Under the pieces are notes generated by a model that saw only the letters and a list, made by a program, of their open reading frames with translations, was not told the DNA's origin and did not search any database. A DNA stretch of 64,000 bases from Niallia sp. FSL W8-0635 (GTDB taxonomy: Bacteria > Bacillota > Bacilli > Bacillales > Cytobacillaceae): contig NZ_JBBOYD010000001.1 in the NCBI RefSeq assembly GCF_038007965.1, positions 2,644,501 to 2,708,500 of the forward strand. Reading direction: 5' to 3'. Position 1 is the first letter of the stretch. Every line of letters starts with the position of its first letter. The position numbers and the translations under genes were made by a program. This document shows, in pieces, positions 1-64,000 of this stretch.

Positions 1-282
1 ATCTGAAATACCTATTTAGTTATAGCCCTCTCCCTACCCGCTTCCCCTAAACACAAGAAAATCCTGTCAGAAATTGACATGACTTTTATCATTTACTAGG
101 GTAGCCACAAGAATTTATGATAGCAGATTACCATTACTTTGCCAATATTTTTTAGGATAAAATACTTACTTTTTCCTACTTTTCTCTTTTTGTTATTCTA
201 TTTCATAGTAAATTATTCTTATACGGCAATTTGTTTCAAGTAAGTGAAACTTTTTCCATCCTCCATACGTCCATTTGAGAAA

Positions 283-1068
283 TTAATGATTTGTATAAGC
301 AAATATTTTTGTCAGTAAAGCATAAAGATGAATTACTTCTTTATCAGACGCATGATGATCAATTGTCAATAAAGGTAAATTGGGATCCATAAAACGCTTT
401 GACCATTCTTTTGGCATCCACCCTTTTCTCAAATGTGCTATAACATATCCATCTTTCTTCTTAAAATGATATTCCATTTGTCCAAAGCTTTTTTTCATCA
501 CAATAGAATGATCACCATATAAAAAAGTCCTTAATGAACTTCTTCTTGTTTTCTGTTCTATTATTTTACTAATTATTTTTTTATCCTTATTTTTTATCTC
601 TATCTTTTTTCTTTTTATCGTAAAAGTATATTGAAGCTCGTCGTTTGTGTTATAAAACCCATATGATTTTGTATGAAATCGATCAAAGATAAATGGAAGA
701 TACCAGCGAACTACCGAAAATCTTTCGTCTTTAATTTCTCCAATCTCAATCCCGTCCCTATCGAAGACAATCATACGTAACGATGGTGCTGGAAGAAATG
801 ATAAAACAACTGTCTTCGTTTTTAAAATCGATTTTATTTGACCATGTTCAAGTAATGTATCCATTCTTTCAAATCTTCGTTTATGTAAGTAATACTGACT
901 ATAGCAAGTCACACTATAACATCCAAATGGCATTAAAAGTAAAAAATATGTAATACTAGAATGACTAAAAATAAACAGCACAGTGAAAAGAAACATTGGT
1001 ATGCAACTAAATAAACTAGCATTTAAGGCTGAAACGGCTGTATATTTGTAATATTTTTCTATATTCAT
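283..1068 (-). CDS. Hypothetical membrane protein, two N-terminal TM segments
   Basis: I do not recognise the family. The 261-residue product begins with a short cytoplasmic stretch and two closely spaced hydrophobic segments (about residues 18-35 and 38-56). A soluble C-terminal part of about 190 residues follows, rich in beta-type and Lys/Arg-rich sequence (basic run around 150-175). This shape, a membrane hairpin with a cytosolic domain, resembles tubby/LURP-one-like proteins of Bacillus, but I see no decisive motif. An AAGGAGCTTTCGTT stretch precedes the ATG, giving an acceptable ribosome site. It stands alone: the next gene is divergent (1194) and nothing recognisable lies downstream to the window edge. 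Confidence 0.75.
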   Translation of the reverse strand: MNIEKYYKYTAVSALNASLFSCIPMFLFTVLFIFSHSSITYFLLLMPFGCYSVTCYSQYYLHKRRFERMDTLLEHGQIKSILKTKTVVLSFLPAPSLRMIVFDRDGIEIGEIKDERFSVVRWYLPFIFDRFHTKSYGFYNTNDELQYTFTIKRKKIEIKNKDKKIISKIIEQKTRRSSLRTFLYGDHSIVMKKSFGQMEYHFKKKDGYVIAHLRKGWMPKEWSKRFMDPNLPLLTIDHHASDKEVIHLYALLTKIFAYTNH

Positions 1069-1193
1069 AACGAAAGCTCCTTCATTTCCATTCTTATCAC
1101 AAGAAAGAATTGTGAGTTTGTGCGTATTTTAAATCTTTAGTATCTATTCTATTAATTTCCATACAAATCTATGATTAATTGGAGGAGACTTTT

Positions 1194-1757
1194 TTGAAAA
1201 AAATAATTTTTATTCTATTAACCTACCTACTATTTTTATTTTCTACCTATATAGTCCTTACCTATATGCAAATTAATAAGGCGGCATCTATGAGCCCACC
1301 AAATGACGTACCTTATTTGATTGTATTAGGAGCAAAGGTAAATGGAAATCAGCTTTCGAAGGCCCTTCTTTATCGAGCAGAAACAGCTTTAAACTATTGG
1401 GAAAATAACCAATCGACAATAATAGTGGTAACAGGAGGACAAGGGAAAGGTGAGGATATGACAGAAGCATCTGCCTTAATGCATTATTTTATGGAGAACG
1501 GAGTCCCAGAAGATCGTATTCTTATAGAGGATCAATCCATAAGCACCTATGAAAACTTACTATTTACAAAGGAGCTATTTTCCGTTAAGGAAGCGGTTAT
1601 CGTGAGTAATGATTTCCATTTATATAGAGCAATAGAAATGGCAAGAACACTTAAAATAACAGCATATCCCCTAGCTGCAAATACACCAAAATCAGTAAAG
1701 TTCGTATTATATTTAAGGGAATATGCTGCTATTCTTAAAATGCATGTAACACTATAG
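1194..1757 (+). CDS. YdcF/SanA/ElyC family (DUF218) protein
   Basis: This is a DUF218-type protein of about 187 residues. One N-terminal membrane segment (IIFILLTYLLFLFSTYIVL) is followed by the conserved core: 'YLIVLGAKVNG' near residue 40, 'VVTGGQGKGEDMTEA' near 80, and 'ISTYENLLFTKELF' and 'AVIVSNDFHLYRA' near 115-145. In other bacteria such proteins act in envelope or lipid-carrier metabolism; the exact reaction is unknown. A longer frame starts at a TTG at 1179, but that codon overlaps GGAGGA at 1181-1186. The real start is therefore the TTG at 1194, spaced 7 nt from it. The 3' end converges on the DUF4870 gene with only 9 bp between stop codons, and a small inverted repeat lies there. 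Confidence 0.88.
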   Translation: MKKIIFILLTYLLFLFSTYIVLTYMQINKAASMSPPNDVPYLIVLGAKVNGNQLSKALLYRAETALNYWENNQSTIIVVTGGQGKGEDMTEASALMHYFMENGVPEDRILIEDQSISTYENLLFTKELFSVKEAVIVSNDFHLYRAIEMARTLKITAYPLAANTPKSVKFVLYLREYAAILKMHVTL

Positions 1758-1766
1758 TCAAATGGA

Positions 1767-2105
1767 CTATTTAATAAAACGAATTGTTAATGGAATATGG
1801 TACTCTAGTCCTTCATAGGATTTTATTGCTGCGATAATTGTAAATACAAAAGCCATTATACCAATAATAGGTAAAATAACCATTCCTATAATGATAAATA
1901 CAAGAATCCAGGCAATAAAGGAATAAATCGCATAAGAAATTAAGAAATTGAAATATTCTTTCCCATGATAATTAACAAAAGGAGAATCCTTTTTCACGAG
2001 CCAAATAATTAATGGTCCGATAAAAGTAGTAAAGAAACTAGATACGTAAATCAACATTGCAAAAATTCTATCATCTGTTGATGATACATCTTTTTTGAAA
2101 TCCAT
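1767..2105 (-). CDS. DUF4870 (Tic20-like) small membrane protein
   Basis: A 112-residue protein with the DUF4870 signature. A soluble start 'STDDRIFAMLIYVSSFF' is followed by a first membrane segment, the motif 'WLVKKDSPFVNYHGKEYFNF' and two further hydrophobic segments ending near residue 92. The family is common in Firmicutes and looks like a Tic20-type four-helix membrane protein; its function is unknown. The gene is monocistronic. Upstream, at 2146-2173 on the same strand, sits a TGAAAC-N16-CGTATA sequence, the form expected for an extracytoplasmic-function sigma factor such as sigma-W. Expression may therefore respond to envelope stress. GGAGGTTTC directly precedes the ATG. Confidence 0.85.
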   Translation of the reverse strand: MDFKKDVSSTDDRIFAMLIYVSSFFTTFIGPLIIWLVKKDSPFVNYHGKEYFNFLISYAIYSFIAWILVFIIIGMVILPIIGIMAFVFTIIAAIKSYEGLEYHIPLTIRFIK

Positions 2106-2145
2106 TAGAAACCTCCAAATAGTAATAATAATTGCTATATTATTA

Positions 2146-2173
2146 TATACGATTGATTAAATGAAATGTTTCA
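2146..2173 (-). promoter_or_regulatory. Candidate ECF (sigma-W-type) promoter of the DUF4870 gene
   Basis: Read on the minus strand, TGAAAC (2173-2168) is followed after exactly 16 nt by CGTATA (2151-2146). This matches the sigma-W/sigma-M consensus TGAAAC-N16-CGTA/C, including the TA after CGTA. The 2105 start codon lies about 40 nt downstream of the -10 element. The same arrangement occurs twice in the Ter island (38016-38041 and 44673-44699). Confidence 0.7.
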
Positions 2174-2396
2174 TTTTCATTTAATATTTGTCCGATTATG
2201 TAAAATATGCTTTCTTACTAAAATAACTATTTATTTTCCTTTTTCTTTACAATTGTTCATAAATTTTTTACATTTTGTTTGTATTTTCCTATTTTCAATT
2301 TCAACGTAATTTTGTATGATATAGAAAAGTAATTTGTTATCATGAGATAATAATAAAAGATGGGAAGGCAAATGGTGCGCCACCGTATTGGTTCTA

Positions 2397-2455
2397 GTGG
2401 GTTCGATTCCCACCCCGAAATTTTTTTTCAAATGGATTAAAAATTTCGAGGGTGG
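2397..2455 (+). promoter_or_regulatory. Candidate attenuator: tRNA T-arm mimic overlapping a terminator-like hairpin
   Basis: GTGGG-TTCGATT-CCCAC (2397-2413) has the exact form of a tRNA T-arm with its TTCGATT loop. The 3' arm of that small hairpin is shared with a larger one: CCACCCCGAAATTTTT (2410-2425) pairs with 2439-2455 in about 16 bp with one bulged A, followed by ACTTTTCTTT. The two structures exclude each other, and both lie in the leader of the GNAT gene that starts at 2506. A small GGTG-CGC-CACC hairpin lies just upstream (about 2374-2384). I could not find the 5' half of a tRNA acceptor stem, so an intact tRNA is excluded. A tRNA 3'-end remnant is the main alternative. Confidence 0.45.
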
Positions 2456-2505
2456 ACTTTTCTTTGTCTGGAGTTAATTCTGCCCTCAAATATGGAGGGA
2501 TTATT

Positions 2506-3063
2506 ATGTTAAAGAAAAGAGATCTTGAGGAATGCCAAGCATTATATCCTTTAATGACGCATCCTGATGTCTTTCCATTTGTTCGTCAGAAACCTAATTC
2601 TTATGAAGAATACCTCTTTCTAACCAAACAAACAATGGAAGCAGAAGAAAGAGGAGAGCTAATTTCAAGAACTATATTGGATGAATGGCAAAATCCGATT
2701 GGTACAATTAGTTTATATGATCTTAATGAAAATATTGGTTTTCTTGGTACATGGTTAGGGAAACCCTATCATGGAAAAGGATATAATAAATTAGCAAAGG
2801 AACTATTCTTTTCGGAAGCGTTCTTTGAACTAAATATTGATAGCATATTAATGCGAATTAGAAGCAATAATACCCGTTCACTAAAAGCTGCTGAAAAGCT
2901 TCCTTATGCCATTTCTGCCAATGAAACAAGGAGTAACCTTTTACAAGCATTAAATAGTACTGGTATTACTTATCAACTATTTGAAATTCCTAAAGATTTA
3001 TTTACTCTTTATACTTTACGTCAAACTAATGAAGAGAGTACAAATGATCTCAGAGAGGCGTAA
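2506..3063 (+). CDS. GNAT family N-acetyltransferase (RimJ/RimL-like)
   Basis: A GNAT-fold acyltransferase of 185 residues, predicted to transfer an acetyl group from acetyl-CoA to an amine or protein terminus; the substrate is unknown. Visible elements are the RimJ/RimL-like start 'LKKRDLEECQALYPLMTHPDVFPFV', the beta4 region 'IGFLGTWLGKPYHGKGYNKLAK' (acetyl-CoA loop, GKPYHGKGYN) and 'MRIRSNNTRSLKAAEKL' (motif B). A longer frame reaches back to 2452, but it runs through the leader hairpin. GGAGGG at 2494-2499 places the start at ATG 2506. Expression may be controlled by the competing hairpins at 2397-2455. A strong terminator follows at 3091-3140. Confidence 0.87.
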   Translation: MLKKRDLEECQALYPLMTHPDVFPFVRQKPNSYEEYLFLTKQTMEAEERGELISRTILDEWQNPIGTISLYDLNENIGFLGTWLGKPYHGKGYNKLAKELFFSEAFFELNIDSILMRIRSNNTRSLKAAEKLPYAISANETRSNLLQALNSTGITYQLFEIPKDLFTLYTLRQTNEESTNDLREA

Positions 3064-3090
3064 ATACATTAGCCAACTTCCAATAACCTA

Positions 3091-3140
3091 ATAAGATCAG
3101 TGATAGCAAATATCTATCCACTGATCTTATTTCATTTTTT
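3091..3140 (+). terminator. Rho-independent terminator after the GNAT gene
   Basis: ATAAGATCAGTG (3091-3102) pairs perfectly with CACTGATCTTAT (3119-3130), with further TAG-CTA pairing inside. It is followed by TTCATTTTTT. Confidence 0.85.
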
Positions 3141-3181
3141 GCTTATTTTGCTCTGTATATCTTTCATTCTGTGTGAATACT

Positions 3182-3214
3182 AAAAAAAAGAACCTTTAAG
3201 CATATACCTTAAAG
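3182..3214 (-). terminator. Terminator of the ars/CoA-disulfide reductase unit
   Basis: On the minus strand, CTTTAAG pairs with CTTAAAG (arms at 3208-3214 and 3194-3200 on plus coordinates). A T-rich tract ending in eight T (3189-3182) follows. Confidence 0.65.
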
Positions 3215-3237
3215 ATCCTTCGTCTGTTTAAAATTTA

Positions 3238-4881
3238 TTACTTATTCTTCCTATAGTGTTGATAATTCTTATTCCCACCAGATAAATTATAGATGTCGGT
3301 GAATCCCAAATTGCGTAAAACATTTTGTGCGGCATTTCCTGTCACACCACTATTACAATACGTTATGGTAGGTAAGTTCGGATTAATTTCCTTCGATTTT
3401 TCACGCAACTCTCCAAGAGGTATGTTAATGGCACTTTCCACACATGAAACTTGATATTGTTTTGTAGCACGTGTATCAATGACCTGAATTTCTTCCCCTT
3501 TTTCCATTCTATCAGTTAACTCACTAGGTGTAATTAATTTATTTTTCTTCTCAATAGCATTCTGTAGCGCCATTCCAGTATACATAACCGGATCTTTTGT
3601 TGTACTAAATGGTGGTGCATAAGCAAGATCAAGATGAAATAAATCTTCCGCTTTCGCTTTAAATGTAATTGCTGTTACAAAAACATCAATTCGCTTATCC
3701 ACCCCTTCTTGTCCAACTATTTGTACACCTAATATTCTACCTGTTTTTCTATCTGCAATTGCCTTAATGATCAATTCTTTTCCACCAAGATACTCTGCTC
3801 TAGCAGGCTTGATATTATGTAATATTTCAATATCATATCCTTCTTCCAATGCTTCCGTTTCATTCATACCAGTTTGTCCAACAGCTAAGTCAAAAACGCG
3901 AAGAATACCTGTGCCTAAAATGCCTCGATGTTCTAATGTTCCACCTGTTATTACATCTCCAGCTATCCTTCCCATTTTATTGGCCGTACTACCTAATGGA
4001 CGATATAGTGGTTTCCCCGTTATTAAGGAATAACTTTCTGCAACATCTCCTACAGCATATACATCTGGTATATTCGTTTGCATTTTACTATTTACAACGA
4101 TAGCGCCTGATTGACCAATATTCACGCCCATTTTCTTTGCTAATTGGGTATTAGGACGGACACCTATTGCTAAAATGACCATATCTGTTTTCATTACTCT
4201 TCCTGATTTTGTGTATATTTCCTTTTCATTTATAGCAGATACTTCCTCGTTTAAAACGAGATTTACCCCTTTTTTTACTAGGTGCTCCTCTACACGTGAA
4301 GCTATATCTTTATCTAGATGGGACATAACTTGATTACTTCTTTGTACTAACGTTACATCTAATCCTCTAATTTTAAGCTGCTCTGCCATTTCTAAGCCTA
4401 TATATCCTGCCCCAATAATCGTTACTTTTTTCGGCTGCATCTGTTTTATAAATTGATCAATAGCTGCTGTATTTTGAATGGTTCGAACTTGAAAAACATG
4501 TTTTTTCTCTACCCCATTAATTGCAGGAGTAATTGGTGATGCCCCAGTCGCAAATACTAATACATCATAGTCATCCTCTTTTACTTCATTTGTTTCTAAG
4601 TTTTTCACTTGTATTTTTTTTTGATCTGCATCGATTGTGGTCACTTCATGTCGGATAAAAATATCTACATTATATCTTTTTTTAAACCAAGCTGGATTTC
4701 TTGGTGTTAACGTTTCTAATTCCTCAATTTCTCCACCTAAGAAATAAGGAATACCACAAACAGAATAGGATATATCATAATCAGCATTATAAAGGGTGAT
4801 ATCCGCATTTTCGTCATTTCTACGTGCTTTTGCTGCTACTGATGTACCGGCTGCTACAGAGCCAATAATGATAATTTTCAT
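3238..4881 (-). CDS. cdr: CoA-disulfide reductase with C-terminal rhodanese domain
   Basis: A flavoprotein disulfide reductase of the CoADR-RHD type (547 residues), which uses NAD(P)H to reduce CoA disulfide or CoA/thiol persulfides in the cytosol. The N-terminal FAD motif is 'IIIGSVAAGTSVAAKARR'. The redox cysteine sits in 'SYSVCGIPYFLGG' (Cys43). The NAD(P)H-binding 'VTIIGAGYIGLEMAEQL' lies near residue 155, 'VYAVGDVAES' near 280, then the dimerisation domain. From about residue 455 a rhodanese domain ends with the active-site loop 'YCNSGVTGNAA'. GGAGG precedes the ATG. It lies about 75 nt downstream of arsB in the same direction, so it is probably co-transcribed with arsR-arsB. That may tie thiol or persulfide repair to arsenic or sulfur stress (inference). 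Confidence 0.93.
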   Translation of the reverse strand: MKIIIIGSVAAGTSVAAKARRNDENADITLYNADYDISYSVCGIPYFLGGEIEELETLTPRNPAWFKKRYNVDIFIRHEVTTIDADQKKIQVKNLETNEVKEDDYDVLVFATGASPITPAINGVEKKHVFQVRTIQNTAAIDQFIKQMQPKKVTIIGAGYIGLEMAEQLKIRGLDVTLVQRSNQVMSHLDKDIASRVEEHLVKKGVNLVLNEEVSAINEKEIYTKSGRVMKTDMVILAIGVRPNTQLAKKMGVNIGQSGAIVVNSKMQTNIPDVYAVGDVAESYSLITGKPLYRPLGSTANKMGRIAGDVITGGTLEHRGILGTGILRVFDLAVGQTGMNETEALEEGYDIEILHNIKPARAEYLGGKELIIKAIADRKTGRILGVQIVGQEGVDKRIDVFVTAITFKAKAEDLFHLDLAYAPPFSTTKDPVMYTGMALQNAIEKKNKLITPSELTDRMEKGEEIQVIDTRATKQYQVSCVESAINIPLGELREKSKEINPNLPTITYCNSGVTGNAAQNVLRNLGFTDIYNLSGGNKNYQHYRKNK

Positions 4882-4955
4882 GTTATCCTCCTAGGACAAT
4901 AAATTGATTTATCTCTTTAAATCTCTTTTATTATGAAAAATAATAACTTGCCTCC

Positions 4956-6254
4956 CTAGGATAGGAAAGAAAGCCACAAATATAAGCCAATTAAAGTAAT
5001 GAAAAGGGTAGGAATAGTTAAGATAATTCCTGTTTTAAAATAGGTTCCCCATGAAATCTTCACACCCTTTTGAGATAGTACATGAAGCCATAATAAAGTT
5101 GCTAATGAACCGATCGGTGTAATTTTAGGTCCTAAATCAGAGCCAATTATATTAGCATATATTAACCCTTCTTTTATTATTCCTGTTGCATTTGTATCTG
5201 CTATTGCTAGAGCATCGATAAGAACGGTTGGCATATTATTCATAATGGAAGATATAATAGCAGCAAGGAATCCCATTCCCAAAGTCGCAACAAACAATCC
5301 CTGATCTGCCGCTCCTTGTATAACAGTTGAAAGCAGACTAGTTAATCCAACATTACGAAGACTATAGATGACAACATACATTCCAATTGAAAAGAAAACG
5401 ATTGCCCATGGTGCTCCCTTCATGACATTCTTAATAGATACTGCTTGACTTCTTCTTGCAAAAATAAGAAAAATGATTGCGATAATCCCTGCAACAAACG
5501 ATACAGGAATGGCTAAAAATTCACTACCAAAATAACCAATAAGTAAGACGGTTAAGATTATCCAAGAAATGCGGAACATTTTTTGATCTTTAATCGCTTC
5601 TACTGGAGCCCTTAAATGGCTTAAATCATACGTCTTTGGAATTCTCTTACGGAAGTATAGATATAACACAAAGATACTTGCTATTAAAGAGAACATATTA
5701 GGAATTATCATTCTTGATGCGTATTCAACAAATCCTATCCCAAAGAAGTCAGCCGAAACAATATTAACTAAATTACTTACTACTAAAGGCAAGGATGTGG
5801 TATCCGCAATAAATCCACTTGCCATGATAAATGGAAAAACCATTTTTTCTTCAAGCTTTAATGCACGTACCATTGCTAAAACGATTGGTGTCAAAATAAG
5901 CGCGGCCCCATCATTTGCAAAAAGTGCTGCAACGATTGCTCCTAATAGAGAAACATATATAAACATTTTAAGCCCGTTGCCATTCGCAACTCGAGCCATA
6001 TGAAGTGCGGCCCATTCAAAAAATCCAATTTCATCTAATATTAATGAGATTATTATAATGGCGATGAATGCAAGTGTAGCATTCCAAACAATCCCAGTTA
6101 CATCTACAACATCATTAAAATCAACTACACCTACCAGTAATGCTAATATTGCTCCCCCACAAGCAGACCATCCTATGGAAAGGTTTTTCGGCTGCCAAAT
6201 AACCAAAGTTAATGTTAATAAAAAAATAATAATTGCCAAAATTGTATGTAGCAA
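4956..6254 (-). CDS. arsB: ArsB-type arsenite/anion efflux permease
   Basis: An integral membrane transporter of the ArsB/NhaD (IT) superfamily with about 11-12 hydrophobic segments. Family features are '[25 protein letters not shown]' near the start, '[19 protein letters not shown]' and the pseudo-repeat '[18 protein letters not shown]'. ArsB exports arsenite or antimonite, usually driven by membrane potential. The longest frame begins with an ATG at 6269 that overlaps the arsR stop (TAATG). However, GGAGG follows that ATG directly, and a TTG at 6254 sits 8 nt after it, so 6254 is the better start. Either way translation is coupled to arsR. The substrate assignment rests on the family and on the CxC-type ArsR next door. 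Confidence 0.88.
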
Positions 6255-6268
6255 ATTGTAAACCTCCA

Positions 6269-6628
6269 TTAATCACAGATAATTCTAAATCCTCTTTCGT
6301 CTAATCCATCGATTTTTTCACGCTGACTTGGAATGCGCTTCAATAGATCTTTTATTATTTCGTAATAGTCACTTTCATTATTTAATGAATAAAAAACCCA
6401 CTGACCTTTCTTTTGTTCTTTTACAATTCCCAAATCTCTCATTTTACGAAGATGCTGACTGATTGCTGGTTGTGACATATTAAAAATTTCTACAAATTCA
6501 CATACACAGCATTCTTGTTCAGACAGTAAGCTTACGATAGCAAGTCTTGTTTTATCACCTAATAGTTTTAAAGCACTTGCTACGTCTATTAAAGATAGTT
6601 CTTTTAAAGATTGGTCTTTTTCACTCAT
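6269..6628 (-). CDS. arsR: ArsR/SmtB family metalloregulator
   Basis: A 119-residue winged-helix repressor. The helix-turn-helix is '[22 protein letters not shown]' and the wing is '[11 protein letters not shown]'. Just before the recognition region is '[11 protein letters not shown]', which matches the ELCVCDL-type alpha3 site. In classical ArsR proteins that site uses the CxC cysteines to sense As(III) or Sb(III). It heads the arsR-arsB-cdr unit and overlaps the arsB reading frame, so it probably represses its own operon. An AT-rich imperfect inverted repeat in the upstream region (6669-6691) is a candidate operator. GGAGGAT precedes the ATG. Confidence 0.92.
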
Positions 6629-6668
6629 TTTTATCCTCCTCTCTATACATTTTCCATTACATAAGCAA

Positions 6669-6691
6669 ATAATTATATTCTTATATATTAT
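6669..6691. promoter_or_regulatory. Candidate ArsR operator (AT-rich imperfect dyad)
   Basis: ATAATTATATTCTTATATATTAT lies about 40-60 nt upstream of the arsR start codon. ArsR operators are usually imperfect AT-rich dyads in this position. The arms match only in part and the region is AT-rich overall, so the assignment is weak. Confidence 0.35.
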
Positions 6692-6848
6692 CAGTGAGAA
6701 AAAGTTACTGTCAATGAAATTACACTTTTTCTTCCTAATAAATATATCTTACTTTACATGCAATTTATAAATACTCTTGTATAAACCACTTTTTTGCAAA
6801 TAATTTAGAAGTTTCCGTTTCTATCTTTTCCTTCATTCTCTCTATCTA

Positions 6849-6857
6849 TGGTATAAT
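6849..6857 (+). promoter_or_regulatory. Extended -10 promoter of the MATE gene
   Basis: TGGTATAAT is a perfect extended -10 (TGnTATAAT) located 35 nt before the ATG at 6892. No convincing -35 hexamer is seen, which is usual for extended -10 promoters. Confidence 0.6.
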
Positions 6858-6891
6858 ACGAAACGTTATTGTGAAGAAAGAGGACAAATAG

Positions 6892-8256
6892 ATGAAACAA
6901 ACAAATTCAATAAATCAAAAGTTATCACAAATGATTGTTATCTTAATGCCTGTTCTTGTTACACAGGTCGGAATTTTTGCATTAAGCTTTTTTGATACGA
7001 CTATGTCTGGACATTATAGTCCCGTTGACTTAGCAGGGGTTGCTGTCGGTAGTTCCTTATGGACACCCATCTATACCGGACTAAGTGGGATCCTTCTCGC
7101 TTTACCTCCCATCGTGTCACAATTAATGGGGAGAAATGAACAAAAAGTGGTACGGTTTTCTGTTATCCAAGCAGCATATCTATCATTTAGTATGGCTGTC
7201 TCATTATTAATTATTGGCTATTTCTTTTTAGATTCTATTTTAGCAAGCCTTGGCTTAGAAAAAGCGGTATTTGAAGTTTCCTACCATTACTTAGTGGCTT
7301 TAAGTACTGGGATTATTCCTATCTTCTTATACTTTGTTCTTCGTTCTTTCATAGATTCCCTTGGCCAAACGCAGATTACTATGTTCATCACTTTAATTGC
7401 TATTCCAATAAATATTGTATTAAATTATGCACTTATTAATGGTATTTGGATATTCCCAGAGCTTGGTGGGGTAGGCACTGGCTATGCCACGAGTATCACC
7501 TATTGGTTCATGCTCTTTATTGCCGTTTTTATCGTTCATAAAAAACAGCCTTTTGAATCTTTTCAACTATTTACTCATTTTCCAAAAGTGTCCTGGAATA
7601 AATGGAAAGAAATTTTGACCATTGGGATTCCGATTGGTTTCTCTGTTTTCTTTGAAACGAGTATCTTTAGTGCCGTAACCATTCTAATGAGTAATTATGA
7701 TACCAAGACAATCGCAGCACATCAATCTGCTATTAACTTTGCTTCCCTCTTGTATATGGTTCCCCTAAGTATTTCTACTGCATTAACCATCCTTGTTGGT
7801 TATGAAGTGGGTGCTAGACGCATGAAGGACGCAAAAACATATAGTTGGTTAGGCGTGGGACTCGCTGTTATCATCGCATTTATTAGTGGCATTATCCTTT
7901 TAACGTTCCGAACAAATATCGCTGAAATTTATACGAAAGATTTGGAAGTTCTTCATTTAACAGCTCACTTTCTTATATATGCGATTTTCTTTCAACTATC
8001 AGATGCCATTCAAGCACCTATCCAAGGAGCTTTACGAGGATATAAAGATGTAAATGTTACACTTCTTATGAGTTTTCTATCTTACTGGGTGATAGGTTTA
8101 CCAAGCGGCTACCTTCTTGCTACGTATACTCATTTAGGGCCCTATGGCTATTGGATAGGACTCATCATAGGTCTTGCTGCCGGTGCCATTTTCTTAACAA
8201 GCCGATTAGTTCAGATTCAAAGGAAAAAATTTGTATATCCACATTATCAGGATTGA
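6892..8256 (+). CDS. MATE family multidrug efflux transporter
   Basis: A 454-residue transporter of the MATE (NorM-like) family, which expels cationic drugs or metabolites in exchange for Na+ or H+. About 12 hydrophobic segments form two homologous halves. Characteristic sequences are 'VLVTQVGIFALSFFDTTMSGHYS' in TM1, 'DLAGVAVGSSLWTPIYTGLSGIL' in TM2, 'GIPIGFSVFFETSIFSAVTILMS' at the start of the second half and 'AAHQSAINFASLLYMVPLSI'. The length is normal for the family. It is monocistronic, with an extended -10 promoter (6849) and a clear terminator (8262-8295). Substrate unknown. Confidence 0.93.
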   Translation: MKQTNSINQKLSQMIVILMPVLVTQVGIFALSFFDTTMSGHYSPVDLAGVAVGSSLWTPIYTGLSGILLALPPIVSQLMGRNEQKVVRFSVIQAAYLSFSMAVSLLIIGYFFLDSILASLGLEKAVFEVSYHYLVALSTGIIPIFLYFVLRSFIDSLGQTQITMFITLIAIPINIVLNYALINGIWIFPELGGVGTGYATSITYWFMLFIAVFIVHKKQPFESFQLFTHFPKVSWNKWKEILTIGIPIGFSVFFETSIFSAVTILMSNYDTKTIAAHQSAINFASLLYMVPLSISTALTILVGYEVGARRMKDAKTYSWLGVGLAVIIAFISGIILLTFRTNIAEIYTKDLEVLHLTAHFLIYAIFFQLSDAIQAPIQGALRGYKDVNVTLLMSFLSYWVIGLPSGYLLATYTHLGPYGYWIGLIIGLAAGAIFLTSRLVQIQRKKFVYPHYQD

Positions 8257-8261
8257 TCATC

Positions 8262-8295
8262 GAACTGCGGCTATTATTAGCGCAGTTCTTTTTTT
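8262..8295 (+). terminator. Terminator of the MATE gene
   Basis: GAACTGCG (8262-8269) pairs perfectly with CGCAGTTC (8281-8288), followed by a run of T to 8295. Confidence 0.88.
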
Positions 8296-8402
8296 AATCT
8301 TTATTTTGGAAACTGATACTTAGGCAAATACACACTTTTATCATCTATGAATACAATGAAAAATAAGCATATATTTGCAAAGTGAGAAAGGATGAATTTC
8401 CA

Positions 8403-8885
8403 ATGTTCCCATGGAATTTATTCCCTTTTAATAATGATTCAAAAAATAGAATGGATCAAATGAATCCCCAAGATATTCAAAAGTATGTACAAGAAATGAT
8501 GGATAAACTTATGCCAGACTCTCTTCAAAAAATGGAGCCTGATAAAATGTTCGAGAACTTTTCAAAAGGAGCAAACTTTCGCAACGACAACATCAATCAT
8601 TCTGAAAAATTCAACTATGTTGTTTTTGAAACTCATCATCACGTCTATGTAAGAATTCCTATCCTAGACAGTAGTTGGCTAGAACATATTAAAATTTTCT
8701 ATACATCTAATCAATTAGTCATACAGCATATTCCGTCCTTCGAAGACAAACATACCATTACCCTTCCTGCCATTGTAAGAAAAAAAGGTTCGGCAGCCGT
8801 ATACAAAGATAATATTTTAGAGATAAGGATTCAAAAGAATATTGATATTCAGTTTTCAGAGATTGATGTCACAGAAATGAATTAA
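8403..8885 (+). CDS. Hsp20/alpha-crystallin-like protein, spore coat type (CotP/GerT-like)
   Basis: A 160-residue protein with a Met/Pro/Asn-rich N-terminus ('MFPWNLFPFNNDSKNRMDQM') and a divergent alpha-crystallin domain in the second half ('HHHVYVRIPILDSSWLEHIKIFY' to 'GSAAVYKDNILEIRIQK'). Proteins of this shape in Bacillus include spore coat or germination proteins made in the mother cell, so a sporulation role is likely but inferred. A GTG at 8382 could open a longer frame. AAAGGATG at 8388-8395 instead places the start at ATG 8403. A near-match to a sigma-E -10 (AATACAAT) and a CATATATTT resembling a sigma-K -10 lie upstream; neither is convincing. It is followed after 19 nt by a second Hsp20-like gene. 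Confidence 0.75.
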   Translation: MFPWNLFPFNNDSKNRMDQMNPQDIQKYVQEMMDKLMPDSLQKMEPDKMFENFSKGANFRNDNINHSEKFNYVVFETHHHVYVRIPILDSSWLEHIKIFYTSNQLVIQHIPSFEDKHTITLPAIVRKKGSAAVYKDNILEIRIQKNIDIQFSEIDVTEMN

Positions 8886-8904
8886 TTACAAAAAGGAGAT
8901 TTTT

Positions 8905-9324
8905 ATGAATTTTGATAATCTAAAAAAAATCTATCAATTTTCAGAGAGTAGCCATAAGGATGATTATTGGAAAGAAATGTTTGGATCAAATGACAAAGAG
9001 TGGTTCACTCATGCAACAAACCCCATAAAGAATAGCGATACTTTTCCAGCATGTGATTATTATATATTTGAATCCCGATATTATATCGATATAGAGTTAC
9101 CTGGAATTGATGTGGACCATTTAACAGTTAAAATTAACAACCATATCCTCCATATAGAAGGATATTATCAAACCCTAATGCCTAATTGTTCTTATCTTTT
9201 AAAAGAACGACAAAACAAACATTTTCTAAAGAAGATTACTATCCCAACATATGTAGACGAAAAGACTATCAATAAAATATACAAGAATGGAATTTTACAG
9301 CTTTCCTTTTCTCGTAAAGAATAG
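8905..9324 (+). CDS. Hsp20/alpha-crystallin family protein (CotP/CotM-like)
   Basis: A 139-residue small heat-shock-like protein. The alpha-crystallin domain occupies about residues 48-139: 'PACDYYIFESRYYIDIELPGI' at its start, 'VKINNHILHIEGYY' in the middle and 'NKIYKNGILQLSFSRKE' at the end, a typical A-x-x-x-n-G-v-L-type ending. The C-terminal I-x-I extension of chaperone-type Hsp20s is missing, as in the coat proteins CotM and CotP. An AAAAGGAGAT site precedes the ATG. It forms a two-gene unit with 8403-8885, and the pair probably arose by duplication and divergence. Confidence 0.82.
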   Translation: MNFDNLKKIYQFSESSHKDDYWKEMFGSNDKEWFTHATNPIKNSDTFPACDYYIFESRYYIDIELPGIDVDHLTVKINNHILHIEGYYQTLMPNCSYLLKERQNKHFLKKITIPTYVDEKTINKIYKNGILQLSFSRKE

Positions 9325-9328
9325 AAAA

Positions 9329-9362
9329 AGGCGGGAAATGAATCATTCCCTCCTCTTTCTTT
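9329..9362 (+). terminator. Terminator after the Hsp20-like pair
   Basis: GGGAAATGA pairs with TCATTCCC (one bulged A) across 9333-9350, followed by the T-rich TCCTCTTTCTTTATTC. Confidence 0.55.
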
Positions 9363-9389
9363 ATTCTCATTTAATTTTCCAAATAAAAA

Positions 9390-9893
9390 TCATAGGAATA
9401 ACTTATCATAGCAATAAAACGGTTTGTCTTTCCCTTCAAAATAAGTAGAACCAACTTTATTATATCCATTTTTCACAAATAAGTTTTGTGCTTTATCATT
9501 TAGTGAATATGTATCGGTTTTTAAATAGAAAATATCTTGTTCTATAGCATACACTTCAGCAAATGCTAGTAAATTACTCGCGATACCCCCGCCACGAATA
9601 TCAGGGTCAACAACTAATCGATGAATAACCATGTATTCCATATGGTGATAGGTCCAAGCAATATCTTCATAATTTTTGCCACCAATTTGATCAATTGTAA
9701 TAGAACCAACGACTTTATCATCCATAATAGCAACAAAGAGGTTTTTATTTTCTATATCTATTCTAAAGCTATTTTCATTAGGATATTTATGAGACCATTG
9801 ATCATTTCCTTCTGCTTGCATAATTACTAAAGCCTTTTTTACAATCTCCATGATTATTGGTAAATCATCTATATGTCCTTGTCTAATTTCCAC
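9390..9893 (-). CDS. GNAT family N-acetyltransferase
   Basis: A 167-residue GNAT acetyltransferase. 'KVVGSITIDQIGG' is beta3. 'MVIHRLVVDPDIRGGGIASNLLAFAE' is the acetyl-CoA binding motif A (R-x-x-G-x-A). 'LKTDTYSLNDKAQNLFVKNGYNKVG' is motif B. It starts at GTG 9893, 9 nt after AGGAG. It is monocistronic and no substrate can be inferred. Confidence 0.88.
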   Translation of the reverse strand: MEIRQGHIDDLPIIMEIVKKALVIMQAEGNDQWSHKYPNENSFRIDIENKNLFVAIMDDKVVGSITIDQIGGKNYEDIAWTYHHMEYMVIHRLVVDPDIRGGGIASNLLAFAEVYAIEQDIFYLKTDTYSLNDKAQNLFVKNGYNKVGSTYFEGKDKPFYCYDKLFL

Positions 9894-10100
9894 TTGTAAT
9901 TTCTCCTATACAATAATTTCTTCACTGAAAACCTCTCTTAGTTAGTGTGCTTTTTCTAAAAGTAGATATTCAGGAAAAATTATTATATAAATTTATACAC
10001 TAAAATACCACTATTTTGTTTATCAAACAGTATTATTTCTATAATTCTCTTTATTCAGAACGATTTTCTTAGTAATTTCTACCTTTTCCCACTCCTTTTT

Positions 10101-10142
10101 TTAACAAAAACAACTCCATCAGAAATAATTCTGTGGAGCTAC
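10101..10142 (-). terminator. Terminator of the CAP-domain gene
   Basis: On the minus strand, AGCTCCACAGAA pairs with TTCTGATGGAGT with one mismatch, followed by TGTTTTTGTT. Confidence 0.65.
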
Positions 10143-10178
10143 ATGTTTCCTATTCTTCTTTACATAATAAGATAGAAG

Positions 10179-10946
10179 TTATTTACCGATAAATTGCTGT
10201 GTCCAATAGTTCCCGTTTTCCACATATCCAACGCCTATATGTGTAAATTTATCGCTTAGAATATTGGCACGATGTCCTTCACTGTTCATCCATGCATTAA
10301 CTACTTCTTCAGGTGTTTTTTGCCCTTTTGCAATATTTTCACCTGCAGCATTATACGTAATACCAAATTGCTTCATCATGTCAAAAGGACTGCCATAGGT
10401 TGGGCTTGTATGATCAAAGTAATTGTTTGTACTCATGTCCTGGGACTTCACTTTAGCAACTTTACTTAATTCACTATCTAAAGTAAGTGCCTTTAAGCCA
10501 TTCTTAGCTCTCTCTTTATTCGTTAATTCTACTACTTCTTTTTCAAAAGCACTAACTGTGGATGCTACCTTTTCAGAATTTTCTTTTGCAGGTTTAGCAG
10601 ACTCTGCTACCGTATTATTTTGAGAAGTAGTTGTTTCAGGCTTTGATTGCACTGGTTTGTTCGTATTAACTTTTTGTTTATGTTTTCGTTTTTGCTCTTC
10701 CTGTTTTGTGTTTTCATATTGATAATCCTCTAGCAGGTTCCATACTTTATCTTTATCCACTTGATAATTAGTAGAAAAATTATTTACTATTTTATTAAAT
10801 TGCTCTTCTGATAGATTATATGATTGATAGATTATTTTTGCCTTTTCTGGTTGAATTGATGCTGCTTCTGCTTTAGTTGCTAGTGGTGTTGCCATCAATA
10901 AAGTTGACGCTGCCGCTACTGAAAAAATTAGATTCTTCTTTTTCAT
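10179..10946 (-). CDS. Secreted CAP-domain (SCP/PR1) protein, YkwD-like
   Basis: A secreted 255-residue protein. The signal peptide 'KKKNLIFSVAAASTLLMATPLA' ends in an AxA site ('TKAEAA'). A Lys/Gln/Asn-rich linker covers about residues 80-130. The C-terminal CAP domain holds 'FEKEVVELTNKERAKNGL', 'VAKVKSQDMSTNNYFDHTSP', 'AAGENIAKGQ' and 'NAWMNSEGHRANILS', with the family's His and Glu residues. YkwD-type CAP proteins are common on Bacillus cell surfaces and spores; their activity is not settled. AAGGAGGAAAC precedes the ATG. It is monocistronic, with a terminator at 10101-10142. Confidence 0.92.
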   Translation of the reverse strand: MKKKNLIFSVAAASTLLMATPLATKAEAASIQPEKAKIIYQSYNLSEEQFNKIVNNFSTNYQVDKDKVWNLLEDYQYENTKQEEQKRKHKQKVNTNKPVQSKPETTTSQNNTVAESAKPAKENSEKVASTVSAFEKEVVELTNKERAKNGLKALTLDSELSKVAKVKSQDMSTNNYFDHTSPTYGSPFDMMKQFGITYNAAGENIAKGQKTPEEVVNAWMNSEGHRANILSDKFTHIGVGYVENGNYWTQQFIGK

Positions 10947-11443
10947 TCTTTGTTTCCTCCTTGGTTATCCAAATCGAAAAAAGATAAGATTTGATTGTTT
11001 TCGACTTACAACAACATCATAACATAGGTTTTTTGTCATATTTTTGGATGAAATAACCAGTGATTAGATAATTAATGAAAAAGCTTGTCGGTAAAAAGAA
11101 GAAAATCAATAGATTAATAGATACATCAACAAAATTAAGTACTTCATTTATTCCATTATTCAATTGAATTATATATCCAACTATGATAATTATTTACCCA
11201 ACAACCATATTTTGGTCAGAAAATCATCCTTGACATTCTTTTATTTGTCCATTGAAATTAACATTAAAGACAATGTCTTTACAAAAATGTAGTATTCATT
11301 ACAGTCGAAGAACTGAATCTATTTTTCAATAATAAGTTTGAACTGACTCAGTTGATTATTTATGCTCAATCACTATATGAATAAAAAAAGACATTATTGG
11401 AAAAATAATTAAAAATACTATCTACAAAGAATGGAGTAATGAT
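10947..11443. other. Long intergenic stretch holding one gene remnant
   Basis: Between the CAP-domain gene and the zinc-ribbon gene I find no complete gene. A 59-codon open stretch on the minus strand (11017-11193) looks like the end of a membrane protein and is listed separately. The remainder is AT-rich without a clear terminator or promoter. Confidence 0.5.
11017..11193 (-). pseudogene. Possible remnant of a membrane-protein gene
   Basis: An open minus-strand stretch of 59 codons ends at TGA (11017-11019). It encodes two hydrophobic segments ('IIIVGYIIQL' and 'LLIFFFLPTSFFINYLITGY') and a charged tail 'QKYDKKPML', the layout of a transporter or permease C-terminus. It has no suitable start codon or ribosome site and is preceded by an in-frame TAA, so if real it is a decayed 3' end. 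Chance openness in AT-rich DNA is the alternative. Confidence 0.3.
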
Positions 11444-11689
11444 ATGAATACACCGTATTGCTGCCCCAATTGCAAAACGAACCGAAGTCGCTTTAATATT
11501 ATTAAACAAGTAGCTCAATCTGTTAAATTAGATCCACAAACAGGTAGCGTAATGGAGGAATATACTTCCGATACTTTATCGCCTTTCCATATGGGCTATT
11601 CTGGACCAGATTATCGAATACAATGTGCTTCTTGTGGTTTAGTGGAAGATGAAAAAACTTTCATTAAATTTGGAGAAATGAAGGGATAG
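11444..11689 (+). CDS. Small zinc-ribbon protein, function unknown
   Basis: An 81-residue protein with two CxxC pairs, 'CCPNCKTNRSRFN' near the N-terminus and 'IQCASCGLVEDE' near residue 62. Together they form a likely zinc ribbon. The middle contains 'LDPQTGSVMEEYTSD'. I do not recognise a named family. GGAG precedes the ATG. The gene is monocistronic and converges on the secreted protein at 11797 through a bidirectional terminator. Confidence 0.75.
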   Translation: MNTPYCCPNCKTNRSRFNIIKQVAQSVKLDPQTGSVMEEYTSDTLSPFHMGYSGPDYRIQCASCGLVEDEKTFIKFGEMKG

Positions 11690-11740
11690 GTAATTAGTGG
11701 CTCATTAGCATAGAAGGTCCATGCTTGAGCACGCTTCCTT

Positions 11741-11787
11741 AAAAAGAGACATCCATACTTTTAAAAAAAGTGGATGTCTCTTTTTTT
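11741..11787. terminator. Bidirectional terminator
   Basis: AAAAAGAGACATCCA (11741-11755) pairs perfectly with TGGATGTCTCTTTTT (11771-11785), with A and T tracts outside. It serves both converging genes. Confidence 0.9.
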
Positions 11788-11796
11788 GAAAGCTAT

Positions 11797-12618
11797 TCAA
11801 AACAGAGGTTTGTCCACTATAACCTTCCATGGTTCTAGTGGAGAACTTCTTATTATTAATAGTTCTTTCTTTATTCTTCTTGTTTTCTCATTTTTTACGT
11901 AAATATTCCATTCAATTGGAAGCTTTATTTGTAATGCTTGCTCAAACTGCTGCTGGTCAAGTTGTTGTAATCGATTAATTTTAATATTCTCTATGGGTCC
12001 TAGTTCATTCGACCATTCTTGTTTCGTGGAAATATACTGTAAAACGGTTGTATCCTTTTCCTTTATCCCAGCAGTATATGCTAGAGCAATATCTGTAGGA
12101 TTCATTTGTTCTAAATACTCTTTTAAATGCCCTGCTGCCTTATAAATCATCAATTTATGAGAAAAATCCATTTTATCCGTCTTATGGGTTGTGCTCCCTA
12201 AAAAATGCACACAGAAATGTCCTGGAAAGCCGTTATTTAATGACCCTGCTCCATGAGGCATACCATGCATAGACGCAGCAAACCACTGGTCGTCTAACAT
12301 AATAAGAATGGCTCTTCTTCGCCAACTCCATTTTCCATCATATATTTCTTTCATTATCTTCGTATCTTCAATTGTAAGAGGTTGAACATCAGCATGCTGG
12401 CTTCCAGCTCTCCTCTGTACGTTAAATTGCTTTCCTGACTCGATATCAATAATGGTAAACTTACTGTATCTTGGAAGCATTTCATTAATGGTATTCCAAT
12501 TTAACAGCTGAATATCGAAGCTCATTGGAGAGGAAATTTCTTCTTCCTCTGCTTTCACTGTACTTGCTGAAATCATTAATTGACAACATAAAACAACAAA
12601 TAAGATTTTACTGTACAC
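11797..12618 (-). CDS. Secreted protein with a possible L,D-transpeptidase-like core
   Basis: A 273-residue exported protein with signal peptide 'YSKILFVVLCCQLMISAS' and a cut near 'VKAEEE'. The body contains 'FTIIDIESGKQFNVQRRAG', 'ILIMLDDQWFAASMHGMPHGAGS' and 'NNGFPGHFCVHFLGSTTH'. An 'IDI-x-SGK' start strand followed by HGMPHG and a His-Phe-Cys-x-His motif recalls the YkuD/ErfK L,D-transpeptidase layout (HG followed by a catalytic Cys). The usual SxGC[IV]R motif is not present, so catalysis is uncertain. It lies alone between two terminators. I rate secretion as sure and the enzymatic assignment as tentative. Confidence 0.7.
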   Translation of the reverse strand: MYSKILFVVLCCQLMISASTVKAEEEEISSPMSFDIQLLNWNTINEMLPRYSKFTIIDIESGKQFNVQRRAGSQHADVQPLTIEDTKIMKEIYDGKWSWRRRAILIMLDDQWFAASMHGMPHGAGSLNNGFPGHFCVHFLGSTTHKTDKMDFSHKLMIYKAAGHLKEYLEQMNPTDIALAYTAGIKEKDTTVLQYISTKQEWSNELGPIENIKINRLQQLDQQQFEQALQIKLPIEWNIYVKNEKTRRIKKELLIIRSSPLEPWKVIVDKPLF

Positions 12619-12758
12619 AAAGGACCACCCTTCATTTTTATTGAATAATGAAAGTTTGCCCCTTTTTCAATTCTGTACTCTTTCAAATTTGCTTATCGTT
12701 AATAATTACCAACTGAATTGTTAGATTTTATTTACACAATTTCAGTAAATATATTGTT

Positions 12759-13664
12759 TTACAATTGATTTAGCCCGTCCTCTACCTGTTTCCAATCTAT
12801 GTTTTCTCCTATAAATACCATATTTAATGGCATTTTCATTTCCTCTTTCATGAACAATGGCATTCCGTATGAATACTGAAATAAATCAGGATATTTTGCT
12901 TGATGAAATTGAACGTATCCTTTTATACGGTAAATCGTATCAGGAAGCTCTCTTAAAAAGACTTCAAATTGATCTGCCGCAATCGTTTTTTTAAACGTAT
13001 AAACAAATGTGTTTAAATGTAGTTTGTGAACAGACGTTTTTTGTATGTCTTCATATACTTGACTTTCCATTTCAAGTAATTTTTCAAATGGAAATTTAGA
13101 AAAGGTTGTTAATAAAGTAAAGGCATTTGGGCTAATAGCTTGAAGCTCAAAACTAATCTTTGCTTTTTCTGCTTCTGTAAGTTGATCTTCTTTATTAACA
13201 ATCAGTAAACTTGCATGTCTAGCTTGCTCAATAATTAGTTGCTGTATTGGAGCATTTAATGTGAATCGCTCAAGCCACTGCTTCCCATTTATAACTGTTA
13301 CAATTCCTTTAAATCGAAGACGGTCTGCGAATATGGGAGAGAGAATTCCATCTATCGTTTCTACGGGATGTGCAGCTCCTGTTGTCTCAAAATAAATTAC
13401 ATCTGGTTTTTCCTCTACTAATAATGTTTGAATTTGCGCTTCCACTTCATCTTGGATTGTGCAGCACACACAGCCTCCAAGTAACTCTTTTAAAGGGATA
13501 CCTTCCTCTATTTCATTCGAATCAATCGACACTTTTCCTAGTTCATTCATTAATACTGCTACTTTACGACCTATTTCTTTCTCTTTTTTCAATATCTCTT
13601 TTAATAAGGTCGTTTTTCCACTTCCTAGAAAACCGGATAGTACATATATATCTGTCTGTTTCAT
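12759..13664 (-). CDS. CobW/COG0523-type GTPase (metal chaperone family)
   Basis: A G3E-family GTPase of 301 residues. The Walker A motif is 'LSGFLGSGKTTLLKEIL'. 'ELGGCVCC'-type metal motif appears as 'LLGGCVCCTIQDEV' (CxCC). Walker B follows in 'VIYFETTGAAHPVE', and 'VNKEDQLTE' is the guanine-specificity (NKxD) site. COG0523 proteins deliver or conserve metals, often zinc; which metal cannot be told here. The C-terminal CobW_C part is present but short, and no His-rich metal loop is visible. The family members YjiA and ZNG1 share this layout. It is monocistronic, with GGAAG before the ATG. Confidence 0.9.
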   Translation of the reverse strand: MKQTDIYVLSGFLGSGKTTLLKEILKKEKEIGRKVAVLMNELGKVSIDSNEIEEGIPLKELLGGCVCCTIQDEVEAQIQTLLVEEKPDVIYFETTGAAHPVETIDGILSPIFADRLRFKGIVTVINGKQWLERFTLNAPIQQLIIEQARHASLLIVNKEDQLTEAEKAKISFELQAISPNAFTLLTTFSKFPFEKLLEMESQVYEDIQKTSVHKLHLNTFVYTFKKTIAADQFEVFLRELPDTIYRIKGYVQFHQAKYPDLFQYSYGMPLFMKEEMKMPLNMVFIGENIDWKQVEDGLNQL

Positions 13665-13726
13665 CTTATAACTTCCTTTTATTATTTTCGTTTATAATTT
13701 TAATAGCTGATTAGAAAACCGGCTAT

Positions 13727-13762
13727 TAAAAAGAGGATGACAAAAATCTGTCACCCCTTTTC
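13727..13762 (-). terminator. Terminator of the ctp gene
   Basis: On the minus strand, GGGTGACA pairs with TGTCATCC (wobble allowed), followed by TCTTTTT. Confidence 0.65.
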
Positions 13763-13777
13763 CTGTTTCTGTTAAAC

Positions 13778-15250
13778 CTATTTTTTCATTTCCTCTTTTA
13801 ATACTTCAACCGCTTTTTTCATTTGCGTGTCTGATTTTTGTAGTTTTTCGCGGAGTTTATTCATTAATTCCGTTGTTGTCTTATCTGTAATAACTCCGTC
13901 TACTTTTAGTTTCTCTTTCTCCTGGAACTCTTTCGTTGCATTTTCCGTGCTTTCATCAAAATAGCCATTTGTATTGTCTACATCATATCCTAATGCTTTT
14001 AGCATTTTTTGGGCAATTTTAACTTCTTCAGAATTGCTTCCTTTTTTCAGTTTACTTTCAGGATTAATCATTGTTAGACTCGCATAGCTTGGTAGCTCGA
14101 CTTTATGTGTCGGTTCAATTCCTTTTTCATGTATCCAGCTACCATTTGGAGTTAACCATTTATCTATCGTAAACTTCATATTGCTTCCATCTGTAAAGCT
14201 CTTTGCTTGTTGCACCGTTCCTTTTCCAAACGATTTTACACCAACCAATGGAACGTCTGCAGATTGATTAACAGCCCCTGCAAGAATTTCTGAAGCACTA
14301 GCACTTCCACCATCAATTAGAACAACAAGTGGTATATCCATATTACCGCTATTTTGTGAAGTAACTTTTTCTACCGTTCCATTTTTATGCTCAATTTGAT
14401 AAATAATTTCCCCATCTGGAACAAAGAGACCAGCAATTTTTTTCACTTCTTCAAGTAACCCACCAGGATTATGTCTTAAATCAAGGACAATACCTTTCAT
14501 GCCCTCTTCCTGATATTTATTTAGAATTTCCACTAATTCCGATGCTGTATGTTCAGAAAAGCTAGTAATTTGGATTTTGGCAATTTTGTCTTTTCCCATT
14601 TCCCCATATACTGTCTCAATAGGAATTGTATCTCTTGTGATCGTGATTTTTAATGGATCACTTGTCCCTGAACGCTCAATTTCTAATTCTACTTTTGTTC
14701 CTTTTTCACCACGAATTAAAAGAACGGCTTCTGAAGAACTCATTCCTTGTAGAGATTTCCCGTCGACTGTAAGAATTTTATCGTTCGGTTTAATTCCTGC
14801 TTTTTCAGCTGGTGACCCTTTTATTGGCGATACGACAACAATGCTATCATTTAATTGCTGTATTTCTGCGCCGATTCCTTCAAACGAGGAAGAAATACTT
14901 TCTTGAAAGCTTGCTGCTTCTTCTTCATTCATATAATCAGAGTATGGATCATCAAGTGCTGTAAACATCCCATCAATAGCACCATTAACAAGATCCTCCG
15001 AAGTTAAATCTTTATAATAGTTTTCCATCAATGTATCATACGCTGAATATAATTTATTAAATTCATCCCTTTGATTATTAACTGTTACAGCAGGCTCTTC
15101 TCCAAAAGAAAAAGCAATCGTCGTTATGCCCGCCGCTGCGATTACTACAACAAATAAAAGCATGACAAAATAAAATTTTTTTATTTTTAGATAACCCTGT
15201 CCGCTTTCTTGTTCTATTTCCTTTTCATGATTGTTTTTTTCGTTATCCAA
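13778..15250 (-). CDS. ctpA: Carboxy-terminal processing protease (S41A) with PG-binding domain
   Basis: A membrane-anchored serine protease of about 490 residues acting on the outer face of the membrane. After a short cytosolic stretch comes the anchor 'FYFVMLLFVVVIAAAGITT'. A PDZ domain follows ('GIGAEIQQLNDSIVVVSPIKG', 'GIKPNDKILTVDGKSL'), then the S41 core with catalytic Ser in 'DGGSASASEILAGAV' and Lys in 'VGVKSFGKGTVQQ'. The C-terminus is a peptidoglycan-binding domain ('IAQKMLKALGYDVDNTNGYF'). A longer frame starts at 15292. AAAGTGGTGAAA placed just before TTG 15250 makes the latter the better start. In Bacillus, CtpA/CtpB act in envelope maintenance and sporulation signalling. The order ctpA-yodJ-deoD is as in B. 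subtilis. Confidence 0.92.
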   Translation of the reverse strand: MDNEKNNHEKEIEQESGQGYLKIKKFYFVMLLFVVVIAAAGITTIAFSFGEEPAVTVNNQRDEFNKLYSAYDTLMENYYKDLTSEDLVNGAIDGMFTALDDPYSDYMNEEEAASFQESISSSFEGIGAEIQQLNDSIVVVSPIKGSPAEKAGIKPNDKILTVDGKSLQGMSSSEAVLLIRGEKGTKVELEIERSGTSDPLKITITRDTIPIETVYGEMGKDKIAKIQITSFSEHTASELVEILNKYQEEGMKGIVLDLRHNPGGLLEEVKKIAGLFVPDGEIIYQIEHKNGTVEKVTSQNSGNMDIPLVVLIDGGSASASEILAGAVNQSADVPLVGVKSFGKGTVQQAKSFTDGSNMKFTIDKWLTPNGSWIHEKGIEPTHKVELPSYASLTMINPESKLKKGSNSEEVKIAQKMLKALGYDVDNTNGYFDESTENATKEFQEKEKLKVDGVITDKTTTELMNKLREKLQKSDTQMKKAVEVLKEEMKK

Positions 15251-15364
15251 ATATTTCACCACTTTCGTTTCCAAGAGAGTTATACACTGCATTTATGTAT
15301 AAAAATAGAATACCATGTTTAATTTTATTTAATCAAATGTAAGGAGGCTTCTTCTATTGAAAGG

Positions 15365-15404
15365 ACAGAAAAGAAAATGGTATATCCAAATATTACTTTT
15401 CTGT
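15365..15404 (-). terminator. Weak terminator-like inverted repeat after yodJ
   Basis: ACAGAAAAG (15365-15373) and CTTTTCTGT (15396-15404) are perfectly complementary with a 22-nt loop. The minus-strand exit is CCTTTC, a poor U tract. Confidence 0.4.
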
Positions 15405-15412
15405 ATACTTCA

Positions 15413-16288
15413 TTAGATTTTTCGAACAACCTTAAAGTATTCTTCTAATGTCCAGTCATTTTCATATATATCTTTTGCTGATTTTTTTCCAACATATCGG
15501 AAATGCCATGGCTCAAATTTATATTGCGTAATATTTTCTTTTCCCTTAGGATAACGGAGAATAAATCCATATAAATGCGCATTTTCTTTTAACCATTTGC
15601 CCTCTTTAGTATCCGCGAATTCTTCCGTTAAAAGGAAATCAGCACTCTCACTTGAAATGTCCATTGCTAGTCCTGTTTGATGCTCGCTATTACCAGGATA
15701 AGCAACTGCTTGCACAGCCTTCTCTTCTCCTACTCGATCCACCTCTGCATCGAATAGGACTGTTTGGCGATCAAAGGATCGAAAACCAGAAACTGCGTAA
15801 AAGGTTAAGCCACTTTTCTTCGCTCCAGTAAACATTTCTTCTAACGCTTTAGCAGCTTCTTCTCGCATATAACTTTTTTCAATATCTTGGTTACCGAAGG
15901 AAAATTCCACATTAGGACGGACTAAATCCTCGGGAGTATATCCGTCTGGTAATCCAAATTCTTTATTGACAAGCGAAACAATATTCATCGGATTTTGAAT
16001 AATATTTCTTCCATCTACTACTTTTATTTCATTAAAAAAGATGGATTCTAATGTCCAAGGATATTCTTCTTCCTCAGGGGCATTTTCAGAAGGATTTTGT
16101 TCCTCTTGCTCCCCTTGTTCTTCTTTCGCTTGCTCGTCTTTATCTACTGGCGTTTCATTATCTTGCTCATCTGCTTTCTCTTCCCAAAAAGCTACTTTAT
16201 CTTTTAGTGATGTTAAATCTACTTTTTCACATCCTGTTAACATAAGCGTAGCTAATGCTAATGAAGAGATGGCTACTGATTTTCTCAT
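15413..16288 (-). CDS. yodJ: D-Ala-D-Ala carboxypeptidase lipoprotein (M15B, YodJ/LdcB type)
   Basis: A lipoprotein of about 291 residues with lipobox 'LMLTGC' after a short signal. An acidic Glu/Gln/Pro-rich linker covers about residues 35-75. The C-terminal VanY/LdcB zinc peptidase domain shows 'FYAVSGFRSFDRQ', 'SEHQTGLAMDIS' (zinc ligands His and Asp) and 'FEPWHFRYVG' (catalytic Glu/third ligand His region). It trims D-Ala or tetrapeptide ends in the cell wall. Upstream in-frame ATG 16309 lacks a ribosome site, while TAAGGTGA stands 5 nt before ATG 16288, chosen here. It lies between ctpA and deoD as in B. subtilis. Confidence 0.92.
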   Translation of the reverse strand: MRKSVAISSLALATLMLTGCEKVDLTSLKDKVAFWEEKADEQDNETPVDKDEQAKEEQGEQEEQNPSENAPEEEEYPWTLESIFFNEIKVVDGRNIIQNPMNIVSLVNKEFGLPDGYTPEDLVRPNVEFSFGNQDIEKSYMREEAAKALEEMFTGAKKSGLTFYAVSGFRSFDRQTVLFDAEVDRVGEEKAVQAVAYPGNSEHQTGLAMDISSESADFLLTEEFADTKEGKWLKENAHLYGFILRYPKGKENITQYKFEPWHFRYVGKKSAKDIYENDWTLEEYFKVVRKI

Positions 16289-16333
16289 TTTTGTCACCTT
16301 ACATATCATTTAAATTTTCTTCTATTCACATAC

Positions 16334-16367
16334 TTGATAAAGGTATGCAAAAGCATACCTTTATCAA
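16334..16367 (-). terminator. Terminator between deoD and yodJ
   Basis: TTGATAAAGGTATGC (16334-16348) pairs over 15 bp with GCATACCTTTATCAA (16353-16367) across an AAAA loop. The downstream U tract is weak. It separates deoD from yodJ transcription at least in part. Confidence 0.6.
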
Positions 16368-16372
16368 AATCA

Positions 16373-17074
16373 TTATTTAATTGCAGCTTCTAAAGCAACT
16401 TCAATCATTTCATTGAATGTTGTTTGTCTTTCCTGAGCGGTTGTTTCTTCACCTGTTAAAATATGATCACTCACTGTTAGAACGGAAAGTGCTTTACGAT
16501 TAAATTTAGCAGCGATTGTATAAAGTGCAGCAGATTCCATTTCAATAGCAAGAATTTGGTACTTAGCCCATTTCTCTAACTCAGAATTATCATTATAGAA
16601 CATATCTGCAGTAAATACATTTCCTACTTTGAGCGACAGCCCTTTTTCAAGTCCACTATCATATGCTTTTTTAAGTAAATCAAAGTCAGCTGTTGGTGCA
16701 TAATCAACACCACCAAAAGTTAAACGATTCATTTGAGAATCAGTTGAAGCACTCATAGCTAGAATAACATCTCTTACTTTTACATCCTTTTGAATGGCAC
16801 CACATGTACCAACACGAATTAAATTTTGTACATTATAACTACTTATTAACTCATTAATATAAATTGAAATTGAAGGAACGCCCATTCCTGTTCCTTGTAC
16901 ACTAATTCTTTGTCCTTTATATGTTCCAGTATAACCAAACATATTGCGGACTTCATTATAACATTTTGCGTCTTCCAAGAAATTTTCAGCAATATATTTT
17001 GCTCTTAACGGATCTCCTGGTAGTAAAACTGTTTCAGCTATTTCATGTTCTTTTGCACCAATATGTACACTCAT
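16373..17074 (-). CDS. deoD: Purine nucleoside phosphorylase, DeoD type
   Basis: Hexameric purine nucleoside phosphorylase of 233 residues, which cleaves (deoxy)adenosine, inosine or guanosine with phosphate to free base and ribose-1-phosphate. The sequence is typical throughout: '[21 protein letters not shown]' at the N-terminus with the phosphate-binding '[11 protein letters not shown]', '[17 protein letters not shown]', '[11 protein letters not shown]', '[16 protein letters not shown]' and '[12 protein letters not shown]' with the catalytic Asp. GGAGG lies upstream of ATG 17074; a five-codon longer frame has no site of its own. Its place next to yodJ is conserved with B. subtilis. Confidence 0.96.
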
Positions 17075-17224
17075 TACTATTTCCTCCAATTGATACTCAT
17101 TTCAATATTCTTATCCAAATATTTCATGCATTTGATAACTTCACTATTTGTACTATATCATATTCTAATATGCTGTAAAACATATTTAATTTTAGCATAA
17201 CTGATTTTTGAAAGGTTATACTAA

Positions 17225-17259
17225 AATTAGTTTTCCTCCACTAAGAGGCAAAACTAATT
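17225..17259. repeat. Inverted repeat upstream of a small ORF
   Basis: AATTAGTTTT (17225-17234) and AAAACTAATT (17250-17259) are perfect complements, with inner CCTC/GAGG pairing. It lacks a U tract on either side. It lies between the divergent deoD and the small gene at 17310, so it may be an operator or an RNA hairpin. Confidence 0.5.
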
Positions 17260-17309
17260 GGTTAACAAATGAAATGTGGTTAAAATAAATACGAATGAGG
17301 AGGATTATT

Positions 17310-17435
17310 ATGGGAAAAAAACATCGAAATCGTATAAATTCTCCAAAGAAAAATAATCATATACCAAAAGAAGCAATTATCGCTGAGCACGAAGCTCACG
17401 GTAAAGAATACTCTGCAACTGGACGAAAACGATAA
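17310..17435 (+). CDS. Small basic protein, 41 residues
   Basis: A short gene with a very strong ribosome site (GAGGAGG ending 6 nt before the ATG). It encodes 41 residues rich in Lys, Arg, His and Asn, starting 'MGKKHRNRINSPKKNNH' and ending 'GKEYSATGRKR'. The middle 'EAIIAEHEAHGKEY' is acidic and helical. Such small basic proteins in Bacillus are often sporulation or stress products, but I cannot name a family. A strong hairpin (17445-17488) follows directly, consistent with an independent transcription unit. Confidence 0.7.
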   Translation: MGKKHRNRINSPKKNNHIPKEAIIAEHEAHGKEYSATGRKR

Positions 17436-17444
17436 TTAATAAAG

Positions 17445-17488
17445 ATCTGACTTTCTTCTCGATTATACAATGGAGAAGAAAGTCAGAT
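17445..17488 (+). terminator. Strong hairpin after the 41-residue gene
   Basis: ATCTGACTTTCTTCTC (17445-17460) pairs over 16 bp with GAGAAGAAAGTCAGAT (17473-17488). The plus-strand exit (TACAAAAATTAG) is not U-rich. On the minus strand the hairpin ends in CTTTATT, so it may also terminate yozD. Confidence 0.6.
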
Positions 17489-17552
17489 TACAAAAATTAG
17501 TTCCTATAATTCAAAAAATGGCAAGGATTTATCCTCACCATTCTTATTTTCA

Positions 17553-17723
17553 TTATTCATCAAGTTCTTCATCAATAATGCATTTGTCCAATAAATATTC
17601 AAATGTAATGTCAGCCAATTCTTCAATTTCACCTTCAGTAGGAACGAATCCCCTTTTTAATAGCTCACGAAAGAAAAACTCTGCTATTTCCTCAGTATCA
17701 ATAATCACGTCGATTTCTTTCAA
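17553..17723 (-). CDS. yozD: YozD family protein
   Basis: A small acidic protein of 56 residues. The core 'KEIDVIIDTEEIAEFFFREL' and 'EIEELADITFEYLLDKCIID' match the B. subtilis YozD protein as I recall it, nearly end to end. Function unknown. A longer frame opens at 17759, but its early codons contain AAAGGGGGCGAT. That is the ribosome site for TTG 17723, so the shorter product is chosen. Its neighbours yodN and yozE keep the B. subtilis order. Confidence 0.85.
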   Translation of the reverse strand: MKEIDVIIDTEEIAEFFFRELLKRGFVPTEGEIEELADITFEYLLDKCIIDEELDE

Positions 17724-17797
17724 GCTTATCGCCCCCTTTTTAAAGAATATATGTGACATCTAAAAAAAAATGCTTTCTTATTGAAATTATCTGACAA

Positions 17798-17829
17798 AAC
17801 AGATATTTTTTCAAGGAAAAATATCTGTT
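17798..17829. repeat. 13-bp perfect inverted repeat
   Basis: AACAGATATTTTT (17798-17810) and AAAAATATCTGTT (17817-17829) form a perfect stem with a 6-nt loop, between yozD and the small gene at 17934. On the minus strand it would follow yodN and exit into TTGTCAG, a poor terminator. Confidence 0.55.
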
Positions 17830-17933
17830 ATTAGCAAAATTAATAGATTCAAATTTTATAAAGTCTTCTAAAAAAAGAGACATGTTTATTAAAACTTAAA
17901 CATATAGTTTTAGTAAAAAAGGGAGGCGTTTAC

Positions 17934-18086
17934 GTGAATAAAATCCAATACTTAATCGAAGATATAAAAGTAGATTTGAATGAAGATAACAGTGAGATCC
18001 TTTCTATTTTCCATTCCCTTTTAAAAAAGTTATTTTCCCTTCTAGTAATTAGCAGTGTTCCAATGTTTATCTATCTCTTATTCTAA
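17934..18086 (+). CDS. Small membrane protein, 50 residues
   Basis: A GTG-started 50-codon gene with GGGAGGCG 6-7 nt upstream. The product has a charged, partly acidic N-terminal half ('NKIQYLIEDIKVDLNEDN') and a C-terminal membrane helix ('LFSLLVISSVPMFIYLLF'). It ends at the membrane helix, so it is a C-tail-anchored type peptide. It overlaps the convergent yodN stop by 4 bp. I know no named family. The good start site and the single clean TM helix support a real gene. Confidence 0.6.
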   Translation: MNKIQYLIEDIKVDLNEDNSEILSIFHSLLKKLFSLLVISSVPMFIYLLF

Positions 18087-18787
18087 ATCTTTTTTTCATT
18101 GTCCTTATCTGTTCGGTTGCATATTGTTTTTAATTTTCGCAAGGTTAACTTCATTACCTGTTCATACTCAGGGTCTTTAAATAACGAATAAAGAATACTG
18201 TAATCATTATATATATCTAACAAACCATCAATAAGCTCTTTCTTTTCCTTTGTCCTTTCTAATAATTCTTTTTCTGTCTTTTGGAAAGAGCTATTTGACT
18301 TTTTTAAATCAATAGACTTTTGTTTTTTATCCAATATATACAATAGCCCTAATTTTTGAATAAATGAATCAGCACTGTCTGCATCCGCTACTAATGTTAA
18401 TTCATCTTCTCCAGCCTCTAACCATTCTCCATCACTAACTCTAGAAAGCTCGTAAATTACATCTTCCCAAGCATCTGACTTATATCTCCAAATCTCTGTT
18501 CGAAATCCCATAATTTTAAATAGATTTGATCCGTATCCTTTTACTTTCACTAAATCACCGATAAAGAAGCGATATTCTATATCGATTTTCTCTGAATCCA
18601 TTATTTCTCCATCATATTCAGACAGCATTTGTAAACTTGATTCTAAATATAAACCTTCACTTTTATTTACTTCATATACATGCATATTATCCAAATATTT
18701 CACGTCCGTAATTTTACCTACTGTTCCATATATTGTGATTACAACAGTATCACCAATTTTAAATTTCGGTTTTTTTCGATTCGCCAT
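18083..18787 (-). CDS. yodN: YodN-like protein
   Basis: A 234-residue soluble protein. The first 130 residues contain two SH3-like or KOW-like beta units: 'FKIGDTVVITIYGTVGKITDV' near the start and 'FFIGDLVKVKGYGSNLFKIMG' near residue 75. Each begins with a GD-V motif and ends in a short YE/YEL strand. The C-terminal third is a charged coiled-coil helix. The gene symbol rests on position between yozD and yozE, as in B. subtilis, and on similar length; I have not aligned it. Function unknown. The repeat of the KOW-like unit hints at nucleic acid or protein binding (inference). Confidence 0.75.
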   Translation of the reverse strand: MANRKKPKFKIGDTVVITIYGTVGKITDVKYLDNMHVYEVNKSEGLYLESSLQMLSEYDGEIMDSEKIDIEYRFFIGDLVKVKGYGSNLFKIMGFRTEIWRYKSDAWEDVIYELSRVSDGEWLEAGEDELTLVADADSADSFIQKLGLLYILDKKQKSIDLKKSNSSFQKTEKELLERTKEKKELIDGLLDIYNDYSILYSLFKDPEYEQVMKLTLRKLKTICNRTDKDNEKKI

Positions 18788-19221
18788 AATTACTAATCCT
18801 CTCTAAACAAGATTGTGTGGCATTGCCTACTTTATGCGGTTTTCCCCCACACTCTTGAGTAGAACATTAAATCAAATGAAGATGGGGGATATTAAAGGAA
18901 TATAATCCTATCTTCAGTTACCATGTAATTTTTCATCCTTTTTAGTTATCTAGACTTTCCCTTTTGTTTTGTATTATCATATGCAAAAATCCATTATTCG
19001 CTCATAAAAAATGATGCATACCACAATCATGAGTTTCCTATTAGCTTTAAGACTGTTTATTCATTATATGTCTATATGGCAATAGGAAGAATACATTCTA
19101 ACGTTTAAGTACAGGCACTAGCTCTTCCTTTTTTCTTTAATCAAATACAACCACCCGAATTTATGGATAAGATTGCAATTAAAAATAAAAAAACATCCGA
19201 GCAATTTCTTGCTGGATGTCA
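18788..19221. other. Intergenic region between yodN and yozE
   Basis: Nothing coding is visible. It holds the yodN leader, where GTGTGG near 18811 could pair with CCACAC near 18850, an 8-bp inverted repeat TTCCTATT/AATAGGAA (about 19031-19087), an AGGAAGA/TCTTCCT repeat followed by TTTTTC (about 19083-19133, plus-strand terminator-like), and the yozE terminator. Confidence 0.5.
19183..19219 (-). terminator. Terminator of yozE
   Basis: On the minus strand, ACATCCAGCAA pairs with TTGCTCGGATGT (one bulge), followed by TTTTTTTATTTTT. Confidence 0.88.
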
Positions 19222-19461
19222 TCAATAGCTATAATTTTTCTTTTCTTCTTGAAATAAATATTGCTCCCACGCCTCATCGAAAACGCGCATGCTTTGAAGA
19301 TAGTGACCGTTAAATTCTAAGTAATTACTGATTTCGTCATAATCAAAACTATTCTTCGGAAAATCATGATCAAGGTAAGCTTCATTTGCAAATTCGCTAA
19401 TTTGATCTTTTGGTTCAGGATGCCGAAACTTCATAAGAAAATGATAAAAGGATTTAGTCAT
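19222..19461 (-). CDS. yozE: YozE family protein (UPF0346)
   Basis: A 79-residue protein whose sequence ('TKSFYHFLMKFRHPEPKD', 'ISEFANEAYLDHDFPKNS', 'DYDEISNYLEFNGHYL') follows YozE of B. subtilis closely as I recall it. YozE has a SAM-like helical fold and unknown function. A GTG three codons upstream could extend the frame, but AGGTGAG stands 5 nt before ATG 19461, which is chosen. Strong terminator downstream. Confidence 0.93.
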   Translation of the reverse strand: MTKSFYHFLMKFRHPEPKDQISEFANEAYLDHDFPKNSFDYDEISNYLEFNGHYLQSMRVFDEAWEQYLFQEEKKNYSY

Positions 19462-19773
19462 ATTTCTCACCTTCCTCGATCAATAGATATAACGTATACT
19501 ATACATAATTGAAAAAAATGGTGCAAGTGATAAAGGTATTTTTCAATCATGTAAACGAAGAATTCATTGATTATCTAATACTTTAATAGGGTAATTTAAT
19601 GAACAGAATAACATTTGTTTTTATTTTAGTTTGTTGTTTTTCAATAGGAAAAATAAATGAATTAGATATACTGAGGAGACTTACGCGTAGCCTATGTAAA
19701 GCGAAGTGTATTCATGCTGTGGATCACTTTACGAAAACAGCCTTATGTTAAAAGGGGGGAAATAATAACCACA
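19462..19773. other. Intergenic region between yozE and the SGNH hydrolase
   Basis: Divergent promoter region of about 310 bp, AT-rich. An isolated GAGGAG at 19674-19679 is followed by no usable start codon (ATG-TAA). The frame of the SGNH gene stays open back to 19714, but AGGGGGG at 19752-19758 is too far (about 15 nt) from ATG 19774 to be an ideal ribosome site. Confidence 0.5.
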
Positions 19774-20847
19774 ATGAAAAAAAGATTTAAATATTTTGTT
19801 TACTCTCTTATTTTTATCGTTATTATAAGTATGTTTTATGTATTAATTCAATCGAAAAAAACAGAAAGAAATGTCTATGAAAAAATCGCTGATGGAAAAA
19901 AGGTGGACTACTTAATTGTAGGCGATAGTATAGGTCGTAGCTCAGGTGCTAGTAATAACCAACATAAATGGTTTCAATTAGTCGAAAGAAGTTTAACAAA
20001 AAAATATGGTGGATCCTTTACTAGACATTTAGTTGTTCAAAGTGGTGCTACTGCATTTGAAGGACTATATAAATTGAAGAATAACTTATCGAAAGATGTA
20101 GATCTAGTCTTCATTGTTTTTGGAGAGAATGATCGTAAATATATGGATAAAGAGCAATTTTATTTCTTATATCAATCCCTACTAGAAGAGATTGTTATCC
20201 GATTTCCGCAGGCTGAATTAGTAACTATTACCGAAAGTAGCTTGGATAACGAGGATTTCATTCATGTTATTAAACAACTATCTAACAACTATTATGCTAC
20301 AAATATAGATATGCGAATTCCCTTTCAAAAATCCAGACTATCGACAGATCAATTAACAAAAGACCTTGTTCATCCAAATGATTATGGTTACTATTTATAT
20401 GCTCAGGAAGTAATTGATACAATGGAAAAAGCAATTGGTGAGAAAAAAAAGGTACTTACATCTTCCATCCCTATAAATGAAGTAACAAGGCTACATATGA
20501 ATACTAGCTACTCTTATCATTCCATTGATCCATCATTTAGAAACGAAAAAGGATATTATACGTCCAATAAAATTGGTGCAAATATAGAATATCATTTTTC
20601 TGGATCATTTTTAGGTGTAAATGTGATTAGAAGCGAAAAAGGTGGAATGATGGATGTTTTTATAGATGATAACTATGTAACAACGATATCCACATGGTGG
20701 CCATTTAGGAAAGAAAGATCTTTATATGTCACAAGTGGATTAGCGAATCAAGACCATACAGTTACATTTCAAACTTCAGCAAATAAATCAAGATACAATA
20801 TAACAGACCAACAATTGATTCAAATTTCTTCCATCATTACAAATTAG
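19774..20847 (+). CDS. Membrane-anchored SGNH/GDSL hydrolase
   Basis: A 357-residue exported esterase-type protein. After a basic start the membrane segment is 'YSLIFIVIISMFYVLI'. The SGNH domain shows block I 'LIVGDSIGRSSGA' (catalytic Ser), block II 'VVQSGATAFEGL' (Gly), block III 'VFGENDRKYM' (Asn) and block V 'DLVHPNDYGYYLYA' (Asp-x-x-His). From about residue 245 a second, beta-rich domain follows, which may bind carbohydrate. Many such proteins deacetylate cell-wall or exopolysaccharide sugars. The start is uncertain because the ribosome site is poorly placed; ATG 19774 gives the expected signal-anchor. It is monocistronic and shares a terminator with msrB. Confidence 0.83.
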   Translation: MKKRFKYFVYSLIFIVIISMFYVLIQSKKTERNVYEKIADGKKVDYLIVGDSIGRSSGASNNQHKWFQLVERSLTKKYGGSFTRHLVVQSGATAFEGLYKLKNNLSKDVDLVFIVFGENDRKYMDKEQFYFLYQSLLEEIVIRFPQAELVTITESSLDNEDFIHVIKQLSNNYYATNIDMRIPFQKSRLSTDQLTKDLVHPNDYGYYLYAQEVIDTMEKAIGEKKKVLTSSIPINEVTRLHMNTSYSYHSIDPSFRNEKGYYTSNKIGANIEYHFSGSFLGVNVIRSEKGGMMDVFIDDNYVTTISTWWPFRKERSLYVTSGLANQDHTVTFQTSANKSRYNITDQQLIQISSIITN

Positions 20848-20870
20848 CTCTATTTAGAGGAAAGAAAATA

Positions 20871-20918
20871 AAAATAGAAAAGGATATGCCGAATTACCGG
20901 CATATCCTTTTCTATTTT
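20871..20918. terminator. Bidirectional terminator (SGNH gene / msrAB)
   Basis: AAAATAGAAAAGGATATGCC (20871-20890) pairs over 20 bp with the sequence ending at 20918, which exits in TTTTCTATTTTTC. On the minus strand it follows or overlaps the msrB stop. Confidence 0.9.
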
Positions 20919-21340
20919 TCAAATAATCGTAGATACTTTCCATATCCTTTTTCTTCCAAATCTTCTTTTGGAATAAACTTCATCGCAGCAGAATTCATGC
21001 AATATCGTAAGCCTGTTGGATTAGGTCCATCATTAAATACATGACCTAAATGGGAATCAGCTTCTTTACTTCTTACTTCAGTACGAATCATTCCATGACT
21101 CATATCTTTTTTTTCTGTTAATTCCTCTTCATCAATTGGCTTTGTAAAACTTGGCCATCCACAACCAGCATCGTATTTATCGAGAGAACTAAACAACGGC
21201 TTTCCAGAAATAACATCTACATAAATTCCTTCTGAAAATTCATTCCAATATTCATTATGAAAAGGAGGCTCTGTCCCATTATTTTGCGTAACTTCATATT
21301 GTATAGGTGAAAGTTTTTCTTTTAATTTGTCTTTTTCCAT
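20912..21340 (-). CDS. msrB: Peptide-methionine (R)-S-oxide reductase MsrB
   Basis: MsrB of 142 residues, reducing methionine-R-sulfoxide in proteins. Visible motifs are '[14 protein letters not shown]', '[11 protein letters not shown]' and the catalytic '[13 protein letters not shown]'. The paired CxxC zinc motifs of other MsrB proteins are absent, as in B. subtilis. The ATG overlaps the msrA stop (TAATG), so the two are translationally coupled and repair both sulfoxide epimers together. Confidence 0.95.
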
Positions 21341-21873
21341 TACTTATCTCTCCAATTCTCTTGAATATAGGCTGCACGTCCTGAACCAATATGATAACGA
21401 TTGTAATGTTCAGGATTCTTTTTATAATAATCCTGATGATATTCCTCTGCAGAATAAAAGGTAGAAGCAGGAATAATTTTTGTTGCAATTTCCTTATTAA
21501 ACTGACCACTTTTTGCTAATTGTTGCTTTGATTCTTCAGCTAATTGTTTTTGTTCCTCGGTATGATAGAATATTGCCGTTTGATAAGAAAGGCCACGGTC
21601 ATAGAACTGTCCACCAGCATCTGTTGGGTCAATTTGTTGCCAATAAATACTCAGTAGTTTTTCATATGGATATATGCTCGGATCATATGTAATTTGGACC
21701 GCCTCATAATGTCCAGTAGTCTCTGAACACACTTCTTTATAAGTAGGATTCTCTTTATGACCCCCTGTATATCCCGAAACAACTTTTAAAATGCCAGGTT
21801 CTTGATCAAATGGCTTAACCATACACCAGAAGCAGCCCCCAGCAAATGTTGCTAATTCCATCTTTTTTTCCAC
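21340..21873 (-). CDS. msrA: Peptide-methionine (S)-S-oxide reductase MsrA
   Basis: MsrA of 177 residues, specific for the S epimer of methionine sulfoxide. The catalytic motif '[16 protein letters not shown]' lies at the N-terminus. '[22 protein letters not shown]' and '[19 protein letters not shown]' are typical for the family. Start at GTG 21873 with AAAAGGGG 9 nt upstream. First gene of msrA-msrB. Confidence 0.95.
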
Positions 21874-21989
21874 TTAAACAGCCCCTTTTAAAAAAACTTT
21901 CTCCTCTTTATATTCCCTTATATCATTGATTTCACACTATTAGCTTACTGTTTCGTGTAGAAATATGCAAAAATTAAGCTCCCTTTAAA

Positions 21990-22028
21990 AAAATAAAGCC
22001 CCCCTGCTTTTTTATAAGCAAGGGAGCA
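21990..22028 (-). terminator. Terminator of the rsgA-like gene
   Basis: On the minus strand, CTCCCTTGCTT pairs with AAGCAGGGGGG with minor bulges, followed by CTTTATTTTTTT. Confidence 0.7.
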
Positions 22029-22052
22029 TAACACTATTTAAATGCAGCAAAA

Positions 22053-23105
22053 TCACTTTGTTTTATATTTTTTCGTCATGCTTTTCCATTTCTTCTTTTC
22101 ATCAGACTTTGCTTTCTTATCTTGACGCCTTTCTAAAAAAGCTAATTCTCTTAATAATTTTTTATAGCTACGTAGTCTATCTTCTTCCATTTCTCCATTT
22201 GCAAGAGCAAGCTTTATTGCACATCCACTCTCTTTTTCATGCTGACAATCCCTAAATTTACAATGGCCCGCAAGCTCTTCGATGTCCGAAAAGCTATTAG
22301 AGATTCCATCATCACCATTCCATAATTGAAGCTCCCTCATCCCAGGAGTATCGATTAATATTGCATTATTAGGCAATAAAACCATTTCCCGATTTGTTGT
22401 CGTATGTCTTCCTTTTGCATCTGAATCTCTAATTTCTTGTACTTCCTGTTTTTCATATCCAATCAAGAAATTTGTTAAAGTTGACTTACCTACACCAGAT
22501 GAGCCTAATAAAGCAACCGTTCTTCCTGGATGAAGGTATGCTTGCAAATCATCTAATCCTGTCTTATTTACAACACTAATTGTAATAACGGGTATTCCGA
22601 GAGCAACAGCTTCTACTAGCATTAATTTTTCTTTCACATCAACTGCTAAATCGGCTTTGGTCAAAATAATAACAGGATTTGCTCCACTTTCCCATGTTAA
22701 GGTTAAGTATCTTTCTAATCTTCTTATATTTAAATCTTCATTTAACGAATTAACCAAAAAGATTGTATCAACATTTGCTGCTACTATTTGCTCTTCCGTA
22801 TTGTTACCAGCTACTTTTCTAGAAAATTTGCTTTTTCTTGGCAAAATAGTTGTGATTGTCCCTTTCCCTTCTTTTATTCTTGGGGAAACGATAACCCAAT
22901 CTCCTACAGCAGGATATTCCTCTCTAGATTGAGCATCGTAAGCTAATTTTCCAGAAACTTCACATAATAACTCTCCATACGCAGTCCATACCCGATACAT
23001 TCTCTTATGTTCTAAAGAGATTCTGCCAATTATTTGATTTTCCTTAGCTTGCTTTTCAAATTCATCTTTTACATTTTCGTTATAGCCAAATTGAGTTAAT
23101 TCCAT
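22053..23105 (-). CDS. rsgA: RsgA-type circularly permuted GTPase, long paralogue type
   Basis: A 350-residue ribosome-small-subunit-dependent GTPase. An N-terminal OB-like domain is followed by the permuted G domain: G4 'VIILTKADL' first, then G1 'ALLGSSGVGKSTLTNFLIG', G2-region 'GRHTTTNREMV' and G3 'LIDTPGMREL'. The zinc-binding C-terminal domain carries 'CKFRDCQHEKESGC', and a Lys-rich tail ends the protein. RsgA helps late 30S maturation. This version is about 50 residues longer than the housekeeping YloQ/RsgA and has none of the prkC/rpe neighbours usual for that copy, so it is probably a second, accessory RsgA. The leader (23133-23358) carries an apparent attenuator. GGAGGT precedes the ATG by 6 nt. 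Confidence 0.9.
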   Translation of the reverse strand: MELTQFGYNENVKDEFEKQAKENQIIGRISLEHKRMYRVWTAYGELLCEVSGKLAYDAQSREEYPAVGDWVIVSPRIKEGKGTITTILPRKSKFSRKVAGNNTEEQIVAANVDTIFLVNSLNEDLNIRRLERYLTLTWESGANPVIILTKADLAVDVKEKLMLVEAVALGIPVITISVVNKTGLDDLQAYLHPGRTVALLGSSGVGKSTLTNFLIGYEKQEVQEIRDSDAKGRHTTTNREMVLLPNNAILIDTPGMRELQLWNGDDGISNSFSDIEELAGHCKFRDCQHEKESGCAIKLALANGEMEEDRLRSYKKLLRELAFLERRQDKKAKSDEKKKWKSMTKKYKTK

Positions 23106-23118
23106 TTATAGACCTCCA

Positions 23119-23182
23119 AATGTTTGCAAGATAAAAAACCATGTTGCATACAGCCCATGGTTTTGGTTTCCTTACAAACATT
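23119..23182 (-). promoter_or_regulatory. Outer stem around the leader terminator
   Basis: The sequences at 23171-23182 and 23119-23130 pair over 12 bp (one G-U) and enclose the terminator hairpin. The 3' strand ends just before the rsgA-like ribosome site (23113-23117), so this stem may affect both termination and translation start. Confidence 0.5.
23133..23164 (-). terminator. Leader terminator (attenuator) of the rsgA-like gene
   Basis: On the minus strand, AAAACCATG (23164-23156) pairs perfectly with CATGGTTTT (23143-23135), loop of 12 nt, running into a TTTTTT tract (23138-23133). It lies only about 28 nt before the rsgA-like start codon, so it must be bypassed for expression. Confidence 0.8.
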
Positions 23183-23258
23183 AAAAAATCTTCAACGAAA
23201 GAACTTAATTTCTTATAAAAAAATTAGTGCTATCGAAGTAACCGTTTGGGCTGTATGC
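23146..23258 (-). promoter_or_regulatory. Antiterminator arms competing with the leader terminator
   Basis: GCATACAGCCCA (minus strand, 23258-23247) is perfectly complementary over 12 nt to TGGGCTGTATGC (23157-23146). The latter is the loop plus two stem bases of the terminator. The two pairings cannot form fully together. The 5' arm lies inside or directly after the leader ORF, so ribosome position would decide which forms. Confidence 0.7.
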
Positions 23259-23298
23259 TATTTAAAATATTTACGTTTAATAAAGTATTTTTGCTCAT
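23230..23298 (-). CDS. Leader peptide of the rsgA-like gene (22 residues)
   Basis: A 22-codon ORF starting 'MSKNTLLNVN' and ending 'QPKRLLR', with AAAGGGG 10 nt before its ATG. Its codons run through the 5' antiterminator arm (23247-23258), so a ribosome at the stop codon would cover that arm. An overlapping alternative in another frame starts at 23305 and ends at 23258 (MYYEQKYFIKRKYFK). It stops exactly where the arm begins, but its ATG is only 3 nt from the GGGG. Either reading fits translation-dependent attenuation; I favour the first by spacing. Confidence 0.55.
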   Translation of the reverse strand: MSKNTLLNVNILNSIQPKRLLR

Positions 23299-23329
23299 AA
23301 TACATCAGCCCCTTTCATTTAATATTCTA

Positions 23330-23358
23330 ATTATACAAATTTTCCAACTAATTGTAAA
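23330..23358 (-). promoter_or_regulatory. Promoter of the rsgA-like leader
   Basis: On the minus strand, TTTACA (23358-23353), a 17-nt spacer and a perfect TATAAT (23335-23330) form a good sigma-A promoter. Predicted transcription begins about 20 nt before the leader ORF. Confidence 0.75.
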
Positions 23359-23498
23359 CCATTTTTCACTCTTTTCATTAGGCACTTTCCCTAAGATTTA
23401 GCATATTCTATTTCAGAAAGCCTTTTTCTAAAAATTATATGACAGCTATTACCCTCATAAGAAAAACAATTAAATTATTATTCATAGGAGTGAGTCAC

Positions 23499-24257
23499 AT
23501 GACACAAGATCAATATCACTCGATACAAGAAGCCGGTATGTATAATGTATTAAGTGATTATTATAAATATACAAATCCAGAATTACATGTATATTACTAT
23601 CATAAACATCTGCAAAGCTTGAATAATGCTTTTAGCCATGATAGTAAATCTGCAGTAGTCACAGATATCCAACGACAAAAGGAATATGGAAAAATAAGAA
23701 TACTACACGGTGCCGAGAGCGCCACAACAGTTGATATTTACATTAATGGAATCCGTATGTTTAAAGAAGTCTCCTATAAAACGATGAGCAATGACTTAAC
23801 ACTACCAGCCGGAAAATACCAAATAGACATCTATGAAACTGGAAAAATGATTGATACATTGTGCAGTCAGAAAATTAATGTGGAAAGTAATGTATATCAT
23901 ACTTTTGCAGTTAGTGGAATGGATAATAAGTTAAAAGTTTATTCTTTCCCGGAATATCCAGTCGTACCTCCAAATGAAACCAAATTACGAATTGTACAAC
24001 TGGCAGAAAACTTGCCAACAATTGATATCGCCGTTCAAAAAGGAGATGTCGTCTTTCCCTCTATAAATTATAAAGGAGCTACTTCCTACTTAGCATTGTA
24101 TCCAATGTCCGTCTATTTAGAAGCAAGAAATTCAGATACAAAGGAAGTATTAAAAAAGTTCCCTTCATTAAGATTAGAGCCTGATAAAGCGTATACGGCT
24201 TTTATTGTGAAAAATACGGAAGACAATAGTTGTGAATTGCTACTATTTTCCTGTTAA
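23499..24257 (+). CDS. DUF4397 domain protein
   Basis: A 252-residue protein without a signal peptide. The N-terminal part 'IQEAGMYNVLSDYYKYTNPELHVYYYHKHL' is helical. Two DUF4397 beta-sandwich repeats follow: 'KIRILHGAESATTVDIYINGIR' from about residue 68 and 'KLRIVQLAENLPTIDIAVQKG' from about 165. DUF4397 domains occur in many surface proteins; this Bacillus type is not characterised. A frame open to 23439 exists, but GGAGTGA stands 5 nt before ATG 23499. It is divergent from the rsgA-like gene. A terminator follows. Confidence 0.85.
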   Translation: MTQDQYHSIQEAGMYNVLSDYYKYTNPELHVYYYHKHLQSLNNAFSHDSKSAVVTDIQRQKEYGKIRILHGAESATTVDIYINGIRMFKEVSYKTMSNDLTLPAGKYQIDIYETGKMIDTLCSQKINVESNVYHTFAVSGMDNKLKVYSFPEYPVVPPNETKLRIVQLAENLPTIDIAVQKGDVVFPSINYKGATSYLALYPMSVYLEARNSDTKEVLKKFPSLRLEPDKAYTAFIVKNTEDNSCELLLFSC

Positions 24258-24261
24258 TATC

Positions 24262-24347
24262 AAAAAGGCTATCCTTAAAGCTTAGGCAAAACATATTTGA
24301 CTTCATCGTTTTGTTTTGAAATGAGCTTTTAATGGAAATAGCCTTTT
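24262..24347 (+). terminator. Long hairpin after the DUF4397 gene
   Basis: AAAAAGGCTAT near 24262-24272 pairs with ATAGCCTTTT (24338-24347), with inner pairing of TTAAAGCTTA and GAGCTTTTAA. It runs into TGCTGCTTTC. It may serve both converging genes. Confidence 0.55.
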
Positions 24348-24356
24348 GCTGCTTTC

Positions 24357-24932
24357 TTATTCAGTTGGCAATGATAAATTAAATTGAATATTATTGTTTT
24401 CTAAATCAAAAGTTTTCATTTCTACTAACATCCCATTTTTTAAATCCATCTCTGTTAAATGAACATATATTTCTTCATCATTTGGTTGAATATCAACCCA
24501 TTCTGGGAAATTATATTGATTAGCGATAAAATTCATTACATAAGAAACTGGTAAAGGTAACTGACCGATACTGATCTCTTTTTGTTTCAATAATAAATCG
24601 CCATTTTCCAATGCGATTGGTTCAAATGTTAGTTTCATTTGAATATCTGTGTTGAAAATTGGTAAAGTTCCATAAAGCTCAACTTGGTCCGCTATATTTA
24701 TTTCATAATGAATGGGACCATTTAAGCCTTCTTTTTCTAAATAATGATTGATTAATTTTGTTAAATCCTCTCGATTTGTCGTCACCGCAAAAGGAACTTC
24801 TTCTCTCTGTTGCTTCTTAATGATGTTTGCCTTCTCAACTGGTTTAAAAATGAGAATAGCTAAAAAAATAATACTAAGTACAAGAATGCCTATTAATGTT
24901 AAAAATGCAATTTTCCACTTGTTCTTAAACAA
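24357..24932 (-). CDS. ypmS: YpmS family protein
   Basis: A 191-residue protein with one N-terminal membrane segment ('IAFLTLIGILVLSIIFLAILIF') and an extracytoplasmic beta-rich part typical of YpmS/DUF2140: 'VPFAVTTNREDLTKLINHYL', 'VELYGTLPIFNTDIQMKLTF' and 'LPLPVSYVMNFIANQYNFPEW'. Function unknown. It starts at TTG 24932 after GAGGAGAAAAGG and follows ypmR by 10 nt, as in B. subtilis. Together the pair may act on an envelope lipid or polymer (inference from the SGNH partner). Confidence 0.9.
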   Translation of the reverse strand: MFKNKWKIAFLTLIGILVLSIIFLAILIFKPVEKANIIKKQQREEVPFAVTTNREDLTKLINHYLEKEGLNGPIHYEINIADQVELYGTLPIFNTDIQMKLTFEPIALENGDLLLKQKEISIGQLPLPVSYVMNFIANQYNFPEWVDIQPNDEEIYVHLTEMDLKNGMLVEMKTFDLENNNIQFNLSLPTE

Positions 24933-24942
24933 CCTTTTCTCC

Positions 24943-25758
24943 TCAATTCTCTTCTGTTTGCAAATTCTGAAGTATATCAGCTAATGGTTCTGTTAACATT
25001 TTATTGTATATAGACTCTGCAATAAGCTGGTACCCCTGATCATTAGGATGAAAATAATCTTCATATAATAATTCCGATGTCGGATTTTCAAAAATATTTT
25101 CTATGCTAACAAAATAAGTATGGTCAAATTCCGCTAATACATTTTCACTCGTACTATTCCAATCTGCAACAATTTGATTCATTTCTTTTATATCTGAAAA
25201 CATTTTAATAAAAGGATTGTATACCCCTACTAATATGATTACTGCATTAGGATTGTTTTCACGTATAATCGACATAACATCAAATAGATTTTTTTCATAT
25301 TCACCTAATTGTTCATTAAATGAATCAACTTGCAAATTGGTGAAATTATTTCTTACAACCTTCATTATGTCATTTCCACCAATAGTTATAATAACCCCAT
25401 CTGCTTTTTGGATTGACTTGCTAACTTCCTCTGTTTTAATTCTTTTTAATAACTGATCTGACCTGTTGCCTCTTACTCCATAATTAACAAAATCTGCTTT
25501 ATTCACTCCTTTTGTTTCTTCAAGTAAATCTTGCAGATATGGAACATACCCACCTTTTCCAGTGCTATCACCAACACCTTGTGTAAGGGAATCTCCAACA
25601 GATACGATTGACAATTCCTGTGGTAAAAAACTTACTGGAATATCCTTTTTGTCGGTTACGATGACTTCTTTTTCTTTATTATAGAGCGTCGGATTAGAGC
25701 AGGAAACAAGCATTAAAAGAGAAAATAATAAAACAAGAAAGGTAAATGTTTTTTTCAT
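24943..25758 (-). CDS. ypmR: YpmR-type SGNH/GDSL lipoprotein
   Basis: A 271-residue lipoprotein with lipobox 'LMLVSCSN' after the signal sequence. The SGNH hydrolase core includes block I 'IVSVGDSLTQGVGDSTGKGG' (catalytic Ser), block II 'VNYGVRGNRSDQLL', block III 'IITIGGNDIMKV' and block V 'DYFHPNDQGYQLIA' (Asp/His). It is an extracytoplasmic esterase or lipase-type enzyme of unknown substrate. Six extra upstream codons are open, but TAGGTGAAAG places the start at ATG 25758. First gene of ypmR-ypmS. Confidence 0.92.
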   Translation of the reverse strand: MKKTFTFLVLLFSLLMLVSCSNPTLYNKEKEVIVTDKKDIPVSFLPQELSIVSVGDSLTQGVGDSTGKGGYVPYLQDLLEETKGVNKADFVNYGVRGNRSDQLLKRIKTEEVSKSIQKADGVIITIGGNDIMKVVRNNFTNLQVDSFNEQLGEYEKNLFDVMSIIRENNPNAVIILVGVYNPFIKMFSDIKEMNQIVADWNSTSENVLAEFDHTYFVSIENIFENPTSELLYEDYFHPNDQGYQLIAESIYNKMLTEPLADILQNLQTEEN

Positions 25759-25968
25759 TCTTTCACCTACCTTCATTTTTTATAGTATAGCATATTGGGA
25801 AGGGTTCGAAATATTTTATGCACTTATTTTTTTACCAATAGCGTACCTATATACATCCTATTCATTTCCAAAAAAAGAGAACTTGCTCCTCCTGCTTTTT
25901 CTTTGTTTAGGATGGTTTTATTACTACACTGTAATTGCTGCGTATTTAACAAATCACACGATTTTATC

Positions 25969-27564
25969 TTATTGCGATAGAGGAATATAAATCTTAAATA
26001 TTGTACCTTTCCCCTTTTCGCTTTGTACTTCAATACGTCCTCTCATCTGTTCAACCATTTGATAACAAACCATTAACCCCATGCCAGTACCTTTTTCCTT
26101 TAAGGAATAAAATGCGGTACCTAATCGATTTACCTCTGCTTCTGTCATCCCAATACCAGTATCTTCAATTTCAAATACACCGTATTCATTCGTAGGATAT
26201 AAATTAATTGTGATAGTTCCCCCATTTTTCAGTGCTTCAATTGCATTTTTTAATATATTGATCAACACTTGTTTCAATTCATTATTATTAGCTTCTATGT
26301 ATACTTGCTGAATATTCTTTTTAAAGTGAATACCTTTGCCCATCATTGCATAAGAATGCATTAAATCAATTACTTTATTTGCCAAATCGGCTCCGTCTAT
26401 CTTTTGTGATTGTTCAACATCAGGCTTTGCAAGTGATAAATAATCATTAATGATGGTTTCAGCCCTATTCATTTCTTCTATCATCAATTTAATATATGTT
26501 CTTTCTTCTTCACTCATATGTTCTTTCGCATAAAATATTTGCAGAAACCCTTTCACTACGGTCATTGGGTTTCTGATTTCATGAGCAACAGATGCTGCAA
26601 GTTGACCAACAGCATTCATTTTCTCTGCCTTCTGCAGTTCCCGATTCATCTTCATAAACTCAACTATATTGTCCATTTGCGTAAGAGCTTCTTCCATTGT
26701 AGATAATTGAAAATCCTTTGATATTGTGCCAAGCTCTTTTGCAGTATTTGTTAATCGGTAAAAAAGAGATGCAAGATTATCAACAACCTCATTAAAGTTT
26801 TTCATTAATCCTTTTAATTCCGAATGCTCATTCACTTCCATCTTAACATCAAAATTCCCGACGCTTAACTCATTTAAACCTACCATCATTTGAGAAATAG
26901 GACGAAGAATCTTATTCAACCATTTTCTTATAAATAGAAAGATCATTATATAAGTAAGAAAAATAAATAATACCATTTGAATGACTATCTTTTTAAATAA
27001 AAGGATTTGATCACTAATTTTTGTATCCATGCCAATAATTCCGACTAGTCGCCCGTCTTCATCCTCAATTGGGCTAAAAGAACTTATATAGTAGCCTTTC
27101 TTAAGTTTGTATATGCTACTATGATGAATTTCATGCAATGTAAGTGCTTTATTATAAATCGGCTTTGTTTGATCAGCTAATGAATCTATATAATTAATTT
27201 CTTTTTTTTGATTTTGCGGAGAAATAACTGCAATAGGAGTTCGCTCCCCATTTTCCCCTACCATTGCTATATAAATTATTTCCTTCCTATCTGAAATGAT
27301 ATTATTAAAATCCATAGAAAATAAAACGTTTTGTAAAAGTTGTTCCGAATCTGGATTATTTGTCCATTCTTTCATTTCAATAGCTATACTTTTACTTAAT
27401 AAAGTTAAAATTTCTTCCCCATCTTTTTCAAAATGTATTTTCAAATCTTTATAATGATGATAAAAAATGAATGTAATGAAAAGTATTAGAAGGAAAAAGG
27501 GCAGAAAAAAAGAGAATACTTGTTTTTTATTCACAAACGGAATATTGCATATTATTTTTATCAT
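25969..27564 (-). CDS. Orphan sensor histidine kinase (phosphorelay type)
   Basis: A 531-residue membrane sensor kinase. TM1 covers about residues 12-35 and TM2 about 193-215, enclosing an extracytoplasmic Cache-like domain ('LADQTKPIYNKALTLHEI', 'GYYISSFSPIEDEDGRLVGI'). HAMP follows, then HisKA with 'GQLAASVAHEIRNPMTVVKG' (phospho-His) and HATPase_c with N box 'QVLINILKNAIEALKNGG', G1 'EIEDTGIGM' and G2 'GTGMGLMVCYQMVEQM'. The H-box resembles KinA-E kinases that feed the Spo0F phosphorelay. No response regulator lies nearby, which supports an orphan role. A perfect Spo0A-type box lies about 140 nt upstream. AGGTGG precedes ATG 27564. Confidence 0.88.
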   Translation of the reverse strand: MIKIICNIPFVNKKQVFSFFLPFFLLILFITFIFYHHYKDLKIHFEKDGEEILTLLSKSIAIEMKEWTNNPDSEQLLQNVLFSMDFNNIISDRKEIIYIAMVGENGERTPIAVISPQNQKKEINYIDSLADQTKPIYNKALTLHEIHHSSIYKLKKGYYISSFSPIEDEDGRLVGIIGMDTKISDQILLFKKIVIQMVLFIFLTYIMIFLFIRKWLNKILRPISQMMVGLNELSVGNFDVKMEVNEHSELKGLMKNFNEVVDNLASLFYRLTNTAKELGTISKDFQLSTMEEALTQMDNIVEFMKMNRELQKAEKMNAVGQLAASVAHEIRNPMTVVKGFLQIFYAKEHMSEEERTYIKLMIEEMNRAETIINDYLSLAKPDVEQSQKIDGADLANKVIDLMHSYAMMGKGIHFKKNIQQVYIEANNNELKQVLINILKNAIEALKNGGTITINLYPTNEYGVFEIEDTGIGMTEAEVNRLGTAFYSLKEKGTGMGLMVCYQMVEQMRGRIEVQSEKGKGTIFKIYIPLSQ

Positions 27565-27705
27565 ACTGGCCACCTATTTCTTATATTCCTTATTCTATAA
27601 AAGACAGATTATTTGTACATCCTGTGGATGAAACACATACTTTCCCCTGACAACATCTTTAATCATTTGCGTAATAAGCATTCGCAAGTATAATTATTAT
27701 CTTGA

Positions 27706-27712
27706 TTCGACA
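27706..27712 (-). promoter_or_regulatory. Candidate Spo0A box
   Basis: TGTCGAA on the minus strand is a perfect 0A-box core, located about 140 nt upstream of the sensor kinase start. A 7-mer can occur by chance, so support is positional only. Confidence 0.35.
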
Positions 27713-27877
27713 TTTTCACTTAAATTCCCTTTAATTGCTCCATTTTTTTTAGAAAACCACGAGTTTTATATTTTCCTCATTAATTTCATTGATAAAATGC
27801 TCCATCATGTGCCAAAAAATCAAACTTTGAAAATGTTCCATTAAATGCAGTATTTTATAAATTAAACTTTCCATACA

Positions 27878-27908
27878 AAAGAAACCCCACCTGTTTAAGA
27901 TGGGGGTG
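27878..27908 (-). terminator. Terminator of the degV gene
   Basis: On the minus strand, CCCCCATCT and AGGTGGGG pair around a short TAAAC loop, followed by TTTCTTTTG. Confidence 0.6.
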
Positions 27909-27973
27909 TATAACAATATATTAAAAATTTAAATCCGTTATTAATTCTGATTTTCTTAAAGAGCATTAGCTAT

Positions 27974-28816
27974 CTATTCAATATAATAACTAAAACCAAT
28001 AGCTCCTTTTCCTGTATGTGTTGAAATGATAGGTGTTGTATAGTCTATATCCACTTTCTTAAACCCAGTTGCCTTTTCAATAGCTTCCTTTAATTTAATG
28101 GCAACATCAAGACTTCCAGCATGCGTAATTCCAACACTTTTAATTTTTTTTCCAAGACTGTCTTCCAAAAAAGCACTTGCTAAATACTTTACTGCTTGCG
28201 AACGACTTCTTACTTTCGTAATTGGTGTATATACACCATCGTCAAGCGTTGCAATTGGCTTTATATTTAGTAAAGAACCAAGAAAAGCTTTCCCTTTTCC
28301 GATTCTTCCGCCCTTCATTAAATTCTCCAATGTATCGACAACAACATAAAGTTTCGTATGTTTCTTAATATGATTTAACCTTTGCAATATGTCCGCTACA
28401 TTGTGACCTTCTCGGGCCATTTCTGCAGCTTCTAGTACTTGAAAGGATAAACCTTTGGATATAAATTCAGAGTCAACTACAAAGACCCTAGCTTTTGTTA
28501 ATTGACTAGCACTTTTAGCTGATTCTACTGTCCCACTCATACCACCAGTCATATGAATAGAAATAATATCATATCCTTTATCAGCAAGTTCGTCATATTT
28601 TTCAACAAAGGTGCCAACAGAAGGCTGTGAGGTTTTTGGTAATTCTTCTGATTCCATCATTTTATCAATAAATTCAGCAGGAGTAATATCAACTCTATCC
28701 AAATAAGTTTTATCATTAATAAAAATAGATAACGACACTACTTCAATTTCATATTTTTCTAAAATTTCCTGTGATAAATCGACTGTTGAATCTGTTACAA
28801 TTTTGATTTTTTTCAT
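27974..28816 (-). CDS. DegV family fatty-acid-binding protein
   Basis: A 280-residue DegV-fold protein: 'KIVTDSTVDLSQEILEKYEIEVV' at the N-terminus, 'KTSQPSVGTFVEKYDELADKG' with the T-S-Q-P-S fatty acid-binding motif, 'SIHMTGGMSGTVESAKSA' and C-terminal 'GKGAIGFSYYIE'. DegV/FakB proteins hold a fatty acid for phosphorylation by FakA; whether this copy does so is not shown. GGGAAGTG precedes the ATG. It is a single-gene unit. A cre-like sequence overlaps the predicted transcription start (28849-28862). Confidence 0.93.
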   Translation of the reverse strand: MKKIKIVTDSTVDLSQEILEKYEIEVVSLSIFINDKTYLDRVDITPAEFIDKMMESEELPKTSQPSVGTFVEKYDELADKGYDIISIHMTGGMSGTVESAKSASQLTKARVFVVDSEFISKGLSFQVLEAAEMAREGHNVADILQRLNHIKKHTKLYVVVDTLENLMKGGRIGKGKAFLGSLLNIKPIATLDDGVYTPITKVRSRSQAVKYLASAFLEDSLGKKIKSVGITHAGSLDVAIKLKEAIEKATGFKKVDIDYTTPIISTHTGKGAIGFSYYIE

Positions 28817-28848
28817 TTCACACTTCCCTATTTCTCATTCATTTTTCA

Positions 28849-28862
28849 TTAAAGCGCTTTCT
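28849..28862. promoter_or_regulatory. Candidate catabolite-responsive element (cre)
   Basis: TTAAAGCGCTTTCT has the AAGCGCTT core of CcpA sites but misses the flanking TG and the final A of the consensus. It overlaps the predicted degV transcription start, where a CcpA site would repress. Confidence 0.35.
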
Positions 28863-29111
28863 TTATTATACATCTATTTTAAGAATATTCCTATGCTCTT
28901 CTATATTATTTTGGAGCATATATTATTCACTATACCACAAATTATTCTTTTCGTAACCTGTGAATTCCATCACATTTTTTTGTTAATTTGTATAAGATAA
29001 ACTATGACTATTTGTGAATGGGAGTCAAATTAGAAATTCGATACATGAATGCTATAAGGCAAGGTTTCATGGATTTTTCCATAATACTGACTAAAAAAAT
29101 TATGATAAATC

Positions 29112-29157
29112 CCCTATAAAATAGGCCTTGCATGTTTATATCTCTCCCATGCAAGGC
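29112..29157 (-). terminator. Terminator of ilvA
   Basis: GCCTTGCATG (29125-29134) and CATGCAAGGC (29148-29157) form a perfect 10-bp stem. The minus-strand exit is CTATTTTATAG. Confidence 0.7.
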
Positions 29158-29178
29158 AATAATCGATATCATTAAATG

Positions 29179-30444
29179 TTAAACAAGCAAATGGAATAAA
29201 TTAGAATCTCTATTCACTTCAGTATAAGGAAATCCTTTTATATCCATCCTTTCAATTAATCCTTTGTAGTCATCCCTATTTTTCAGCTCTAAGCCGACTA
29301 GCGCTGGACCATTTTCTTTATTATTCTTTTTGGCATATTCAAAACGAACGATATCGTCATCTGGTCCTAAAACATCGTCCAAAAATTCTCGAAGCGCACC
29401 TGCTCTTTGAGGGAAATTAACGATGAAGTGATATAATAATCCTTCATATAGTAAAGAACGCTCTTTAATATCCTGCATTCGATCAATATCATTATTTCCA
29501 CCACTTATGACAACTACTATGTTTTTTCCTTTTATCTTTTCTTTATATAAATCCAGTGCAGCAACTGGTAAAGCTCCAGCTGGCTCTGCAACGATAGCAT
29601 GCTCATTGTATAAAGAAAGAATAGATGTACAAACCTTTCCCTCAGGTACTAATACGATATCATCAACATAATCTCTACAGATTTCAAAATTCTTTTGACC
29701 AACACTTTTAACTGCTGCCCCATCTACAAATTTATCAATCTTATTTAAGGCTACTACCTTGTTTCTAATTAAAGCTTCCTTCATGGAAGGTGCACCAGCT
29801 GGTTCTACACCAATCATTTTAGTAGATGGTGAAACACTTTTCATATATGTACTTAATCCTGCCATTAAACCGCCGCCACCTATGCTTGCAAAAACATAAT
29901 CAATTGGGACATCAATATCATTCATCATCTCTATAGCCATTGTACCCTGTCCTGCAATGACATTCTCATCATTAAATGGATGAATAAATGCTCTTTCCTC
30001 TGCTTCTGCACAAGCAACTGCTTCTACATAGGAATCATCAAATGTATCACCAGTTAAAATAATTTCCACATTTTCCTTTCCAAACATTTTAACCTGTGTC
30101 ACCTTTTGTTTTGGCGTAGTCGCTGGCATAAAAATTTTTCCATGAACATTTAAATAACGACAGGAGTATGCGACTCCTTGAGCATGGTTGCCAGCACTAG
30201 CACAAACTACGCCATTTTTCATTTTTTCTTTTTCTAGCATTTTCATCGAATAAAAGGCACCCCTTAATTTAAAGGAACGCACATGCTGTAAATCTTCCCT
30301 TTTTAAATAAATATTACAATCATATTTTTCAGATAACCGTTGATTTTTTTGTAAGGGAGTATGGGCTACTATGTCTTTAATTCCTTGGTATGCAATAATA
30401 ATATCCTCCAATTGCACCCATTTTTTCATTACATTTTGTTCCAT
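29179..30444 (-). CDS. ilvA: Threonine ammonia-lyase (threonine deaminase)
   Basis: A PLP enzyme of 421 residues converting threonine to 2-oxobutanoate and ammonia, first step of isoleucine synthesis. PLP lysine lies in 'HVRSFKLRGAFYSM'. The Gly-rich phosphate loop is 'ASIGGGGLMAGL', and 'CASAGNHAQGVAYSC' and 'VVISGGNNDIDRM' are also typical. The C-terminal part ('LYHFIVNFPQRAGALREFLD') is an ACT-like regulatory domain for isoleucine feedback. The frame is open 19 codons further, but GAGGGTG lies just before ATG 30444 and gives the B. subtilis-like length. No T-box leader is visible. Confidence 0.96.
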   Translation of the reverse strand: MEQNVMKKWVQLEDIIIAYQGIKDIVAHTPLQKNQRLSEKYDCNIYLKREDLQHVRSFKLRGAFYSMKMLEKEKMKNGVVCASAGNHAQGVAYSCRYLNVHGKIFMPATTPKQKVTQVKMFGKENVEIILTGDTFDDSYVEAVACAEAEERAFIHPFNDENVIAGQGTMAIEMMNDIDVPIDYVFASIGGGGLMAGLSTYMKSVSPSTKMIGVEPAGAPSMKEALIRNKVVALNKIDKFVDGAAVKSVGQKNFEICRDYVDDIVLVPEGKVCTSILSLYNEHAIVAEPAGALPVAALDLYKEKIKGKNIVVVISGGNNDIDRMQDIKERSLLYEGLLYHFIVNFPQRAGALREFLDDVLGPDDDIVRFEYAKKNNKENGPALVGLELKNRDDYKGLIERMDIKGFPYTEVNRDSNLFHLLV

Positions 30445-30643
30445 TTCCACACCCTCATTTCTGACCATTTTAATTTGTACATTATACCACGATTTCCTCA
30501 CATTCTACCAACAAAATTTTAAATTTTCTATTTTTTTAAATATTTTGAATGCGTAAAATTATTTCCATTTAAATCATACGCTATTAGTTTGTTTTTATGA
30601 TAAGAATACATTACAATGAAGGAATAAGGAGTGACTTTAATTT

Positions 30644-31282
30644 ATGAATTTTTCAATAAAAGATTTTTCAATAAAAGAAGAAATCGCCAATAGTATTACC
30701 CATGGCATAGGCTTATTATTAAGTATTCCTGCATTAGTAATGCTTGTTTTAAATGCTGCTGAAACAGCTAATCCCTGGAGAATCGTCAGCTTTTCCATTT
30801 TTGGTGCAACGATGATTATCCTGTATTTATGCTCCACTCTATTGCATAGTATCACCCATGAAAAAGTAAAGGATTTTTTCGAGATATTAGATCATTCATC
30901 CATTTACCTTTTAATCGCTGGAACATATACTCCATTTGTTTTAGTTGCCATTCGTGGCGGATTAGGATGGACGCTTTTTGGACTTGTGTGGGGATTAGCT
31001 ATTATTGGTATTGTCTTTAAATGTTACTATGTCAAAAAATATATAGTAACATCAACGATCCTCTATGTTATTATGGGCTGGCTAATTGTGATGGCAATCG
31101 TACCACTATTTCATGCAATCGGAATGACCGGTTTCATGCTTCTTATTGGAGGCGGCCTTCTTTATACTGTTGGAAGTATATTTTATGTTATGCAAAAAAT
31201 TCCATACTTTCACGCCATATGGCATATCTTTGTTTTAGCGGGCAGTGCAATAATGTATTTCTGTGTATATCTCTATGTTTGA
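30644..31282 (+). CDS. yplQ: Hemolysin III/YplQ (PAQR-type) membrane protein
   Basis: A 212-residue seven-helix protein of the hemolysin III/PAQR family. Typical motifs are 'KEEIANSITHGIGLLLSIPA' at the N-terminus, 'LHSITHEKVKDFFEILDHSSIYLLIAG' spanning helices 2-3 (His and Asp of the metal site) and 'PYFHAIWHIFVLAGSA' near the C-terminus (His ligands). PAQR proteins coordinate zinc in the membrane; hydrolase activity is suspected for the family. AAGGAGTGA precedes the ATG. It faces dfrA across a shared terminator. Confidence 0.94.
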   Translation: MNFSIKDFSIKEEIANSITHGIGLLLSIPALVMLVLNAAETANPWRIVSFSIFGATMIILYLCSTLLHSITHEKVKDFFEILDHSSIYLLIAGTYTPFVLVAIRGGLGWTLFGLVWGLAIIGIVFKCYYVKKYIVTSTILYVIMGWLIVMAIVPLFHAIGMTGFMLLIGGGLLYTVGSIFYVMQKIPYFHAIWHIFVLAGSAIMYFCVYLYV

Positions 31283-31310
31283 TTATTAAATAGGTACCAC
31301 CTATCTTTCT

Positions 31311-31351
31311 ATAAGAAAAAGGAAGGCAAAATTAGCCTTCCTTTTTCTTAT
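31311..31351. terminator. Bidirectional terminator (yplQ / thyA-dfrA)
   Basis: ATAAGAAAAAGGAAGGC (31311-31327) pairs perfectly over 17 bp with GCCTTCCTTTTTCTTAT (31335-31351). The last bases of the dfrA stop codon lie inside the stem. Confidence 0.9.
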
Positions 31352-31839
31352 AGTTCCGTTCTTTCATACACATAAAATACATGAGAATATATATTTTTCT
31401 CATCTACTATCCCTTTTTGTTCACTCACAAGCTTCCATTCCTGCCAATTTAGGGCAGGAAAAAACGTATCTCCTTCAAATTCATGATTGATTCGTGTAAT
31501 GTATAATCGGTCTGTATTACTTAATGTTTCTGCAAAAAGCTCGGCACCACCAATAACAAAAATTTCTTCATCCTTTGCATTACTCCAATTATAAAATTCA
31601 TCAACCGAGTGAAAAATGGTACAACCTTCACAATTATAATCTTGATTTCTCGTAATAACGACATTTTCACGATTTGGCAAATTTCTACCGATTGAGTCCC
31701 TTGTTTTTCTTCCCATCACAATCGGATGCCCGGTCGTTATTTCTTTAAAATACTTTAGATCTTCTGGTAAATGCCAAGGTAATTGGTTGTTTACACCAAT
31801 TACACCGTTTATATCCATTGCAACAATCAATGAAATCAT
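31348..31839 (-). CDS. dfrA: Dihydrofolate reductase
   Basis: A 163-residue NADPH-dependent dihydrofolate reductase. Sequence landmarks: '[28 protein letters not shown]' with the substrate Asp/Glu region, '[13 protein letters not shown]', '[10 protein letters not shown]' and '[10 protein letters not shown]'. It regenerates tetrahydrofolate, including that consumed by ThyA. The ATG overlaps the thyA stop (ATGA), so the pair is translationally coupled. Confidence 0.96.
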
Positions 31840-32630
31840 ACACTTACCACTCCTTTAATATGAGGATGTGCTTCATAATTTACAATTTCAAAATCCTCAT
31901 ATTGGAAGGAGAAAATATCTTTTACATCCTTATTGATTTTCAGCTGTGGTAATGGCTTTGGATCTCTAGTAAGCTGAAGCTGAACCTGTTCGATATGATT
32001 CGTATAAATATGAACATCGCCAAAAGAATGAACAAAATCCCCTACCTCTAAATCACAAACTTGAGCAATCATATGGGTTAATAATGCATAAGAAGCAATA
32101 TTAAATGGCACCCCAAGAAATACATCTGCCGATCTTTGATACAACTGACAGGATAATTTACCATCTGCTACATAAAATTGAAAAAGACAATGACATGGAG
32201 GCAAGGCCATTTTTTCGATATCTCCAACATTCCATGCGCTAACAATTAATCTTCTCGAATCTGGATTCGTTTTGATTGAATGAATTAATTCTGTAATCTG
32301 ATCAATCGTTTTACCTTCCCTTGTCGTCCAGGAACGCCATTGATGTCCATAAACTGGGCCAAGATTTCCTTGCTCGTCCGTCCACTCATTCCAAATTCGG
32401 ACATTATGATCTTGTAAGTATTTTACATTTGTATCTCCATTTAAAAACCAAAGTAACTCATAAATAATAGAGCGCAAATGCAGCTTTTTTGTAGTAATTA
32501 AAGGAAAACCTTCGGATAGATCAAACCTCATTTGATATCCAAACGTACTAATCGTTCCAGTACCTGTTCGATCTTCTTTCTTTACACCATTTGTTAAAAT
32601 ATGCTCACATAGATCTAAATATTGTTTCAT
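31836..32630 (-). CDS. thyA: Thymidylate synthase (ThyA class)
   Basis: A 264-residue folate-dependent thymidylate synthase making dTMP from dUMP with methylene-tetrahydrofolate. Landmarks are '[22 protein letters not shown]', '[22 protein letters not shown]', catalytic Cys in '[12 protein letters not shown]' and '[19 protein letters not shown]'. It corresponds to B. subtilis ThyB by length. GTG three codons upstream is possible, but GGGTG is spaced for ATG 32630. First gene of thyA-dfrA. Confidence 0.96.
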
Positions 32631-32672
32631 TTTAAACACCCTTTATATTTAATTGCAATTCAAGTACATAAC

Positions 32673-33383
32673 TTATTTAATAGAAGCGATATAATGATAT
32701 GTTTTCGGAGCTAATTGTAATAATTTTTCCTTTTCCTTGCCTCCAACATAGAACATTGCAAATGTCTCTGCGAAATATTCTTCTGCATATTGAAGAAAAT
32801 ATGGTCTATTAGGAAATAACTTCCCTTTTTCCTCATTCCAAACTAATCGATATGCTTCTGTTTTACTCGCATTGTTTAATACTTTATAGTCAATGGAATG
32901 GGCTAATTCATGGTATTCTAAATTAATAGAGCTATGCCCTTGCCCCTTTTCACTAGCACCTATTTTCACAAGAACTACTTTCCCTCCACCTATTCCAGGC
33001 ACATCATCCCATGTCTTTTTAGAGGTGTATCCTCGTGGAATAATTCCAGCAAATTTTTGTGCGGTTTTATTATCAGTTAATTTACCGGTAAATAATTTCA
33101 CTTTTATTCCACTAGATTGCACCTTTTTTAAAAGCGAAGAAGGCAGATGATTTAATCTTTCTATCATACCGGCTGCTTCTACTTGATCAAAAGATCCTTC
33201 TGGCAATATAATAATATTCCCTAAATTTTCTTTTGCATCTACGGTTAAATGTGCTTTAATAATGGTTAGTTCAGATAAGTTCTTTAAGTATATTTGATTA
33301 TTCGGAAGCTGTGAGTTTCCCATCAGAATACTTGTTGCTGCTATCATACTTAATGGTGCTATTCGTTTGAGCCATCTCATCAT
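32673..33383 (-). CDS. Secreted M34-type metalloprotease (anthrax lethal factor/PPEP-like)
   Basis: A 236-residue exported protein with an N-terminal signal ('WLKRIAPLSMIAATSILMG') and an ATLF-like catalytic domain. Key pieces are 'IIPRGYTSKKTWDDVPGIGG', the zinc motif 'LEYHELAHSID' (HExxH) and 'YAEEYFAETFAMFYVGG' with the third ligand Glu and the 'EYFAE' helix. This is the domain shared by lethal factor and the Pro-Pro endopeptidases of Clostridium and Paenibacillus. The size (about 210 residues after processing) fits a stand-alone PPEP, so it may cut a proline-rich surface protein; no substrate candidate is seen in this window. GGAGG precedes two adjacent ATGs. An extended -10 (TGCTATAAT, minus strand 33479-33471) lies upstream. 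Confidence 0.85.
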   Translation of the reverse strand: MMRWLKRIAPLSMIAATSILMGNSQLPNNQIYLKNLSELTIIKAHLTVDAKENLGNIIILPEGSFDQVEAAGMIERLNHLPSSLLKKVQSSGIKVKLFTGKLTDNKTAQKFAGIIPRGYTSKKTWDDVPGIGGGKVVLVKIGASEKGQGHSSINLEYHELAHSIDYKVLNNASKTEAYRLVWNEEKGKLFPNRPYFLQYAEEYFAETFAMFYVGGKEKEKLLQLAPKTYHYIASIK

Positions 33384-33650
33384 ACTTCCTCCCCAACATA
33401 CCTCTCCCTGTTAATCTATTATTATTGCATAATAATCAAAAACAAGGTGAGACAGCCTATTCTATCTAGAATTATAGCATAGGTTAGGAATCTCAAAAAC
33501 AAGTTATTATTGGGTATTAATTTCCACAAAAAAATCCAAAAGAAGGATACATAGAGGAATTTTCTTGTCATTCTTCTACTACCATTCTTTTTGGATAATC
33601 TGTCATCATTGAAAGGAAGAGAACATTTATTTCACATTTTGCATTGCTAT

Positions 33651-34229
33651 TTAAACATCTAAACCATAATTACGGCACAAAGCAGCAAGTCCTCCAGAAA
33701 AACCGCTTCCTACTGCATTAAATTTCCACTCACCATTATGCTTATAAAGCTCACAAACAACAACAGCTGTTTCAACAGAAAAATCTTCCCCTAGATCAAA
33801 GCGTAATATTTCTATATTATTATCTTCATTGACTACGCGTACAAATGCGTTAGAAACTTGTCCGAAATTTTGTCTTCTTGATTCTGCATCATGGATTGTA
33901 ACAGTAATTCCTACTTTATGTACGTAAGGAGGCATTTTGGCAAAGTCAATGATAATTTGTTCATCATCCCCATCACCTTCACCAGTACGATTGTCACCGG
34001 TATGCTCGACTCCTCCACTTGGATGGACTAGATTATTATAGAAAATAAAATCCTCATCGTTTATAACCTTGCCGCTTTCATTTGCCATAAAAGCAGAAGC
34101 ATCTAAATCAAAGCCAGTTCCACCATCGTATTGGTTAAAATCCCAGCCTAAACCAATGATAGCTCTAGTTAAACCAGGATTTGTTTTGGTTAAATCAATT
34201 CGTTGACCTTTAGAAAGATTAATACTCAA
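33651..34229 (-). CDS. TerD family protein (YceD/YceE-like)
   Basis: A 192-residue TerD domain protein. '[18 protein letters not shown]' begins the domain, '[18 protein letters not shown]' and '[19 protein letters not shown]' hold the acidic Ca2+-binding sites, and '[18 protein letters not shown]' and '[19 protein letters not shown]' complete it. TerD proteins are cytosolic Ca2+ binders tied to tellurite, phage and envelope stress resistance. It starts at TTG 34229 after AAGGGGGAA and is the last gene of the yceG-telA-terD-terD group. Confidence 0.95.
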
Positions 34230-34276
34230 TTTCTATTCCCCCTTATGTAATAATAGATTAATTGGTGCTACCTAAA

Positions 34277-34885
34277 TTAAGAAAACGATTTAACTACCTC
34301 ACCTAAGCTTCCTGCGTTAGTGCCTGTACCGATTGCAGCAAATTTCCAATCTTGTCCATGTCTATATAATTCTCCAACGATTAAACTAGTCTTCCCTGCA
34401 TAATCATCTGTCAAATTATAATGTAAAAGCGCTTGGTTCGTTAGTGGATTTACAATCCGAATAAAGGCATTTTGTATCATCCCGAAATGTTGTCTGCGTT
34501 TCACTGCATCATATATATTTACAACAAAAACTAACTTATGAATATGCGTAGGTACTTTATTTAATTCAACATGAATTTGTTCATCATCCCCATCGCCATC
34601 ACCAGTTAAATTATCACCTGAATGCTTAACACTACCATCACGGCTTTGTAAATTCCCAAAATAGATTACGTCACTATTTGCTTGAACTTTCCCTTGTTCA
34701 TTTACCATAATGACCGAAGCATCACAATCAACATTTGCTCCTTGACCGCCGCCAAAAAGTGAACCTAGTAAGCCACCTTTGCTTTGCTGAACTGGATCCC
34801 AGCCAAGCCCTATCAAAATTTTACTTAGTCCTGGATTTCCCTTTGTTAAATCAACTCTTTGCCCTTTTTGTAAATTTATCGCCAT
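34277..34885 (-). CDS. TerD family protein (YceC-like, with Gly-rich insert)
   Basis: A 202-residue TerD domain protein. It differs from its two paralogues by a Gly-rich insert ('QQSKGGLLGSLFGGGQGAN', about residues 34-52) and by Cys in the 'VDCDASVIMV' site where the others have LDLDAS-type sequence. The '[19 protein letters not shown]' acidic loop is kept, and it ends 'GTGTNAGSLGEVVKSF'. These differences match the YceC subtype of B. subtilis. It lies 47 bp upstream of the other terD. Confidence 0.94.
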   Translation of the reverse strand: MAINLQKGQRVDLTKGNPGLSKILIGLGWDPVQQSKGGLLGSLFGGGQGANVDCDASVIMVNEQGKVQANSDVIYFGNLQSRDGSVKHSGDNLTGDGDGDDEQIHVELNKVPTHIHKLVFVVNIYDAVKRRQHFGMIQNAFIRIVNPLTNQALLHYNLTDDYAGKTSLIVGELYRHGQDWKFAAIGTGTNAGSLGEVVKSFS

Positions 34886-35031
34886 TATTCTCCGCTCCTA
34901 TGTATGTTAATTAGATACTGTTTTAAATATTTTGTTAAAAGACTGTATTAAATATTATCCTCGTTTAAATAATTATTCCGCTGAAATTTGCCAATAGATA
35001 TTAAAAAAACTGTATTTTTCCTAGTTAGGGA

Positions 35032-35053
35032 GAGAATCCTGATAATATTCTCG
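35032..35053. repeat. Inverted repeat between telA and terD
   Basis: GAGAAT and ATTCTC arms, extended by GGG/CCC outside, lie in the 284-bp gap between telA and the YceC-like gene. It could be a weak terminator that lowers terD expression relative to telA. No clear promoter for terD is visible in the gap. Confidence 0.35.
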
Positions 35054-35169
35054 TCCCCTTCTCTAGAAACAGAAACATTAGGTAAGTGTCTTGAATAGAA
35101 TAGAATCCACTCCCTATATTAAGCTTCGTTTTTTTATTGGAACTTTTAATGAAAATGCCAACAAAATAA

Positions 35170-36273
35170 TTACCCTTGAAGCTTCATTTGCTTAAAGTTA
35201 TTTTGTAATTCTTCTAATTTTTTTGTTCCTTCTTCTCTTAAGCGCTTATTTTCTTCTTCAATTGATTTCGTTTCTTGCATGCCCTTAATGATAATATTCC
35301 ACGATTCTTCAATTGTTTCAATCTTAATACTAGGACTGCCTGCAAGTCTTGCAATATCTACACTTTGTTGGGAGATATTTTGGGCATTTTTAACAAGCAT
35401 TTCATTCGTTCTTCTATCTAATTCACTCATACTATCTGCAACTAACTTTTGTCTTTTTGCTGCAACAGCTTGAATAAGACCATTTTTAAAAATAGGAATC
35501 GTTGTAACAAAGGCTGAATTAATCTTGCCTATTAATTTTGTATTTCCTCTTTGTAATAAACGGATTTGTGGTGCTGTTTGTAAGGCAACCATTTTTGCCA
35601 TTTCTAGATCATACACACGTTGATCTAACAATTCTATTGCATTTCTAAGCGTATCTAGTTGCATACCGGCTAACTGATCTCCAGCAATCGCTTTTGCTTC
35701 AATTTGAGGGAGTAGCTGAGTCTTTAATTCTTCTGACTTCATACCTCCTGCAACAGCGTATTTTTCTAATGTTAAATAATATTGATAATTTTGCTCATAC
35801 ATTTCATCGAGCATAGTAGTAGAATCAACCATTTCATTTTGATATTTCGAAATTTCTACATAGACTTTGTCAATCTCTTGTCCCATAGATTGATATTTTC
35901 CAAAAAGCTTTTCCATGATTTTTTCACTTTTCTTAAACAGTTTTCCAAAGAAGCCCTTTGAAGTATCTTCAAAATCCTTTTTATCGAATTTATCCATAAT
36001 GCGACCTAGCTGTTTCAATAACTCTCCCGAATCTTCCACCTTTGTCGTTTTCATATTATTTAGGATTTTATCGGAGAATTTAGAAATTTGTGTTGCTGGT
36101 TCTTTTCCAAATTCAAGTATTTGAATTTGATCCTTTTCGTCGATTGCCTGTGCCAATTTCTGTACTTCTGGCTCATTTCTAAGCGCTAATTTGATTTCTG
36201 ATACTTTTTCTTCCGTTAATAATTCTGCAACTTGATTGTCTGCATTATTTATATTGGACGATTGCATATTCAT
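35170..36273 (-). CDS. yceH: Toxic anion resistance protein TelA (YceH)
   Basis: A 367-residue TelA/KlaA family protein, mostly long alpha-helices. Landmarks: 'QILEFGKEPATQISKFSDKIL' near residue 50, 'GFFGKLFKKSEKIMEKLFGKYQ' near 105, 'YVEISKYQNEMVDSTTMLDEMYEQN' near 135 and 'LRNAIELLDQRVYDLEMAKMVALQTAPQIRL' near 210. The C-terminus is coiled coil. TelA proteins accompany TerD/TerC in tellurite and cell-envelope stress systems; their biochemical role is unknown. Three bases separate it from yceG, so they are one operon. Confidence 0.95.
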   Translation of the reverse strand: MNMQSSNINNADNQVAELLTEEKVSEIKLALRNEPEVQKLAQAIDEKDQIQILEFGKEPATQISKFSDKILNNMKTTKVEDSGELLKQLGRIMDKFDKKDFEDTSKGFFGKLFKKSEKIMEKLFGKYQSMGQEIDKVYVEISKYQNEMVDSTTMLDEMYEQNYQYYLTLEKYAVAGGMKSEELKTQLLPQIEAKAIAGDQLAGMQLDTLRNAIELLDQRVYDLEMAKMVALQTAPQIRLLQRGNTKLIGKINSAFVTTIPIFKNGLIQAVAAKRQKLVADSMSELDRRTNEMLVKNAQNISQQSVDIARLAGSPSIKIETIEESWNIIIKGMQETKSIEEENKRLREEGTKKLEELQNNFKQMKLQG

Positions 36274-36276
36274 CTT

Positions 36277-37929
36277 TTATTCTCCTTTTCTATTCTTTAA
36301 AAATCCGCTAAAAATTCCCCTTTTTAAAAAGGACGGTTCCTTGTATTCCATGTCAAACACAACATCCTCTAACCAATGAATATCAAATAATGTTTTCTTT
36401 GTAAAAGTCTCCATATCTACATGTCCTGCAGGATTATAGATAATAATATCAACTCCAATGGTATTCATTAATAGAAGCATTGCAGCATCCTCTCTAGTAA
36501 ACACACCATTCTGCTCTGTTTTAAAAAGAATGATACTAGGAACCGCTTGTGCATAATCGAACTTTTGTAGCATTTTCAAGAAATCATCAGGTATTAGTAA
36601 ACATTGTGAAAATAGAAAAATTGCTACATCTTCATCTGTTTCATTAGAGTGTTTCTTAAGTGCTGGTCTTGCACACACTCTAGAAATAGCAGCAGCTATT
36701 CCTCTTTGTAAGCCAATTGGTATCTGTTTATAATTCCAATAATGTGCGCTCAATATCTTGTCAGGGTCAAGCAATCCATCTGCTCCTAGTGCCCCACGAT
36801 AATGGTAGCGATAATCACTGATAATAGCTTTTGTAAATGGAAAACTTGTAATCAATAACGATTCCTCTTTATTGACTATCTCGTGTATTCGATCCCAGTA
36901 TTCTTTTCGATTTTTACTTACACCAAATATTTTAGCAAAAACAGATGGAATATGCACTTCACCATTGCTAACTTCAAAGTTTGGACGAATCATCGCGAGT
37001 TCTTTCTCAAGTAAAAATATTTCATCATACGTCGTTTTTAATGTAATGGAAATTGGGAGGTAATCTCTAAATTGCCAAGGTTTATAAAGATTAGATCCTT
37101 CATGGTGTAGGATGCTCTCAATTTCTCTTGATGCCCTATATGCTACAGTTGCTGTTCTTTTTCTTTCTTCTTTAGGAAAACTTTCAGGCTCTTTAAATTG
37201 TGGGTATTGATGCTGAAAAAACAGTTCCTTATCTAGCTTTAATTTATCGAGAATATCCTCTCCTTCAGGATGTACAATGACAATATCACATCCAAAGGTA
37301 AGGAGATAATAAATAAAATAGGACTGACTTTTATTGGCATCTCCATACCATAAAAACTTAGGCATGTTTTCATTTAACTGGCTGTCTTCCAAAGCAGGCT
37401 GTAAATGATTGATCGACCATTTGACAATATCAACTACTAATCTTCTTATATCATTATTTTTTAAGCCGTTATCTTCAATTTCTGCAAAATGCTCGATAAC
37501 TTTAATGAAACTTTCTCTTAATTTACGATGAATGGCAGGAATAGATGATTTCAACAAGACATTTTCCCCATCAAGAAAAGCTACAAATCGATTGATGGAC
37601 AAATTCTGTTCCTGCATTCGATTAAATACTTTTTGAATAGATTGAAAGTGCTGATTATCAATTGCCCGATCAAGGGTTTCATCCGTTAATAAGTGCAAAC
37701 CAGTATTATCTTTATATATCCAATTAAACAGCTGATTATAATACTCATCCTCATCTAAAGATATTCCAAATAACTTTACAACAGCCTGACCGAATGTAAA
37801 ATTACGATTATTCGTATCATGCAATGGTCGCTCTTTAAGAGGCTTTAACAGAATATCAAACCAATTTTCTGTAGACAAAGGAAGTATTACATTTTTGATT
37901 GTGTAAAAGTCCTTGTTCATTTTCTCCAC
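36277..37929 (-). CDS. yceG: YceG family protein of the Ter stress system
   Basis: A 550-residue protein of the YceG_bac family. Landmarks include 'FDILLKPLKERPLHD' near the N-terminus, 'KFLWYGDANKSQSYFIYYLLTFGCDIVIVHPEGED' near residue 200 and a second, similar nucleotide-fold-like unit ending 'GVDIIIYNPAGHVDMETFT' near 490. The repeated hydrophobic strand plus 'D-x-I-x-NP-x-G/HPEG' elements suggest two related Rossmann-like units. No enzyme activity is known. It leads the yceG-telA-terD-terD unit and has its own ECF-type promoter (38016-38041). Confidence 0.92.
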   Translation of the reverse strand: MEKMNKDFYTIKNVILPLSTENWFDILLKPLKERPLHDTNNRNFTFGQAVVKLFGISLDEDEYYNQLFNWIYKDNTGLHLLTDETLDRAIDNQHFQSIQKVFNRMQEQNLSINRFVAFLDGENVLLKSSIPAIHRKLRESFIKVIEHFAEIEDNGLKNNDIRRLVVDIVKWSINHLQPALEDSQLNENMPKFLWYGDANKSQSYFIYYLLTFGCDIVIVHPEGEDILDKLKLDKELFFQHQYPQFKEPESFPKEERKRTATVAYRASREIESILHHEGSNLYKPWQFRDYLPISITLKTTYDEIFLLEKELAMIRPNFEVSNGEVHIPSVFAKIFGVSKNRKEYWDRIHEIVNKEESLLITSFPFTKAIISDYRYHYRGALGADGLLDPDKILSAHYWNYKQIPIGLQRGIAAAISRVCARPALKKHSNETDEDVAIFLFSQCLLIPDDFLKMLQKFDYAQAVPSIILFKTEQNGVFTREDAAMLLLMNTIGVDIIIYNPAGHVDMETFTKKTLFDIHWLEDVVFDMEYKEPSFLKRGIFSGFLKNRKGE

Positions 37930-38015
37930 TTCCTAATTTTATACCCAAAATATATATCTCTCTTTATCATAGCATAGCTTTACGATAACACTAAATATTC
38001 TACTTGGTATTTCTT

Positions 38016-38041
38016 TACGAAAGTTTCATAAAAAAGTTTCA
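38016..38041 (-). promoter_or_regulatory. ECF (sigma-W/M-type) promoter of yceG-telA-terD-terD
   Basis: On the minus strand, TGAAAC (38041-38036), exactly 16 nt, then CGTA (38019-38016). A second TGAAAC (38028-38023) lies inside the spacer. The YceG start is about 85 nt downstream. In B. subtilis the yceC-yceH operon is known to depend on ECF sigma factors, which supports the call. Confidence 0.75.
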
Positions 38042-38093
38042 TTTTTAAGAGTGAGAGGAATAGAATTTTCTCTTTTATCTTAGAATGGTGATT

Positions 38094-38152
38094 TTAGCAC
38101 CTAATCTTTTACTCGAGCATATAATACAGTACATTAGGCGAGTAGGTGCTAA
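38094..38152 (+). promoter_or_regulatory. Inverted repeat covering the ribosome site of a small membrane-protein gene
   Basis: TTAGCACCTA (38094-38103) and TAGGTGCTAA (38143-38152) are perfect 10-bp complements. The right arm contains the AGGTG ribosome site of the gene at 38155. TATAAT lies between the arms (38120-38125). If transcription starts there, only the right arm is transcribed and the repeat would act as a DNA operator. If it starts further upstream, the RNA would fold and hide the ribosome site. Confidence 0.5.
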
Positions 38153-38154
38153 CT

Positions 38155-38412
38155 ATGAGATCATTCTTTCGAAAATACACGTATCATGAAATTGAAGCAG
38201 ATTTAAATTATGTACAAAATGTTCTATCATCAAATATGTATGTGTTTGTTGATTTAATCTTTATTTCTTTAATTATCAGTTTTTTTATGGCTATATTTTT
38301 CGAATCTGTTTTATTTGGGGTTATTGTGTTTATTTGCTGCTATTTATTTTTTGTCGCTATTTATTGCTTATTGCTTAAATGGATTAAAGATCCACCAGAA
38401 GATGAGCTTTAG
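38155..38412 (+). CDS. Small two-helix membrane protein
   Basis: An 85-residue protein with a charged N-terminus ('RSFFRKYTYHEIEADLNYVQN'), two hydrophobic segments (about residues 33-50 and 53-75, 'VFVDLIFISLIISFFMAIFF' and 'SVLFGVIVFICCYLFFVAIY') and an acidic tail 'KDPPEDEL'. I do not recognise a family. It is the only plus-strand gene inside the Ter island and is divergent from yceG. A GTG three codons upstream is in frame, but AGGTG is spaced for ATG 38155. Confidence 0.72.
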   Translation: MRSFFRKYTYHEIEADLNYVQNVLSSNMYVFVDLIFISLIISFFMAIFFESVLFGVIVFICCYLFFVAIYCLLLKWIKDPPEDEL

Positions 38413-38414
38413 AT

Positions 38415-38458
38415 ATGGTCACTCTTGTAATAAAGTGAACCATCATGATGTTTTTTTG
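38415..38458 (+). terminator. Terminator of the small membrane-protein gene
   Basis: TGGTCACT near 38416 pairs with AGTGAACCA near 38435-38443, and a T7 run follows at 38451-38457. Confidence 0.55.
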
Positions 38459-38491
38459 GAATTTTAGCTACCCATTAATAGAGGATAAAGT

Positions 38492-38521
38492 TTAGAGGCG
38501 AGTATTTTACATTCGCCTCTT
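38492..38521. terminator. Terminator between the HAD gene and the small membrane-protein gene
   Basis: AGAGGCGA and TCGCCTCT pair perfectly around an 11-nt loop, with TTTCTC after it on the plus strand. It can insulate the converging units. Confidence 0.6.
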
Positions 38522-38539
38522 TCTCATACTTCAATTTAT

Positions 38540-39340
38540 TCATATTTGTAAATTAAACTGTTTATGAACATTTCTAACGATTTCTTCTCCAGCGAATGCT
38601 CCTTTTTGAATCGTTAGATGATGAGTTGAATTTAATGTATTTTCCAAAGTTAACTCCCCATGTCTTGGAATGTATCCTATATGACAACAACTTAGAAACG
38701 GAAAATCTAATAAAGAATCACCCGCACCAATTGATTTCTCCACTCCTTCTCTTTCCATTATGTACTTAATCGCCTCTCCCTTACAGATGGGCCTTGGCAT
38801 AAAATAAAGTTTACGTCCTTGTAACGATACATTCCAGCCATTTTCTAATGCAATCTTGATTAGTTCACTTTTGAAATCTTCGTCTATAGTTGTTTTTAAT
38901 ACATAATAAAAGAAAAGATTATCGGCAATTTTCAACTCACCATGCAGAGAATAACTCTTTAGCTTTTCTAATAATTCGTCTTTTTCCATACAATCTTCTT
39001 TTAATTTAGTATGAATGATTTCTGCCCAATCCTTTACAAGCGTTCCTTTATAATGGATTTTTGCCCCATTACTTGTAACACAGTATGTCATTGGCATTTC
39101 TTTTTCAAAAATAAAAATCCGCTTATATTGTTCATAGGTTCTGGTTGTAACCGGAACGAATAAATGCTTAGTAGCAATTTCCTTCAATAAATAATAACTA
39201 TCCTTTGTCATAAAAGAAACATGTTCCCCATTTTTTGCTTCCACACCGACCATCGATTGGTTCCAAGGGGTTTCCATCTCATGTAAAGCACGTTTTGAAT
39301 AAATTAATGTTCTGTCTAAATCTGACGCAAATAGATTCAT
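38540..39340 (-). CDS. HAD family phosphatase of the Ter-associated module
   Basis: A 266-residue HAD hydrolase of the Cof/sucrose-phosphatase type. Motif I is 'LFASDLDRTLIYSKRAL' (catalytic Asp pair), motif II 'VPVTTRTYEQYKRI', and motif III/IV 'KGEAIKYIMEREGVEKSIGAGDSLLDFPFL' with the metal-binding GDSLLD. It presumably removes a phosphate from the module's product. It overlaps the PELOTA-PRTase gene by 4 bp and is the last gene of the four-gene module. Confidence 0.9.
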   Translation of the reverse strand: MNLFASDLDRTLIYSKRALHEMETPWNQSMVGVEAKNGEHVSFMTKDSYYLLKEIATKHLFVPVTTRTYEQYKRIFIFEKEMPMTYCVTSNGAKIHYKGTLVKDWAEIIHTKLKEDCMEKDELLEKLKSYSLHGELKIADNLFFYYVLKTTIDEDFKSELIKIALENGWNVSLQGRKLYFMPRPICKGEAIKYIMEREGVEKSIGAGDSLLDFPFLSCCHIGYIPRHGELTLENTLNSTHHLTIQKGAFAGEEIVRNVHKQFNLQI

Positions 39341-40455
39341 CCTTTTTGCACTACCTTCTTAATTAATCCACAACATGTATAGCTCATATTTGGATATGGA
39401 ATTACTTCTACGCCTCTTTCTTTTGCTAGCAAAACAATATGTTGCACATAAGGACTGTCTGGATCCTTCATTAAAACCTTCCATGGCACTCTTCTTAATA
39501 ATACTCTTGTCGTTTCACCAACACCTGGTTTTACATAATGCGTACTATCAATGTGGAATTCTTCCTTAATGGTCAGAACTTCTTTCATCCCTTTAAAATC
39601 AACTGTTTGATCTTGCTCATTTGCATGAATATTCTCCTCTATTTGGACAGGATTTACTTTTTGGAATTCTATTGTAATCTCGTCTAAATAGTTATTCGAT
39701 ACATCATAAGGCTCTAATTCCTTATAGTACTTCGCCCCATGAAAATCATCTTTGCTTATATATTTTTCATTTAACACCGTACGACTTACAAGTCCTGAGA
39801 CAGTTGAATTTAAACAAGCACTTGGGATTAAAAAATCTTCTCTCGTTCCATAAAGTGTTGTACAGTATCCTGGATCAGCAAGCACTGCTAATGTATCATC
39901 TAATCGAATATGATATTTTTGGTAAAATTCCTCACAGTTTTTCGTTAATTCAATTGAAATTGCACCTTTTCCTGTCCATCCATCAATAAATTGAAGAGCG
40001 AATCCCTTATGTGTTTGCAGCATATAATGAATCGCATTTTCATCGATGCCTCTATCTCTTATGATAGATATACTGTAGTGTGGTAAAGAAACGTCATATT
40101 TCCATTTCAAATAACGTTTAATTAAGATTCCAATAGGAGTCCCTGCTCTTGCTAAGGAAACCAATACCGTTTGTTTACCATGTTTCCGATAAATTTGTTC
40201 GGCAACAATTGCTGTACAAAGGGCTACTTTGTCTTTATAAGCATCGAGCGTCTCCCAAAAAAGTTGCAAATAATGTTCTGGTGGATTATATTCGATTGGC
40301 AGCGTTTCACTATAATGCTCTCCACCTTGAATCTTTTTTTCTCGTTCTTCGGTTGAACCCTCTAGTGTAACGTCACTTAAGTCTTTTAATAGAAATATAA
40401 CATCTTCCTTATCATAGGAGCCGAACTTAACTAGTTGATTTACGTTTGCTTTCAT
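39337..40455 (-). CDS. PRTase-PELOTA protein ('StiP family')
   Basis: A 372-residue protein of the family labelled cysteine protease StiP in databases. The N-terminal two-thirds is a phosphoribosyltransferase-like domain ('VLVSLARAGTPIGILIKRYL', 'HYSISIIRDRGIDENAIHYML', 'FIDGWTGKGAISIELTKNC', where GWTGKG occupies the PRPP-loop position). The C-terminal 80 residues ('THYVKPGVGETTRVLLRRVPWK' to 'PYPNMSYTCCGLIKKV') are a PELOTA-type RNA-binding domain. Comparative genomics places it in a Ter-linked pathway making a nucleoside-like metabolite. It lies 3 bp after the preceding gene. Confidence 0.88.
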   Translation of the reverse strand: MKANVNQLVKFGSYDKEDVIFLLKDLSDVTLEGSTEEREKKIQGGEHYSETLPIEYNPPEHYLQLFWETLDAYKDKVALCTAIVAEQIYRKHGKQTVLVSLARAGTPIGILIKRYLKWKYDVSLPHYSISIIRDRGIDENAIHYMLQTHKGFALQFIDGWTGKGAISIELTKNCEEFYQKYHIRLDDTLAVLADPGYCTTLYGTREDFLIPSACLNSTVSGLVSRTVLNEKYISKDDFHGAKYYKELEPYDVSNNYLDEITIEFQKVNPVQIEENIHANEQDQTVDFKGMKEVLTIKEEFHIDSTHYVKPGVGETTRVLLRRVPWKVLMKDPDSPYVQHIVLLAKERGVEVIPYPNMSYTCCGLIKKVVQKG

Positions 40456-40458
40456 CCT

Positions 40459-41817
40459 TTACCTCCCGCTACAGTATACAATATTTATTTTTTTCACTTG
40501 AACAGCTGTCAATTCAGCCAGCAACTCCGTTAATCTTTCCCCACTTACTTTTCTCTCAAAAAATAAAAAGATATCATCGTATTGATTAGCTTTAATATTG
40601 TATAGGTAATGGGCAATATCCAAATCTTCTGGATTTGAAAAACAGAATGCGTTTTTAGCCCCATAATGCTCTTCATCATTTGGATAAATTGGGCTTCTAG
40701 TCGTTGATTGATAATATATATTTTCTCCCATATAGCTTGCTAGCTTCATTGGAATATACATAAATTCCCCCGTACCAATACAAAGAGTAGTTCCAACACG
40801 CTTTTTCTTCAGCTCATCTGCTGCTTGTCTGATCCAATCGTCTGTCACCTCATCTATACGGATGCCAAACCTACCTGTATCCTTTAAATACCCATATTCA
40901 TTTCGACTGCCTGCTAAACTACTGGAAATTATGGGGACAATTCTATTTTTCACATAATTTTCAAGACTTATATATTCAAGTAGCGGTTTCATCCCATCTG
41001 CTTCAGCAATCTCTGTTTGTGAAACTAGATTAATTGGAACACCGATAAGTTCAAAGCTTCCTTTAAGTAAAGAGACGACTTGAATCGTTATTTGTAATTC
41101 TTGTTCTAGGGATTCCATCTCTAGCTGCCATTTTTCTGAGCGCCAATCTAGAATGGATACAACTGTATATTTGTCTCTTGGATATTTCTTATGAATATCC
41201 CGGATAATATTTATGGCTGTTTTCCCTGTTGTTAGTTCATCATCGACCAGAATAATTTCTCGAGAATTATCGAGAATGTCCTCCTCTACATAACAGCGAT
41301 GAGAAGTTGCATGAGAATGCTCTTCTTCAAATGTAATGATTGGAACTAGCTCATTTACATTTTCTCTAGTCGTGTGAAAAAAAACAGCCTGTTCAAATGC
41401 TCGAAAAAAAGAATGACCTAATGCCGTTGCAGTTTCTGCAAAACCAATAATAATAGGATTTGCTTGTTCATTAGAAATAAACGGCTTATCAAAAAAAGGT
41501 AAATCTAAATCACGATAAACAGCCATTAAATCCTCTCTTTGTGGGGATATTGTGCCTGTAATAATTTCTTCATATCGTGTTGCCAGCATAAATCCAGTGA
41601 GTAGACCTTTTTTTGGTGCAATCGGCAAATGTTTTCCTAATAGCTTACTAACAAATAAAAAAGCCCGCTTCTTATTGATTCGTGCAGCCATTCTAAAGAA
41701 ATCTTCTAGCGGAAGATTAAATGGATTTTCTTCGACGACAATGTCCATCTGTAAATTATGAATGATTGGTAATGAAATTTTCTTGTTTAAGTAAGTCAAT
41801 GTATGTAAATCCTTCAT
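40459..41817 (-). CDS. Phosphoribosyltransferase with TRSP domain
   Basis: A 452-residue two-domain protein. The PRTase domain (about 20-240) shows 'IIGFAETATALGHSFFRAFE' and the PRPP loop 'EIILVDDELTTGKTAINII'. The C-terminal TRSP domain (about 290-450) includes 'SLAGSRNEYGYLKDTGRFGI', 'LCIGTGEFMYIPMKLASYMG' and 'YYQSTTRSPIYPN'. It probably forms a glycosidic or ribosyl-phosphate bond in the Ter-associated pathway (inference from fold). GGGGTG precedes ATG 41817, which means its first 20 codons overlap the end of the lyase gene. The overlap is unusual but the ribosome site supports it. Confidence 0.88.
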   Translation of the reverse strand: MKDLHTLTYLNKKISLPIIHNLQMDIVVEENPFNLPLEDFFRMAARINKKRAFLFVSKLLGKHLPIAPKKGLLTGFMLATRYEEIITGTISPQREDLMAVYRDLDLPFFDKPFISNEQANPIIIGFAETATALGHSFFRAFEQAVFFHTTRENVNELVPIITFEEEHSHATSHRCYVEEDILDNSREIILVDDELTTGKTAINIIRDIHKKYPRDKYTVVSILDWRSEKWQLEMESLEQELQITIQVVSLLKGSFELIGVPINLVSQTEIAEADGMKPLLEYISLENYVKNRIVPIISSSLAGSRNEYGYLKDTGRFGIRIDEVTDDWIRQAADELKKKRVGTTLCIGTGEFMYIPMKLASYMGENIYYQSTTRSPIYPNDEEHYGAKNAFCFSNPEDLDIAHYLYNIKANQYDDIFLFFERKVSGERLTELLAELTAVQVKKINIVYCSGR

Positions 41818-42955
41818 GAAACACCCCGTAAACCTTTGATTTTAAAATAATTTTCTGCGCCCAATACAGATGTGGCTTAATTTCGTTCATTTTATTTGAA
41901 AAACTACTTTTTACTACACCAATCTCTCCATTATTACTTTCAATAATATTACAAGCATCTAAATACTCCTCATAGGAAACCACATTTAATGCTTGTACTG
42001 GTTTGATATGTGTTGGATGAATAATTGTCTTTCCTGTTAAGCCATTCGTAATATCCATCATCACTTCTCTTATTAACCCATCCATATGTTTATCGATTAA
42101 CTGTGTTCTCATATTCATTCCAGCTTTCCCATATCGTTTGCGGAAAGGTGTCTCTCTTAATTGTGGAATTAGAACTCTTTCTTTCGTTGTAAAGTATTCC
42201 CAAACAGGACCAGAAACAACATAGGCACTATCAACTCGTGTAAATACGTTTACAATATCTGATATACAATCTCGAATAATAGCAACATCATATACAGTCG
42301 TTTCTGCGTTTCTACGAATGCCATATAATCCACAAAAATCGGTTGCACCAATTCGGACATTCAAAATAAGATGCTTATAATTATCTAACACTTTCTTAAT
42401 AGAAAGGAGTTCATCCATTCTAGTTTCTTTTTCAATTATTTTTTTTGTTTCTAAAATTGGCATCGCATATAACGAATAACCAAGCACATTATATTTTGCT
42501 AGTTCCTTTAAAATAACCTCTCCCTCTACAGCTTCAAATTTCGGTATGACGATACCGGTTAATAAATCCTTTTTTTCCCCTAGTAAATCCATAAGGTTTA
42601 AAAACTGAGCGACTGAGCGGATTCTAATAAAAATCAACGGTAATTCACTTTTAATTAGCACACTATCCTCTAAGGCTTGATAAATGTTTGTTAACTCCTC
42701 AACTAATTTACGTTCTGCTATATCCACCTCATGATCGCCGATAGAGTCCTCTAAACAAATTACCATAGATGTTAAAGCGGAGTGTTTTTTTGTTAATAAA
42801 TCCTGAAAAATATTCGGCCTTGTTGCAGGCATATATAAAGTTGAAGCAAGTGCATAGGATAATACTTCCTTTTCCGAAGTACTAAACACCTCTTCTGGTA
42901 ATTTAAAGAAAAGACGTTCCTTTTGTTTTTCATTTAAGTCAGAAAATAATTTCAT
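41756..42955 (-). CDS. HpcH/HpaI (CitE-like) C-C bond lyase of the Ter-associated module
   Basis: A 399-residue TIM-barrel C-C lyase of the Ter-associated CitE-like family. Landmarks: 'YMPATRPNIFQDLLTKKHS', 'TSMVICLEDSIGDHEVDIAERK' with the metal-binding acidic pair, 'PLIFIRIRSVAQF', 'GIVIPKFEAVEG' and 'ILNVRIGATDFCGLYGIRR'. It is the first gene of the four-gene module and probably makes or breaks a carbon bond in the precursor (inference). A ten-codon longer frame exists, but GGAG is spaced for ATG 42955. A 21-bp palindrome lies about 55 bp upstream. Confidence 0.88.
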   Translation of the reverse strand: MKLFSDLNEKQKERLFFKLPEEVFSTSEKEVLSYALASTLYMPATRPNIFQDLLTKKHSALTSMVICLEDSIGDHEVDIAERKLVEELTNIYQALEDSVLIKSELPLIFIRIRSVAQFLNLMDLLGEKKDLLTGIVIPKFEAVEGEVILKELAKYNVLGYSLYAMPILETKKIIEKETRMDELLSIKKVLDNYKHLILNVRIGATDFCGLYGIRRNAETTVYDVAIIRDCISDIVNVFTRVDSAYVVSGPVWEYFTTKERVLIPQLRETPFRKRYGKAGMNMRTQLIDKHMDGLIREVMMDITNGLTGKTIIHPTHIKPVQALNVVSYEEYLDACNIIESNNGEIGVVKSSFSNKMNEIKPHLYWAQKIILKSKVYGVFHEGFTYIDLLKQENFITNHS

Positions 42956-43009
42956 TTTCTTTGCTCCATTCAATAATATTAACAACCATTTAAATACTAT
43001 TCTGAAAAT

Positions 43010-43030
43010 TATAAATATATAATATTTATA
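43010..43030. promoter_or_regulatory. Perfect 21-bp palindrome upstream of the Ter-associated module
   Basis: TATAAATAT-ATA-ATATTTATA is symmetric over all positions and sits 55-75 bp before the lyase start, in the likely promoter region. It is not a standard Fur, PerR or Zur box as I know them. It may be the operator of a local regulator, although the surrounding DNA is very AT-rich. Confidence 0.45.
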
Positions 43031-43183
43031 GTAATATAATTTATTCTATCATACAATAAAACTTTTTTTGAAAATATTTACAATGACATTTTTTTACGGA
43101 GATTTATCATGTCTATTGTAAGAATGTGAAGGTTATTGTGGATAAGTAATGGACGGAGAGGAGTAAATATAACTTATTAAAGG

Positions 43184-43234
43184 AAAAAAAGGATATCTCT
43201 AGCATTGTCTATTGTAAAGCTACTAGAAATATCC
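43184..43234 (-). terminator. Terminator of terD-terC
   Basis: On the minus strand, GGATATTTCTAGTAGC and GCTAGAGATATCC pair with small bulges, followed by TTTTTTTCC. It shows that terD-terC ends here and that the four-gene module is a separate transcription unit. Confidence 0.85.
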
Positions 43235-43242
43235 TCAAAAGA

Positions 43243-44025
43243 TTAAGCTTCGCCCTGTTGCTCAGCTTTCTTCTTATTTCTCAAGTGTACAATAAAGGTT
43301 GCTCCAAACGCTATGACTAATAATCCAAAGAAATACACATGTTCGATATGAATATCGAAAACACCTAGTAGCATCTTAACAGCAATAATTAAGATTAGGA
43401 TATATGCAGTCGCTTCTAGCTCTGGAATTCTATCAATTAACTTAAGGAAAACACCTGCAACACCACGCATCATAAGGACGCCGAGTATACCACCAAGTAA
43501 TAATACCCATACTTGATTGCTTACACCGAATGCTGCTAAAACACTGTCTACAGAAAAGGCAATATCCATTAATTCAACAGAAATTACTGTTCCCCAAAAC
43601 AGACCAAATGTACGGATCAGAATTCCATTTTTATTAATACCTTTATTCTCTTCCTCTTCCACTTCTGTTTGATTTGCTGCTTTTCTTCTATCCATGAAAT
43701 ACTTAATAGCTAGATATGCTAAATATGCCGCTCCAAGTACTTTCACCCATGAGAATTCGATTAAATAAACACCGATACCGATAGCTATAAAGCGGAATAT
43801 ATATGCACCTAATAGCCCATAGAACAACGCTTTTCTTCTTTGCTCTGGTGGTAGATGCTTAACCATTACAGCAAGCACCAATGCATTATCCGCAGATAAT
43901 AAGCCTTCTAATATTACTAGTGTTCCAATATAACCCCAACTTACAGGATCAGTTAATACTTCTCCCCACATTTCCCAATTAAAAAACTGGGCATATGTAT
44001 CAATAATCGTCTCAAATATTCCCAT
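43243..44025 (-). CDS. yceF: TerC family integral membrane protein (YceF)
   Basis: A 260-residue TerC protein with about seven membrane helices. Family motifs are 'LVILEGLLSADNALVLAVMV' and 'SVELMDIAFSVDSVLAAFGVS', each carrying conserved acidic residues in the membrane. A charged cytosolic loop ('EEEENKGINKNG') separates the halves. TerC proteins are linked to Mn2+ efflux or metalation of secreted enzymes and to tellurite resistance. It follows terD (44054) by 28 bp and shares its ECF promoter. No yybP-ykoY Mn2+ riboswitch is seen. Confidence 0.95.
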   Translation of the reverse strand: MGIFETIIDTYAQFFNWEMWGEVLTDPVSWGYIGTLVILEGLLSADNALVLAVMVKHLPPEQRRKALFYGLLGAYIFRFIAIGIGVYLIEFSWVKVLGAAYLAYLAIKYFMDRRKAANQTEVEEEENKGINKNGILIRTFGLFWGTVISVELMDIAFSVDSVLAAFGVSNQVWVLLLGGILGVLMMRGVAGVFLKLIDRIPELEATAYILILIIAVKMLLGVFDIHIEHVYFFGLLVIAFGATFIVHLRNKKKAEQQGEA

Positions 44026-44053
44026 GAAAAAAGCTTCCCCCTAAAATATATAA

Positions 44054-44635
44054 TTAGCCAACTTGCAGGCCAAAGTCAGTTGCTAATGCAGCTAAACCAC
44101 CTTGGTACCCACTGCCAATAGCACTAAATTTCCATTCATTATTATGACGATATAATTCTCCTACCACTAAAGCTGTTTCAATGGAGAAATCCTCTCCTAA
44201 ATCGTAACGAATTAACTCTTCATTTGTTTCTTCATTTAAAATGCGGACATAAGAATTAGAAACTTGTCCGAAATTTTGATTTCTTCCTTCTCCATCATGA
44301 ATGGTAATGGTAAAGGCAACACGCTGAATGTTAGCAGGAATTTCTTTTAATTCAACGATGATTTGTTCATCATCTCCATCGCCTGCTCCTGTGCGATTAT
44401 CTCCAGAATGGACAATAGAACCATTTCCACCCGATGGATTATTGTAGAATACGAAATCAGCATCATTTGTTACTTTTCCATTTTCTCCAAGTAAGAATAC
44501 AGATGCATCTAAATCAAAATCTTTTCCACCATCATACTTATTTACATCCCAGCCTAAACCAATAATTACTTTTGATAAACCAGGATTTCCTTTTGTTAAA
44601 TCTACTTTTTGTCCTTTAGATAAACTAATTGCCAT
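44054..44635 (-). CDS. TerD family protein (YceD/YceE-like)
   Basis: A 193-residue TerD protein: '[20 protein letters not shown]', '[18 protein letters not shown]', the Ca2+-binding '[19 protein letters not shown]', '[19 protein letters not shown]' and '[20 protein letters not shown]'. It is closest in pattern to the TerD at 33651, so the two flank the island as recent-type paralogues. First gene of terD-terC, driven by the ECF promoter at 44673-44699. Confidence 0.95.
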
Positions 44636-44672
44636 GATTTACTACCTCCAAATTTTTTCATTATAATTTCTA

Positions 44673-44699
44673 TACGTAATCAGAAAAGAAAAAGTTTCA
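44673..44699 (-). promoter_or_regulatory. ECF (sigma-W/M-type) promoter of terD-terC
   Basis: On the minus strand, TGAAAC (44699-44694) is followed by a T-rich 17-nt spacer and CGTATA (44676-44671). The TerD start is about 40 nt downstream. A T tract after TGAAAC is typical of sigma-W promoters. Confidence 0.72.
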
Positions 44700-44749
44700 A
44701 CTACTTAACATTTTGATGCATGTCTCCTGTTAGAAGTCAGGCTATTCTT

Positions 44750-45346
44750 TTAGCTCATCCACTTCGGCGGAGTATTTTTATCCCAATAAATTTCTCCTAG
44801 TGTATAATGAGTTTGGAATTGATCATGATACGTATGATAATGGAAGTTAAAATAGTATCCTTCCTGTGGGGGACGGTCCCTTCTTACATGAAAGCGGATG
44901 ATGTCCTCGTTTTGCCTTGTTATATGAAATATTCTTTCACTAGTTCCTGATGCAGGAAGCTCGGTCACAGTCAAATAACTTAACTCCTCTTCAGGAAAAA
45001 TACTAGTCACTTCACTAATCGCTTTTTCCATATTCGGAAGAACGACTAGACGAAATTCATCTTCAATGACTGGTTTAATTTTCGTTCCAAATTTCAAATA
45101 ACTCTGCTCTTCTGCTTTCTTAATGATTTTACTAATAAAATCTTCTCTCGAGAAGATTTCCTCTTTACTATCCGTCAGTATAGCTTCTTCTATACTTTCT
45201 CTAGCATAAGGCATTTCTCTTTCATCAATTGGTTTTTTGTCATTATCGCTGTTATTATTTAAAAAGGTTGATGGCGATGGAGAAACAAGACCAAAAGTTA
45301 AAATAGAAACAAATACAACGAGGCTTTTACGAATCCAATTAGGCAT
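44750..45346 (-). CDS. ypjP: YpjP family exported protein
   Basis: A 198-residue exported protein with an N-terminal signal ('PNWIRKSLVVFVSILTFGLV'), an Asn/Asp-rich linker and a YpjP-type body: 'SREDFISKIIKKAEEQSYLKFG', 'VVLPNMEKAISEVTSIFPEEEL' and the His-rich end 'GYYFNFHYHTYHDQFQTHYTLG'. Function unknown. GAGGTG is spaced for ATG 45346, five codons inside the longest frame. Its B. subtilis neighbours are thyB and ypiP; here the Ter island lies between thyA and ypjP. Confidence 0.88.
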   Translation of the reverse strand: MPNWIRKSLVVFVSILTFGLVSPSPSTFLNNNSDNDKKPIDEREMPYARESIEEAILTDSKEEIFSREDFISKIIKKAEEQSYLKFGTKIKPVIEDEFRLVVLPNMEKAISEVTSIFPEEELSYLTVTELPASGTSERIFHITRQNEDIIRFHVRRDRPPQEGYYFNFHYHTYHDQFQTHYTLGEIYWDKNTPPKWMS

Positions 45347-45476
45347 TTTATTACACCTCACTTTCCGTTCATCCTGATGACAAAAAAATGTAATAAAAAG
45401 ATATTGATAGATTAAGTATATATTATTTCCTATCCATTCTTCTAGTATAATCCTAAATAGATTGGTTATTTTTTCA

Positions 45477-46253
45477 TTATTCTTTTTTTAGCCATATCCC
45501 ATAATGAAATTTTGCAGTTTTACGTTTTACCTGTTCAAATTGGAATCGCTCAAATCTAGTACTTCTAAAATGATCTTTCAATACAACTCTATCTTTTGCA
45601 ACCCGCTTTGCATGATTAATTATTTCGTCTGTCAAATCCTCATAATGTGCTAATCTTTTTAATGGATGTATTCCATTTGATAAAACGTTCTCTTCAAACA
45701 TTGGGTCGAAATAAATACAATCTATACTATTATCTTCTTTGTGAATAAGATCATCTAGTGCATTTGTATGCTTGACTGTAATTCTACGCATCGCTTCATC
45801 AATGTCAGAATGGCCTGTCTCCCATTCTTTTAAACCAATTTTAACCAAATAAGCAATGACATTATTTACTTCCAATCCCTCAACGTATCCAGCATTCCCT
45901 ACAACATAACTCGCAACGATACTATCAGATGAAAGACCTAAAGTACAATCTAAAAAGCTCTTGCCCTCTTCTAAATTGGTCGCTTCGATAAATGGATCAT
46001 GTTCCTGTTTAATGAGTCTTTTTATACGGAAAGCAGCAGAATTCGGATGAAAAAAGAATGGTTGGGTTGTATCTATTGAATAAAATTCATATCGATTTTT
46101 TCCAATAATAAGAATATCTGTTTCATACTGAATTTTTAAAGATTCAATTGATTCTTTTTGTCGTTCTATAAATTTACAATGAAACTCTTCTGCAATTCTT
46201 TTTGCGAGAAATTGCATTTCATTGTTTGTTCTACCCGCGGTAGTTACAATCAT
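45477..46253 (-). CDS. ypiP: YpiP-type class I SAM-dependent methyltransferase
   Basis: A 258-residue predicted methyltransferase. The Rossmann start is 'SFLDCTLGLSSDSIVASYVVGNAGYVEGLEV' near residue 100 (SAM motif I DCTLGLSSD). 'SIDCIYFDPMFEE' (motif IV-like DPMF) and 'VVLKDHFRSTRFERF' follow. The layout recalls RsmJ, the 16S rRNA m2G1516 methylase, so an rRNA substrate is possible but unproven. Gene order matches ypjP-ypiP-yphP of B. subtilis. Confidence 0.87.
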   Translation of the reverse strand: MIVTTAGRTNNEMQFLAKRIAEEFHCKFIERQKESIESLKIQYETDILIIGKNRYEFYSIDTTQPFFFHPNSAAFRIKRLIKQEHDPFIEATNLEEGKSFLDCTLGLSSDSIVASYVVGNAGYVEGLEVNNVIAYLVKIGLKEWETGHSDIDEAMRRITVKHTNALDDLIHKEDNSIDCIYFDPMFEENVLSNGIHPLKRLAHYEDLTDEIINHAKRVAKDRVVLKDHFRSTRFERFQFEQVKRKTAKFHYGIWLKKE

Positions 46254-46330
46254 TTTTTTAACTCCTCATTTTTAAATCCTAAAATACTAATTGGAATTCT
46301 TTAAGAAGATACAATATCAAAAACAACCCA

Positions 46331-46384
46331 AAAAAAAGAAAGTTCATGAGAGAAAAGGTAATTCCTCTTTTCCCATGAAACATT
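46331..46384 (-). terminator. Terminator of the ypgR-brxB group
   Basis: On the minus strand, CATGGGAAAAG and CTTTTCTCTCATG pair with bulges, followed by AACTTTCTTTTTTTT. Confidence 0.7.
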
Positions 46385-46390
46385 CTTTAT

Positions 46391-46825
46391 TTAGCAATAT
46401 TGTTCAAAAGCAGATACTAGATTTTCCATAATTGCTTCCATAGAATTTCCTTCAATATCGTAACGAGGAATAAAGTGAACAACTTTATTGTCTTTAATTA
46501 GTGCCATTGATGGAGACGATGGCTCTATATCGCCAAAGAATTCGCGCATTTTTGCTGTTGCTTCTTTATCTTGACCTGCGAATACTGTTACTAATTGGTC
46601 TGGTTTTTTTTCAGATGCAAGCACCGCTTGTGTAGCAGCTGGTCTTGCTAATCCTGCTGCACAACCGCAAACGGAATTAACAACCACTAAGGAAGTGCCT
46701 TTATTTGTTTCAATAAATTGTTCAACCGCTTCTTCCGTTAGTAATTCAGCAAAGCCTGCTTGCGTTAATTCAGCTCTCATTGGTTTTACCACTTGCTTCA
46801 TGTATTCATCATATGCCATTGACAT
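46391..46825 (-). CDS. brxB: Bacilliredoxin BrxB (YphP)
   Basis: A 144-residue bacilliredoxin that removes bacillithiol from S-bacillithiolated proteins. The CGC active site is in 'VVVNSVCGCAAGLARPAATQ'. 'YMKQVVKPMRAELTQAGFAEL' and 'KVVHFIPRYDIEGNS' are typical. The longest frame starts five codons earlier, but GGAGG is spaced for ATG 46825, giving the B. subtilis length. It supports a bacillithiol-making organism. Confidence 0.95.
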   Translation of the reverse strand: MSMAYDEYMKQVVKPMRAELTQAGFAELLTEEAVEQFIETNKGTSLVVVNSVCGCAAGLARPAATQAVLASEKKPDQLVTVFAGQDKEATAKMREFFGDIEPSSPSMALIKDNKVVHFIPRYDIEGNSMEAIMENLVSAFEQYC

Positions 46826-46923
46826 AATAGATCCCTCCAAATATCCGTTTTTTTATTTCATAAATATACATTAGAAATGTTTTTCCTGCAATCCTTTTAG
46901 GAAAACTTAATATATGAAATAAG

Positions 46924-48045
46924 TTATTTTCTCGCTTCGGTCATCTGTTTCCATACTGATCCCTTAGCTTCTTCTCCTAATTCTATCCGTTCAATTGCCA
47001 ACTTTATTTGAAGGCTTACTTCAAATTCTGGATCATCTTCATGTGCCTTCAATGCTTTAAGTGCTCTTTCATCTCCCACTTCATATAAAAACATTGCTGC
47101 TCTCCATCGAACAATCTTACTTTTATCCTCTAATGCTTCCATCATTTCTTCCATTGCTTCTGGAAATCCTAAATCTGATAGGCAGTCTCCTGCTGTACGT
47201 CTTACTGTTACTGTTTTATCCTTCAACGCTTTATACAAGGAAGGTAGAACAGCAGTATCTTCTATCATTCCAAGATAAACAGTTGCAAGTCTGCGAATAG
47301 ATGGCTTTTCATCATCAAGTGCTTTCGTTAAAGCTGGAATATCTTCTACTGTAGGATCTTCGCTCTGCTCTAGTTTTTGGTATCGTACTTTCCAATCAGG
47401 ATGCTCTAAATCAGCAAAAGTTAGTTTACTTTTCACTCGTACAGCTTTTCCGCTTGCTTCCGTTTGAGGATTTTTAGCATGGTGAATAATTACATCGATT
47501 CGTTCTTGTGGATACGCAGCAACGAGTTCTTCAATCATAACATTACCAATTTCATCAAATTCGCCATATCGTACGCCATAATCTTTCCATTTTCTTGTCA
47601 TCACCACATTGTCTTCAGGAGTACGAACTGCTGAAACAGCTTGAATAAATGATTCAGGTAATCCAAATCTTCTTTCTTCGTTCCCATCCGATAATTTAAT
47701 TTGCATTGGTATACTTTTATACATTTGAACTTGGACTTTAATTTCACCATAATGCTCATTAATTTCTTGAGAATCCTGTGTTTCTTCGTTTTCACCAAAG
47801 ACATTGCGTACTTTTGAAAGTAATTCCTTCCAATCAAAGCGTGCATTTCTTTCCACTGCTAAAAAATCGGCTACATGATAAACCCCTTTAATTCCTTCAA
47901 TGGAAAGGATATTTTGAATTAATTCCGGCGCTTCTGACAAATTATCTTCCTTATAGTTATTGCTCTTTCCCATTGGCAACTCTTGGTCTAAATTAATTTT
48001 CATTGTATTTGGACTTGGTGTTGGTTCAATCGAAATAATTCTCAT
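46924..48045 (-). CDS. ypgR: YpgR/CvfC family protein: Nfu N-terminal domain with HEAT repeats
   Basis: A 373-residue protein. The first 90 residues form the Nfu/NifU N-terminal domain ('ISIEPTPSPNTMKINLDQEL', 'SIEGIKGVYHVADFLAVER'), which occurs in Fe-S scaffold proteins but without the Cys-bearing domain. From about residue 210 HEAT-like repeats follow ('ADLEHPDWKVRYQKLEQ', 'KALDDEKPSIRRLATVYLGM', 'KALKDKTVTVRRTAGDCLSD', 'EALEDKSKIVRWRAAMFLYEVG'). It matches CvfC, the conserved virulence factor C of S. aureus, and B. subtilis YpgR. Its role is not established. Confidence 0.92.
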   Translation of the reverse strand: MRIISIEPTPSPNTMKINLDQELPMGKSNNYKEDNLSEAPELIQNILSIEGIKGVYHVADFLAVERNARFDWKELLSKVRNVFGENEETQDSQEINEHYGEIKVQVQMYKSIPMQIKLSDGNEERRFGLPESFIQAVSAVRTPEDNVVMTRKWKDYGVRYGEFDEIGNVMIEELVAAYPQERIDVIIHHAKNPQTEASGKAVRVKSKLTFADLEHPDWKVRYQKLEQSEDPTVEDIPALTKALDDEKPSIRRLATVYLGMIEDTAVLPSLYKALKDKTVTVRRTAGDCLSDLGFPEAMEEMMEALEDKSKIVRWRAAMFLYEVGDERALKALKAHEDDPEFEVSLQIKLAIERIELGEEAKGSVWKQMTEARK

Positions 48046-48176
48046 ATTCTATCCCCCTCTTCTTACAACTTTTATATTATCATGCTTTATTCCTTTTCTA
48101 AAAACAAACAGCTTTCAAACAAATCATTCTTTAGCTATTTATCGCAAGTTGTTTTCAGTGTATATATCCATATCAA

Positions 48177-50063
48177 TTATGACTGATCTGCTATCTCCGA
48201 TAAGTAGCTCCATCGCTCAATGAGGTATTCTAGTTTCTCATTTAATTCTTCTTGTTCTTTCATTAATTTAGCTGCTTTTTCAAAATCACTACCCGACTCT
48301 ACTAATTCTGTTTCAATGCTTCCAAGTCTTTCTTCTACATTTTCAATGTCCTGGTCGATTGTTGCCCATTCTCTTTGTTCATTGTAGCTAAGCTTTATCT
48401 TCTTCTCTTTTGATTCTTTTTTTGTAACAAATGCTTCCATTTTCTCTTTTGTTTCTTGCTCTTCTTTTCGTTCAACCTCTAAATATTCACTATAATTGCC
48501 ATAATAAGTGTCAACTACTCCATTTCCCTTTAAAATCAATAGTTGTTCAGCTACTTTATCTAAAAAATAGCGATCATGAGATACGGTAATTACAACTCCA
48601 TTAAAGTCTTCTAAGTAGTCTTCTAGAACCATTAATGTTTGTGTGTCCAAATCATTGGTTGGCTCATCCAATAAAAGCACGTTTGGTTCTCCCATTAGAA
48701 TCTTGAGTAGATAAAGTCTTCTTCTTTCTCCTCCAGAAAGCTTTCCAATTATCGTTCCATGAGTATGAAGTGGGAATAAGAATCTTTCCAGCATTTGTGC
48801 AGCCGTAATGACCTTTCCATCAGATGCCTCGATTACTTCTGCTGTTTCTTTTAAAAATTCAATCATTCTTTTGGAAATATCCATATCTTCGTTTTCTTGT
48901 GTATAGTAGGCAACTTTTACGGTCTGACCAACAATTCTTTCACCAGAATCAAGTGACTGCTTCCCGGCAAGTACATTTAAGAAGGTTGATTTTCCTGTTC
49001 CATTTTTACCAATTACCCCAATTCTATCTCCAGGTTTTACAAGTAAATTAAATTCATTTAAAATAATTTTATCTTTGAAATGCTTGCTCGCATCAACCAA
49101 TTCAAAGACTTGTTTTCCTAATCTGCTCCCTTTTAACGATATATCTAGTTTGTCTTTTGACTTTACATTCGCTAATTTATCGTCTAAAACATCAAAGCGT
49201 TGAATTCTTGCTTTTTGTTTTGTGGAACGTGCCTTTGCACCTCTTCTAATCCACTCTAATTCTCTGCGAAATAGATTCTGCTGCTTTTCAATCGTTGCTA
49301 CTTCATTTTCTTCTCGAACGGCTTTAGCCTGCAAGAAATCTCCATAGTTTCCTTTATAGCTATAAAGATTTCCCCCATCAAGTTCAAACATTCTGTTCGT
49401 TACACGATCTAAGAAATAACGATCATGGGTTACTAATAATAGCGCACCAGTGTATCTACTTAAATAATCCTCCAACCATTTTACAGCCTCAAAATCAAGG
49501 TGGTTTGTTGGTTCATCTAATATAAGTAAATCCGGCTCTTGAATGAGAACTTGTGCTAATGCCACTCGTTTCTTTTGTCCCCCCGACAATTCGCCAATTT
49601 TCTTATAAAAATGCTCAATTCCCAACTTCATTAAAACAGTCTTTGCATTTGTATGAACTTCCCAGCCATTTAAAGCATCCATTCTTTTTTGTAGTTCAAA
49701 AAGCTTTTCATGAAGCTTTTTGTTTTCTGAATCATTGTTGATTTGGATTAACATTGCTTCATATTCTTTAATTAGCGTTAATACTGGTGCATCTCCTGCA
49801 TACACTTGATTCAATACAGTAAGCTCAGGGTCTAATTCAGGACTTTGTGCAGAATAGGCAATCTGATAATCTTTTGGTGCATTAATGCTGCCTTCGTCTG
49901 CAATATCAATTCCAGCAACAATTTTTAATAAAGATGATTTTCCTGTACCATTAATTCCGATTAATCCAACGCGTTCCTTTTCACTTATAGAAAAGGATAT
50001 ATTTTCAAATAGTTTTTTCTCTCCATATGTTTTTGTTACATTTTCAATTAAAATACTTTTCAT
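48177..50063 (-). CDS. ABC-F family ATPase, Uup/YfmR type
   Basis: A 628-residue soluble ABC protein with two ATPase domains and no membrane segments. Walker A sequences are 'GLIGINGTGKSSLLKIVAG' and 'GVIGKNGTGKSTFLNVLAG'. Signatures are 'LSGGQKKRVALAQVL' and 'LSGGERRRLYLLKIL'. A charged P-site linker with 'WIRRGAKARSTKQKARI' joins them, and the C-terminal 90 residues are coiled coil, the Uup/YfmR hallmark. Such proteins bind the ribosomal E site and relieve stalls. The frame is open 27 codons further upstream, but family alignment favours ATG 50063 ('MKSILIENVTKTYG'). That start lies inside the 3' end of the HD-hydrolase gene, so translation is coupled. Confidence 0.92.
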   Translation of the reverse strand: MKSILIENVTKTYGEKKLFENISFSISEKERVGLIGINGTGKSSLLKIVAGIDIADEGSINAPKDYQIAYSAQSPELDPELTVLNQVYAGDAPVLTLIKEYEAMLIQINNDSENKKLHEKLFELQKRMDALNGWEVHTNAKTVLMKLGIEHFYKKIGELSGGQKKRVALAQVLIQEPDLLILDEPTNHLDFEAVKWLEDYLSRYTGALLLVTHDRYFLDRVTNRMFELDGGNLYSYKGNYGDFLQAKAVREENEVATIEKQQNLFRRELEWIRRGAKARSTKQKARIQRFDVLDDKLANVKSKDKLDISLKGSRLGKQVFELVDASKHFKDKIILNEFNLLVKPGDRIGVIGKNGTGKSTFLNVLAGKQSLDSGERIVGQTVKVAYYTQENEDMDISKRMIEFLKETAEVIEASDGKVITAAQMLERFLFPLHTHGTIIGKLSGGERRRLYLLKILMGEPNVLLLDEPTNDLDTQTLMVLEDYLEDFNGVVITVSHDRYFLDKVAEQLLILKGNGVVDTYYGNYSEYLEVERKEEQETKEKMEAFVTKKESKEKKIKLSYNEQREWATIDQDIENVEERLGSIETELVESGSDFEKAAKLMKEQEELNEKLEYLIERWSYLSEIADQS

Positions 50064-50700
50064 CTTGTACATTCCATTCTTTATAAAATTCTTGTAGAAA
50101 ACTCTCCATAAATTGATGCCTTGCTTCTGCAATTTCCTTGGCACTGTCAGTATGTAAAAGGTTTTTTATTTTCAATAGTTTCTCATAGAAATGGTGAATA
50201 GAGGAAGAGTTATTATTTCGATATTCTTCTTCTGTCATCTTGTCTCTTATTTGTAAGGATGGATCATAAATAGGGGTTCCAGCACTTCCTCCATATGCAA
50301 ATGTTCTTGCAATACCTAGTGCACCAATTGCATCTAATCGATCTGCATCTTGGACTATTTTTGCTTCTAGACTGTTAGGGGGAATTCCATTTCCTCCTTT
50401 AAAACCAACCGAAGAAATGATTGCTAAAATCTGTTCTTGTTCTTGTTTTTCTATTGAAACACTATCGAGAATTGTAGCTAACTTCTGTTGGCCCATTTCT
50501 TTTGATATATTTAATTTTTCATCCGCAATATCATGCAATAATGCCGCAAGCTCTATCGTTCTGGAATAGCCAACTCCCTCTTTCTCTGAAAGAAACAAAG
50601 CCATTTTCCGAACTCTATTCACATGATACCAATCATGCCCACTCGCATCTTTTTCCATCTCTTTTTTCACCAAATCTTCTACTTTGGTAATCACATTCAA
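50044..50700 (-). CDS. ypgQ: HD domain phosphohydrolase (YpgQ)
   Basis: A 218-residue metal-dependent phosphohydrolase. 'ASGHDWYHVNRVRKMALFLSE' holds the first His, 'ELAALLHDIADEKLN' the HD pair and 'IVQDADRLDAIGALGIARTFAYGG' the final Asp. YpgQ of B. subtilis is reported to hydrolyse nucleoside triphosphates such as dATP to pyrophosphate products. It starts at TTG 50700 with a weak ribosome site. Its 3' end overlaps the ABC-F gene. Confidence 0.92.
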   Translation of the reverse strand: MNVITKVEDLVKKEMEKDASGHDWYHVNRVRKMALFLSEKEGVGYSRTIELAALLHDIADEKLNISKEMGQQKLATILDSVSIEKQEQEQILAIISSVGFKGGNGIPPNSLEAKIVQDADRLDAIGALGIARTFAYGGSAGTPIYDPSLQIRDKMTEEEYRNNNSSSIHHFYEKLLKIKNLLHTDSAKEIAEARHQFMESFLQEFYKEWNVQDEKYFN

Positions 50701-50788
50701 TTATTCTCACATCCAGCTTTACTAATATGAACATATTGTATCATGAAAAGTAGTTATTCGAATAAGAAAGAATATCTCTTTCTATAGA

Positions 50789-50833
50789 CAAAAGCCAGAG
50801 AAAAAGGTTTTACCCATTCTACTCTGGCTTTCT
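50789..50833 (-). terminator. Terminator of the GNAT-fusion/amidohydrolase unit
   Basis: AAGCCAGAG (50792-50800) pairs perfectly with CTCTGGCTT (50822-50830). The minus-strand exit is CTTTTGTC. Confidence 0.7.
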
Positions 50834-50848
50834 TATAGCTATTAATTT

Positions 50849-51709
50849 CTATTCTTCGATTAAAAATGGCTTTATTTTCGGGAATACTTTTAGCGCAGTC
50901 CGATAAAACACATCTTCATGATGGCTTTCTGGAATAAGACTCTTAATAAACTCTACATAAGGACCGAATGGCGCTAATGGCCAATCTGTACCGAATAGTA
51001 ATTTATCATAAGAATGAGAAAAAACTAAAGCATGACGTAAATGATTGAGGAAAATTCCTTCCTGTGCCTCTTCGAGCTCTTTTTTTGTTCCAACGATTAA
51101 ACCGGATAAATCTGCAAATACATTCGAATTTTTATAAATAATTTCGGCACCAGTTAGCGTCCATGGATCCCCAAAATGCGCCATCATAAAATTCACCTTA
51201 CGATGTTTTACTGCCACTTCATCAATTGCTAGAGGATGACTGTATTTTAAGAGTCCTCTTTCAGAATACGTATCTCCAGTGTGAAAAACAACAGGCAAAT
51301 GATATTTTTCCGCAAGCTGATAAACGGTTTCATACACGTCATCATAAGCATAAAAGGGATAATAGCCTAAGTAGATTTTCATTCCAACAACATTTGGCTT
51401 TTGTATTTCCTTTTCTAATCGTTCTAAGGCTGACGTATCCATATCATATGGATTTATTCCAGCACAATAGACAACATTTTCAGGAAGATCTGCATCCAAA
51501 TCAAGCCCCATTGGCGTTTTGGCATGATAATCAGGAAAACCCATCTCCGGAGTTTCTGTAACACCCATTCCAATTGCAAGGACAATATTTGCGTCGTTCA
51601 TTTCTTTTTTTATTCCTTCGAAACTATAATCAACAAAGGAAAGATTTTTAGCAGTATCTTTGAATGTGTCTATATTCGAATAATGAATATGTGCATCAAT
51701 TATTTTCAT
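50849..51709 (-). CDS. Amidohydrolase family metal-dependent hydrolase
   Basis: A 286-residue TIM-barrel amidohydrolase (amidohydrolase-2 type). 'IIDAHIHYS' (HxH) at the N-terminus, 'PNVVGMKIYLGYYPFYAYDD' with the Lys position, 'LPVVFHTGDTY' (His), 'VNFMMAHFGDPW' (His) and 'KLLFGTDWPLAPFGPY' (Asp) give the full set of metal ligands. It probably hydrolyses an amide or decarboxylates a small acid; the substrate is unknown. AAAGGG is spaced for ATG 51709. It follows the 1023-residue GNAT-fusion gene by 16 bp, so the two should work together. Confidence 0.88.
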   Translation of the reverse strand: MKIIDAHIHYSNIDTFKDTAKNLSFVDYSFEGIKKEMNDANIVLAIGMGVTETPEMGFPDYHAKTPMGLDLDADLPENVVYCAGINPYDMDTSALERLEKEIQKPNVVGMKIYLGYYPFYAYDDVYETVYQLAEKYHLPVVFHTGDTYSERGLLKYSHPLAIDEVAVKHRKVNFMMAHFGDPWTLTGAEIIYKNSNVFADLSGLIVGTKKELEEAQEGIFLNHLRHALVFSHSYDKLLFGTDWPLAPFGPYVEFIKSLIPESHHEDVFYRTALKVFPKIKPFLIEE

Positions 51710-51725
51710 CAAAATATACCCTTTC

Positions 51726-54700
51726 TTAAAATACAATTCTTCTAACTTGATTTAATAAGGCTAGTGAAATTTCCTCATTCGTAAATAATAAATAATTTGG
51801 TTCTTTATATAATCGATTCTCTATTCGGTTTGCTTTGTCGAAGGAAATTAGCTGTATTGCCTCTTTATTGCTGTAAAACTCTGTATCACTTGCAGATTCA
51901 CTTGCAATGTAATAAAGCTTATCTTCCCGTAAAGATAAATAAAAGTTATCCTTTACATTGACTTCCTGTTCTTCATCAGCAACGAAATATTGTTTATTTT
52001 TCACCTTATCATCCTTCATATGGAGAACACATTTATCCTTGTCATTACAAGTCATAAATAGATTCGTATGCCAATTTTCTTCTGCCATCCGATAACCTGC
52101 ATGATCGATAATTTCTACAAACGTTATCAAAAGGGGTACTCCAGGCATTGTTACATAATATTGCACATACTTTAAACCTTTCCACTTCTGATGATGGCTA
52201 ATGGTTGTTTCAAGCTTTAAGCCAGTCCAGGCGTTCTTATATTTATCTTTTATAGTCGTAAAATTACATACTGTCTGCTCTTTCAACAACGAAAACATAT
52301 TTAAATCCGGAGGACCATTCTTTATCCCTCCACACCATGGATTCCACCAGCTTTTTGCAATTGGTTTAGGGAAAGAATGCTCTAGCCATTGTTTCTCATT
52401 TACTTCAATCGAATAAATACCTGGATAATAAGATGGAGAAGCTTTAAAGGTTACTACTCCGTTTGATACACGATAAACAGTTAACCCGTCTTCTTCGAGC
52501 ATATCCGTTGTGATATTTTCGTCACTAGGTACAAAAAATAACTCCTCAATTTCTACCTTCTTTGTAGGCAGATTAACAGAAGTATTTATTTTATTTAAAC
52601 CAAATTTAAACCTATTTTGATTGTTTACTTGATAAACATCTAATTCATCTGTATTAATCTGGAATGATTGGACGTCTTTTTCATTAATAGTAAAAGTAGC
52701 ACCACCAATTAAGGGCTGATTCCTAAAGGTTCTTATCCGAGTTGTCGAAGGAGTTGCTTTCTCTAAAATTGGATTACCATTGTTAAACTCGACCATTATA
52801 TCATTGACAACGGCTCTTTTTCCTTCTTCTATAATGCCTTCTGCTGCTAACTCCCAATCTTGCCATTTACGATAGGCACCAAGATTTATACATATAGGTG
52901 GAAAATCAAATGATTCATTCGGCTTAAGAATGGTGGTTGACTCTATATGCATTTTCCAGCTATCCATTTTGATTTTAGATTTCTTATCCCATGCTACTCC
53001 AAAAGGAGAAACACTTTGAGAAGAAAAATACCAATTTCCTGAGATATCTTTTGAAGCCAATTCAGATGGAGACACAGTACTTAACTCATTGAACAAAACA
53101 ACTTCTCCCTTTAAAGGAAGATAAAGCTGTTGCCAAGAATCATAGAATGTTTCCTGTAAGCTAAGTTCTTGTTCTCCTAAACGATTATTAATTAAAGTTA
53201 CCCAGCGTTTCACATACCCCTCTGCGAATAAAGCGTTCGTTAGAACGATATCAATGCCAGGAAAATCACTAGACCTATAAAACATTTTGAAGGCTATACT
53301 GCTGTCTACTTTTTCCTCACTTACTTTATAAGGCTTTAGTTTAGATAGCTCATTCGAATACGGTTTCCCAATTGATGGAGCGAATATAGTAAAATCAGTA
53401 CCTTTAATTTCAGTCTCTTGATCTGTTTTACTTATGGAAAGCTGATGGGGACCGTTAAACATTTTCCAATTCTTCTCATTTTCCACCACAAACCGCTGGC
53501 CAATCCCTTTTAAACCTAATGTCATTTCTTTCTCCATGCTTAATAGATTACAATCATTTTCAAAAATTTCACATGTAATCGTTTCTTTAAAGCATCCGCA
53601 CTCCTTTACTTTCACCGGTATACGAAGCCACTTTTTCTCCTTTTCCGCCAGCGTGAAAGAGTACTTGTCTCCCTCAAATAATAAATAATTATTCAAAGGA
53701 ATTGTTAGGCTAGCGCTAATATCTTTCTCTAAATTGTTTTCCAGCTCCAAATCTAAGTAAGTATTCATACCTTTAACTAAAATGGAATCTATTTCCTTTG
53801 TTTCAATAGAAATTGGCAACTTAGGCAAGATTCCCAATTGTAAACTTGTTTCCAATCCGTTAATACTGAGATCAACCTTTATTGCAGGAAACGTTTTTCC
53901 TTCTACAGGCTCTTCCCCTTCTTTTACTACAAAAGGAAATGGAACAGTAAGCTCTTCTTTTCCCATTACTGCAATTGATTTAGAAAAGCTGCATCTAATT
54001 CTGCCATGATTATCTGCTAATGCTTGCATGGAAACTGGTTTTGTCATTTTGTTCTTTATTTTCAAGTACACTTGCTGTTCCATTTCTTCTATGCACTCAT
54101 GATTCTCCATTACTAATTCTAGTTGAAAATCTTTTGTTTCAATATAGCTGATGCCTCTGCCATTTTTTTCGAATTTTACAATTACACGCTCCTTTTCTTT
54201 TTGCCAAATATATTCATAGTGTGTAAACCCTTGAACAATCTCTCCATCTGGTTTAATTTCAAGATTTCTTTTTAAATCTTCATACCAGTCCATGTCTTTT
54301 AAATAATGATTGATTAATTCATTATTACGAACAGTTGGGATAAAATTCATTAAGTGGGTATACTGATCATTATCTTCCCAAAAGAAGCCACAACGCTTGT
54401 ATAAAGGAACTGCCTTTAAGTTTCCGGCCCATGTATATAAATCCAACCTTGGCCATTTTTGGTCTATTGCTTTCGTTAGGGCATGTAATAATAACTTTTT
54501 TCCTACTTTCTTTCCATGAAAGTCTGGACGAACGTTTAACAAAGGTACATATAACGCTCCAACATCTTCCTTATAAACAGAAAATCCGCAATATCCCACC
54601 ACTTCTTCTCCCAAAACAGCTAAGAAAGTGTCAAGATTATCGGAACTTTGCTGCTGTTCAAGCACTTGCTCCTCCGTTTTAACGGATCCTCCCCATGAAT

Positions 54701-54797
54701 CTTTACTCTTCGTCCACATATCAGCTACCCTTTGAGCTAGACCATCATGGTAGCTTACTATTTTTATTGTTTGTGAACCTTCTTGTACTTTTTCCAC
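51726..54797 (-). CDS. Large GNAT-fusion protein with beta-rich C-terminal region
   Basis: A 1023-residue protein. Residues 1-160 are a GNAT acetyltransferase: 'LAVLGEEVVGYCGFSVYKED', acetyl-CoA motif 'LNVRPDFHGKKVGKKLLLHAL' and 'YTWAGNLKAVPLYKRCGFFW'. From about 185 to 1023 the sequence has no motif I recognise. It looks all-beta and includes Ig-like stretches ('EEMEQQVYLKIKNKMTKPVSM', 'MNTYLDLELENNLEKDISASL', typical of alpha-galactosidase NEW3-like units). A C-terminal part ('SWWNPWCGGIKNGPPDLNMF', 'VQYYVTMPGVPLLITFVEI') recalls sugar-binding or mutarotase-like folds. There is no signal peptide. It starts at GTG 54797 after GAGGGG, overlapping a 21-codon ORF by one base. Confidence 0.8.
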   Translation of the reverse strand: MEKVQEGSQTIKIVSYHDGLAQRVADMWTKSKDSWGGSVKTEEQVLEQQQSSDNLDTFLAVLGEEVVGYCGFSVYKEDVGALYVPLLNVRPDFHGKKVGKKLLLHALTKAIDQKWPRLDLYTWAGNLKAVPLYKRCGFFWEDNDQYTHLMNFIPTVRNNELINHYLKDMDWYEDLKRNLEIKPDGEIVQGFTHYEYIWQKEKERVIVKFEKNGRGISYIETKDFQLELVMENHECIEEMEQQVYLKIKNKMTKPVSMQALADNHGRIRCSFSKSIAVMGKEELTVPFPFVVKEGEEPVEGKTFPAIKVDLSINGLETSLQLGILPKLPISIETKEIDSILVKGMNTYLDLELENNLEKDISASLTIPLNNYLLFEGDKYSFTLAEKEKKWLRIPVKVKECGCFKETITCEIFENDCNLLSMEKEMTLGLKGIGQRFVVENEKNWKMFNGPHQLSISKTDQETEIKGTDFTIFAPSIGKPYSNELSKLKPYKVSEEKVDSSIAFKMFYRSSDFPGIDIVLTNALFAEGYVKRWVTLINNRLGEQELSLQETFYDSWQQLYLPLKGEVVLFNELSTVSPSELASKDISGNWYFSSQSVSPFGVAWDKKSKIKMDSWKMHIESTTILKPNESFDFPPICINLGAYRKWQDWELAAEGIIEEGKRAVVNDIMVEFNNGNPILEKATPSTTRIRTFRNQPLIGGATFTINEKDVQSFQINTDELDVYQVNNQNRFKFGLNKINTSVNLPTKKVEIEELFFVPSDENITTDMLEEDGLTVYRVSNGVVTFKASPSYYPGIYSIEVNEKQWLEHSFPKPIAKSWWNPWCGGIKNGPPDLNMFSLLKEQTVCNFTTIKDKYKNAWTGLKLETTISHHQKWKGLKYVQYYVTMPGVPLLITFVEIIDHAGYRMAEENWHTNLFMTCNDKDKCVLHMKDDKVKNKQYFVADEEQEVNVKDNFYLSLREDKLYYIASESASDTEFYSNKEAIQLISFDKANRIENRLYKEPNYLLFTNEEISLALLNQVRRIVF

Positions 54798-54862
54798 TAA
54801 GACCCCTCATCCCTCTTATTTTGAATTTTTGTTTGCATAGATACATCTTTATGTTTTGTCAT
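54797..54862 (-). CDS. Upstream small ORF coupled to the GNAT-fusion gene
   Basis: A 21-codon ORF beginning 'MTKHKDVSMQ', rich in Lys and Gln, with an excellent ribosome site (GGGAGGAG, 5 nt before the ATG). Its TAG stop shares one base with the GTG start of the large gene (TAGTG). The GAGGGG ribosome site of that gene lies within its last codons. This is the usual layout of a translated leader that couples initiation, or of a small protein gene in the operon. Confidence 0.6.
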   Translation of the reverse strand: MTKHKDVSMQTKIQNKRDEGS

Positions 54863-54882
54863 ATTAACTCCTCCCTTCATTA

Positions 54883-54912
54883 AGATAGGAATGTTTTTCC
54901 ACATTCCTATCT
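54883..54912. repeat. 11-bp inverted repeat upstream of the GNAT-fusion operon
   Basis: AGATAGGAATG (54883-54893) and CATTCCTATCT (54902-54912) are perfect complements with an 8-nt loop. It lies just before the ribosome site of the small ORF. Neither side has a U tract, so it may be a 5' stabilising hairpin or an operator. Confidence 0.5.
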
Positions 54913-55112
54913 ATCGTATTATTATTAAGAATTTTTGTAAAGATATAGCAATAATAATTTTTCTGATAATTAAATTTAATATCCAACAAAACTAGACAAA
55001 GCTCGTCAAAGGATTTTCTTTTCTTTTCACGAAAAGTATAAAGACAAGGCTTTTAAACGTCCTTCTAGCCAATGGTTTTGTTTCAATTATTTTTTATTGA
55101 GGGGTGTGTAGA

Positions 55113-55706
55113 ATGTTAAGTGTACAAACAAAAGAAATTACCACGAAGGAAGAAACAACAAGATTACTAAGCGTAAAAGAAGCAGCGGAATATATTGAAG
55201 AAGGTCCAGGGGTTGTACGAAATTGGTTAAGAGAATTAAAAACGCTTATTCCGGTCATTATTGGAGAAAACGGCTATCGTTATTTTGATCAAAAAAGCTT
55301 AGATATTTTAGTAAAAGTGAAACAAATGCGCAACGAAAAACAAATGTCTTTAAGACAAATCGAAGACGAGCTCACAAGCCCTGTTCCTACCTCTATTCCA
55401 ATTGCCACGGATGCCACGGAAAAACTTCTTCAAGATTTACAAACAATTAAAGAAGAATTAGAACTTCAAAAAAACTTCAATCAAGTACTAGTGCAGCAAT
55501 TAAAAAAGCAGCAGGAGCATATTGAACGCCAGAACGAGCATATTGTCAGTCAAGAAAATAAAATTACATTGTTAGAAAATCCAATCAGCCAGCAAAATAA
55601 AGAAGAAAACCTTGCTAAATCAAAAAAAATGAAAGACTCTCTAATGAAAGAGAAGGAAATCAAGCAGAAAAAGACTGGTTTTATCCGTCTCTTTTCTTAT
55701 CGTTAA
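55113..55706 (+). CDS. MerR-type HTH protein with coiled-coil tail (RacA-like layout)
   Basis: A 197-residue protein. The N-terminal 90 residues are a MerR-type winged HTH: 'LLSVKEAAEYIEEGPGVVRNWLREL', 'YRYFDQKSLDILVKVKQMRN', 'QMSLRQIEDELTS'. A long coiled coil (about residues 100-165, rich in Gln, Glu and Lys) and a basic tail ending 'TGFIRLFSYR' follow. This HTH-plus-coil layout is shared with RacA, the polar chromosome anchor of sporulating cells, and with DUF3967-type MerR proteins. I cannot choose between them. GAGGGGTG is spaced for ATG 55113. No effector-binding domain is present. Confidence 0.78.
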   Translation: MLSVQTKEITTKEETTRLLSVKEAAEYIEEGPGVVRNWLRELKTLIPVIIGENGYRYFDQKSLDILVKVKQMRNEKQMSLRQIEDELTSPVPTSIPIATDATEKLLQDLQTIKEELELQKNFNQVLVQQLKKQQEHIERQNEHIVSQENKITLLENPISQQNKEENLAKSKKMKDSLMKEKEIKQKKTGFIRLFSYR

Positions 55707-55740
55707 TCGTTTAAAATATACTTAAACGTAGTGAAAAAAT

Positions 55741-55799
55741 GGGAATCTGCCAATCTCTTCATGAAATAAATACACCCACTAGATAATGTGCAGACTCCC
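55741..55799. terminator. Terminator-like hairpin between the MerR-type gene and bsaA
   Basis: GGGAATCTGC (55741-55750) pairs with GCAGACTCCC (55790-55799) with one mismatch and a 39-nt loop, between converging genes. U tracts are poor. Confidence 0.4.
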
Positions 55800-55811
55800 T
55801 AATCCATTTTC

Positions 55812-56300
55812 TTATAAGACAGCATTCAGTAGCTTTTCAATGTCTTCTTTTAGATCTGATGGCTTTGTACTTGGTGCATAGCGTCCAATCACGTTTCCAT
55901 TTCCATCAATTAAAAACTTTGTAAAATTCCACTTGATTGCTTTTACTCCTAATACTCCTGGTAATTCTTTTGTTAAATACTGATAAAGTGGGTCTGCGTC
56001 TTTCCCATTCACATCAATTTTTGCATACATCGGGAAGGTTACACCATAATTTATTTCACAGAATGATTTGATTTCATCGTTTGTTCCAGGATCCTGATTC
56101 ATGAATTGATTACTAGGAAATCCTAAAATAGAAAAGCCCCTATCTTTAAATGTTTGATACAATTCCTGTAACTCTTTAAACTGAGGAGTAAAGCCGCATT
56201 TACTAGCAGTATTCACGATTAAGAATACTTTTCCTCTGTAATTGCTTAATGATTGAAGATTTCCATTCATTGTCTTAACCTCGTAATCATAAATACTCAT
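55812..56300 (-). CDS. bsaA: Glutathione peroxidase family thiol peroxidase (BsaA)
   Basis: A 162-residue peroxidase of the GPx fold. The peroxidatic Cys is in '[17 protein letters not shown]' (Cys in place of selenocysteine), with '[14 protein letters not shown]' (Gln) and '[17 protein letters not shown]' (Trp, Asn) completing the tetrad. The second Cys in '[16 protein letters not shown]' can act as the resolving residue with thioredoxin. Cytosolic. It follows the hypothetical gene at 56313 by 12 bp and precedes a hairpin. Confidence 0.95.
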
Positions 56301-56312
56301 TCTACATTCTCC

Positions 56313-56849
56313 TTATATTGTTAATAAAGAATCAATGGAGTGAAGGGAAAGTAATGTTTTCTCCATAAATTCCATCATTGTTACCATATCATCTATTTGC
56401 TCTTCTCTAATTAAACGCTTGAAATCAATGGTAATATGATTATATACAGTATGATTTGATTCAAGTGGCTGAAAACTGATTTCTTGAATTATTTTCATAT
56501 CTTTCCCCCATATATCTTCTACTAAGGACTGTAACAAAGGATAAAGAGCTTCATCCTTTTTATGACGCAAATAAAGATGAATATAAATGGAAGCACCAAT
56601 CCATTTTTTATTTTTTGAATTTGCTAATAGCTCTGCAGATAAATTTTGTAAATCAGCCGATAGTTCAAATTTTAATTTCGCATTTTCTTGGTTTTTCAAA
56701 CGAAAAGTAATGGTATAATTTCTTGATAATTTACTACTATTAAAAAAATCATTCCGATCTAAAATAACAATATCTCCATCCAAATCTTTATCGTATATAA
56801 GACCTTCCATTACTGTTCTCATATTTTCAAAGGCAGTAGGATCAAACAT
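56313..56849 (-). CDS. Conserved hypothetical protein in operon with bsaA
   Basis: A 178-residue soluble protein I cannot assign. It has an alternating strand-helix pattern: 'GDIVILDRNDFFNSSK', 'NYTITFRLKNQENAKLKFELS', 'WIGASIYIHLYLRHKKDEALYP' and 'HTVYNHITIDFKRLIREEQ'. There is no signal or membrane segment. A longer frame starts at 56888, but AAAGGAGGAAAAAAGC points to ATG 56849. The 12-bp gap to bsaA suggests co-expression and perhaps a role under oxidative stress (inference). Confidence 0.72.
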   Translation of the reverse strand: MFDPTAFENMRTVMEGLIYDKDLDGDIVILDRNDFFNSSKLSRNYTITFRLKNQENAKLKFELSADLQNLSAELLANSKNKKWIGASIYIHLYLRHKKDEALYPLLQSLVEDIWGKDMKIIQEISFQPLESNHTVYNHITIDFKRLIREEQIDDMVTMMEFMEKTLLSLHSIDSLLTI

Positions 56850-56875
56850 GCTTTTTTCCTCCTTTGCTTTTCTGT

Positions 56876-56955
56876 AGAAAAAGCGCAAGCACCTTACCTA
56901 CAATATCAGAGAAATGTAACAATCTCCGCTATTATGGTACATAATACTTGCGCTT
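56876..56955 (-). terminator. Long-loop terminator of fhs, enclosing a promoter region
   Basis: AAGCGCAAG (56881-56889) and CTTGCGCTT (56947-56955) are perfect complements 57 nt apart. The minus-strand exit is CTTTTTCT. The loop holds a palindrome ATTATGGTACATAAT (about 56931-56945) and probably the promoter of the 56849 gene, so terminator and promoter overlap. Confidence 0.5.
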
Positions 56956-56990
56956 GATTTGTCTAGATTACTTGTAATATTAGACTAAAA

Positions 56991-58679
56991 TTAAAACAGT
57001 CCTACGGCTTTCCCAGTCTCGTCTACATCCATATTTAAGGCAGCAGGTCTTTTCGGTAATCCAGGCATTGTCATAACATCTCCTGTAAGTGCCACAAGGA
57101 ATCCCGCACCAATAGACGGCTTAAATTCACGAATCGTAATCGAAAATCCTTCTGGTCTGCCGATTAATGACGGATCATCTGTTAAAGAATATTGTGTCTT
57201 TGCCATGCAAATAGGAAGATTAGCCCATCCATATTTTTCAAAGTCAACAATCTGTTTTTTTGCCTTAGAAGAATATTCAACACTCTTCGCACCATAAATT
57301 TTCGTTGCAATTGTATGTATTTTTTCTTCTATAGAAGCATCTAATTGATATATATGCTCAAAATTTTGTTCCTTCTTCTCCAATATAGCTAACACCCTTT
57401 GAGCTAATTCGATGCCGCCAGCTCCACCTTTTTCCCATACCTCTGTTAATGCAACTGGAATTTCCGCTTGTTCACAAAGCTGTTTCAATACGCCAATTTC
57501 CGCATCTGTGTCTGTTACGAATTTATTAATTGCAACAACAAATGGTAAACCGAATTCTGTAATACTCTCAACATGCTTTTGTAAATTTGCAAAGCCAGCT
57601 TTTAAAGCTTCGGTATTTTCTACAGAAAGTTCTTGCTTAGAAACTCCACCATGCATTTTCAATGCGCGAATTGTAGCAACAATAACAACGATTTCAGGAT
57701 TTATCTCATTATTTCTCGACTTAATATTCAAAAATTTCTCTGCCCCTAAATCTGCTCCAAATCCTGCTTCTGTTACTACAAAATCTCCTAATTTTGATGC
57801 AGTTGTCGTTGCAATGACACTATTACAGCCATGAGCAATATTAGCAAATGGACCTCCATGAATAATCGCTGGAGAATGTTCAATCGTTTGAACCAAATTA
57901 GGTTTTATAGCATCTTTCAGCAATAAGGTAAGTGCGCCTTCTACTTTCAAATCGCCGACTGTTACAGGCTCTTTATCCACATTATACGCAACAACCATTT
58001 GAGATAATCGTTTCTTTAAATCATTGATATCTGAAGCTAAGCACAAAACAGCCATGATTTCAGAAGCAACGGTAATGTCAAAACCATCTTCTCTAGGCAC
58101 TCCTTGTAATGGTCCACCTAAACCAATTACTACTTTTCTTAGGGCACGGTCGTTTAAATCTACCGCTCTTTTCCATACAATTCTTCGCTGATCTATACGG
58201 CAGTCATTGCCTTGATGAATATGGTTGTCTACCAGAGCAGCCAAAGCATTATTAGCAGTTGTAATGGCATGTAAATCTCCAGTGAAATGCAGATTGATAT
58301 CCTCCATAGGAAGGACTTGTGCCATTCCACCACCAGCAGCTCCCCCTTTTATCCCCATTGTTGGTCCTAAAGAAGGTTCTCTCATCGCAATAACTGCTTT
58401 TTTTTGTAATTTATTTAATGCGTCACCTAAACCAACAGTTACTGTCGACTTCCCTTCACCGGCTGGCGTAGGGTTAATTGCTGTCACAAGAATCAGTTTA
58501 CCTGATTTATTTTTTTTCAAGTCATTTAATGTTTGTGAGGATATTTTCGCTTTATATTTTCCATATAATTCAATATCATCGTCTGTTAGGCCCATTTTCT
58601 CGGCAATATGTATAATTGGTTTCATTACTGCTTGTTGAGCAATTTCGATGTCAGATTTCATTTTCGTCTTAACCTCCAT
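56991..58679 (-). CDS. fhs: Formate-tetrahydrofolate ligase
   Basis: A 562-residue ATP-dependent enzyme joining formate to tetrahydrofolate to give 10-formyl-THF for purine and formyl-Met synthesis. Motifs are '[23 protein letters not shown]' (nucleotide loop), '[20 protein letters not shown]', '[21 protein letters not shown]' and '[25 protein letters not shown]'. The longest frame starts seven codons earlier, but GGAGG is spaced for ATG 58679. It is a single-gene unit. B. subtilis lacks fhs, so this is a lineage-specific difference. Confidence 0.96.
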
Positions 58680-59076
58680 GATTTTCCTCCTGCAATTCAA
58701 ACCTTCAGATATTATTGTACAATAAAAAAGAAGTTATAAATACACGTTTCGACAAAATCATTTTATCGTATCTTCAAATGAATAGTCATGTATTTCTTTT
58801 CACTTATTTGTACACTAGTTAAAATCTTTTTAACACATAAAATGAGCTATCATTTAAAAAATTCAAAACATTATGATTGCGACATATTCAAATCAAATTT
58901 ATAATAAGCTATGTTATCAGTTGGAGAAAGTATGATTTAAGAAAACGCATATGTTTTCATAAGGTTTAAATATCAGTTGTTTCATCATATAAAACCAATA
59001 AACAATTTTACGTAATGCTACTATTTCCACCATAGAAATACATAACAAGATGATTATTAGGAGGAGACAAACCTAT
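58680..59076. other. Intergenic region between fhs and metA
   Basis: About 400 bp of AT-rich DNA with the divergent promoters. I looked for an S-box (SAM) riboswitch or a T-box in front of metA and did not find the conserved cores. AGGAGGAGA at 59060 is the metA ribosome site. Confidence 0.55.
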
Positions 59077-59985
59077 ATGCCAATCAGAATTCCTCATCTC
59101 TTACCAGCACGAGAAGTACTAGAAGATGAAAATATATTTATAATGGAAGAAGGGCGTGCAAAAGCACAGGATATTCGCCCATTGAACATATTAATTTTAA
59201 ACCTAATGCCTCAAAAAGAAAAAACGGAGGTTCAAATATTAAGATTGCTTGGAAACACCCCCTTACAAGTGAATATTTCCTTTTTAAGAACGGCATCTTA
59301 TGAATCAAAGAATACAAGTCCATATCACCTTGAACAATTTTATCGAAACTTTGAAGCAATAAAATCAAATAAATATGACGGAATGATTATTACTGGAGCA
59401 CCTGTAGAATTAATGAGCTTTGAAGAAGTCGATTATTGGGAAGAACTAACGAAAATTATGGAATGGTCTAAATCAAATGTTACCTCTACTCTGCATATTT
59501 GTTGGGGAGCCCAAGCTGCCCTTTATCATCATTTTGGGATAAGGAAATATGAATTAGAGCAAAAATGTTATGGAATCTATTCTCACTATGTTTTAAATCC
59601 ATCTGATAAACTAATGCGCGGCTTTGATGATAGCTTTTTAGCCCCACACTCAAGGCATACAAATGTATCGATAGAAGAAATTAAAGAACATCAGAGCTTA
59701 GAGCTATTATCTGCATCCGATGACGCTGGTGCATTAATTATTAGCGCAAATAAAGGAAAACAAATCATGATCACAGGTCACTTAGAATACGATTCTTGTA
59801 CACTTGCAGAGGAGTACAAACGGGATAAAGAAAAAGGGTTAAATATCCATCTTCCCCTGCATTATTTTCCAAATAATGATCCTAGTAGGAGGCCATTAAA
59901 TAGATGGCGTTCCCATGCCCATTTACTTTTTTCCAATTGGCTCAACTATTATGTCTACCAAGAAACGCCTTACGAATGGAACTAG
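59077..59985 (+). CDS. metA: Homoserine O-acetyltransferase, MetA type
   Basis: A 302-residue MetA enzyme that activates homoserine for methionine synthesis. The catalytic Cys142 is in '[17 protein letters not shown]', with '[15 protein letters not shown]' and the His/Glu pair in '[18 protein letters not shown]'. Residue 111, counted from this start, is Glu ('ITGAPVELM'). In MetA proteins Glu at 111 goes with acetyl-CoA and Gly with succinyl-CoA, so O-acetylhomoserine is the likely product. A nine-codon longer frame has no ribosome site; AGGAGGAGA stands before ATG 59077. A terminator follows at 60015-60062. Confidence 0.95.
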
Positions 59986-60014
59986 AATGAGACTAACGGC
60001 TAAATAAAGTAAAA

Positions 60015-60062
60015 AGCGAAGGGGAAAACTGCCTGACTGGCAATATTCTCTTCGCCTTTTAT
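60015..60062. terminator. Bidirectional terminator (metA / AIM24 gene)
   Basis: AAAAGCGAAG near 60012-60021 pairs with CTTCGCCTTTT near 60050-60060, with inner TGCC/GGCA pairing, and exits in TTTTATCTTTTATC. Confidence 0.75.
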
Positions 60063-60079
60063 CTTTTATCTTACGCACC

Positions 60080-60784
60080 TTATCCGTTATTGTTTCCACC
60101 ATTAGAAAAGTATACTTCTTCATACGGTTGAATAACCACAAAGCCCTCACCTGAAAACTTCATTTGTATAGATTCTCCGCTTCCTCTTCCAAAAAAGGTT
60201 TTAAGCGTAATGTCTGTTACAAACTCTGGCTCTAGGTTTCCAGACCATGCAACAGTAGCATTAGGATCCGTGAAAACAGGATTATGGGGAGTAACTCTTA
60301 ATGTTAATGGTTCGTAATGAGATGTAATCGCAACCATTCCCCTACCAGATAAATTTATATTAAATAAACCACCAGATAGCATGCCTGCAATTCTTCGCAT
60401 TAGTTTAATATCCCACTTTATCGTTGGTTCAAAAGCAAGTAAATCATTTCCATTAACAAAAATATTATCTCCATTTAAATGAAGGATGGAAATTTTCTTT
60501 CCTTGGTCTGCTAAATATAGCTTTCCATCCCCTTCTGCTTTCATCAATGATGCACCTTCACCTGTTAATGCTTTTTTAAACATTTTGCCTAACCCATGTT
60601 CCAGGATGCCTTCCCGTGTAAAACGAATATTTCCTCGATAGGAAACCATACTTCCAGCTTTTGCCCATATTTGATTCGTTAAATTTATTTCTAACATTCT
60701 TTCTGTTTCTAGCTCAAAAACTCCCTCATTCTTATCCTTTTGCTCCGTTTTTGCCAAGAACTCCTCTAATCCATATCTCCCCAT
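60080..60784 (-). CDS. AIM24 family protein
   Basis: A 234-residue AIM24 (DUF124) protein built of beta-prism-like repeats: 'MLEINLTNQIWAKAGSMVSYRGNI', 'KALTGEGASLMKAEGDGKLYLADQG', 'FEPTIKWDIKLMRRIAGMLSGGLFN', 'GMVAITSHYEPLTLRV' and 'SGEGFVVIQPYEE'. The fold is shared with TRAP-like proteins; function in bacteria is unknown. A much longer frame reaches 60895 through AT-rich DNA, but GAGGTG stands before ATG 60784. It is a single-gene unit convergent with metA. Confidence 0.9.
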   Translation of the reverse strand: MGRYGLEEFLAKTEQKDKNEGVFELETERMLEINLTNQIWAKAGSMVSYRGNIRFTREGILEHGLGKMFKKALTGEGASLMKAEGDGKLYLADQGKKISILHLNGDNIFVNGNDLLAFEPTIKWDIKLMRRIAGMLSGGLFNINLSGRGMVAITSHYEPLTLRVTPHNPVFTDPNATVAWSGNLEPEFVTDITLKTFFGRGSGESIQMKFSGEGFVVIQPYEEVYFSNGGNNNG

Positions 60785-60993
60785 TTCCACACCTCTTTCT
60801 AAATTTGTTAATTTAAGGATATCATCTAGAAGATTGCATGAAAATATAAAAATAGGGTAGAAAATAAATATATTTACTTCTATTATATAAAACATAACCT
60901 TACATGTATGATAATTTTTATTAAATTTGTAAATACTATTTTTTGGTAGTTTGATTAATACTCAATTATTTACGAGGAAAGGAGCTAAGTAGT

Positions 60994-61206
60994 ATGGAAA
61001 AAATTATTGCAGTTGAGAGAAATCATATGGGAGACATTGTTAGTTTTAAAACTTCTAATGGTAGGGTTATTTCCTATCGTAAAGCATTGATGGATATTGA
61101 AACCGGTGTTATAGGGGGGGTCGAAGTTATTGAAAACGATATACAAGAGGAGAATATATCCTATTCTATTATAGATAGCTTTGATAATTATCCGCCTATC
61201 TTTTAA
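60994..61206 (+). CDS. DUF3892 domain protein
   Basis: A 70-residue protein of the DUF3892 type: 'KIIAVERNHMGDIVSFKTSNGRVISYRKAL' followed by 'VIGGVEVIENDIQEENISY'. Small proteins of this family are common in Bacillus and uncharacterised. GAGGAAAGGAG precedes the ATG. It is a single gene between the divergent AIM24 gene and convergent mntR. Confidence 0.87.
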   Translation: MEKIIAVERNHMGDIVSFKTSNGRVISYRKALMDIETGVIGGVEVIENDIQEENISYSIIDSFDNYPPIF

Positions 61207-61227
61207 CTGCTTTGTAAAAAATAATAA

Positions 61228-61300
61228 GGGCAATTCTCTGTCGGCATCATACTACTTTAATAAAGTTAAGTAGCATATACCTAGAGAGAATTCCCCTTAC
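61228..61300. terminator. Long hairpin between the DUF3892 gene and mntR
   Basis: AATTCTCT near 61233 pairs with AGAGAATT near 61284-61291, with an inner CTACTT/AAGTAG stem. The minus-strand exit is CCCTTATTATTTTTT, a good terminator for mntR. The plus-strand exit is weaker. Confidence 0.65.
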
Positions 61301-61301
61301 T

Positions 61302-61727
61302 TTATTCTAGCGAATCATTTTTTTGCTGGATAATCTTTAATTCTTTCGTATAATCTGGATTTTCCTCAAAAAATTGAACTAAATCGCCAATTCGATCAAT
61401 GGAATCCCAACTTAAATGATGCTCTATTCCTTCCACATCTTCATAAATATTCTCTTCTTTTACGCCAATAATTCTTAGTAATTGTTCTAAAAGCTCATGT
61501 CTATAAACTAATCGTTTCCCGATTTTTTTTCCTTTCGGCGTCAAAATCAAGCCTCTATATTTTTCATAAACAAGATATTCATCCTTATCCAATTTCTGAA
61601 CCATTTTTGTTACAGAGGAGGGATGTACAGATAAGCTTTCCGCAATATCTGATACTCGTGCATATCCTTTATCTTCAATTAGGTTGTAAATGCGCTCAAT
61701 ATAGTCTTCCATACTAGGTGTCGGCAA
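61302..61727 (-). CDS. mntR: Manganese transport regulator MntR
   Basis: A 141-residue DtxR-family regulator that represses manganese uptake genes when Mn2+ is high. The winged HTH is '[23 protein letters not shown]'. All metal ligands known from B. subtilis MntR are at the same positions: Asp8 and Glu11 ('MEDYIERIY'), His77 ('[10 protein letters not shown]'), Glu99, Glu102 and His103 ('VEGIEHHL'). The Asp at position 8 marks Mn2+ rather than Fe2+ selectivity. It lies alone; no Mn transporter gene is in the window. Confidence 0.96.
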
Positions 61728-62075
61728 TTCAACCCCTCCTTACCAGGATTTCTCCTATTTTCTATTCTATTCGCATATGCTTGTATACGTTTCTATGTAT
61801 GTACTGCTCATTTAAGATATCATCCCCAGTATTTGACTACTGAAAATGAAGCTTTTACTCATAAATTGTTTTAAGACAATAATAATGAAAAATAAAAGCC
61901 TTTCGAAAAAAAGCATGGATTAAAAGAACATTTCTTAAGCATTTTACTATAAAAAAAAAGGGGAAACAAGATTCTTTCTAACGTTAGATGTTTATTATAA
62001 ATATCTCGTTTCCGCTTTTACGATTAAAAGCATTTCATCTTACTATTTTTATCCCGAAACAATCACTATCAAAAT
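61728..62075. other. Intergenic region between mntR and topB
   Basis: About 350 bp without a gene. It holds the mntR promoter side and the topB terminator (61952-62013). Confidence 0.5.
61952..62013 (-). terminator. Terminator of topB
   Basis: On the minus strand, GGAAACGAGAT (62013-62003) pairs with ATCTTGTTTCC (61972-61962, one G-U), followed by CCTTTTTTTTT. Confidence 0.82.
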
Positions 62076-64000
62076 CTATTCTTGGAATTCCATTTTCCAG
62101 CTAAAATACTCATTATCTTGATTTTTCTCATACTGCATGATTGCATCAAATTTATTCCCTTTTTTGCTTACTAATCCTTTTACAGGAGCTTTTCCGTTTT
62201 TAAGCAACGCTTTTACCATTGTTTTTGTCGGTTTTTTCTTCATTGTCGCAAGAAATTTATCATTTTTCCAAATGACGAACTTACAGCCATTCTTCCAATT
62301 GCTACAGCCAAATCCTTTTTTTCCTTCTACAACTGAATGACCACAAAGAGGACATTTTCCTAACACCTCTGTTGTTTGTTTGACATATGCGACTTCTTGA
62401 ATAATGACATCTTCTTCCTTCTTTATTGTTTCTACTGCATTTGTCGTAAAATTATTTATAATCTGCAAAAATTGTTGCTTACTAAATCTCCCCTTTTCGA
62501 TATCATAAAGGGCTTTTTCTAGCTTTCCAGTGAAATCTAAATTAAACAAATCTTTAATCGGAAAGGTTTCAACCACTCTCTTCCCTAAATCAGTACATAC
62601 TAAATTCTTATTTTTTGCTTCAATATAGCCAATATCTTTTAATTTTTTAATTGTTTCTGCTCGAGTTGCTGGCGTTCCAATACTAAAACCACTTAAGATA
62701 GACAAAACATCCTCTTCTTTTTCCGCATCAATGTTTTTCCCACATGTTTCCATCAATCGAAGCAATGTTTTTTCTGTATGTTCTTTTGGAGGCTGGGTAG
62801 TATGTGTTGTTGTCTTTGCTTCACTTGCAAATACTTCTTCTTGTAATTGAACTAATGGAAGCATAACATCTTTCGACTGGATTTTTTCGATCTTTTTCCA
62901 GCCCTCTACTAATTGTACTTTCCCCTTCGTTACAAAGCTCCCCTTTAATTCTAACTGATCCATACTTGTAATGATTTTTGTCTCTTCTACCTCAGCAACA
63001 GGCATAAATTGCATTAATAAGCGATTTTTTATTGCCTCATAAACTTGTTCTTCCTCTTGATTTAATCGTTTTGGCATCACGTAGGTTGGAATAATGGCAC
63101 TATGACTCTCCACCTTTTTATTATCAAAAATTCTTTTCGAAGGAAAAAATTTAATCTCCTCTTTAAATGGTAAACCGTCAGCAAGGAGATTTACTACTTT
63201 TTCAGTTTTCGAAATCAAGCTTTCTTCTAGTGCAATACTTGCTGTTCTTGGATACGTGATGTACTTTTTTTCATATAGACTTTGGGCAACCTTTAATACT
63301 TTATCTGCTGTCCAGCCTTTATACTTACTAGTTATATAGCCTTGAAGATTGGATAGATTAAATAGAAAAGGTGGATACTCCTTTTTTTTCTGCACTTTTT
63401 TATCTGTTACGATAGCTGTATTGCCCTTAATCTGTTTCTCTAAATCTATTAAATATTGTTCTTCTTTAAATTTCTCTTCTTTCTCCTCAACATAAGTACC
63501 TGTATAACTGCTTCCGTTTTCTGTTAAAAAGGTTGCTTGTAATTTATAGTAATTTTCAGGTACAAAGCTCTCGATTTCTTTATCACGATCATAGATAATT
63601 TTGAGAGTAGGGAGCAAGACTCTTCCAATATTTAAAGCCTTCCCTTTGCCCTTTTGATATTTTAAAGTGGCAACAGATGTTAAGTTAATGCCAATTAACC
63701 AATCTGCCCATTGTCTGCTAACACCTGCATCTTGAAGAGGACGCAGCTCTTTATTGGAACGAAGATTTTCTAATCCGTTTAATACTTCTTTTTGAGTCCA
63801 TTCATTCAATAGTAAACGATATACTTCTTTTTCCGTTCTTAAATTATAGATAATACTATCCCCGATAAGCTGTCCTTCTCGATCATAGTCACACGCAGAA
63901 ATAATCGTATCTACATCTGGCCTTTTCATAAGTCTATGAATTATTTTAAGCTGTTTTTCAGCTCCACGGTCCGGTTTGTCTCTATCTTTCGGATCAGACT
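62076..64000 (-). CDS. topB: DNA topoisomerase III, 5' end cut by the window
   Basis: A type IA topoisomerase that decatenates and relaxes DNA. The frame stays open to the window edge (it includes 'DPKDRDKPDRGAEKQLKII' upstream of the first internal ATG at 63929), so about the first 90 residues of a roughly 730-residue protein lie outside. Visible motifs are the Toprim 'ISACDYDREGQLIGDSI' (DxDxEG variant D-Y-D-R-E-G), 'SRQWADWLIGINLTSVATL', the catalytic Tyr in 'YITYPRTAS' and the C-terminal zinc-ribbon-like 'GKCPLCGHSVVEGKKGFGCSNW'. Treat the gene as partial rather than started at 63929. Confidence 0.93.
   Translation of the reverse strand, partial: SDPKDRDKPDRGAEKQLKIIHRLMKRPDVDTIISACDYDREGQLIGDSIIYNLRTEKEVYRLLLNEWTQKEVLNGLENLRSNKELRPLQDAGVSRQWADWLIGINLTSVATLKYQKGKGKALNIGRVLLPTLKIIYDRDKEIESFVPENYYKLQATFLTENGSSYTGTYVEEKEEKFKEEQYLIDLEKQIKGNTAIVTDKKVQKKKEYPPFLFNLSNLQGYITSKYKGWTADKVLKVAQSLYEKKYITYPRTASIALEESLISKTEKVVNLLADGLPFKEEIKFFPSKRIFDNKKVESHSAIIPTYVMPKRLNQEEEQVYEAIKNRLLMQFMPVAEVEETKIITSMDQLELKGSFVTKGKVQLVEGWKKIEKIQSKDVMLPLVQLQEEVFASEAKTTTHTTQPPKEHTEKTLLRLMETCGKNIDAEKEEDVLSILSGFSIGTPATRAETIKKLKDIGYIEAKNKNLVCTDLGKRVVETFPIKDLFNLDFTGKLEKALYDIEKGRFSKQQFLQIINNFTTNAVETIKKEEDVIIQEVAYVKQTTEVLGKCPLCGHSVVEGKKGFGCSNWKNGCKFVIWKNDKFLATMKKKPTKTMVKALLKNGKAPVKGLVSKKGNKFDAIMQYEKNQDNEYFSWKMEFQE

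Follow-up and report, generated by a model that had tools for sequence, protein, structure and literature searches.

The accessory rsgA locus and its leader

The window, a stretch of 64,000 nucleotides from Niallia sp. FSL W8-0635, encodes on its reverse strand (-) an accessory copy of RsgA, a late 30S-assembly GTPase. From position 23358 to 23105 (-), a promoter is followed by a leader ORF of 22 codons, a linker, an intrinsic terminator and finally the rsgA start. The features of the locus, with the evidence for each, are as follows.

23330..23358 (-): sigma-A type promoter TTTACA-N17-TATAAT; 11/12 consensus matches
23309..23315 (-): Shine-Dalgarno (SD) sequence of the leader ORF, AAAGGGG; read in the sequence, purine-rich SD region kept in alignment A1
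23302..23311 (-): arm 1 (anti-antiterminator), GGGCUG-A-UGU, in the SD/start region of the leader ORF; complement of arm 2, swap test
23230..23298 (-): leader ORF, 22 codons plus stop, peptide MSKNTLLNVNILNSIQPKRLLR; ATG and length kept in orthologues
23247..23258 (-): arm 2 (antiterminator 5' arm), within the leader ORF; perfect 12-nt complement of arm 3, covariation
23146..23157 (-): arm 3 (3' arm of the antiterminator), overlapping the terminator in its 5' half and loop; complementarity, covariation, swap test
23133..23164 (-): intrinsic terminator, stem AAAACCATG/CATGGTTTT plus T6; sequence, covariation
23170..23182 (-): 5' arm of the outer stem, AATGTTTGTAAGG; swap test
23119..23131 (-): 3' arm of the outer stem, TCTTGCAAACATT, ending 1 nt before GGAGG; swap test
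23113..23117 (-): SD of rsgA, GGAGG; read in the sequence
22053..23105 (-): accessory RsgA-type GTPase, 350 aa, ATG at 23105, GTPase and zinc motifs intact; TIGR00157, PF03193, tree
21998..22027 (-): terminator hairpin 3' of rsgA; terminator scan

Given its own terminator at 21998..22027, accessory rsgA is probably transcribed alone. The genes msrA and msrB (window 20912-21873) lie downstream, with the rsgA terminator in between.

All elements named in the original prediction lie at the positions given there. Its promoter, at 23358-23330 (-), is the best promoter-like site in the scanned region. As a class, promoter-like sites are no more frequent there than in shuffled sequence (20 against 21.5). 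Of 160 orthologous leaders, 132 have a site with 10/12 matches or more in front of the leader ORF, compared with 3% of shuffled windows. The T6 hairpin proposed ahead of the rsgA-like start was found in place, and was absent from the output of a simple terminator scan because its loop measures 12 nt and the scan allows 3-8. We likewise recovered the predicted 12-nt perfect complement between 23247-23258 and 23146-23157, a pair of arms that scores 31; the highest score was 20.5 in 40 shuffles and 21.5 among 332 other genes of the genome. The leader as a whole folds with a z-score of -4.3, and none of 200 shuffles was as stable. Two overlapping leader ORFs had been placed behind AAAGGGG. The ORF of 22 codons was retained; the second was rejected, as its ATG occurs in only 35 of 63 aligned orthologues and lies in the window 3 nt behind the SD, which is too close.

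The protein reaches 169.4 bits against TIGR00157 (cut-off 100), matches PF03193 and contains circularly permuted G motifs and a zinc motif C-x4-C-x-H-x5-C. The residues of these motifs show a conservation of at least 95% among 60 accessory sequences and are also conserved in 25 named or metagenomic ones. The best named homologues include Niallia proteins with 79-87% identity. The one other RsgA of the genome is canonical and 36% identical to the accessory protein over the matched part. In a tree of 63 sequences, for which the program warned of long branches among proteobacterial rows and L013, accessory and canonical RsgA (CpgA/YloQ) formed separate clades (31 + 20 sequences; support 97/98 and 100/99), which confirmed the accessory status originally assigned to the gene. 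At E <= 1e-60, accessory RsgA was found in 12 of the 13 genomes of the genus, in 137 of 193 genomes of the family and, across the order (Bacillales, judging by its named members), in 223 of 397 sampled genomes, covering 77 of 130 genera; canonical RsgA was found in all 61 genomes searched.

The thirteenth genome of the genus (G006) carries a decayed accessory rsgA (L308), its G domain missing by eye and its leader still recognisable, which by eye looks like gene loss within the genus. Four genomes have a further RsgA copy, 41-42% identical (L162-L165); L163 passes the automatic attenuator test described below and the other three fail. Two proteobacterial metagenome assemblies contain accessory-type relatives (L015 and L016) that group beside the accessory clade on long branches. 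A plasmid search returned weak rsgA matches in 4 Leptolyngbya records only, and hence gave no sign of a plasmid-borne locus.

Orthologous leaders and their exclusive helices

Upstream regions were scored with a motif-free attenuator test, which asks for three elements at a score of at least 18: a leader ORF that has an SD, an intrinsic terminator downstream of this ORF, and a helix in which the ORF pairs with the terminator's 5' half. The test set comprised 217 orthologous regions, 141 from the family and 76 from outside it, the latter (60 fetched and 16 returned as loci) being hand-picked for family spread from the matches listed among the 223 positive genomes. Positive results were obtained for 163 of the 217 regions (120/141 in the family, 43/76 outside), for 1 of 332 other genes of the same genome and for 0 of 30 canonical rsgA upstream regions (30 loci of the 61 found). 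The threshold was chosen from five printed: positives among the 217 regions and the 332 controls numbered 171 and 11 at 16, 163 and 1 at 18, 138 and 1 at 20, 122 and 0 at 22, and 94 and 0 at 24. The controls were called with a simple ORF rule in 464 kb of this genome alone, and 193 of them have at least 150 nt of upstream space. The single control above 18 (L266) precedes an exonuclease-III-like gene, named by eye, and looks like a chance hit. The program mis-picked parts in some of the positives (L188, L245 and L013). Among the 54 regions that fail the main test, 12 score at least 16 in a translation version of it and 42, of which 16 belong to the family and 26 do not, stay unclassified; inspected by eye, several of the latter (for example L132, L146, L148 and L173) are terminator types with bulged arms, and L231 and L239 show nothing.

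Covariation was analysed in alignment A1, which holds 63 of 68 non-redundant references drawn from 155 of the 163 positives; the positives with the most divergent arms or spacing (L184, L223, L230, L242 and L253) were left out. L188 and L245 were set aside from the leader counts because the program had picked wrong parts. The antiterminator (arms 2:3) and the terminator are each paired in 91.3% of cells, a figure biased upward by the selection of A1 rows for arm complementarity, which inflates the compensatory pattern less. Changes on both sides occur in 7 of 10 antiterminator pairs and 7 of 11 terminator pairs among the 63 orthologues. Double-change cells number 27 in the antiterminator, against 7.1 in shuffles, and 32 in the terminator, against 5.6, and in neither case did any of 500 shuffles reach the observed count; as the orthologues are kin, permutation counts here and below do not equal probabilities. 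When the partners were slid by 1-3 columns, pairing fell to 17.5-48.4%.

For the anti-antiterminator (arms 1:2), 81.9% of cells are paired in fixed columns, compared with 33-55% in slid ones, and there are 12 double-change cells against 4.7 in shuffles. The fixed-register count is weak for this helix, with 3 of 8 pairs changed on both sides, matched by 223 of 500 shuffles and 5 of 6 slid registers, and the register appears to shift between clades. We also used a register-free swap test, in which each leader's arm is paired with the partner arms of other leaders (74 non-redundant of 156). Arms 1:2 gave -16.8 kcal/mol in the native and -12.9 kcal/mol in the swapped combination, and arms 2:3 gave -19.7 and -16.6 kcal/mol, respectively, with 0 of 5000 permutations as good in either case. 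The result also holds for the 25 leaders whose arm 2 is without the common CAGCCC. Diverged arm pairs can be seen directly in L242 (GTGTACACAACC with GGCGTTGTGTACAC), L013 (CAGTTCACA with TGTGGACTG) and L235 (GCCATCTGTCCC with GGGACAGATGGC, start region GGGGACA).

The original prediction had noted a further stem enclosing the terminator. This outer stem pairs the sequence just 5' of the terminator with sequence at the rsgA ribosome-binding site and proved to be a conserved part of the switch: the swap test gave -17.1 kcal/mol for native and -10.7 kcal/mol for swapped arms (0/5000; 88 non-redundant of 151 leaders), and 76 of the 88 leaders are at least 3 kcal/mol better than their own swap mean. 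Its 3' arm includes five SD bases (GGAGG or AGGAG) in 67 of 151 leaders and does not in the other 84; the window, in which the stem stops 1 nt short of GGAGG, belongs to the latter.

Comparison of the orthologous leaders shows selection on the three mutually exclusive pairings and on the outer stem. A check on orthologues for the two pairings and the leader ORF had been proposed together with the prediction; both pairings are kept with compensatory changes and the length of the ORF is kept. These comparisons indicate that the attenuator is real and conserved, and they support the earlier reading of a ribosome-mediated attenuator in front of an accessory RsgA.

A terminator of this kind is missing from some divergent accessory rsgA genes. 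Inspected by eye, L155-L158, L160, L166, L204, L236, L240, L243, L245 and L252 have instead a CCTCC-type arm with two alternative partners, the last part of the leader ORF and the SD of rsgA. The 12 loci that score at least 16 in the translation version and do not pass the main test include L200, L207 and L235, which by eye look like divergent terminator types; at a score of 18 the translation version finds 15 of 217 regions, 7 of which pass the main test as well, and a single one of the 332 controls. These data are suggestive of a translation-only attenuator, acting by SD sequestration, in some clades.

Leader ORF geometry and the proposed switch

The leader ORF starts with ATG in 63 of 63 aligned orthologues and in 146 of 156 leaders of the wider set. 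It has a median length of 23 codons (18-26), and arm 2 begins about 45 nt (40-49) after its start codon (5-95% ranges, 156 leaders). The reading frame over arm 2 varies (79/53/24 of 156 leaders). Among 81 non-redundant leaders, none of the positions that follow the start is invariant and no run of residues stands out. This bears on the possibility of a starvation attenuator, which would sense charged tRNA via regulatory codons and would share its overall RNA logic with the trp and ilv leaders. However, such codons would call for fixed residues or an outstanding run of them, and the regulated gene is not biosynthetic, so that we hold this explanation to be very unlikely.

The same data can be set against an Erm-type attenuator, in which a specific leader peptide arrests the drug-bound ribosome. 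Several drug-inducible leaders work in this way, the leader of hflXr has an RLR motif (PMC6310831), and the window leader itself ends in KRLLR. This KRLLR lies past arm 2, however, where a stalled ribosome would mask the arm, and neither the unconserved peptides nor the shifting frame over arm 2 fit a specific arrest sequence. In residues 2-11, the +x+ arrest motif occurs in 4 of 156 leaders, compared with 8.7 in shuffles; macrolide-type motifs early in the leader thus are, if anything, avoided. Control by an arrest peptide is in our view unlikely. Since the leader peptide is not conserved, the signal is probably the position of the ribosome and not the sequence of the peptide.

A ribosome covers about 15 nt on either side of its P site. 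On this textbook footprint, arm 2 stays uncovered while the ribosome is anywhere between the start codon and about codon 8; in 129 of 156 leaders, a ribosome that ends at the stop codon still extends into the arm. From this geometry, the design would read whether the ribosome is early or late on the ORF.

We propose the following model. In the default state, arm 1 would pair with arm 2, or a freely moving ribosome would cover arm 2 and end close behind it. Arm 3 would then be free, the terminator would form and transcription would mostly stop near 23133; in any read-through RNA, the rsgA SD would be hampered by the outer stem that encloses the terminator. In the induced state, a ribosome held at the start or the first several codons would cover arm 1 and leave arm 2 open, so that arms 2 and 3 would pair and no terminator would form. 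Because the 5' arm of the outer stem then sits inside the loop of arms 2:3, the induced state would, on topological grounds, also disfavour the stem at the SD, and RsgA would be made. The likely trigger would be the arrest of ribosomes during initiation or shortly after it, caused by a drug or by some fault. Translation of the leader ORF and these inducing conditions are, we infer, part of the switch, and the accessory RsgA would help cells to work or recover under ribosome inhibition.

An alternative would dispense with the ribosome as sensor: RsgA itself, a 30S precursor or a metabolite might bind the leader, as in ribosomal-leader or riboswitch control, and the ORF would be incidental. Rfam release 15 gave no match in the window at the gathering score and none near the cut-off at the locus, which leaves room for an aptamer outside Rfam. 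However, what the leaders have in common structurally is the set of exclusive helices, together with the outer stem and an SD-bearing ORF of conserved length, and the linker is poorly conserved in A1; ligand control is accordingly a very improbable reading. The linker also shows a mild enrichment of the NusG-type pause motif TTNTTT (65 of 155, 46 expected), and since it is only mild we do not claim such a pause.

Judged from comparative sequence evidence, ribosome sensing is by a wide margin the best explanation of the leader, and a two-layer, ribosome-sensing attenuator of the accessory RsgA GTPase very likely accounts for the locus as a whole.

Known attenuators and related leaders elsewhere

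Among known systems, vmlR, hflXr and bmrBCD come closest. The vmlR gene of B. subtilis is induced by drugs that stall initiating ribosomes, and its leader (PMC9226507) resembles the one analysed here in having a uORF inside an anti-antiterminator, an antiterminator and an intrinsic terminator. It also has an SD-sequestering hairpin, whose putative counterpart here, the outer stem, ends in the window 1 nt before GGAGG. Unlike this leader of 22 codons, which holds arm 2 and precedes a 30S-maturation GTPase, the vmlR leader has a tripeptide uORF and an ABC-F target. The hflXr/rli80 leader of Listeria (PMC6310831) and uORFC-6-1 before hflX (PMC8632094) likewise place a ribosome-associated GTPase paralogue behind a uORF-dependent transcription attenuator with an anti-antiterminator. 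HflXr protects against lincomycin and erythromycin (PMC6310831) and is the closest biological parallel to the accessory RsgA. The two differ in that HflX acts on 70S/50S and has a 14-codon leader with the RLR motif, whereas RsgA acts on 30S and its leader peptide is unconserved. Streptomyces coelicolor offers a functional precedent for an RsgA paralogue in an antibiotic response, the WblC/WhiB7 regulon: SCO6149 and SCO5211 (RsgA/EngC) are listed in the Discussion of PMC7157823 among the paralogue pairs whose WblC-activated member rises with tetracycline. There, control is by a transcription factor and not by an rsgA leader, and the likeness goes by the RsgA/EngC name.

The original prediction knew of no attenuator described for an RsgA gene, and our search of the open-access literature also found none among the matches listed. 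The term RsgA does not occur in the main texts of PMC6310831, PMC8632094, PMC11109978 and PMC10219788, nor do EngC, YloQ, YjeQ and GTPase in that of PMC2965389. The kind of regulation is known. Within the scope of our searches, three things are new: that it serves an accessory RsgA in genomes across an order, that it is indifferent to the leader peptide, and that its output seems to have changed between clades.

In the open-access literature we found no explanation for the second, deeply separate RsgA that many Bacillales retain. A strongly conserved stall switch, not seen before 30 canonical copies, would tell when the accessory protein is needed, namely when ribosomes stop at the starts of messages, and it suggests an unrecognised, chromosomally encoded response to ribosome-targeting agents at the small subunit. 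A further reading, which we offer tentatively and consider rather less probable than its negation, starts from the sensing arm: because this arm coincides with the SD and start region of the leader itself, the leader might be a direct gauge of initiation and 30S fitness, on which lingering faulty 30S or initiation complexes switch on a dedicated 30S-maturation or checkpoint GTPase. The accessory RsgA family would then be a 30S-side counterpart of HflXr, a widespread drug-inducible ribosome-repair factor of Bacillales whose control was kept through a change from transcription to translation attenuation. In the leader set, one control logic has been kept as sequence, peptide and perhaps the step of output changed.

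A covariance model built from A1 (R1) matched in 43 of 61 genomes at E <= 0.05, its E-values being rough. Weak second matches in the window (best E 0.006, 28719-28831) were taken as chance. We inspected 17 further matches, in 13 of these genomes, that do not stand before an intact accessory rsgA; 9 of them are chance-like and 8 have E-values from 1.5e-6 to 2.9e-4. The latter precede GNAT acetyltransferase genes (2), ABC transporter genes (3), genes for YrzI-type small proteins (2) and a decayed rsgA (1), with Pfam in agreement for the proteins of L306, L307, L309 and L310 and the other downstream proteins named by eye. Leaders before ABC transporter genes recall bmrBCD of B. subtilis, in which an ABC exporter, BmrCD, is under established ribosome-mediated transcription attenuation with ribosome-targeting drugs as the signal; unlike the rsgA leader, that of bmrBCD has 53 codons, a terminator inside the ORF and a transporter as its target (PMC4191407).

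Small YrzI-like proteins are encoded behind L309 (G023; PF09501) and L313 (G012; assigned by eye). Both leaders are of the type described here, with additional hairpins after them, and the two genes may also respond to ribosome stalling. Related uORF-terminator leaders precede the GNAT acetyltransferase genes of L306 (G196) and L307 (G207), which are candidates for drug-inducible modifying enzymes. Related leaders also precede the ABC transporter genes of L310 (G214), L314 (G215) and L312 (G098), assigned by Pfam for L310 only; the transporters of L310 and L314 resemble multidrug exporters.
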